DNA of 34,707 bases from Gammaproteobacteria bacterium. Lineage in GTDB: Bacteria; Pseudomonadota; Gammaproteobacteria; Pseudomonadales; Azotimanducaceae. Of this stretch, positions 1 to 34,707 are shown one piece after another. Location of the stretch: positions 1-34,707 of the forward strand of contig VXSY01000218.1 of NCBI GenBank assembly GCA_009837725.1, given 5' to 3'. Position 1 is the stretch's first letter; the number at the start of each line of letters is the position of its first letter. The notes beneath the pieces were generated by a model. It saw only the letters and a program-made list of their open reading frames with translations. It had not been told where the DNA came from and did no database searches. A program made the position numbers and the translations under genes.

Positions 1-190
1 CGTCGACAACCCAACACCGGCGATTCGCAACGCCAGTTCAGAGCTTCCCTAACGGGCGGGACTTTCTGCGCGCCACGAAGGACGCACGCGTCGGCCCCCT
101 TTTGCAGGCGCAAAGGCACACCGTCTTCCCTCGTCGTTTTCTGCTGACTTGACGAGGTACGAGCCGGAGCAGACTCGGGAGACGAAGACA

Positions 191-1576
191 ATGCCCACAG
201 TGGCTCTCGTCGGGCGGCCCAACGTCGGCAAGTCCACCTTGTTCAACCGCCTCTGCGGCGGTCGTGATGCATTGGTGGCGGACTTCCCGGGCCTCACCCG
301 GGACCGTCGCTATGGGAGGGCGGAAGTGGAGGGTCACACGATCTCCGTGGTGGACACCGGCGGCCTCGGCGACATGGCGACCGCCGATACGGAAATGGCG
401 GACGCAGTGGCAGCGCAGGTTTGGCAGGCCGTCGACGAGGCGGACGTTCCGGTGATGCTGGTGGATGCCCAAACGGGCGCTTCCGCTACGGACGACGAAA
501 TCGCCGAGGGCCTGCGTCGTCGGGGCAAGCCCGTGGTGTTGGTGGCGAACAAGGCCGACGGCACCGATCCGGCGGTGGCGCATGACTTCTGGGGGTTGGG
601 TCTCGGCGAAGCGCTGCCGCTTTCCGCGCTGCGGGGGCGCGGTATGGGACGCTTGCGCACGGCGCTGGCCGAAGCACTGCCGCCCGTAGAGGATGCCGGC
701 CAGGAGGAGGCTGAAGACGGCATCCGCGTTGCCATCGTTGGCCGCCCCAATGTGGGCAAGTCGACGTTGGTGAACCGCCTTGCCGGAAGCGACCGCCAAG
801 TCGTGTTAGACCGCCCGGGCACCACCCGCGACGCCATCGACATCCGCGTTGGCAATCACGTGCTGATCGACACGGCAGGTTTGCGGCGGCGGTCGCGGGT
901 GTCGGAGGCAATCGAGAAGTTCTCGGTGATCAAGTCGCTCGAAGCGCTCGAACGGGCCCATGTTGCGGTGCTCCTCATCGACGCCGAGGACGGCCTTGTG
1001 GACCAAGACCTGCACCTGATGCGCCACGCCATGGACGCGGGCACGGGACTCCTGCTGGCAGTGAACAAGTGGGACGGCCTGTCGCCTGATCGGCGCCTTG
1101 CGGTTCGCTCCGCGCTCGACCGGCGCATGGACTTCGCGCCCTGGGTGTCGATTCGCTACATCTCGGCCCGAACCGGCGCCGGCGTTGGCAAGCTCATGGG
1201 CTTGGTGGACGACATCCACGGCGCCGCTGCCTTCGACACCAGCACGCCACAGCTCAACCGCATCCTCGAAGAGGCCGTTCGCGCGCATCCGCCGCCGATG
1301 GTGCACGGACGCGCCATTAGGCTCCGCTACGCGCACAAGGCCGGCGCCCATCCACCGACCCTCATGCTGCACGGAAACCGCACCGAAGCCTTGCCGGCGA
1401 GCTACCTGCGTTACTTGGAGAACCGCTTCCGCGCCGCGCTCGACCTCGCCGGAACGCCGCTCCGCATCCAGACTCGCACCGGAGAAAACCCGTGGGGAGA
1501 CCGCAGAAACAAACTCACCGAGCGCCAGATGCGACAGCGGCGCCGGCTGATCCGCCATCGGCTGGGGAAGCGCTGA
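191..1576 (+). CDS. der: ribosome-associated GTPase Der (EngA), two tandem G domains plus KH-like C-terminus
   Basis: Two GRPNVGKSTL P-loops (ALVGRPNVGKSTLFNRL and AIVGRPNVGKSTLVNRL), DTGG/DTAG and NKAD/NKWD motifs; ATG at 191 preferred over the upstream ORF start at 149. Confidence 0.97.
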   Translation: MPTVALVGRPNVGKSTLFNRLCGGRDALVADFPGLTRDRRYGRAEVEGHTISVVDTGGLGDMATADTEMADAVAAQVWQAVDEADVPVMLVDAQTGASATDDEIAEGLRRRGKPVVLVANKADGTDPAVAHDFWGLGLGEALPLSALRGRGMGRLRTALAEALPPVEDAGQEEAEDGIRVAIVGRPNVGKSTLVNRLAGSDRQVVLDRPGTTRDAIDIRVGNHVLIDTAGLRRRSRVSEAIEKFSVIKSLEALERAHVAVLLIDAEDGLVDQDLHLMRHAMDAGTGLLLAVNKWDGLSPDRRLAVRSALDRRMDFAPWVSIRYISARTGAGVGKLMGLVDDIHGAAAFDTSTPQLNRILEEAVRAHPPPMVHGRAIRLRYAHKAGAHPPTLMLHGNRTEALPASYLRYLENRFRAALDLAGTPLRIQTRTGENPWGDRRNKLTERQMRQRRRLIRHRLGKR

Positions 1577-1643
1577 GCTGGGGGCGGCGGCGCTCGCCCT
1601 CCTCGTGCGGCAGGAACGCCAAGGCATGACGGGTGCCAGCGAG

Positions 1644-1807
1644 AGGCTGGTTTGTTGGTTGCGTTGTTCGAGGCTTGCTCTTTTTGGCGTCGTCTGGAGC
1701 GCGGGTTGCGGTGGCCTTGGCCGGCTCCGCTGCGTGCGCGCCTTTCGGCACGCTTGGAGGGCGGGACGCCCTCCGTCCAGAGAGACCCTCGCATGGCAGG
1801 GGCTGTT
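1644..1807 (+). repeat. dispersed intergenic repeat, copy A (contains GGAGGGCG-GGA-CGCCCTCC hairpin)
   Basis: Closely resembles the reverse complement of 19771-19932 by eye: AGGCTGGTTTGTTGG..., GCTGCGTGCGCGCCTT(T)CGGCACGCTT, GCCCTCCGTCCAGAGAG, GGCAGGGGCTGTT. Confidence 0.85.
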
Positions 1808-1835
1808 GGGTTCGGTGTTTTGCCGGCTAGCCCCA

Positions 1836-2681
1836 TCAGCCACCGGGCGGTGCGTCGTCCACCAGCGCGTTCAGCACGGCCATCATCCGTTCTGGATCGA
1901 CCCGAACGCCCGCCAAGCTCACGCTCCAGTGCAAGTGCGGCCCGGTGGATCGCCCGGTGGCCCCGACTTGGCCCAGGACGTCACCCCTGGCCACCGTCTG
2001 ACCCTCCTGCACGCCGATCGCGTCGAGGTGGCAATACATCGTCACCAGACCGCCGCCGTGATCGACCATCACCGTGTTGCCATTGAAGAAGTAGTCGCCG
2101 GTGACCGCGACGATGCCGGGAGCGGGGGACTCGATGGGCGTTCCGGTACTGGCCGCGATGTCGAGGCCGGAGTGCGGGCTGCGGGGCTGGTCGTTCCAGA
2201 AGCGGCGCAGGCCAAACACGCTTGAGTGGCGGCCCTCAACCGGTTTCAGGAATGGTACGGGGCTTGCGGCAACAGGAGTCCGCAGCGCGTATGCGGCGCG
2301 CATTGTCGCGGTTTCGCGGTTGATGCGTTCGAGGTCAGCCGGATCTGGGTCCACCATGCGGCGGTTGCTGGTGCGAAGCCGCTGCTCCGGATAATTGCGA
2401 TGCACCACCTCGTAGGCGAGCTTGGCGGTGTCGGTCAGCGTCGCCACTTCAAGCGCGCGCGGACCCGGCTCGGCATCGAGTGCGGCACCGACGATGGCGT
2501 GGCCATCGAGCACCAGCACTTGCTCGCCATTCACGCTCGCCGTGACTGCATCGATGGGAAGTGGCACTGCAGCGACGCCGCCAACTTCGATCTTGATGGT
2601 AGTGGCCGGCGCCGCCGCGCCGGCGAGGGCCAGCAACCAAAGGCAAAGGCCTCGCCTAAAGCGCCGCAACAGACCGGTCAT
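1836..2681 (-). CDS. M23 family metallopeptidase (LytM/NlpD-like) with N-terminal signal/TM segment
   Basis: HSGLDIAASTGTPIESPAPGIVAVTGDYFFNGNTVMVDHGGGLVTMYCHLD...GATGRSTGPHLHW, the classical M23 HxxxD and HLHW motifs; ATG overlaps the xseA stop. Confidence 0.93.
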   Translation of the reverse strand: MTGLLRRFRRGLCLWLLALAGAAAPATTIKIEVGGVAAVPLPIDAVTASVNGEQVLVLDGHAIVGAALDAEPGPRALEVATLTDTAKLAYEVVHRNYPEQRLRTSNRRMVDPDPADLERINRETATMRAAYALRTPVAASPVPFLKPVEGRHSSVFGLRRFWNDQPRSPHSGLDIAASTGTPIESPAPGIVAVTGDYFFNGNTVMVDHGGGLVTMYCHLDAIGVQEGQTVARGDVLGQVGATGRSTGPHLHWSVSLAGVRVDPERMMAVLNALVDDAPPGG

Positions 2682-4075
2682 GTTTCCTCCTCCACTCGTC
2701 GGTGCTCCTTTCCGGTCACGGCCGCCTCGATGGTGCCGTCTGCGACGTGGGCCCGGATACGTTCCCCAGCCGTCACCTGTTCGACGCTGGAAACCGGGCT
2801 TCCCCACTTGCCCTCTCCCTTGGCGACGATCGCGTAGCCGCGCCCAAGAGTTTGCAGGGGACTCACGGCGTGGAGGCCCCGCGCGATGGATTCGCTCCGC
2901 GCGGTCGCGTCGAGCAGCCGTCGCGCCATGCCAGTGCGCAGACGCTGCTTCACCTGCTGCAATTGCGCCGCGAGACCCTCGATGCGCTGTCTTGGGCTGG
3001 CGCCCTGCAGCAATCGCGTGCTGTGTTCGATTGCGGTGGCTGCCGTGGCGAGGCGTGTCGTCATTCCCCTTTGCAGACGCAACGTCAACTCGTCGGTGCG
3101 TTGCATCCACTGCTCCGCGCTTCTGCCTGGATGGACAAGCCGACGCGCCGTCGCCGACAAGGACTGCAGATGGCTCCGGACGCGTGTTGAGGCTTGAAGC
3201 CCCAATGTTCGCTCCAGGCGGTCGAATCGACGACGCAGATCGCCCTGATCTGGCGTGGCGAGTTCCGCTGCAGCGGTTGGCGTGGCGGCGCGCTGATCGG
3301 CGGCGAAGTCGCAAAGCGTCACGTCCGTCTCATGGCCGACTGCGGATACGACGGGAATCGTCGTGGTTGCCACGCGCCGCACGACGGCTTCGGTGTTGAA
3401 TGCCCACAGGTCTTCGAGCGAGCCGCCGCCGCGGGTGAGGATGATCGCGTCGGGCCGACTGCGCATTCGCTCGGCGCGATCGAGTGCCGTGATGATCTGG
3501 CCAGGTGCCTCGTCGCCCTGTACGGACACATGAAACCAAGTTACGCGCAGACACGGGAAACGACGGCGCAGCACTGCCAGCACGTCGCGGGGGGCGGCGC
3601 CGGAAGGTGACGAAATCAGTGCCAGATGCCTTGGGAATGCGGGCAGGGGTCGCTTGCGGTCGGTGGCAAAGAGGCCCTCTGCAGCGAGGCTTGCCTTGAG
3701 CCGTTCCAAGGCTGCGCGCAGAGCGCCTTCGCCGGCGGGTTCCACATGCTCGACGATGGCCTGGAACTCGCCGCGGGCCTCGTACACCGACAGTCTCGCC
3801 CGCACGATCACGGTGATGCCATTGCCGAACGGCGCGCGCACGAACCGGTTGCGACTCGCGAACATGGCGCAGCGAATCTGCGCCGACCGATCGCGCAGGC
3901 TGAAGTACCAGTGGCCCGAGGCGGGCCGACTGAAGTTCGAGACCTCGCCCTCGATCCACACCCGGCCTAGCTTCTCTTCGATCAAGAGCCTCGCGGCGCC
4001 GTTGACTTCCGACACGGTGCGAATGCGGCGCTCGGTTCGCGGGTGGCCAAGAGCGGGCTGCTGGGGGCGACTCAT
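2678..4075 (-). CDS. xseA: exodeoxyribonuclease VII large subunit
   Basis: OB-fold N-terminus VWIEGEVSNFSRPASGHWYFSLRD, ILTRGGGSLEDLWAFN, SAVGHETDVTLCDFAADQRAATPTAAAE. Confidence 0.97.
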   Translation of the reverse strand: MSRPQQPALGHPRTERRIRTVSEVNGAARLLIEEKLGRVWIEGEVSNFSRPASGHWYFSLRDRSAQIRCAMFASRNRFVRAPFGNGITVIVRARLSVYEARGEFQAIVEHVEPAGEGALRAALERLKASLAAEGLFATDRKRPLPAFPRHLALISSPSGAAPRDVLAVLRRRFPCLRVTWFHVSVQGDEAPGQIITALDRAERMRSRPDAIILTRGGGSLEDLWAFNTEAVVRRVATTTIPVVSAVGHETDVTLCDFAADQRAATPTAAAELATPDQGDLRRRFDRLERTLGLQASTRVRSHLQSLSATARRLVHPGRSAEQWMQRTDELTLRLQRGMTTRLATAATAIEHSTRLLQGASPRQRIEGLAAQLQQVKQRLRTGMARRLLDATARSESIARGLHAVSPLQTLGRGYAIVAKGEGKWGSPVSSVEQVTAGERIRAHVADGTIEAAVTGKEHRRVEEET

Positions 4076-4088
4076 GGGTGGAGTGTAG

Positions 4089-5873
<1,785 letters not shown>

Positions 5874-5880
5874 TGCATCC

Positions 5881-7479
5881 GTGACTGCTCCTCTGACGGA
5901 GGCCGAGCGCTCGCCGCCATCCGCCGTTGGCGCGGCGACAGATCGCGTTGTGGTGTTGGACTTCGGCTCCCAGTACACGCAGTTGATCGCGCGCCGGGTG
6001 CGGGAGTGCGGCGTGTATTGCGAGATCGTTCCTTTCGATGTCGACGAGGCCGTGCTCACGGCGCTCGGCGCAAACGCTTTCATCCTTTCGGGTGGCCCGG
6101 AATCGGTCACCGTCGGCGCAACGCCTCGTGTGCCCGATGCGGTGCTGGAAGGCGGCGTGCCCGTGCTCGGCATCTGCTATGGAATGCAGGCGATGGCGGC
6201 GCAGCGGGGAGGCGCCGTCGTGCCATCCACAGAGCGCGAGTTCGGTCACGCCCGGGTACGCATCCGCGAGGGCATCGACCTCTTTGCGGGGCTCGACCCG
6301 GAGCTCGATGTCTGGATGAGCCACGGCGACCGCGTGACCGACGTCCCGCCTGGCTTCGTCGTCGCCGCTGCCTCAGACAACGCTCCGGTTGCGGCGATGG
6401 CGGACGTGGGGCGGCGATGGTACGGGCTGCAATTCCATCCCGAAGTGACCCACACCCAGAGCGGTAGCGACATTTTGCGTCGCTTTGTGCGCGACATTGC
6501 CGGCTGCGAGGCGACGTGGACGCCTTCGAGCATCGTCGACCGGGCGGTGGCGTCCGTGCGGCGTCAGGTCGGCGACGGCAAGGTGCTGCTCGGCCTTTCT
6601 GGCGGGGTGGACTCGAGCGTGGTAGCCGCACTGGTCTCCCGTGCCATCGGCGATGGGCTCACTTGCGTCTTTGTGGACAACGGCCTGTTGCGCAAGGGCG
6701 AGGTGGACGAGGTACAGGCTGCGTTTGGGCCATCCAATGCACTGCCGCTGAACCTTGTGACGGTGGACGCTGCTGCCGAGTTTCTCCAAGCGCTCGCTGG
6801 CGTCGACGACCCGGAACAGAAACGTCGCGTCATCGGCCGCACCTTCGTCGAGGTCTTCGAGCGGGAGGCAGAGCGGATCGCGGACGTGGAATGGCTGGCG
6901 CAGGGCACGATCTACCCGGACGTGATCGAGTCGGCTGCCGCGCGCACGGGCAAGGCGCATGTCATCAAGTCACATCACAACGTCGGTGGTCTGCCGGAGC
7001 GGATGAAGCTGGGACTGGTGGAGCCGCTCCGGGACCTCTTCAAGGACGAGGTGCGCAAGGTGGGGCTTGCCCTGGGGCTGCCGGAAAGTCTGGTGTTCCG
7101 GCACCCGTTCCCTGGGCCGGGGCTGGGGGTCCGTGTGCTGGGCGAAGTGCGGCGCGAGTACCTGAGCGTGCTGCGCGAAGCCGACGCGATCTTCATCGAA
7201 GAGTTGCGCCGGGCCGATTGGTACGACCGCGTGGCGCAGGCGTTCGCCGTTTATCTGCCCGTGAAATCCGTAGGCGTGGTGGGCGATGCACGCCGCCACG
7301 AACACGTCATTGCCCTGCGCGCCGTGGTCACCACCGACTTCATGACCGCCAACTGGGCCGAACTGCCCCACGACCTGATCGCCACCGTCAGCAACCGCAT
7401 CGTCAACGAACTCCCCGGCGTCTCACGGGTGGTGTACGACGTGACCGGCAAGCCTCCGGGCACGATCGAGTGGGAGTAG
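5881..7479 (+). CDS. guaA: GMP synthase (glutamine-hydrolysing)
   Basis: Class I GATase [10 protein letters not shown] and [13 protein letters not shown]-PPase [30 protein letters not shown] start 8 nt after the guaB stop. Confidence 0.97.
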
Positions 7480-7798
7480 GCCCGAGGGCAAGAACAGATT
7501 TCCCAAGGCGTTGATTAGCAAACTTAGCGCCTCGAAGTCGAGTCAACACCCCAACGTGCCGGCCGGATGGTGCGGTCCCACGCGCAGCTCGGAGCGAGGG
7601 CCCGTCACGCTCTTCCCGTCGAAGGCGAAGCAACCAAGGGCCCGATGGTGCAACCAGCCCTCACCCCGCGAGACGGGCCTGGCGGCGGTTGGGAACGGCC
7701 CTGTTCCTTGGCGTCCAGCGACTCGGCCTCCCCAGCGGCTGGAAACTCCAAGGCCGGCCGTTGCCTTGGCAGAAGGCACTATGCGACAGGCAAGTGCC

Positions 7799-8623
7799 TC
7801 ATTGCTGCCGCAACCGAACCGCCAGCACGTCGCACGTCGCCCCGTGGAGGATGGCGTTGGCGGTGGAGCCGGCGAGCAGTTGCAGGCCGTGCTTGCCGTG
7901 GGTGCCGACGACCACGAGGTCGGCACCGATGTCGGTTGCGAGCGCGTGGATTTCGGTCACCGGGTTGCCGGACAGCGCGTAAATCGCCTCCTCCTCCACG
8001 CCGAAGGCATCGGCGAGGTGGGCGAGCTTCTGTGCCGTCGGTTCACCGATGGCGTCGTGGGTCACCGTACACAGCGTCACCTCGGCGCCGCAGTGCGCCG
8101 ACACCCGGCCCGCATGCTCGAGCACCTCGAACGAGTCGTCGGACAGGTCCACGGCGACCAGGATGCGCTCGTAGTTTCCGGATGCCGGCCCCCGGCCATT
8201 GAGATGGACGGCGAGCACGTCGCAGGGCGTGCCGTGCAGCACGGAGTTGGAGGTCGAGCCGAACATCGCTCGGGGTCCGCTGCGCCCGTGTGAGCCGACG
8301 ACCACGAGGTCGGCGCGGTTCTTGGCGTAGTCGTGCAGGGCGTGTGCCGGACGACCGTCGAGAACCTGACGCTTGGCCACACCCCGTGGCGTGCAGACCC
8401 GCTCGAGAAAACCGAACGCCTGCTTGCGGACGGCGTCGTCGAGTTCTTCGGAGTTCTGGAACGAGCCCACCGGATACTCGAAATGCTGGTGGTGAAGCTG
8501 AGTGCAAGCGTGGACTGCCTCGATGCAACCTGGGTCCGTCAGTTCGCAGGCCCGCCCAAGCACGAGCGCCGCATTGTCTTGGTGCACGTCCAAGCCCACC
8601 ACCACTTGCTCGAATGCGTTCAT
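7799..8623 (-). CDS. tandem-domain universal stress protein (UspE-like)
   Basis: Two Usp repeats: DYAKNRADLVVVGSHGRSGPRAMFGSTSNSVLHGTPCDVLAV and ADLVVVGTHGKHGLQLLAGSTANAILHGATCDVLAV; strong SD GAGGAGGAAGG before the ATG. Confidence 0.93.
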   Translation of the reverse strand: MNAFEQVVVGLDVHQDNAALVLGRACELTDPGCIEAVHACTQLHHQHFEYPVGSFQNSEELDDAVRKQAFGFLERVCTPRGVAKRQVLDGRPAHALHDYAKNRADLVVVGSHGRSGPRAMFGSTSNSVLHGTPCDVLAVHLNGRGPASGNYERILVAVDLSDDSFEVLEHAGRVSAHCGAEVTLCTVTHDAIGEPTAQKLAHLADAFGVEEEAIYALSGNPVTEIHALATDIGADLVVVGTHGKHGLQLLAGSTANAILHGATCDVLAVRLRQQ

Positions 8624-8639
8624 CGCCTTCCTCCTCGAC

Positions 8640-8689
8640 TAGCTGGCCTCGCGGGTGCGTCGCAGTGCGCTACGCGAGCCGCTGGCCTG
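8640..8689 (+). repeat. degenerate REP-like element
   Basis: TAGCTGGCCTCGCGGGTGCGTCGCAGTGCGCTACGCGAGCCGCTGGCCTGC resembles 20833-20880 (TAGC..GCGGGcGCGTC..GCAGT..CGC..CTGGCCT). Confidence 0.35.
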
Positions 8690-8717
8690 CTTCCTTCGTT
8701 TGCGTTGCCACACCCTC

Positions 8718-8751
8718 GGGGGCAGTGTCCGTTTTCGGCGCGGCTGCCCCC
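8718..8751 (-). terminator. possible 3' stem-loop of the cca transcript
   Basis: 8-bp perfect stem GGGGGCAG/CTGCCCCC, 18-nt loop, downstream of cca; no U-tract. Confidence 0.35.
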
Positions 8752-8844
8752 TCGCGAAAGCGCAGACGCACTGAACGTAACGCGCAAGACACCGGCTCGG
8801 AAGGATCGAAAGGCGATAAGCGAGGGCTGCTTTAGAACCGGGAG

Positions 8845-10254
8845 CTATTGCGGCTCCGGTGTGCCCGGTGCCGCTTCGGGGTTTGTGGAGGCACCGAGTA
8901 CGGCATCGAGGATGCGGTCCGGGTCACTCCAGCCATGTGCGTCCTGCACGGCGCGGCAGCGACGGAGGACGTCGCTGAAATCTGCTCCCGGCTTGAGACC
9001 GCGAGCGATGAGATGGCGGCCGAGCACGGCATTGGGGGGTGAACGGTCGGCGACGGCAAGGGCGCGGGCACGCGCCAGAAAGCGGTCCCCTTCGGAGAAC
9101 GACCGTGCCAATGCCTCCTCGGTGGTGCGGCCGAAATGGTCGGCGCGGGCGGTGCGCACCAAGAGCTCCATGGTCACGCCGTCGGCTGCGAGCTTTCGTG
9201 CCAAGCGTCGATAGGCGCGATCGCCAGCGCCCTGCGCCACGAACTGGGCCGGGGCGAGATGGTGTCGCACCAGCGCACAGGTGCGCTTGACCAGCGCGTG
9301 CGATGTGCGCAGGTTGTCTAGGAAGGTGCGGGTGGGCGCGATCCCGGCTTCCGAGTGGCGCGGCGATCGAACCGTCCCGCCGTCCGTGGTTAGCGTAACG
9401 AGTGGCTTGCCGAAGTCATGGCACAGGGCGCCGAACATGAGCGCCGCGTCTTCGTCTTCGTCGCCGGTGCGAAGCATGGCTGCCTCGTCCACGACCATCA
9501 GCGTGTGGGTCCACACGTCCCCTTCCGGATGCCAGCGCGGGTCCTGTGGAACGTCGACCAGGGCGGCGAGTTCCGGGAAGTGGCCGAGGAGCCCGGAGCG
9601 GCGCAGAAATGCCAAGCCAAGGGCCGGGCGCACGCCGCGCAGGAGCAACTTGCGGAACTCCTCGCGCTTGCGCTCCGGCGAGATCTCGGCCAGCTCGAGT
9701 TGGCCGCACAGGCGTACGAGTTCTTCGTCCGGCGTCATGTCGAGCCGGGCGCAAAACTGTGCAACGCGCAGCCCCCGCAGAGGGTCCTCGGGAAACGTGG
9801 CCGTGTCCGTTGCCCGCAAGATGCGACGTTCGAGGTCGCGGCGTCCGCCATGCGGATCGAGGATCTTCCCGCCGGGCAGCTCCATGCCCATGCTGTTGAT
9901 GGTGAGGTCACGCCGCCGTGCCGCTTCGGCGAAGTCCAGGCCTGGATCCACCTGCACATCAAAGCCTCGATGGCCCGGACCGCGCTTGCTGTCGCGACGC
10001 GGCAGCGAGAACTCGGCATGGACGCCGGCGCCGTCGAGGCGCAGCACTCCGAACGCTCGACCAACGCGCCGCACTCGGCCGAACCGGGTTAGAACGCCTT
10101 CGAGGTCTTCGAGTGCGAGCCCGAAGACCTCGATGTCCATGTCCTTGGCGTCGTTGCCGAGGCACAGATCGCGCACGAAGCCGCCCACGGCGACTGGGCG
10201 TCCGCCCGACGCTACGATGGCTTCGGCGATAGTCTTGATGCGGGAGTCCAGCAT
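8845..10254 (-). CDS. cca: CCA tRNA nucleotidyltransferase / poly(A) polymerase family with HD domain
   Basis: VAVGGFVRDLCLGNDAKDMDIEVFG (class II NTase), RRDLTINSMGME, HD motif LCHDFGKP. Confidence 0.85.
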   Translation of the reverse strand: MLDSRIKTIAEAIVASGGRPVAVGGFVRDLCLGNDAKDMDIEVFGLALEDLEGVLTRFGRVRRVGRAFGVLRLDGAGVHAEFSLPRRDSKRGPGHRGFDVQVDPGLDFAEAARRRDLTINSMGMELPGGKILDPHGGRRDLERRILRATDTATFPEDPLRGLRVAQFCARLDMTPDEELVRLCGQLELAEISPERKREEFRKLLLRGVRPALGLAFLRRSGLLGHFPELAALVDVPQDPRWHPEGDVWTHTLMVVDEAAMLRTGDEDEDAALMFGALCHDFGKPLVTLTTDGGTVRSPRHSEAGIAPTRTFLDNLRTSHALVKRTCALVRHHLAPAQFVAQGAGDRAYRRLARKLAADGVTMELLVRTARADHFGRTTEEALARSFSEGDRFLARARALAVADRSPPNAVLGRHLIARGLKPGADFSDVLRRCRAVQDAHGWSDPDRILDAVLGASTNPEAAPGTPEPQ

Positions 10255-10307
10255 CGGACGATCATAAGCGCGAGAAGGGAGCACAGGCATTCGATGAGGG
10301 CCGCACG

Positions 10308-10796
10308 ATGACCGGTGTGGCGGCGCAAACCGACCATGAACACTGGATGCAGGTTGCGCTGACGGAGGCGCGGCAGGCTGCGCTGGCCGGCGAGGTGCCG
10401 GTTGGCGCCGTGGTGGTCGTTGCTGGTCGGGAGGTGGGGCGTGGGCACAACCGTCCGGTATCGGCGGGGGACCCCACCTCCCACGCGGAGATGGAAGCGC
10501 TCCGCGACGCCGCGCGACAGACGAGGAATTACCGCCTCCCCGGGGCAACGCTGTATGTCACGGTTGAGCCTTGCACCATGTGCGCCGGTGCGCTGGTTCA
10601 CGCCCGGGTTGAGCGACTGGTGTTCGGTACCCGCGAGCCCAAAGCCGGCGCCGTGCGAAGCGCGGCGAGGGTGCTCGATTGGGAGCATCTCAACCACAGG
10701 GTCGCCGTGGTGGAGGGCGTGCTGGCGGAGGACTGTCGCGAGCTGATGTCGTCATTCTTTGCTCACCGGCGAGGAGAGGCGAGCACACCCCAATAG
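10308..10796 (+). CDS. tadA: tRNA-specific adenosine deaminase
   Basis: HAEMEALRDAARQ and PCTMCAGALVHARV zinc motifs; DxxWMQVALTEA N-terminus. Confidence 0.95.
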   Translation: MTGVAAQTDHEHWMQVALTEARQAALAGEVPVGAVVVVAGREVGRGHNRPVSAGDPTSHAEMEALRDAARQTRNYRLPGATLYVTVEPCTMCAGALVHARVERLVFGTREPKAGAVRSAARVLDWEHLNHRVAVVEGVLAEDCRELMSSFFAHRRGEASTPQ

Positions 10797-10891
10797 CAGC
10801 TACGGCCTCGTGCTCGCATTCGGGGTCGTTGGGGCTGGGCGAATACAATGGACCCTTGTACCCAAACGACGCTGGCCCCTGCCGACTACTC

Positions 10892-13800
10892 GTGACCAAC
10901 GAACTCGTCGTTTTCACCGGGCCGCCCGCCCTGACGCAAGCTCGGCTCTCAGCCAAGCTTGCCGAGCTGCGCCGGGTTGATCCGGCGGCGTCTGGCCTCT
11001 TTGCTGAGTTCGTTCACTTTCTGTTCCTGCGTCGGCCCTTGAGCGTCGGCGAGCGTCGTGTGATGGATGGGCTGCTTGCCTACGGGCCGCGACACGCCTT
11101 GCCGGCGCGTGTTGGCGAACCGTTGTGCGTGGTCACTCCCCGGCCCGGCACGATCTCGCCGTGGTCGAGCAAGGCGACGGATATCGTCGTTCGCTGCGGC
11201 ATCGATGCAATCGAGCGGGTGGAGCGCGGCGTGCGCTGGCATGTTGCTGGGTCGCGGCGCCCGGAACTCGCAGCGTTGCTACACGACCGCATGACCGAAC
11301 GCCCGGTGTTCGACGACGACTTCGCCTTCCTCACGGCCGTCGAGACGCCGCGCCCGCTTGCGAAGGTCGCCCTCGGTAACGAGCCCACCGCCGCGTTGCT
11401 CGTCGCCAACAGAGACATGGGCCTCGCGCTGTCGGACGACGAGGTGGACTACCTCGCAACCACGTTTGCCGGGCTCGGTCGAGACCCCACGGATGTGGAA
11501 CTCATGATGTTCGCGCAAGCGAATTCCGAGCATTGTCGCCACAAGATCTTCAATGCGGCATGGGTTGTGAATGGCAAGGAGGTGCCGCAAACCCTGTTCG
11601 GCATGATCCGCAACACCCATCGTGCCATCAACGGTGCCGGTGTCCTCTCGGCCTACTCCGACAATGCCGCCGTCATCGAAGGCCACCACACCGAGCGATT
11701 CCGGCCGGACGACGACGCAATCTATCGTCCTCGCCCGGAGCCGGCGCACATCCTGATGAAGGCGGAAACGCACAACCACCCGACCGCCATCGCGCCCTAT
11801 CCGGGCGCGGCGACTGGGGCCGGTGGCGAGATTCGCGATGAAGGCAGTGTTGGGCGTGGTTCCAAGCCGAAGGCCGGACTCGCCGGATTCACAACCAGCC
11901 ATTTGGAACTCGGCGAGGAACTGGAGCCTTGGGAGCTTGGTCGCGGCGGTCCGGGCAACGTGGCTTCGGCGCGGGAGATCATGCTCGATGGGCCGCTCGG
12001 CGCTGCCGCATTCGCCAACGAATATGGTCGCCCCTGCCTGACCGGCTACTTCCGCACCTTCGAGGCCATCAGCGCCGAACCGGATACCACATGGGGTTAC
12101 CACAAACCGGTGATGATCGCCGGCGGGGTGGGCACCGTGGTGGAGCGCGACGTCCACGCCGCGGACGTACCGTCGAGTGCCCGCTTGGTGGTGCTGGGCG
12201 GCCCGGCCATGCTGATCGGCCTGGGCGGTGGCGCCGCTTCGAGCATGGCTTCCGGCCAGAGCTTGGCGCAGCTCGACTTTGCCTCCGTACAACGCGACAA
12301 CGCGGAGATGCAGCGCCGCTGTCAGGAAGTCATCGACCGCTGCACAGACCTAGGCGAAGGCAATCCCATCCGCCTGATTCACGATGTGGGCGCGGGTGGC
12401 CTTGCCAACGCACTGCCGGAGCTGGTGCGCGAAGCGGGCCTCGGCGGCCGCTTCGACATCCGCGCCGTGCCGAGCGCCGATGGCGGCATGTCGCCCATGG
12501 AAATCTGGTGCAACGAGTCGCAGGAGCGCTATGTGCTTGCCGTGGCGCCGCAGGACATGCGGACGTTTGAAGCCATCTGTCGCCGCGAGCGCTGTCCGTT
12601 TGCCGTGGTCGGCGAGGCAACCGCGACGACGGATCTTGTCGTCGAGGACTCGCTCTTGCGGAGCTTGCCGGTGCGGATGAGTCTCGACGCGCTGTTTGGC
12701 CACCCGCCACGGGTGACGCGGAGCTACCAGGTTGCAGCAGCTCCTCTGGGCAGGTTCCGACACCGCGACATCGATCTGGCAGAGGCGCTGGCCCGTGTGC
12801 TGCGATTCCCCGCGGTGGCGTCGAAGAAGTTCCTCGTCACCATCGGCGACCGCAGCGTCACGGGGCTGGTGGCGCGGGACCAGATGGTGGGCCCGTTTCA
12901 AGTCCCAGTGGCCGACGTTGGGGTGACGCTGGCGGGATTCGACACCTACCGCGGTGAGGCGATGGCCATGGGGGAGCGTTCGCCGGTAGCGGTGCGGGAC
13001 GCTCGCGCGGCGGCGCGGCTTGCAGTGGCAGAGGCTCTGACCAATCTCTTCGCAGCGCGGGTAACGGACTTGCAGCGCGTGGTGCTGTCGGCGAACTGGA
13101 TGGCGGCCGCCGGCCACGAGGGTCAGGACCAGGCGCTGCGGGAGGCGGTCACGGCGATCGGTGAGGAGCTCTGCCCCGCGCTTGGCATCGCGGTGCCCGT
13201 GGGCAAGGACAGCCTGTCGATGCAGAGCCGCTGGAAGTCCGAGGACGACGTGGACCAGCGCGTCGTATCGCCGGTGACGCTGAACGTGACGGCTTTCGCG
13301 CCCGTGACGGATGCGCGACACACATTGACGCCCTTCCTTCCGGAAGATGTCCGAGAACTGTTCCTGGTTTCACCGGGACAGCGCCGTCGGCTCGGTGCCA
13401 GTGCGCTGGAGCAGTGCTTCCCCGAGTATGTCGAGGGCATTGGTGCAGCGCCACCTGATGTGGACGCTGGCCAGCTCAAGCAAATGCTGGAGACGTTGCA
13501 CGCGCTTTGTGCCGAAGGTCTGGTGGGAGCGTGGCACGACCGCTCCGACGGGGGCCTCTTCGTGTCGCTGCTTGAGATGGCCTTCGCGAAGCGTTGCGGG
13601 TTGGACATTCGCCTCGACACTGACGATGCCTTGGCGGAGCTGTTTGCCGAGGAAGTGGGCGTCGTGCTCGGACTGCGCGTTGGCGATGTGCCCGACGTTG
13701 AGAAGCGGCTACAGGAGGCAGGAGTTTCGTGCGAGCCGGTGGGGCGACGACGCGATGACGAGCGCATCTGCATCTATGCCGGCGACGAGCTGGCATTTGC

Positions 13801-14758
13801 CCGCACACGCTCCGAGTTGGAGCGCCGCTGGGCATGCGTCAGCCACCACATGCAGCGCATTCGCGACGACGCGACCTGTGCCGATGAGGAACTCGCCGCC
13901 GTCGACTCGGACGCCACCAAACTCCGGTTCCGTGCCTCTTTCGATCCGGAGGAGGACATTGCGGCGCCCTACGTCGCAAGCGGGATTCGCCCGCGTGCGC
14001 TGATCCTGCGCGAGCAAGGCGTGAACGGCCAGATCGAGATGGCGGCGGCATTCCACCGCGCCGGCTTCGAGGCGGTGGACATGCACATGAGCGACGTGTT
14101 CGCTGACCCCGACGTGCTCAAGAGCGGTCAAGTGCTGGCGGTGTGCGGTGGCTTCTCGTACGGGGACGTGCTCGGCGCCGGCGGCGGCTGGGCCAAGTCG
14201 ATCCTGTTCCACGCCGAGGTGCGCGATGCGTTCGCCGCGCTCTTCGACCGCGACACCCTGACGCTCGGCGTCTGCAACGGCTGCCAAATGCTGGCGCAGC
14301 TCAAGTCGCTCGTTCCGGGCGCAGAATGCTGGCCGGCGTTCGTCGCCAACCGCTCCGAGCGCTTCGAGGCGCGCACGGTCAACGTCCGGGTGAACGACGT
14401 GGGCTCGCCGTGGCTTGCCGGCATGGCTGGAGCCCTGCTCCCCGTCCCCCTCGCACACGGCGAAGGACGCACCGAGTTCGCGACGCAGAAGGACGCGAAC
14501 TCCGTGTTTGCCAACGGCCTGGCTGCCGTGCAGTTCGCAAACGCCGATGGCGCAACTTCCACAACCTATCCCGCCAACCCCAATGGCTCGGACGCCGGTC
14601 TCGCCGGCGTAATCTCCGCAACCGGCAAGGCGTTCATCCTCATGCCGCACCCAGAACGCGCCTTCCGTGCCGTGCAGAACTCCTGGACGCACGAATCGTG
14701 GGGTGAAGATGGCCCTTGGCTGCGCTTGTTCCGCAACGCCCGTGTAGCCCTTGGCTGA
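10892..14758 (+). CDS. purL: phosphoribosylformylglycinamidine synthase
   Basis: About 1288 aa; QANSEHCRHKIFNA, KAETHNHPTAIAPYPGAATGAGGEIRDEG, C-terminal GATase FSYGDVLGAGGGWAKSI and GVCNGCQML; probable GTG start at 10892 rather than the 10679 ORF start. Confidence 0.97.
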   Translation: MTNELVVFTGPPALTQARLSAKLAELRRVDPAASGLFAEFVHFLFLRRPLSVGERRVMDGLLAYGPRHALPARVGEPLCVVTPRPGTISPWSSKATDIVVRCGIDAIERVERGVRWHVAGSRRPELAALLHDRMTERPVFDDDFAFLTAVETPRPLAKVALGNEPTAALLVANRDMGLALSDDEVDYLATTFAGLGRDPTDVELMMFAQANSEHCRHKIFNAAWVVNGKEVPQTLFGMIRNTHRAINGAGVLSAYSDNAAVIEGHHTERFRPDDDAIYRPRPEPAHILMKAETHNHPTAIAPYPGAATGAGGEIRDEGSVGRGSKPKAGLAGFTTSHLELGEELEPWELGRGGPGNVASAREIMLDGPLGAAAFANEYGRPCLTGYFRTFEAISAEPDTTWGYHKPVMIAGGVGTVVERDVHAADVPSSARLVVLGGPAMLIGLGGGAASSMASGQSLAQLDFASVQRDNAEMQRRCQEVIDRCTDLGEGNPIRLIHDVGAGGLANALPELVREAGLGGRFDIRAVPSADGGMSPMEIWCNESQERYVLAVAPQDMRTFEAICRRERCPFAVVGEATATTDLVVEDSLLRSLPVRMSLDALFGHPPRVTRSYQVAAAPLGRFRHRDIDLAEALARVLRFPAVASKKFLVTIGDRSVTGLVARDQMVGPFQVPVADVGVTLAGFDTYRGEAMAMGERSPVAVRDARAAARLAVAEALTNLFAARVTDLQRVVLSANWMAAAGHEGQDQALREAVTAIGEELCPALGIAVPVGKDSLSMQSRWKSEDDVDQRVVSPVTLNVTAFAPVTDARHTLTPFLPEDVRELFLVSPGQRRRLGASALEQCFPEYVEGIGAAPPDVDAGQLKQMLETLHALCAEGLVGAWHDRSDGGLFVSLLEMAFAKRCGLDIRLDTDDALAELFAEEVGVVLGLRVGDVPDVEKRLQEAGVSCEPVGRRRDDERICIYAGDELAFARTRSELERRWACVSHHMQRIRDDATCADEELAAVDSDATKLRFRASFDPEEDIAAPYVASGIRPRALILREQGVNGQIEMAAAFHRAGFEAVDMHMSDVFADPDVLKSGQVLAVCGGFSYGDVLGAGGGWAKSILFHAEVRDAFAALFDRDTLTLGVCNGCQMLAQLKSLVPGAECWPAFVANRSERFEARTVNVRVNDVGSPWLAGMAGALLPVPLAHGEGRTEFATQKDANSVFANGLAAVQFANADGATSTTYPANPNGSDAGLAGVISATGKAFILMPHPERAFRAVQNSWTHESWGEDGPWLRLFRNARVALG

Positions 14759-14810
14759 GGCCGTTGCCGTCGGGCGTTTTGAAGGGAAGGGGTGCTGCCT
14801 AGCCCCGGGG

Positions 14811-15377
14811 CTAGGAGGGTTGGGTTCGGGCTTGTCCTCGCGTAGGCCGGCTGACGACGATGTCCTCCATGCGCACTGGGAAGTGGCCCTTGGTTCGGTC
14901 CTCGAAGTAGTGGCGCAGCGTCTGGGTGACGACGGGGAAGGCGAGTTCATCCCACGGTACCTGCCCCTGCTCGAACAGCCGCGCCTCCAGAGTTTCCTCG
15001 CCGGCCGCGAAGCCACCGAGCAATCGGGCGCGAAAGAAGAAGTAGATTTGCGAGATGTGGGGTAGGTTGAACACTGTGTAGAGGCCGTCGATCTCCACCT
15101 CCGCGTTGGCTTCCTCGAGGGTTTCGCGCATCGCGCCGGCGGCTGTCGTCTCGCCCATCTCCAGAAAGCCGGCGGGTAGCGTCCAGCGGCCCTTGCGCGG
15201 TTCGATGGCGCGACGACACAGGAGCACGGCACCGTTCGCTATCGGCAGCGTACCGGTGACGATCTTCGGGTTGACGTAATGCACCATTTCGCACGCGTCG
15301 CATACAAAACGCTCGCGGTTGTCACCCTGGGGCACGCGCAGGCGAACGCTGCCGCCGCAGGCGCTGCAGTAGTTCAT
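14811..15377 (-). CDS. NUDIX hydrolase with N-terminal zinc ribbon
   Basis: CSACGG...CDACEMVHYVNPKIV zinc ribbon; Nudix box GFLEMGETTAAGAMRETLEEANAEVE. Confidence 0.9.
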   Translation of the reverse strand: MNYCSACGGSVRLRVPQGDNRERFVCDACEMVHYVNPKIVTGTLPIANGAVLLCRRAIEPRKGRWTLPAGFLEMGETTAAGAMRETLEEANAEVEIDGLYTVFNLPHISQIYFFFRARLLGGFAAGEETLEARLFEQGQVPWDELAFPVVTQTLRHYFEDRTKGHFPVRMEDIVVSRPTRGQARTQPS

Positions 15378-15500
15378 CCGGCTGTGTTCATTCGTTCGGT
15401 GCGCGGGTGGCGAGAATTCACGAAGCATAAACGCCTTGGCGAGCTAGGAGGCTGCGCCGTGGAAAACCATCGAGTCGAAGGAACGAGCGAGCTTCCTTTC

Positions 15501-15526
15501 GCAGTTTTCGCGTAGCGAAAATCTGC
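15501..15526 (+). repeat. small inverted repeat GCAG-TTTTCGC-GTA-GCGAAAA-(T)-CTGC
   Basis: 7-bp perfect stem extended by 4 bp past a 1-nt bulge; intergenic. Confidence 0.6.
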
Positions 15527-15662
15527 TGGAGGGCGCCGAAGGCGCGCGAGAGCGGCCGTGCGCCGGCTTGCGGCGCGTTTGCGGTGCGTTTACGGTGCGC
15601 GCTCTACGGCGTGTCTGGTTGCACGAGGGAAACCAAGCGATGCGGGCAAGGCGGAGAAGGCC

Positions 15663-16199
15663 ATGATCCACGCTCTCGAAGGCCGCCGGGTTCGCGCCGC
15701 GAATCCGCATTTCATTGCTCCGACTGCAGTGGTCATCGGCGATGTGACCATCGGTCCCGAGTCGTCCGTCTGGTGGGGCGCCGTGCTGCGCGGCGACTAC
15801 GACCGCATCACCATCGGCGCCCGCTCCAACGTGCAGGACAACGCCGTCATCCACATGGACGAAGGGTTCCCGGTGACCATCGGCGACAGCGTCACGATCG
15901 GCCACAAAGTGGTGCTGCACGGCTGCACCATTGGCGACAACAGCTTGGTCGGCATCAACTCGGTGGTGATGAACGGCGTCACGATCGGTCGCGACTGCCT
16001 GATCGGCTCGAACGCACTCCTTACGGAGGGGAAGACCATCCCGGACCGCTCCCTGGTGATCGGTTCGCCGGGCAAAGTGGTGCGCGAGCTGTCGGACGAA
16101 CAGGTGGCGGAGATCACCGACTTCGCCGACCGCTATGTGCGCAACTTTCGCCGCTACCTCACCGACCTCGAGGTGCAGGCAAGCGCCGATCCGGCGTGA
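15663..16199 (+). CDS. gamma-carbonic anhydrase-like left-handed beta-helix (hexapeptide repeat) protein
   Basis: [75 protein letters not shown]. Confidence 0.93.
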
Positions 16200-16213
16200 C
16201 GCGGCGAGATCGA

Positions 16214-17398
16214 ATGACCCGAGTCGGTACGCCCCTCGCGCCCTCGGCTACCCGAGTGATGCTGCTTGGCGCTGGGGAGCTCGGCAAGGAGGTGGCCATC
16301 GAGTTGCAGCGCCTTGGTGTCGAGGTGGTGGCGGTGGATCGCTATGCCAACGCCCCGGCGATGCAGGTTTCGCACCGCAGCCATGTGGTAGATATGCGGG
16401 ATCCCGACGAACTGCGTCGCGTCATCGAGCGCGAGAGCCCGCACCTCGTGGTGCCCGAGATCGAGGCCATCGCCACGCCCACTTTGGTGGAAATGGAGCG
16501 CGAAGGGCTGCATGTCATCCCCACGGCGCGTGCCGCCCGGCTGACGATGGACCGCGAGGGCATCCGGCGGCTTGCCGCCGAGACGCTTGGCGTGCCCACC
16601 TCGCCTTATCTCTTTGCCGAAACGGAGGAGGAGTACCGCGCTGCAGTGGGACAGATCGGTACGCCGTGCGTGGTCAAGCCCGTGATGAGTTCGTCAGGCA
16701 AGGGCCAGTCCCTCGTGCATTCGCCGGCGGATGCCGAATCCGCATGGCAAGCGGCGCGGGCCGGTGCGAGGGGCGGTGGCGAGAAAGTCATCGTCGAGGG
16801 CTTCGTCGCCTTCGACTACGAGATCACGCTACTCACTGTCCGCCACGTCGGCGGCACGTCCTTCTGTGAACCCATCGGCCACCGTCAGGAGGGAGGCGAC
16901 TACCGCGAGTCATGGCAGCCGCAACCCATGTCGGCCGCGGCGCGGGCGGAGTGTGAACGCATCGCCGAGCTGGTGACCGGCGATTTGGGTGGCTACGGCC
17001 TCTTCGGCATGGAGTTTTTCATCCGCGGCGACGAGGTTTGGTTCAGCGAGGTCAGCCCACGCCCGCACGACACCGGCATGGTCACGCTGGTGGGGCAGCA
17101 ACTGTCGGAGTTTGCCTTGCACGCTCGGGCGATTCTCGGCTTGCCGATCCCCGTCATCCGCCAACACGGCGCGTCGGCCTCGGCGGTGATCCTCGCCCAC
17201 GGCAAATCAGCAAACCTGACCTACGGTAACCTCGATCAAGCGCTGGCCGAAGCCGACACGGAACTGCGCTTGTTCGGCAAACCGGATGTAGATGGTGAAC
17301 GCCGCATGGGTGTGGCCCTGGCGCGCGCCGACAGCGTCGATGTCGCCCGAAGGCTGGCGCGGAAGGTCGCGGCCGGCGTGCGCGTGCAGTTGCGTTAG
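16214..17398 (+). CDS. purT: formate-dependent phosphoribosylglycinamide formyltransferase
   Basis: ATP-grasp; [83 protein letters not shown]. Confidence 0.97.
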
Positions 17399-17473
17399 CC
17401 GAGCGGGGATTCGTCTGGTGTGGGCGGCCGGGCGGGTGCGTCCATGGTGCCGCCCTGTGAGGGGCGGTTGCAC

Positions 17474-17502
17474 TTGACGATGCTCATCGCCCATCGCATG
17501 AT
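17474..17502 (+). promoter_or_regulatory. putative promoter TTGACG-N17-CATGAT
   Basis: -35 at 17474-17479, 17-nt spacing, -10 at 17497-17502, upstream of the small CDS at 17554. Confidence 0.55.
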
Positions 17503-17553
17503 CTGGTCAGACACGGCAAGCCCTGCAACGGAGAAGCGTTCGGAGCAAGAACA

Positions 17554-17757
17554 ATGGTCAATTCCAACGAAGGACTCGAACAAAGGGTTGCGGCCATTGA
17601 AGCCACTCTCGAACACTTGGCCACCAAGGCGGACATTGAAAGCGTCAAAGCGCTCATTGCGGAGCGCGAGACGACCATGCTTCGTTGGCTGATGGGCATG
17701 GTGGCCGCCAGCGCCCTCGCGGTGACGATCGCGCTTGTGCGCACGTTCATGGGCTGA
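17554..17757 (+). CDS. small coiled-coil plus single C-terminal TM protein (67 aa), DUF1640-like appearance
   Basis: MVNSNEGLEQRVAAIEATLEHLATKADIESVKALIAERETTMLRWLMGMVAASALAVTIALVRTFMG; GGAG upstream of the ATG. Confidence 0.7.
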   Translation: MVNSNEGLEQRVAAIEATLEHLATKADIESVKALIAERETTMLRWLMGMVAASALAVTIALVRTFMG

Positions 17758-17773
17758 CGCGGTAGATCCTTGC

Positions 17774-17801
17774 TTGCACGCCGTCTGGCGTTCTGTATAG
17801 T
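17774..17801 (+). promoter_or_regulatory. putative leu leader/leuA promoter TTGCAC-N16-TATAGT
   Basis: -35 17774-17779, -10 17796-17801 (preceded by TG), 43 nt before the leader ORF start. Confidence 0.65.
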
Positions 17802-17844
17802 GCGTCTCCGACTTTGGCCAACCGGACTCAAAAGACCACTCGCC

Positions 17845-17910
17845 ATGAACGCCCGCGGTCCGCATACGCGCCCGACACGCACACTTCTGCTCCTGCTCCT
17901 GCCGGCGTAG
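17845..17910 (+). CDS. leuL: putative leucine leader peptide MNARGPHTRPTRTLLLLLLPA*
   Basis: 21 codons with six consecutive Leu codons (CTT CTG CTC CTG CTC CTG at 17884-17901), located between the promoter and leuA. Confidence 0.75.
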   Translation: MNARGPHTRPTRTLLLLLLPA

Positions 17911-17915
17911 CCGGC
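17901..17915 (+). promoter_or_regulatory. hairpin GCCGGC-GTA-GCCGGC overlapping the leader stop codon
   Basis: Perfect 6-bp stem with GTA loop, immediately after the Leu codon run. Confidence 0.5.
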
Positions 17916-18000
17916 AACGTTCATTTGACAGGGCCGCAATAGCCCATCCGCCCCAAAGACCTTTCAAGCCCCTAGGTCTCGCGAAGTTGGTGTGTGTCCA

Positions 18001-19710
18001 ATGACTGTGAATCCGCAAGCGTTCCCGTCTGGCAGCCGCAAGGGTGCCATGCCGTTCGAGAAATACCGCTCCTTCGAGCCGGTTGCCCTGCCTGATCGAG
18101 CGTGGCCCGAACGCGTGCTCGACGCTCCGCCGCGCTGGTGCAGCGTCGATCTGCGCGACGGCAACCAGGCCCTGATCGATCCCATGAACGTGGACGAGAA
18201 GCTCAGCATGTTCGAGCTCCTGCTCGACATCGGCTTCGTCGAGATCGAAGCCGGCTTCCCCGCTGCGTCGCAGCCGGACTTCGACTTCATTCGCAAGATC
18301 ATCGACGACGGGCTCCTGCCGGACAACGTTGCGCTGCAAGTGCTTTGCCAGGCGCGGCCGGAACTCATTGCCCGCACCGTGGAGGCGCTTGAAGGTGCGC
18401 CCAATGCGATCTTCCACCTCTACAACTCCACCTCCACGCTGCAGCGGCGCGTCGTATTCGACCTGGACCGGGCCGGCATCGTGGACCTTGCCGTGCGCGG
18501 CACGCAGGTGGTGCGCGAGGGGGTCGCCGCGCTCAAGGACACGGAAGTCACGTTCGAGTATTCGCCGGAGAGCTTCACCGGCACTGAGCTCGACTTCGCC
18601 GTGGACATCTGCGACGCCGTGGCGAACGAGTGGGGCGCCACGGCCGAGTCGCCCATCATCGTCAACCTGCCTTCCACGGTGGAAATGGCGACGCCCAACA
18701 TCTATGCAGACCAGATCGAGTGGTTCTGCCGCAACTTCCCGGAGCGGGAGCGCATCGTCGTCAGCCTGCACACGCACAACGACCGCGGCACCGGCGTCGC
18801 GGCCACCGAACTCGCGTTGATGGCGGGCGCCGAGCGGGTGGAAGGCACGCTGTTCGGCAACGGCGAACGCACCGGCAACTGCGACATCGTCACGGTGGCG
18901 ATGAATCTCTTCTCCCAAGGGGTGGACCCGGAACTGGACCTGCGCGACATGCCGCGCATCCGCCGCACCGTGGAGGCCATCAACAAGCTGCCGGTGCATG
19001 AGCGTCACCCCTATGCAGGAGATCTGGTCTTCACCGCCTTCTCCGGCTCGCACCAGGACGCCATCCGCAAGGGCATGGCGCGACTTGACGAGTCACGCTG
19101 GGAGGTGCCCTACCTCCCGATCGATCCGGCCGATGTGGGCTCGTCCTACAAGGAAGCGGTACGGGTCAACAGCCAGTCGGGCAAGGGCGGCGTGGGATTC
19201 GTGCTTGAGGAGCACTATTCCATTGCCTTGCCGCGCGAGATGCTGGTGGAGTTCTCCAAGGTGGTACAGGCGCTCACCGAACGCCTGGACCGCGAGGTGC
19301 GGGCGGAAGAGATCTTCGATGCGCTCTTGGCGGAATACGTCGTCAGTGATGGCCCCTATCGCTTGATCGACTACGACCTTGCGAGAGCGGAAGACGATGG
19401 CCAGCGCTGCACCGCTCGGCTGGAGGTTCCGGACGGCGAAGTGGCAATCTCCGGCGTCGGTTCCGGCCCCATCGAAGCTTTCGTCAACGGCATGGTGACG
19501 ACGCTGAACGAGCCGCTCAACATCATTGACTACTCCGAACGGTCGATGGCCACGGGCAAGGATGCGAGCGCCATTTGCATCGTCACTGTCGCCGGTGATG
19601 ACGACTCCGTCTCGTTCGGCATCGGCGTGAGCCAGAACACGATCACGGCATCCTTCGGCGCGATCGTTTCCGCGGTGAACCGCCGCTGGCGGGGGGCGCG
19701 GGGGGACTAG
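18001..19710 (+). CDS. leuA: 2-isopropylmalate synthase, long form
   Basis: WCSVDLRDGNQALIDPMNVDEKLSMFELLLDIGFVEIEAGFPAASQPDFDF, HTHNDRGTGVAATELALMAGAERVEGTLFGNGERTGN; C-terminal regulatory domain. Confidence 0.97.
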   Translation: MTVNPQAFPSGSRKGAMPFEKYRSFEPVALPDRAWPERVLDAPPRWCSVDLRDGNQALIDPMNVDEKLSMFELLLDIGFVEIEAGFPAASQPDFDFIRKIIDDGLLPDNVALQVLCQARPELIARTVEALEGAPNAIFHLYNSTSTLQRRVVFDLDRAGIVDLAVRGTQVVREGVAALKDTEVTFEYSPESFTGTELDFAVDICDAVANEWGATAESPIIVNLPSTVEMATPNIYADQIEWFCRNFPERERIVVSLHTHNDRGTGVAATELALMAGAERVEGTLFGNGERTGNCDIVTVAMNLFSQGVDPELDLRDMPRIRRTVEAINKLPVHERHPYAGDLVFTAFSGSHQDAIRKGMARLDESRWEVPYLPIDPADVGSSYKEAVRVNSQSGKGGVGFVLEEHYSIALPREMLVEFSKVVQALTERLDREVRAEEIFDALLAEYVVSDGPYRLIDYDLARAEDDGQRCTARLEVPDGEVAISGVGSGPIEAFVNGMVTTLNEPLNIIDYSERSMATGKDASAICIVTVAGDDDSVSFGIGVSQNTITASFGAIVSAVNRRWRGARGD

Positions 19711-19770
19711 CCCGGGCTAGGCAGGCTTCGCGAGCCCTCCTTGAACAAAGCCCGCCGCGAACGCGAAAGC

Positions 19771-19932
19771 AACAGCCCCTGCCGTGCGAGGGCCTCTCTG
19801 GACGGAGGGCGTGCCCTCCAAAGCGTGCCGAAGGCGCGCACGCAGCGGGCCGGCCAAAGCCACCGCAAACCCGCGTCCCAGACAGCGCCAACAAAGCGCC
19901 AACCTCAAACAACGCCACCAACAAACCAGCCT
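19771..19932 (-). repeat. dispersed intergenic repeat, copy B (inverted relative to copy A)
   Basis: Reverse complement resembles 1644-1807; retains the GGAGGGC/GCCCTCC hairpin (19804-19819). Confidence 0.85.
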
Positions 19933-19950
19933 CGACCCGCACCGAGGAAC

Positions 19951-20748
19951 TTACCCCGAGAGGAATTCGATCACGAACTTGCCGCCGAAATAGGCGAGGG
20001 CGAGGACCGCGAACGCCACCAGCGCCAGTAGCGTCGTGGTGCGGCCGCGCCAGCCAAAGAGGAAGTGGCCGCCTAGCAGGACCACGTAAAGGAGCCATGA
20101 CGCCGTGGCGAGGGTGGTGTGCTGCACGAGATGGGGCGCAAACACATCGTCGAGGAAGGCGAGGCCCGTAACGATCGCGCCGGTGAGGAGCGCAAGCCCA
20201 GTCCACAGCAGCACGAACAGCATCGACTCCATCGTCTGCAGCGGCGGCAACCCGGTGGCTGCGCCGATGGCCTCGTGGTGCCGCAGGCGCCGGTCCAGGA
20301 CGAGATACAGCAAGGATTGGAACGCCGCCAAGGCCAGCACCGAGTACGCCGCCACAGCCACCACCGCGTGCGCAACGAGGCCGAAGTCCACCTGCGTCCT
20401 GCGCCCGGTCGTGCCGCCAAACAGGAGCGAGCCAACAATCGCCAGCGCCGCGATGGGCAGCAGCAGCAGATAGAGGTTGTGCAGTGGCTGCGCCAGCGAC
20501 ACCAGTAGCAGAGCCGCCACCAGCACCACGGCCACCAGCGAGGCGACCACGAACAGCGAAAAGTCCACGCCGTCGGGTGGCACCATCGCCAGCCATACGC
20601 TGACGGCGTGCAGCAGCGCAGCGGCGCCGGCGATGCTCCGCGTGGTCTTGCCGGCCATCGAGTTGCGGGCACGAAGATGACGCGCCACAAGGAGGGCCCC
20701 TGCAAGGTAAAGGACAATCGCCGGGATGCCCGGCAACGCGGCGCTCAT
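19951..20748 (-). CDS. cytochrome c assembly / CcsA (YpjD-like) membrane protein
   Basis: Multi-TM; VDFGLVAHAVVAVAAYSVLALAAFQSLLYLVLDRRL, PPLQTMESMLF, HTTLATASWLLYVVLLGGHFLFGWRGR; usual neighbour of ffh in gammaproteobacteria. Confidence 0.88.
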   Translation of the reverse strand: MSAALPGIPAIVLYLAGALLVARHLRARNSMAGKTTRSIAGAAALLHAVSVWLAMVPPDGVDFSLFVVASLVAVVLVAALLLVSLAQPLHNLYLLLLPIAALAIVGSLLFGGTTGRRTQVDFGLVAHAVVAVAAYSVLALAAFQSLLYLVLDRRLRHHEAIGAATGLPPLQTMESMLFVLLWTGLALLTGAIVTGLAFLDDVFAPHLVQHTTLATASWLLYVVLLGGHFLFGWRGRTTTLLALVAFAVLALAYFGGKFVIEFLSG

Positions 20749-20832
20749 CGGAGTCAGGCGTCAGCGAACAAGATTGCAGGGCTTTGAGTTTCGCACAAGG
20801 ATGCAGCCGTGGCGACCGCTGGGCCGCCGAGC

Positions 20833-20880
20833 TAGCGCGCCCTTGCGGGCGCGTCGGCAGTTGCTTCGCAACTGCTGGCC
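20833..20880 (+). repeat. REP-like palindrome GCAGTTGC-TTC-GCAACTGC with flanks
   Basis: 8-bp perfect stem 20857-20864/20868-20875; core shared with 4137-4152. Confidence 0.6.
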
Positions 20881-21100
20881 TACGGGTTCGCTTACGCTCA
20901 CCCTTCGTGCTCGCGTTCGCTCGCAGCTACGGCGGCTGGGGCTTCGTCAACCGTCACCCTGGCTGCGCCCATCGAGGCAAGGAAGGCAGTGCTCGCTTCC
21001 CAGGCTGTCTACGGCTGATTCCGCCAGGCAAGCTGGTTTTCCGGGGCAGACGAAAGGCGTCCGGTATGATGCGCCGCTTCCGCCTGAGCACACCTTCACC

Positions 21101-22474
21101 ATGTTCGACAGTCTTACCGATCGCCTTTCGCGGGCGCTGCGCAGCGTTGCCGGCAGGGGGCGGCTGACCGAGGACAACATCGCCGACTCCGTGCGCGAAG
21201 TGCGCATGGCACTGCTGGAAGCCGACGTGGCGCTGCCGGTGGTGCGCAGCTTCACCGCGGATGTCCGCAAACGTGCCGTTGGTCGCGAGGTTGCCGGATC
21301 GGTTGCGCCTGGCGATGCCTTCGTGCAGGTGGTGCATCAGGAACTCGTGCGCCTCATGGGGGATGCGAACGATGGCCTGAATCTCGCCGCCACGCCGCCG
21401 GCCGTCGTGCTCCTGGCGGGGCTTCAGGGGGTTGGCAAGACGACGGCGGCAGCCAAGGTCGCCCGCTACCTGACTGAGCGCGAGCAGCGCAAGGTGTCGC
21501 TGGTCAGCGCGGACGTGTACCGGCCGGCTGCCATCGACCAGCTTGGCACGTTGGCGGGTGAGACCGGCGCCCACTTCATAGCCAGCACGCCCGAGGAAAC
21601 GCCAACCGCAATCGCCGAGCGCGCCCTGCGCGAGGCGAAGGTGCGGTTCGACGACGTTCTCATCGTCGATACCGCCGGCCGACTGGCGATCGATGACGAC
21701 ATGATGGCCGAGATCGCCGCTCTGCACGAAGTCCTTGACCCCGCCGAGACCCTTTTCGTGGTGGACGCCATGACCGGTCAAGATGCGGCGGTCACGGCTC
21801 GCGCCTTCCACGACGCAGTGCCGCTCAGCGGCGTGATCCTGGCCAAGGCGGACGGCGATGCCCGTGGCGGCGCGGCGCTTTCCGTGCGAGCCGTCACCGG
21901 CAAGCCGATCAAGTTCCTCTCCACCGGCGAGCGCACCGACGCCCTCGAACCGTTCCATCCGGAGCGCATTGCCTCCCGCATCCTCGGCATGGGTGATGTG
22001 CTGTCGCTGATCGAGGAGGCCGAGCGCAAGGTAGACCGCCGCCAAGCGCAACGGCTTGCGCGCAAGATCGAACGGGGCCGCAAATTCGATTTGTCCGACT
22101 TCCGCGAGCAACTCCGCCAGATGTCGAACTTGGGCGGCGTCACCGCCATGATGGACAAGATGCCCGGCATGGCGCAGATGGGAGCGCAGAACCCCAGCGT
22201 TGACGACGGCATGTTTCGGCAGATGGGCGTCATCATCGATTCGATGACCCCCCGCGAGCGACGCTACCCGGACCTCCTCAACGGCTCCCGGAAGCGTCGC
22301 ATCGCCAGCGGCAGCGGCACCGAGGTGCAGGACATCAACCGATTGCTGAAGCAATACCGCCAGATGCAGAAGATGTTCAAGAAGGTAGGCCGCAAGGGCG
22401 GGATGCAGAAGCTCATGCGGGGGATGGCAGCCGCCGGCGGCCAGGCCCGGGCGCAAGGCCGTCGGCGGCGGTAG
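21101..22474 (+). CDS. ffh: signal recognition particle protein
   Basis: LLAGLQGVGKTTAAAKVARYL, DVYRPAAIDQL, DTAGRLAIDDDMM, KADGDARGGAALS; Met-rich M domain. Confidence 0.98.
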   Translation: MFDSLTDRLSRALRSVAGRGRLTEDNIADSVREVRMALLEADVALPVVRSFTADVRKRAVGREVAGSVAPGDAFVQVVHQELVRLMGDANDGLNLAATPPAVVLLAGLQGVGKTTAAAKVARYLTEREQRKVSLVSADVYRPAAIDQLGTLAGETGAHFIASTPEETPTAIAERALREAKVRFDDVLIVDTAGRLAIDDDMMAEIAALHEVLDPAETLFVVDAMTGQDAAVTARAFHDAVPLSGVILAKADGDARGGAALSVRAVTGKPIKFLSTGERTDALEPFHPERIASRILGMGDVLSLIEEAERKVDRRQAQRLARKIERGRKFDLSDFREQLRQMSNLGGVTAMMDKMPGMAQMGAQNPSVDDGMFRQMGVIIDSMTPRERRYPDLLNGSRKRRIASGSGTEVQDINRLLKQYRQMQKMFKKVGRKGGMQKLMRGMAAAGGQARAQGRRRR

Positions 22475-22571
22475 GCCTCGGCGCCCTCGAATGCAGCTCG
22501 TGTGCCCAAGGGTGTCTTTGCGGAGAACCCCGTAGCCGGTCCGGCATCTCGCGTCCGCTCATTGCTGGCTT

Positions 22572-22610
22572 CGCCTCGGGCCCAGCCATGCGGCCCTTTG
22601 CCCCGAGGCG
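22572..22610 (+). terminator. possible ffh 3' stem-loop
   Basis: 9-bp perfect stem CGCCTCGGG/CCCGAGGCG with 21-nt loop between ffh and the rpsP promoter; no U-tract. Confidence 0.4.
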
Positions 22611-22667
22611 TGGGCGGCGAAGAGTTGCTTGACCGGTTTCGACCCCACCAACTCCCCACGTTTTCCG

Positions 22668-22673
22668 TATAAT
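22668..22673 (+). promoter_or_regulatory. probable -10 box (TATAAT) of the rpsP-rimM-trmD-rplS operon
   Basis: Consensus TATAAT 36 nt upstream of the rpsP ATG; -35 not obvious. Confidence 0.6.
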
Positions 22674-22709
22674 GCCGCGCCTTTCAATCAGGGGTGGCGC
22701 GCAACCAAG

Positions 22710-22985
22710 ATGGTCACCATTCGTCTGGCCCGGCACGGCAGCAAGAAGAATCCCTTCTACCATGTGACCGTGGCGGAACGCTCGGCCAAGCGCGACGGGC
22801 GCTTCATCGAGCGTGTCGGCTTCTACAATCCCCTCGCCCGCGGGCAGAGCGAAGGGCTTCGCATCGATCTCGACAGAGTCGATCACTGGCTCTCGGTTGG
22901 CGCCCAACCCACGCAGCGGGTGCGCCAGCTCGTGGCCGAGGTGCGACGGGCGACGGTTCAGCAAGCGGCTGCCGAACCTGCCTGA
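22710..22985 (+). CDS. rpsP: 30S ribosomal protein S16
   Basis: [43 protein letters not shown]. Confidence 0.98.
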
Positions 22986-23022
22986 GCGCTCCGTACCGCC
23001 TTCGGCCGAGGCCCGAGCGGTC

Positions 23023-23529
23023 GTGGTTGTGGCGGCAATCGGCGCACCGTTTGGCGTTCGCGGCTTCGCGCACCTGCGATCCTTCACCGATCCGCCGGAC
23101 AATGTGCTCGACTACCAGCCTTGGCTTGCCCGCCGCGACGGTCGCTGGATGGACACGAGCGCCGAGGTCGAACGCCACCGGGGAGGCATCGTGGCTCGTC
23201 TTGCCGGCATCGACAATCGTGACGACGCGGCGGCGCTCAAGGGAGTCGAGATCGGCGTGCCGGCTGCCAGCTTGCCGGCGCCAAACGAGGACGAGTTCTA
23301 CTGGCGCGACTTGGTTGGCAGGGAGGTGCGGAATCTCGAAGGCGTGGTGCTCGGCACGGTGGCCGACATGATGGCCACCGGCGCTCACGATGTGATGGTG
23401 CTGGACGATGACGGCGCGGAGCGCCTGATTCCCTTCGTCCGGGCGCATGTGCTTGCCGTGGCCGGCGCTGCGGCAGCGACCGCGAAGCCCGGCCCCCTGC
23501 TGGTGGATTGGCAACCGGACTGGAACTGA
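23023..23529 (+). CDS. rimM: ribosome maturation factor RimM (start uncertain)
   Basis: IGAPFGVRGFAHLRSFTDPPDN, DEFYWRDLVGREV, RLIPFVRAHVLAV, LLVDWQPDWN; no ATG in frame after rpsP, GTG 23023 chosen. Confidence 0.92.
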   Translation: MVVAAIGAPFGVRGFAHLRSFTDPPDNVLDYQPWLARRDGRWMDTSAEVERHRGGIVARLAGIDNRDDAAALKGVEIGVPAASLPAPNEDEFYWRDLVGREVRNLEGVVLGTVADMMATGAHDVMVLDDDGAERLIPFVRAHVLAVAGAAAATAKPGPLLVDWQPDWN

Positions 23530-23531
23530 CG

Positions 23532-24350
23532 ATGCGCGCCGCGGTGGTCACCATCTTTCCCGAAGTCATCCGCGCTGCGATGGCGGAGGGCGTCGTCGCG
23601 CGGGCCGTACGGGAAGGTCGGCTCGACATCGAACTGGTGAATCCCCGCGAACATGCCGACGATCGACGCCGCAATGTGGACGACCGCCCGTTTGGCGGTG
23701 GGCCGGGCATGGTCATGCAGGCGGCGCCGCTTGAGGGTGCGGTGGCGGTGGCACGGGAGAGCCTGCCAGGCTCTGCCCCGGTGATCCTGCTGTCGCCTCA
23801 GGGAGAAAGGTTCCGACAGCAGACGGCGACGGAACTCGCCGCGAGCGAGGGTTTCGTGCTTGTGGCGGGGCGCTACGAAGGTATCGACGAGCGTTTTGTG
23901 GAGCAGAACGTGGATCGCGAGATTTCTATCGGCGACTATGTGCTGAGCGGTGGAGAACTGCCGGCGCTGGTCGTCATAGATGCGGTGGCGCGGCTGCTGC
24001 CCGGGGCGCTCGGCAATCCCGCCTCGGTGCTCGACGAATCGCATATGGACGGATTGCTCGATTGGCCGCACTATACGCGCCCGGAGATTCACGCGGGGCG
24101 ATGCACTCCGTCGGTGTTGCTGAGTGGCAACCACGCGCAAGTGGCGCGCTGGCGCCGCCGCGAAGCCCTCGGTCGAACCTGGCAGCGCCGCCCGGAGCTT
24201 TTGCTTGACCGCGACATTTCACCGCGCGACCGGGCACTCTTGGCGGAATACATCGCCGAGCAACCTGCCGCCGTAGCTACTCCGGCAACAGATGCCGCAC
24301 GCACACACACGCAAGGAGACGAGCCCAATGCGCCGCAACAAGATCATTGA
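23532..24350 (+). CDS. trmD: tRNA (guanine-N1)-methyltransferase
   Basis: [52 protein letters not shown]. Confidence 0.98.
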
Positions 24351-24675
24351 AGCGCTGGAGAACGAACAGACGCGAGAGCTGCCGCCGTTCGCGCCGGGCG
24401 ACACCGTCACCGTTCAGGTTCGGGTGCGGGAGGGGTCCCGTGAACGTCTGCAGGCGTTCGAGGGCGTCGTCATCGGCAAGCGCAACCGGGGCCTCAACTC
24501 CTCTTTCACGGTGCGCAAGATGTCGCATGGCGTTGGCGTCGAGCGCACCTTCCAAACCCACAGTCCACTGATCGCGTCGCTGAACGTGAAGCGGCGCGGT
24601 GATGTGCGCAAGGCCAAGCTCTACTACCTCCGTGAACGCACCGGCCGCGCGGCGCGGATTCGCGAGAAGGTCTAG
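24328..24675 (+). CDS. rplS: 50S ribosomal protein L19
   Basis: [68 protein letters not shown] at 24313-24318. Confidence 0.98.
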
Positions 24676-24780
24676 ACATTTTCAGCGGCGCTGCAGATGC
24701 TGGTGGAAGCGGGCCGACGGCGCATCTTCACGCCAAGTTTCCTGGTTCACGCAAAGCGGCCGGAGACCGGCTGACCGCCG

Positions 24781-24977
24781 AGCCCGCATTTCTCACCAGC
24801 CCTCTACTGCGGCCGACGATGCACTCGCTGTGGCTGCGCGTGCTCGCTCCAGCCGGCTCAACATAGTGCGCAGCTATGCCTTCGCCGTCTTCCACCGTGC
24901 CTCCTGGCACGCGTGCGCCCGCAGCCACAGCGGCGCCTCGTCGCCCTCGCTACGAGGGCTGGTGAGAAATGCGGGCT
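24781..24977. mobile_element. MITE-like element with perfect 24-bp terminal inverted repeats
   Basis: AGCCCGCATTTCTCACCAGCCCTC (24781-24804) is the exact reverse complement of 24954-24977; internal 13-bp IR CGCTGTGGCTGCG (24826-24838)/(24920-24932); central CATAG/CTATG. Confidence 0.65.
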
Positions 24978-25151
24978 AGTGCCGGCGCACGGTGGGTCGA
25001 GGCTGCGCAAGGATGGCCGGAGCCGCTCGATGTTCCAAAGGCGGGCACATCCTCGCCCCTTGGCCGCCGTGAGGCTTCAGCGCTACCGAGTCCGTCAGCG
25101 GTGTCGGAGGCGGTACACTGGGTACCTCGCCTCTGCGAGGGACCCTTGCCA

Positions 25152-26066
25152 ATGTCGTCTGGGGATGTCGCCGCCGCGTCGACAGGCTCGATTGACCGAC
25201 ACCTCGACTCGCTCTGGCTCGAACGCGGGCTTGGCCGCGCCACACTGAACGCCTACCGCCAAGATCTCGAAGGCCTGCAAGCGTGGCTGGAACGGGACCC
25301 GGCTGAGGCCTCCGAGGCGGACTTGCGCGATTACATGGCCTCGCGTTTGGAAGCCGGCCACTCGGCTCGTTCCATCTCCCGCTTCCTTTCGGCAGCGCGC
25401 GGCTTGTATCGCAAGCTGGTGGAGGATGGCGTGCTCGACCGGGACCCGAGTGCCAACTTGGACCGGCCCCGTCTCGGTCGCCCGTTGCCGGCAACGCTGT
25501 CGGAACGGGAAGTGGAGCGACTCCTGAACGCGCCCGACAGTTCCGACCCCACCGGCAATCCCATCGGCTTTCGCGACCGCACCATGCTGGAGACGCTCTA
25601 CGCGACGGGCCTCAGGGTCTCGGAGCTTGTTGGCCTCACGCTGTCGTCTTTCAGCGACCGTCGCGGCACGGTACAGGTGATCGGCAAGGGTGGTCGCGAG
25701 CGCTTGACGCCGGTGGGCGAGGTGGCGCTGGACTGGCTGCGGCAGTACCTGGCCCTCGCCCGTCCCGTGCTGCTGCGGGGGCGCGCTTCCGACGTGCTCT
25801 TCCCCAGCAACCGCGGCGTCGCGATGACCCGACAGACATTCTGGCATGCGGTGAAGCGTCACGCCGCCGTCGCCGGGATCGACCGCAGCATTTCGCCACA
25901 CACTCTGCGCCACGCCTTCGCGACGCACCTGGTCAACCACGGCGCGGACCTGCGCGTGGTGCAGCTCATGCTCGGCCACGCCGACCTCTCCACCACGCAG
26001 ATATACACGCACGTGGCGCGCGCACGCCTGAAGGAACTGCACGCCGAGCACCATCCACGAGGATGA
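25152..26066 (+). CDS. xerD: tyrosine recombinase XerD
   Basis: LETLYATGLRVSELVGL, ISPHTLRHAFATHLVNHGADLRVVQLMLGHADLSTTQIYTHVA; upstream of dsbC as in Pseudomonas/E. coli. Confidence 0.96.
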   Translation: MSSGDVAAASTGSIDRHLDSLWLERGLGRATLNAYRQDLEGLQAWLERDPAEASEADLRDYMASRLEAGHSARSISRFLSAARGLYRKLVEDGVLDRDPSANLDRPRLGRPLPATLSEREVERLLNAPDSSDPTGNPIGFRDRTMLETLYATGLRVSELVGLTLSSFSDRRGTVQVIGKGGRERLTPVGEVALDWLRQYLALARPVLLRGRASDVLFPSNRGVAMTRQTFWHAVKRHAAVAGIDRSISPHTLRHAFATHLVNHGADLRVVQLMLGHADLSTTQIYTHVARARLKELHAEHHPRG

Positions 26067-26284
26067 CATGCCGGCGCATTGGATGCCGAGAGGACGGCTC
26101 AGCTTGGGTACAAGCCGGCCAACACTCTGACAGGACGGGTGTGCGCGTAAGTCTCCCGTGCCTGTGCGGCTTCCGCTTACCTCTGTCCACCTTCCTGGTG
26201 CCTTGCGCCGTAGAATGCCGGCTTTCGCGCCCCTTCCACGGCGCACGCCCCAAAGCGGCAGAAAACGAGGGTTCAGTTTTGGCC

Positions 26285-27046
26285 ATGAAGCAAACAACGC
26301 AGCACGCGGCTATCGCCGCGCTTTCTGTGCTCTTGACCATGACCGGGCTTGCCTTTGCGCAAGAGACGGAAGATGAGGTCGTCGAGAGCGAGGTCGTCGA
26401 CCCGCTCGTGCATCTTCGAACGCTGCGCCCGGAACTCGACTTCACCGCCGTGCGATCCGCTCCGGCGGAAGGGTTGTTTCGGGTGGAGATCGGTGCCGAG
26501 TCCTTCTACATCACTGCCGACGGTCGCTACCTGATCGCCGGCGACATGTACCGCATCGACGCCACCGCCTTGCGCAATGTCGACGAGGAACGTCGCACTC
26601 GGCGACGCGCTGCCATGATCGAGGCGCTTCCCGAAGGCGATGCCGTGACCTTCACGCCGCCGGGCGGCGCCGTGGCGTCCGTGAATGTCTTCACCGACGT
26701 GGATTGCGGCTATTGTCAGATGCTGCACCAGTCGATGGCGGACTATCACGACCGGGGAATCGAGATTCGCTACCTCGCCTACCCGCGCGGCGGCGAGGAG
26801 TCTGAGACTTGGCACCGCATGGTATCGGCGTGGTGTGCAGACGACCGCGAATCCGCCATCACAGCGCTTAAGGCGGGCGACGAGATTCCGAACCGCACTT
26901 GCGAGAACCCGGTTGCGCGGCATTACGAGATCGGTGTCGCTTCCGGCGTCACTGGCACCCCCTCGCTCGTGCTGCCGGACGGGACGATGGTGCCGGGTCT
27001 CGTTGCCGCGGAGGAACTGGCGGAGCTGCTGGAGCTCTCCCCTTGA
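26285..27046 (+). CDS. dsbC: thiol:disulfide interchange protein DsbC
   Basis: Signal peptide, FTDVDCGYCQMLHQ (CGYC active site), GVTGTPSLVLPDGTMVPG. Confidence 0.94.
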   Translation: MKQTTQHAAIAALSVLLTMTGLAFAQETEDEVVESEVVDPLVHLRTLRPELDFTAVRSAPAEGLFRVEIGAESFYITADGRYLIAGDMYRIDATALRNVDEERRTRRRAAMIEALPEGDAVTFTPPGGAVASVNVFTDVDCGYCQMLHQSMADYHDRGIEIRYLAYPRGGEESETWHRMVSAWCADDRESAITALKAGDEIPNRTCENPVARHYEIGVASGVTGTPSLVLPDGTMVPGLVAAEELAELLELSP

Positions 27047-28368
27047 GCGCGACAGAAGGCAGGGACCCGTTGCGGGTAGGGTTGGCAGGGCTCGGCACGG
27101 TGGGGCAATCGGTTGCCGCGCTGCTAGTCGGTGACGCGGCGGACGGCATTGCCCGCCGCGCCGGACGCCGCATCGAACTCAAGCGGGTGGCGAGCCGCAC
27201 CCCCAAGCCCGATGTCGATATCGGCGGTGTCCCGTTCTCGACTGACTTGGGCTCCCTGGTCAGCAATGACGTGGATGTGGTGGTGGAACTCATCGGCGGC
27301 GACACCACCGCGCGGGATTTGGTTTCGTCCGCTCTTGGGGCCGGCCAATGCGTCGTCACCGCCAACAAGGCGCTGCTTGCGGCCTGCGGGGACGAACTGT
27401 TTGCGCTGGCGCAGCGCCAGGGCGCGCCGCTCGGCTTCGAGGCGTCGGTGGCTGGCGGCATCCCCATCATCAACGCGTTGCGCACCGGGCTCGCCGCAAA
27501 CGACATCGGCTGGATCGCCGGCATCGTCAACGGCACGTGCAACTACATCCTGACGCAGATGGCGTTGGCGGGACAGAGTTTCGCCGATGCCCTCGCTGAC
27601 GCCCAACGCCTAGGCTATGCCGAGGCCGATCCCACCTTCGATGTCGAAGGCATCGACGCCGCGCAGAAGCTTGCCATCCTCGCGGCATTGGCCTTCGATA
27701 CGGACATCGACATCGATGGCGTTCACGCCGAAGGCATCCGCGGCGTGGACAGCGAGGACATCGCCTATGCCGACGAACTCGGCTTCGCCATCCGCCACTT
27801 GGGTTTGGCCCGGGTTGCCGGTGACGGGCTTGAGGCGCGTGTGCATCCGGCGCTGGTGCCGAATGAGGTGCTGCTCGCGAAGGTGGATGACGTGATGAAT
27901 GCCGTGATGGTGCATGGCAGTGCCGTCGGTGGCACGCTCCACGTTGGACCCGGCGCTGGCGGAATGGCGACGGCTTCTGCGGTGGTGGCAGATCTCATCG
28001 AGGCCGCGCGCGGAACGCTGCCGACACCGATTCCGGCGTCACGTCGGCTCCCGGCGCTCGGCATACGGGCCGTGTGCTGCCCTTGGTATCTGAAGATTCC
28101 GGCGGTGGATCAACCGGGTGTCTTCGCCCATGTGGCGGAGGTGTTGGGGGAGCACGGCATCTCGATCGAGGCGGTGATCCAGCGTCCGCAAGACATCCAT
28201 CCCGGCGAAGCACCGTGGGTGCCCATCGTCATCCTCACCGACGAGGTGGCGCAGGAGGTGATCGACGACGCGGTCAAGGCAATCGAAAGCGTCGAAGGAG
28301 TGACCGGCAGCGTCACGCACTTCCGGGTGGTGAACCCAGACGCTTTGGCTACGCAAGGCGACGCATGA
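27043..28368 (+). CDS. hom: homoserine dehydrogenase with ACT domain
   Basis: RVGLAGLGTVGQSVAALL, VTANKALLA, GFEASVAGGIPIINALRTGLAANDIGWIAGIVNGTCNYILTQM; TTG start overlaps the dsbC stop. Confidence 0.96.
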   Translation: MSATEGRDPLRVGLAGLGTVGQSVAALLVGDAADGIARRAGRRIELKRVASRTPKPDVDIGGVPFSTDLGSLVSNDVDVVVELIGGDTTARDLVSSALGAGQCVVTANKALLAACGDELFALAQRQGAPLGFEASVAGGIPIINALRTGLAANDIGWIAGIVNGTCNYILTQMALAGQSFADALADAQRLGYAEADPTFDVEGIDAAQKLAILAALAFDTDIDIDGVHAEGIRGVDSEDIAYADELGFAIRHLGLARVAGDGLEARVHPALVPNEVLLAKVDDVMNAVMVHGSAVGGTLHVGPGAGGMATASAVVADLIEAARGTLPTPIPASRRLPALGIRAVCCPWYLKIPAVDQPGVFAHVAEVLGEHGISIEAVIQRPQDIHPGEAPWVPIVILTDEVAQEVIDDAVKAIESVEGVTGSVTHFRVVNPDALATQGDA

Positions 28369-30185
28369 CGTCGCCTGCGGCGCCGGCTCCGGACGACCCA
28401 GCACCGGAGCGGCCTTGGGGCGCCTCGACGGACGAACTGCCGTTCGCCACTTCAGCGGGAGCCAGAGCGCGCAGCATTCGCCTGCGGGCAGCGCCGGACG
28501 AGCTCCCGGCCCTGGGCCTGCCAGCATTTCTGGCACGCACTCTGGCAAGCAGAGGCGTGGCAGGACGGGGCGAATTGGATCTGCCGCTGACGGACCTCCA
28601 CCCGCCAACCGCGCTGCCGGGAATCGACCGAGCGGTCGCACGTCTCGGAACCGCACTTGAGGGCAACGAACGCATCCTGATCGTCGGCGACTTCGATGCC
28701 GATGGTGCCACCGCCTCTGCCTTGTGCGTTTCGGCTCTGCACGCGTTCGGCGCGACCGAAGTGGATTACCTCGTACCCAACCGCTTCGAGTACGGCTATG
28801 GCCTGACGCCGGAACTGGTGCGGGTGGCGTTTGCGCGCAAGCCGAATGTGATCGTGACGGTGGATAACGGCGTTGCCAGCATCGAAGGCGTACAGCTCGC
28901 GCAGGACGAAGGGATGGACGTGATCGTCACCGATCACCACCTGCCCGGCGACGAACTGCCGGCCGCGCACGCCATCGTCAACCCGAACCTGGCGGACAGC
29001 GAGTTCCCAAGCCGCGCCCTTGCCGGTGTGGGGGTCGCTTGGTACGTGATGGCGGCGTTGCGCGCTCGGCTCCGAGCAGCCGGACACTTTGAGGAACGAT
29101 CCTTGGCGGTGCCGAACATGGCCGAGTGGCTCGACCTCGTGGCGCTCGGCACGGTGGCGGACGTAGTGCCGCTCGATCGCAACAACCGCATCCTGGTTCA
29201 CCAAGGCATCCGACGAATGCGCGCGGGGCGCTCACGGGTGGGCATCCGCGCCTTGGTGCAGGCGTCTCGGCGCTCGCTCGCTCGGCTGAGTGCGCAGGAC
29301 CTGGCCTTTGCCGTGGCGCCCCGTCTGAACGCCGCCGGCCGCCTTGACGACATGAGCACCGGCATCGCTTGCCTCCTCATCGGCGACGAGGTGGGAGCCC
29401 GTGATCTGGCGGGACGTCTCGACGCGTTGAACCGCGAACGTCGCACCATCGAGGCGGACATGAACGAGGGTGCACAGTTGCTCATCGAGGAGCAACCCGA
29501 GGGCAGAGCTTCGATCTGCGTCTATCACGAAAGCTGGCACCAAGGCGTCGTCGGCATCGTTGCCGGCCGCATGAGAGAGCGCTATCACCGCCCGGTGATC
29601 GCCTTTGCGGACGCCGGCGGTGCTACACCCGACGAGATCAAGGGCTCGGCCCGCTCCATCCCGGGCCTCAACATCCGCGACGCGATCGCTGACGTGGCGG
29701 CCCGCTTCCCGGGCCTCGTGGGCAAGTTCGGCGGCCATGCGATGGCGGCCGGTCTATCGTTGCACCGCATCCAGCTCGAACGTTTCCGCAACGCCTTCGA
29801 GAAGGCGGTCGCGGCGCGGGTGACCGAGCGCGACTTGGCCGGCGACATCTTCACGGACGGCGAACTGCATCCAACTGACCTTGAGCTCGACAACGCCCGG
29901 CTGATCGAGCGCCATGGTCCTTGGGGTCAGTCCTTCGAAGAGCCCACCTTCCACGGCGATTTCGACATCGTCGCCCAGCGCGTTGTGGGCACTTCCCACC
30001 TGAAACTCGTGCTCAAGGCCGGCGAGCGAGTGGTGGACGCCATCGCCTTCAATCAGACCCGCGTCAGGTCCCGTCGCATCCGCGCCATCTATCGCCTAAG
30101 CGTCAATGACTACCAAGACACGGAAACGCTGCAACTGGAAGTGGAAGCCTTGGCGCCATTGCAAGACGAAACCAGCGCAGCGTAG
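28365..30185 (+). CDS. recJ: single-stranded-DNA-specific exonuclease RecJ
   Basis: ILIVGDFDADGATASAL, VIVTDHHLPGDELPAAHAIVNPN, GVGVAWYVMAALR, GGHAMAAGLSL; ATGA overlap with hom. Confidence 0.97.
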   Translation: MTSPAAPAPDDPAPERPWGASTDELPFATSAGARARSIRLRAAPDELPALGLPAFLARTLASRGVAGRGELDLPLTDLHPPTALPGIDRAVARLGTALEGNERILIVGDFDADGATASALCVSALHAFGATEVDYLVPNRFEYGYGLTPELVRVAFARKPNVIVTVDNGVASIEGVQLAQDEGMDVIVTDHHLPGDELPAAHAIVNPNLADSEFPSRALAGVGVAWYVMAALRARLRAAGHFEERSLAVPNMAEWLDLVALGTVADVVPLDRNNRILVHQGIRRMRAGRSRVGIRALVQASRRSLARLSAQDLAFAVAPRLNAAGRLDDMSTGIACLLIGDEVGARDLAGRLDALNRERRTIEADMNEGAQLLIEEQPEGRASICVYHESWHQGVVGIVAGRMRERYHRPVIAFADAGGATPDEIKGSARSIPGLNIRDAIADVAARFPGLVGKFGGHAMAAGLSLHRIQLERFRNAFEKAVAARVTERDLAGDIFTDGELHPTDLELDNARLIERHGPWGQSFEEPTFHGDFDIVAQRVVGTSHLKLVLKAGERVVDAIAFNQTRVRSRRIRAIYRLSVNDYQDTETLQLEVEALAPLQDETSAA

Positions 30186-30283
30186 GACGCACGTGCTGCA
30201 AATTCGCAGGGCTACGGGCGGCCGGCGCCAAGCGCGGCACAAATCAAAGTGAGACACCTGGCAATGGTGTGGAGGGAGCGGGA

Positions 30284-30790
30284 GTGAAGTGGTCCGTTGG
30301 CGTGCTTGTCGTCGTCGTTGTCGTGGTTTTGGCCGGGCTGACTGGCAGGAAGTCGGTTCATGCCGAGCGGATCATTGCCGGCTCGCCGGAGGCGATCTGG
30401 GCCGTGCTGACCGACACCGCAAGCTATGGTGAATGGAACCCGATCTTTGTCCGTGCTACGGGGCGCTATGAGGAGGAGGGCACCATGCACTATCAGATGA
30501 AGACGGCGGATGGGGGCGCCACGGAGGTGGATGCGCGGGTCAAGCGGGTTATCCACGAACGAGAGATCAACCAGTTCGGCGGGATGCGAGGCGTGCTCAC
30601 CTTCAATCACACCTGGCAGCTTGAGCCAACGGCCGGCGGCACGCGGGTGACGCAACGCGAAGAATATCGTGGCATCGGCGTTTGGTTCTGGGATCCGGCC
30701 TGGGTAGAGCAGGTGTATGAGGAAGCCCTGGTGGCATTGGAGGGTCGCGTGCGGGGGCGACTCGGGAGCTCTGCTCCTCTCGACTCATGA
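30284..30790 (+). CDS. SRPBCC (polyketide cyclase/START-like) family protein with N-terminal TM
   Basis: VHAERIIAGSPEAIWAVLTDTASYGEWNPIFVRATGRYEEEG; GTG start preceded by GGAGGGAG. Confidence 0.75.
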   Translation: MKWSVGVLVVVVVVVLAGLTGRKSVHAERIIAGSPEAIWAVLTDTASYGEWNPIFVRATGRYEEEGTMHYQMKTADGGATEVDARVKRVIHEREINQFGGMRGVLTFNHTWQLEPTAGGTRVTQREEYRGIGVWFWDPAWVEQVYEEALVALEGRVRGRLGSSAPLDS

Positions 30791-30796
30791 GTCGAG
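30779..30796. repeat. 18-nt perfect palindrome CTCGACTCATGAGTCGAG spanning the SRPBCC stop codon
   Basis: Self-complementary by inspection; TGA stop at 30788-30790 lies inside. Confidence 0.7.
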
Positions 30797-30916
30797 GCCA
30801 AACGGCATTGGTTTTGCTTCTACAAGAGCGACGAAGGGCGTGTAGCCCAACTCGCGTGCTGGTCGTATAGCGGTCGGTGCCGCATTCGGCCGCAGCAGCC
30901 GCTTTGACTGCGCGGC

Positions 30917-31159
30917 TCAGTCGGCGTTGAGTGTTTTTGACACCGCCTTCGCGTCGAAGGGCCAGTCGTGCTCGGCGTTGCCGATGATGAGTACGGGCAC
31001 GCGGTGCGCATAGCGGTCGAAGGTTGCGTCGTCTTCGGTGACCTCGATCGTGACGAGGGTGTGGCCGGCCGTGTCTGGCATACTCGCCAACCATTCGAGG
31101 GCCTCATCGCATAGGGTGCAGGAGGCCGTCACTACCAGTTGCAGCTGCGGGCGGTTCAT
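30917..31159 (-). CDS. glutaredoxin family protein (DUF836-like)
   Basis: MNRPQLQLVVTASCTLCDEALEWLASM...IEVTEDDATFDRYAHRVPVLII; CxxC and VPVL cis-Pro region; SD AGGGAG upstream. Confidence 0.85.
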   Translation of the reverse strand: MNRPQLQLVVTASCTLCDEALEWLASMPDTAGHTLVTIEVTEDDATFDRYAHRVPVLIIGNAEHDWPFDAKAVSKTLNAD

Positions 31160-32109
31160 TGTCGGAAAGCTCCCTCTTCGCCGCCACACGGTTCGCGTCA
31201 GGGGACGTAGATTACCCGCTGCCGATCGCTGGCGAGGCGGATTGGCAGCCATCTGCATCGGGCACCACCGCGGCGGTTCGGGTGGCCTTGCCGGCGGTGC
31301 CGGCCGGACACCTGATCGCCGCCAGTCTCGCGAGCCCTGATGCCGATGCGCCGTTCCGCTTCCTTTTGCAGGCGCGGGAGGCGGTGGCGGCCACAGGTTG
31401 TTTCGGGATGGTCGCAGGCCCGGATGCGGCACTCGGCTGCGACGGGATCGACGTGCTGGTGGATTGCTTCGTCAGTCGTCGTCCTCTCGCCGCTGCGGAG
31501 TTGGTCGTTGAAGTCGACTCGCCCGTGCCCCCGCGCACCTACCTGCTGAACGTGGTCGTTCGGCCCGTCGAGACGATGCCGTGCGGAACGCCAGCGGAGG
31601 TGGCGCCCATCGCCCTGCCGGCCTTGAGCCAGACCAGCCTGCACGAAAGCGTTCGTGGGGGCGCTTGCTCCCCGACTTGCGTAGCCATGGTCGTTCGCTC
31701 GAGGGTTGCCGGTGCGAGCCACGAGGCCATCGCCGCCACCACCGCGCATTGGCCCAGTCGGATGCTCGGCGTCTGGCCGCAGAATCTCTGGGCAGCGGCG
31801 CGATACGGGGTCGTCGGCGGCATCGAGCTGCTGCACGACTGGCAACCGATCGTTATGGCACTGGAAGCTGGTTCCCCTGTCGTCGCCAGCATCCGCTTCG
31901 AGGCCGGTGCACTTGCCGGAGCGCCGCTCGAACGCACATCGGGGCATCTCGTTGTGTTGCGCGGCATTCGCCGCGGTCGGGTGCTTGTGCTGGATCCGGC
32001 CGCGCCCGATGGCACCGTCGAACGGAACTACGACGCCGGCGAGTTCGCCAATGCGTGGCTGCGTCACCGCGGCGCGGCTTACGTCTTTGCCGATGGCCGG
32101 CTATCGTAG
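31159..32109 (+). CDS. C39-like (papain-fold) peptidase family protein
   Basis: GGACSPTCVAMVVR (Cys region), TSGHLVVLRGIRRGRVLVLDPAAPDGTVERNY (His and Asp region); N-terminal beta domain; start codon uncertain (TTG 31159). Confidence 0.75.
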   Translation: MSESSLFAATRFASGDVDYPLPIAGEADWQPSASGTTAAVRVALPAVPAGHLIAASLASPDADAPFRFLLQAREAVAATGCFGMVAGPDAALGCDGIDVLVDCFVSRRPLAAAELVVEVDSPVPPRTYLLNVVVRPVETMPCGTPAEVAPIALPALSQTSLHESVRGGACSPTCVAMVVRSRVAGASHEAIAATTAHWPSRMLGVWPQNLWAAARYGVVGGIELLHDWQPIVMALEAGSPVVASIRFEAGALAGAPLERTSGHLVVLRGIRRGRVLVLDPAAPDGTVERNYDAGEFANAWLRHRGAAYVFADGRLS

Positions 32110-32113
32110 GGCC

Positions 32114-32386
32114 GTGAAGTATCTGATCCGCTTTCTGCTGCTCATGCTCGGCGTCGCACTGACGACGCTTGGGCTCGTGTATTGGCAGTCGCGTGGGTTT
32201 TCGCTGGAGGGAATGCTCCTGTTCGACAACGGCTGGCGCCCCCATCCCATCCATATCCTCGCGCTCGGCATCAGCTTGATCCCGCCGTCGCTGTGGGAGA
32301 TCTTCGTGCTGGAGGCCGCCGCCAAGGCGGCCCGCGAACGCACCGATGGCGCGCTCACGGCACAAGAACGGCTCGGCGATGGCTGA
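32114..32386 (+). CDS. small membrane protein, about 90 aa, two predicted hydrophobic segments
   Basis: VKYLIRFLLLMLGVALTTLGLVYWQSRGFSLEGMLLFDNGWRPHPIHILALGISLIPPSLWEIFVLEAAAK; GTG 4 nt after the C39-like stop; overlaps the next gene by 8 nt. Confidence 0.65.
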   Translation: MKYLIRFLLLMLGVALTTLGLVYWQSRGFSLEGMLLFDNGWRPHPIHILALGISLIPPSLWEIFVLEAAAKAARERTDGALTAQERLGDG

Positions 32387-32930
32387 CGAAAGCCAGGAAG
32401 GGCGGGTGTATATCCGATCGGTTGTGGGTGGCGACCGGCGCGAAGTGCTTGCGCTCGCACGCGAGAGTCGCGAGACCCATCATCCCTGGATCGCGCCACC
32501 GCTCACCGCGCACATGTTCCGTCAGTATCTGCGTCGCATAGAGCGCAGCGACCACGAGGGCTTCGCCGTGTGCGTCAAGGCAACCGACGAGATCGCAGGC
32601 ATCATCAACATCAACAATGTCGTACGGGGCTCGTTCCTGTCCGCCTCGCTCGGCTATTACTTGGGCAGCCGTTTCGTCGGCAACGGCTACATGGTCGAAG
32701 CGCTCACACTGGTGAAGCAACACGCCTTCCGGCGCCTGGGCCTGCACCGAATCGAGGCGAACATCCAACCCGACAACATCCGTTCGCTCAATCTGGTGAA
32801 GCGATGCGGATTTGTCCGCGAAGGGATTTCGCCAGCGTATCTGTTCATCAATGGCGCCTGGCGCGACCACGAGCGCTGGGCGGCCGTTGACGACCGCGAC
32901 ACACTGAGCCGCACGGACACCTGGCGATGA
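32379..32930 (+). CDS. GNAT N-acetyltransferase, RimJ/RimL type
   Basis: LGYYLGSRFVGNGYMVEALTLVKQHAFRRLGLHRIEANIQPDNIRSLNLVKRCGFVREG. Confidence 0.92.
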   Translation: MADESQEGRVYIRSVVGGDRREVLALARESRETHHPWIAPPLTAHMFRQYLRRIERSDHEGFAVCVKATDEIAGIININNVVRGSFLSASLGYYLGSRFVGNGYMVEALTLVKQHAFRRLGLHRIEANIQPDNIRSLNLVKRCGFVREGISPAYLFINGAWRDHERWAAVDDRDTLSRTDTWR

Positions 32931-34707
32931 CTTCTCGGTCCACCCGTGGGGGCGCACCCGATGGGCCAGAGCGGCGCCCGTTCGGAACATGGCCGTCTCC
33001 GGTCGATGCTGAACTTGCGAGCGTAGGCGAGTTGCGTCTCGGCGAAATCCGGGCGGACGGCAGCGATCTGTATTGGATCGAAGGGCGTCCCGACGAGGCA
33101 GGGCGCTCGACCCTGATGCGACGCCGGCACGGCGAGACGCAGGAACTCACGCCAGCGCCATTCAATCCGCGCAGCAGAGTTCACGAGTACGGTGGCGGTG
33201 CGTTCTGCGTCGCGCCCGGCACCGACGACACCGCCGGGCGCGTCTTTTTCGTTCATTTTGCCGACCAGAATCTCTACGAGGCACGACACGGCGACGAACC
33301 GCGTCGCGTCACTGACGGCGACAGCGATGAACGCTTTGGCGACCTGCAATGGGACGGTGCTCACGTGCTGGCGGTGCGGGAGTCGCATCCGGCGAGCCCG
33401 GACGAGGCGGCCGAAGCGCGGAACCAACTCGTGCAGATCGATGTTGAGACGGGTGCTGTCACCGTGCTGCACACGGGTCACGACTTCTATGCCAGCCCGC
33501 GTCAGTCCGGCCACGGGCGGCTCGCATTCCTCGCCTGGGACCATCCGAACATGCCTTGGGACGGCACGCAGCTTTTCGTCGGCGACCACGCGCCCGGTGT
33601 TGCCCTCGCCAACATCACCACCGTCGCGGGAGGCGTTACGGAGTCCGTCGTGCAGCCCGAGTGGGACGGCGACAGCCTCGTCTTTGCCTCGGACGCCGGC
33701 GGCTACTGGAACCTCTTCGCCTGGGACGAGACCGGCATCGCTCACATCCTCCGCGACGATGCGGAGTACGCTGGCCCCGCGTGGGGCCTGGGCAGCCATT
33801 GGTATGTCGTGGCGGCGCCGGGACTCTTGGTTGCGCGGCGAGTGGAAAACGGCCGTCAAGGTCTTGTCATCGTCGATCGTGAACGGGGGTTCGCGAGCCC
33901 GGTGGATGCGCCCTATGACTCGTTTGGCAGTCTCGCCCGCGCTGGTAGCGGCGTCGCCTGCATCGGCGGTCGCGCCAATGCCCCGAGCGAACTCGGCATC
34001 ATCGATATCGCGACGGGAACGGTCGTGGTGGTCGCTGGCGGAGGCACGCTCCCCGTATCGGAAGGGGTTGTCTCCGCCGCCGAGCGCATTACCTTTCCAA
34101 CCACCCTCGGCGACTGCCACGCCTGGTTCCACCCGCCGCGCAACGGTGCCGTGCAGGGCCTGCCCGGCGAGCGGCCGCCGCTGTTGGTCATCACCCACGG
34201 CGGCCCTACCGGCAGCGCCTCGCCGGACCTTTCCTGGCGCACGCAGTACTACACCTCGCGAGGCTGGGCCGTCGCGAATGTGGACTACGGTGGCAGCACC
34301 GGCTATGGCCGCGCCTATCGGCAGCGTCTCGAAGGCGGCTGGGGCGTGGTGGACGTGGACGATTGCGTCGCCTGCGTGCGCCACCTTGCGGCACACGGAC
34401 GCGTCGATCCGGCCCGCACTGCCATTCGCGGCGGCAGCGCCGGTGGCTACACGACGCTCGCGGCCCTCGCCTTCGCCGACGCCTTCCGCGCTGGCGCCAG
34501 CCATTACGGAATCGGCGACCTCAAGGCCCTCGCCAACGACACGCACAAATTCGAGTCGCGCTACGTAGATCGCCTGGTAGCGGCGAAAGACATCGAGGCG
34601 CGCTCGCCCATCCGCCACGCCGATCGCATCGACTGCCCGGTGATCTTCTTTCAAGGCACCGAAGACCGCATCGTGCCGCCGAACCAGACCGAGGACATGC
34701 GGGTGGC
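32927..34707 (+). CDS. S9 family (prolyl oligopeptidase / dipeptidyl aminopeptidase-like) peptidase, 3' truncated by window edge
   Basis: Open frame to window end (so absent from the ORF track); MTSRSTRGGAPDGPERRPFGTWPSPVDAELA..., VNVDYGGSTGYGRAYR-like region and IRGGSAGGYTTLAALAF nucleophile motif; ATGA overlap with GNAT. Confidence 0.9.
   Translation, partial: MTSRSTRGGAPDGPERRPFGTWPSPVDAELASVGELRLGEIRADGSDLYWIEGRPDEAGRSTLMRRRHGETQELTPAPFNPRSRVHEYGGGAFCVAPGTDDTAGRVFFVHFADQNLYEARHGDEPRRVTDGDSDERFGDLQWDGAHVLAVRESHPASPDEAAEARNQLVQIDVETGAVTVLHTGHDFYASPRQSGHGRLAFLAWDHPNMPWDGTQLFVGDHAPGVALANITTVAGGVTESVVQPEWDGDSLVFASDAGGYWNLFAWDETGIAHILRDDAEYAGPAWGLGSHWYVVAAPGLLVARRVENGRQGLVIVDRERGFASPVDAPYDSFGSLARAGSGVACIGGRANAPSELGIIDIATGTVVVVAGGGTLPVSEGVVSAAERITFPTTLGDCHAWFHPPRNGAVQGLPGERPPLLVITHGGPTGSASPDLSWRTQYYTSRGWAVANVDYGGSTGYGRAYRQRLEGGWGVVDVDDCVACVRHLAAHGRVDPARTAIRGGSAGGYTTLAALAFADAFRAGASHYGIGDLKALANDTHKFESRYVDRLVAAKDIEARSPIRHADRIDCPVIFFQGTEDRIVPPNQTEDMRV

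Follow-up and report, generated by a model that had tools for sequence, protein, structure and literature searches.

Amino-acid attenuation is a textbook mechanism, and the attenuators of proteobacteria were reportedly the subject of a comparative study by Vitreschak et al. in 2004. The locus described here raises a particular question about this kind of regulation: how would leuA be switched by a leucine-rich leader peptide if no hairpin followed by a U-tract lies between the two? The locus comes from a gammaproteobacterium of the family Azotimanducaceae and was analyzed within a window of 34,707 nt (the whole stretch of contig VXSY01000218.1 under study), together with leuA loci drawn both from genome collections and from relatives of the host, which are referred to below by L numbers.

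The leuA locus and its upstream region

The region contains, in this order, a promoter, a leader ORF, two hairpins (P1 and P2) and leuA, and P1 and P2 recur before leuA across the host family. Its features are the following:

17774..17801, plus strand: promoter, TTGCAC (17774-17779), 16 nt and TATAGT (17796-17801), read from the sequence
17845..17910, plus strand: leader ORF MNARGPHTRPTRTLLLLLLPA of 21 codons, stop UAG at 17908-17910; Leu-rich leaders stand at the same place in relatives
17884..17901, plus strand: six consecutive Leu codons (CTT CTG CTC CTG CTC CTG), the presumed sensor, from the in-frame Leu enrichment among 90 leaders
17900..17916, plus strand: hairpin P1, TGCCGGC-GTA-GCCGGCA, a perfect 7-bp stem containing the leader stop codon; conserved, with some compensatory changes
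17917..17930, plus strand: single-stranded, G-poor spacer separating P1 from P2, from a positional profile; 15-19 nt in total in relatives
17931..17945, plus strand: hairpin P2, GGGC-CGCAATA-GCCC; stem found sequence by sequence in relatives
17946..17982, plus strand: stretch rich in C and poor in G that precedes the leuA ribosome site; candidate Rho loading region on the basis of its composition
17957..17979, plus strand: inverted repeat AGACCT/AGGTCT, named in a preliminary description of the locus; clade-specific and probably outside the mechanism
18001..19710, plus strand: leuA, 2-isopropylmalate synthase, the controlled gene (NF002991, E 1.6e-240; TIGR00970, E 8.9e-218); start in agreement with relatives

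The promoter, the 21-codon ORF, the hairpin on its stop and the spacing to leuA had all been proposed in the preliminary description, and each of them was found where it had been placed. A -10 box of the TATAGT type also lies upstream of the leader in the majority of relatives; the promoter of the window was not flagged by a general promoter scan, and transcription is expected to start near 17808. The 2-isopropylmalate synthase encoded by leuA belongs to the PRK03739/leuA_yeast type, and the gene starts 90 nt past the leader stop. An alternative start further downstream (18049, where AAGGG precedes ATG) was rejected because relatives retain both the N-terminal extension and the start at 18001. 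An ORF of 67 aa (17554-17757, plus strand), which has a hydrophobic C-terminal segment and is weakly CCDC90-like (Pfam E 0.023, below the cut-off), stands between purT and leuA.

Distribution of the element

A covariance model of the element finds a single significant match in the host genome, which is the window site itself (E 9.3e-13; the next at 0.02). With E up to 0.01, the model matches 126 of 207 genomes of the host family and 27 of its 37 genera; the E-values of a custom model are rough, and a few of the weakest matches may be due to chance. The gene directly downstream is leuA in 40 of the 41 match loci fetched, the remaining one being at a contig edge, and the six weak matches obtained elsewhere in the host order are never beside leuA. 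Two genomes have a second copy of leuA (G005:C71, L216; G219:C10, L217), and in both cases this copy has a leader and a P1 of its own; L199-L205, mostly from genus g8 of the family, show no recognizable Leu leader or P1 before leuA.

Searches of the window against Rfam gave no match at the gathering threshold, the leucine leader included, and the sole match near the leader region was an unrelated one with an E of 1.2. No earlier description of the element was found in the open literature, a scope outside which most subscription papers fall. Taken at the level of sequence comparison, the element is a real and family-wide variant of leucine leader-peptide attenuation, and apparently an undescribed one.

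A leucine-rich leader peptide

The idea that a leader peptide with Leu codons controls leuA had been put forward from the window alone, with conservation of the Leu run in the leuA 5′ regions of relatives as a check. Leu-rich leaders do recur: among the leaders of 90 relatives, which are not independent of each other, Leu takes up, on average, 4.44 of the eight codons that precede P1 in the reading frame of the leader, and 0.18 and 0.87 in the two alternative frames. This in-frame bias of the sequences is far above chance and supports the proposed control across the family. The Leu codons of the leaders are a mixture of synonyms, with CTA more frequent there (0.17) than in leuA (0.04).

No Shine-Dalgarno sequence is visible for the leader ORF of the window. 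In 24 of 76 relatives an in-frame ATG or GTG stands 5-11 nt past the -10 box, against 6 and 1 relatives for the remaining frames, and leaderless leader ORFs are therefore predicted for roughly one relative in three (L013, L015, L021, L090, L096, L099 and L118, among others). These predicted leaders recall the leaderless trpL of Sinorhizobium meliloti (PMC10117765), from which the window differs, as its own leader starts 43 nt past the -10 box.

A hairpin on the leader stop codon

The hairpin that had been noted on the leader stop is confirmed across the family and is longer than first described, with a stem of 7 bp. If the second outermost pair of P1 is taken as number 1, pairs 1-5 are standard in every one of the 57 main-type relatives, with compensatory replacements of G-C by A-U in L095 and of C-G by U-A in L099 and L011, and a stem rebuilt as ACTGGC/GCCAGT in L104; the loop ranges from 3 to 6 nt. 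The leader stop, nearly always UAG, falls 6 nt into the P1 region in 44 of the 57 main-type relatives, and in 44 of the 57 the 3′ arm of P1 is outside the coding frame. In the remaining 13 the stop lies 9-24 nt further downstream and P1 is still present, so that the stop does not by itself account for P1. Compensatory events are few, and the sequence evidence for P1 consists mainly in the conservation of its non-coding 3′ arm. The fold of the whole leader of the window, taken alone, is unremarkable against shuffles (z -0.83); the signal is thus comparative rather than energetic, and the case rests on the relatives.

The RNA between P1 and leuA

The preliminary description is silent on P2, on the conserved G-free spacer and on conservation across the family. 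Right after P1 the RNA is nearly free of G (at most 0.05 at positions 2-8 of the profile of relatives), and T reaches 0.28-0.49 at positions 2-10, going down later to about 0.1. P2 follows 15-19 nt past P1, with a GGGC/GCCC stem in most relatives and other pairs in the rest: GCGC/GCGC in L011, GGGAC/GTCCC in L022 and L106, GGTGC/GCACC in L105, and further variants such as GGGGCC/GGCCCC. The covariance-model alignment did not recover P2, being out of register there (56.9% paired, covariation not above shuffles), and for this reason P2 rests on a script that locates the stem in each sequence.

In the 70 nt that follow P1, the family means of C and G are 0.36 and 0.19, and the median relative stands at the 3rd percentile of C-minus-G when the background consists of windows of the same loci (the window and the leuA loci of relatives). 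The bias of C over G is in the top 5% of windows in 35 of 57 relatives and is borderline in the window itself (p 0.052), and enrichment in Y-C dimers is weak (family median at the 10th percentile). Past P2, about 30-50 nt after P1, C lies between 0.40 and 0.47 and G is near 0.1. The distance from P1 to leuA goes from 68 to about 190 nt among relatives. As for the AGACCT/AGGTCT repeat, it is indeed present in the window, but it is limited to L082-L084 and absent from other relatives of the same genus, and as a regulatory stem it was rejected.

Terminators and alternative pairings

The absence of a hairpin-plus-U-tract terminator between leader and leuA, remarked upon at the outset, holds both in the window and as a feature of the family. 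The tail that follows P1 in the window, ACGTTCATTT, scores 0.87, far below the 2.67-5.51 of the real terminators in five more distant leuA leaders. Conventional terminators of this kind stand upstream of distant leuA genes of the same type (L039, L058, L059, L065, L077); terminator and terminator-free forms therefore coexist in one leuA family.

A mutually exclusive antiterminator was sought as well, and the P1 loop and 3′ arm are no more complementary to the downstream RNA than chance would make them (mean z -0.24 and 0.55). The P1 3′ arm, the Leu run and the segment before it are likewise at or near chance against the spacer, P2 and the leuA ribosome site; the strongest alternative pairing joins the Leu run to the spacer and P2 (mean z -0.60), and complementarity to the ribosome site gives mean z values of -0.11 to -0.34 for the Leu run and -0.38 for the pre-Leu segment.

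A structural variant in sister genera and more distant leaders

Where leuA is more divergent (about 60% identity), most of the family genomes sampled have CTGCCGTTGTAGGCGGCC across the leader stop and, 9-11 nt later, CCTACA or CCTGCA (L179-L198, L027, L029, L033, L064; e.g., L179:297-343). The core of this variant is nearly invariant over 24 relatives. The pairings GCCG:CGGC and UGUAGG:CCUACA would form a compact H-type pseudoknot, which probably holds the stop codon in these sister genera; all 6 of 6 pairs are found in 18 of 19 distinct sequences, compared with 23.5% of shuffled regions, and sequence changes are confined to one side, as the 5′ side is coding and does not vary. Many of the genera without the P1-P2 form have this variant, with the stop codon inside the probable pseudoknot.

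In L043, L044, L048, L051 and L070 (Steroidobacteraceae and similar), a Leu run is followed by a hairpin on the stop codon, for example TGCGCC-GCTA-GGCGCA, and a stem of the CGGTC...GACCG type lies downstream of the stop hairpin in L036, L037, L044, L051 and L070. The leuA leader of the actinobacterium Nonomuraea gerenzanensis (L124:820-945), MLRGLLLSCRGGGL, shows GGCCU-CUA-AGGCC over its UAA stop, and its stretch of Leu codons is complementary to the leuA Shine-Dalgarno sequence GAGGAGC.

How the leader may control leuA

With no terminator, leuA must be switched in some other way. We propose that the element is a cis-acting, ribosome-mediated attenuator of leuA, in which the Leu run of the 21-residue leader would sense charged Leu tRNA and the output would pass through Rho; for this reading as a whole, we find the chances evenly balanced. 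The Leu-sensing role of the leader is by itself very probable. Rho-dependent attenuation, which the preliminary description had already suggested, is the best fit for the output, and we put it slightly below an even chance.

When leucine is plentiful, ribosomes would complete the leader and be released at the UAG within P1, after which P1 would close and the G-free, C-rich RNA up to leuA would be left bare; Rho would load there and end transcription before leuA or early within it. When leucine is scarce, a ribosome would wait on the Leu codons that touch P1, keeping P1 open, and this waiting ribosome, together with the first one on leuA, would leave too little free RNA for Rho, so that leuA would be transcribed. 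Rho needs bare RNA rich in C and poor in G, and tnaC is a precedent for Rho-dependent attenuation. This output is favored because the bare RNA past P1 suits Rho and a waiting ribosome would shorten it. Against it stand the distances from P1 to leuA, which in some relatives suit a fixed spacing poorly, the strong conservation of P1 and P2, which is not explained by Rho simply binding bare RNA, and the borderline bias of C over G in the window along with the weak Y-C enrichment. An objection to attenuation itself may be drawn by analogy from the LEU element, the actinobacterial counterpart, where codon changes did not behave as classical attenuation predicts (PMC1262725).

Rho is one of several conceivable outputs. 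Translational attenuation, for which ermC is a precedent and which may also operate in the actinobacterial LEU element, would have the leader RNA mask the leuA ribosome site unless a ribosome stalls at the Leu codons. The missing terminator would agree with it, as would L008, where the Shine-Dalgarno sequence of leuA, CAGCAGGAG, is perfectly complementary to the Leu codons CTCCTGCTG (partly so in L009 and L006), and masking of the leader raises predicted accessibility by >0.1 in 17 of 57 relatives. However, complementarity between Leu run and ribosome site is at chance family-wide, as given above, and masking the leader up to the 5′ arm of P1 lowers the predicted accessibility of the ribosome site in the window (from 0.32 to 0.19) and also in L083 and L084, while the family means barely move (0.37 to 0.42). 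Folding with a ribosome stalled on the Leu codons, a check that had been advised, thus gives no rise in predicted accessibility. Nor did the specific pairing once suggested as a means of translational control, ACACGCACAC/GTGTGTGTCC, survive comparison: GTGTGTGTCC is present in the window, but in the nearest relatives (L083 and L084, with 98-99% identity in LeuA) the leuA half is retained and the leader half is not, and the pairing was rejected. Translational attenuation therefore seems rather unlikely. It is also doubtful, and decidedly so, that P1 works as a weak intrinsic terminator or pause hairpin, whose 5′ arm would be blocked by a ribosome on the adjacent Leu codons, letting the polymerase pass. 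The raised U content right after P1 makes this a serious rival all the same: a stable GC hairpin precedes a G-free, moderately U-containing stretch, the mean tail score is 1.40 versus 0.77 in shuffled sequences, and terminator-like sites occur in 17 of 61 relatives where 1.75 are expected, most of them at P1, which a tool scan flags in the window too. What speaks against it is the low tail score of the window, together with consensus tails that are mixtures of A, C and U, not U-tracts.

A further reading makes P1 or the pseudoknot variant the binding site of a trans-acting protein, as an RNA site or a DNA operator, with the Leu-rich ORF being secondary. In its favor, P1 is a palindrome with few flaws, the core of the pseudoknot variant is almost invariant, and a protein was suggested in the case of the LEU element (PMC1262725); the strong in-frame Leu enrichment stands against this reading and makes it very unlikely. 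A DNA operator in particular is disfavored, because the loop of P1 varies in length and its stem is rebuilt (L104, L095), unlike the operator of a dimer. Coincidence, that is, a chance Leu run within a GC-rich intergenic stretch, would fit the unexceptional fold of the single sequence, but it is refuted by conservation, with the element at the same gene in 27 of 37 genera and the Leu codons enriched in frame, and retains hardly any probability.

Relation to known leader systems

The leuL attenuator (leuABCD of Escherichia coli and Salmonella; Shewanella, PMC2659441) likewise has a short leader with a Leu run before leuA and a first hairpin that overlaps the leader, and the charging of Leu-tRNA, which leuL senses, would be sensed here as well. 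In contrast to leuL, the element of the window has no intrinsic terminator, a mutually exclusive antiterminator was not found in it, the first hairpin has the leader stop in its loop and arm, and leuA is of the PRK03739/leuA_yeast type. The element of the window also resembles the LEU element found before leuA in actinobacteria (Seliverstov et al. 2005, PMC1262725), in which a base stem joins the Leu codons and the leuA Shine-Dalgarno sequence and a conserved pseudoknot is also listed as a feature. Both share a Leu-run leader, structured RNA and the lack of a terminator, and the one actinobacterial leuA examined, from Nonomuraea (L124), encodes a LeuA of the same type with 54% identity. The base stem, however, is not conserved in the present family (mean z -0.34 and -0.11) and is clear only in L008; as to the pseudoknot, the form of the window is a simple hairpin, and the probable pseudoknot of the sister genera shows one-sided changes only.

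With tnaC and uORFs acting through Rho, such as toiL, the element shares a leader ORF without terminator and C-rich RNA past the stop; stalling on a uORF modulates Rho loading or Rho-dependent termination in published cases, toiL among them (PMC12121999). C-rich, G-poor RNA after the leader, as in tnaC, is found family-wide and at borderline level in the window. The signal would be a different one, since tnaC arrests its nascent peptide in response to tryptophan, whereas here starvation would be felt at the Leu codons.

These comparisons lead us to suggest, tentatively and as less probable than the contrary, that leuA genes of the PRK03739 type would be served by a separate class of leucine attenuators that have no terminator, in which a structure on the stop codon would make the position of the ribosome readable and the output would go through Rho. 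The class would comprise the hairpin of the window's group, the pseudoknot of sister genera, and similar hairpins in Steroidobacteraceae-type leaders and one actinobacterial leader. Some GC-rich bacteria have Leu-run leaders without a terminator, and how these act has been a question ever since the 2005 description of the LEU element. The family offers a large comparative set that separates the leader, the structure on the stop codon and the downstream RNA, and within it the hairpin and the pseudoknot amount to a natural experiment. One series of reporters would make the output of such leaders, whether Rho, translation or a protein, directly testable.
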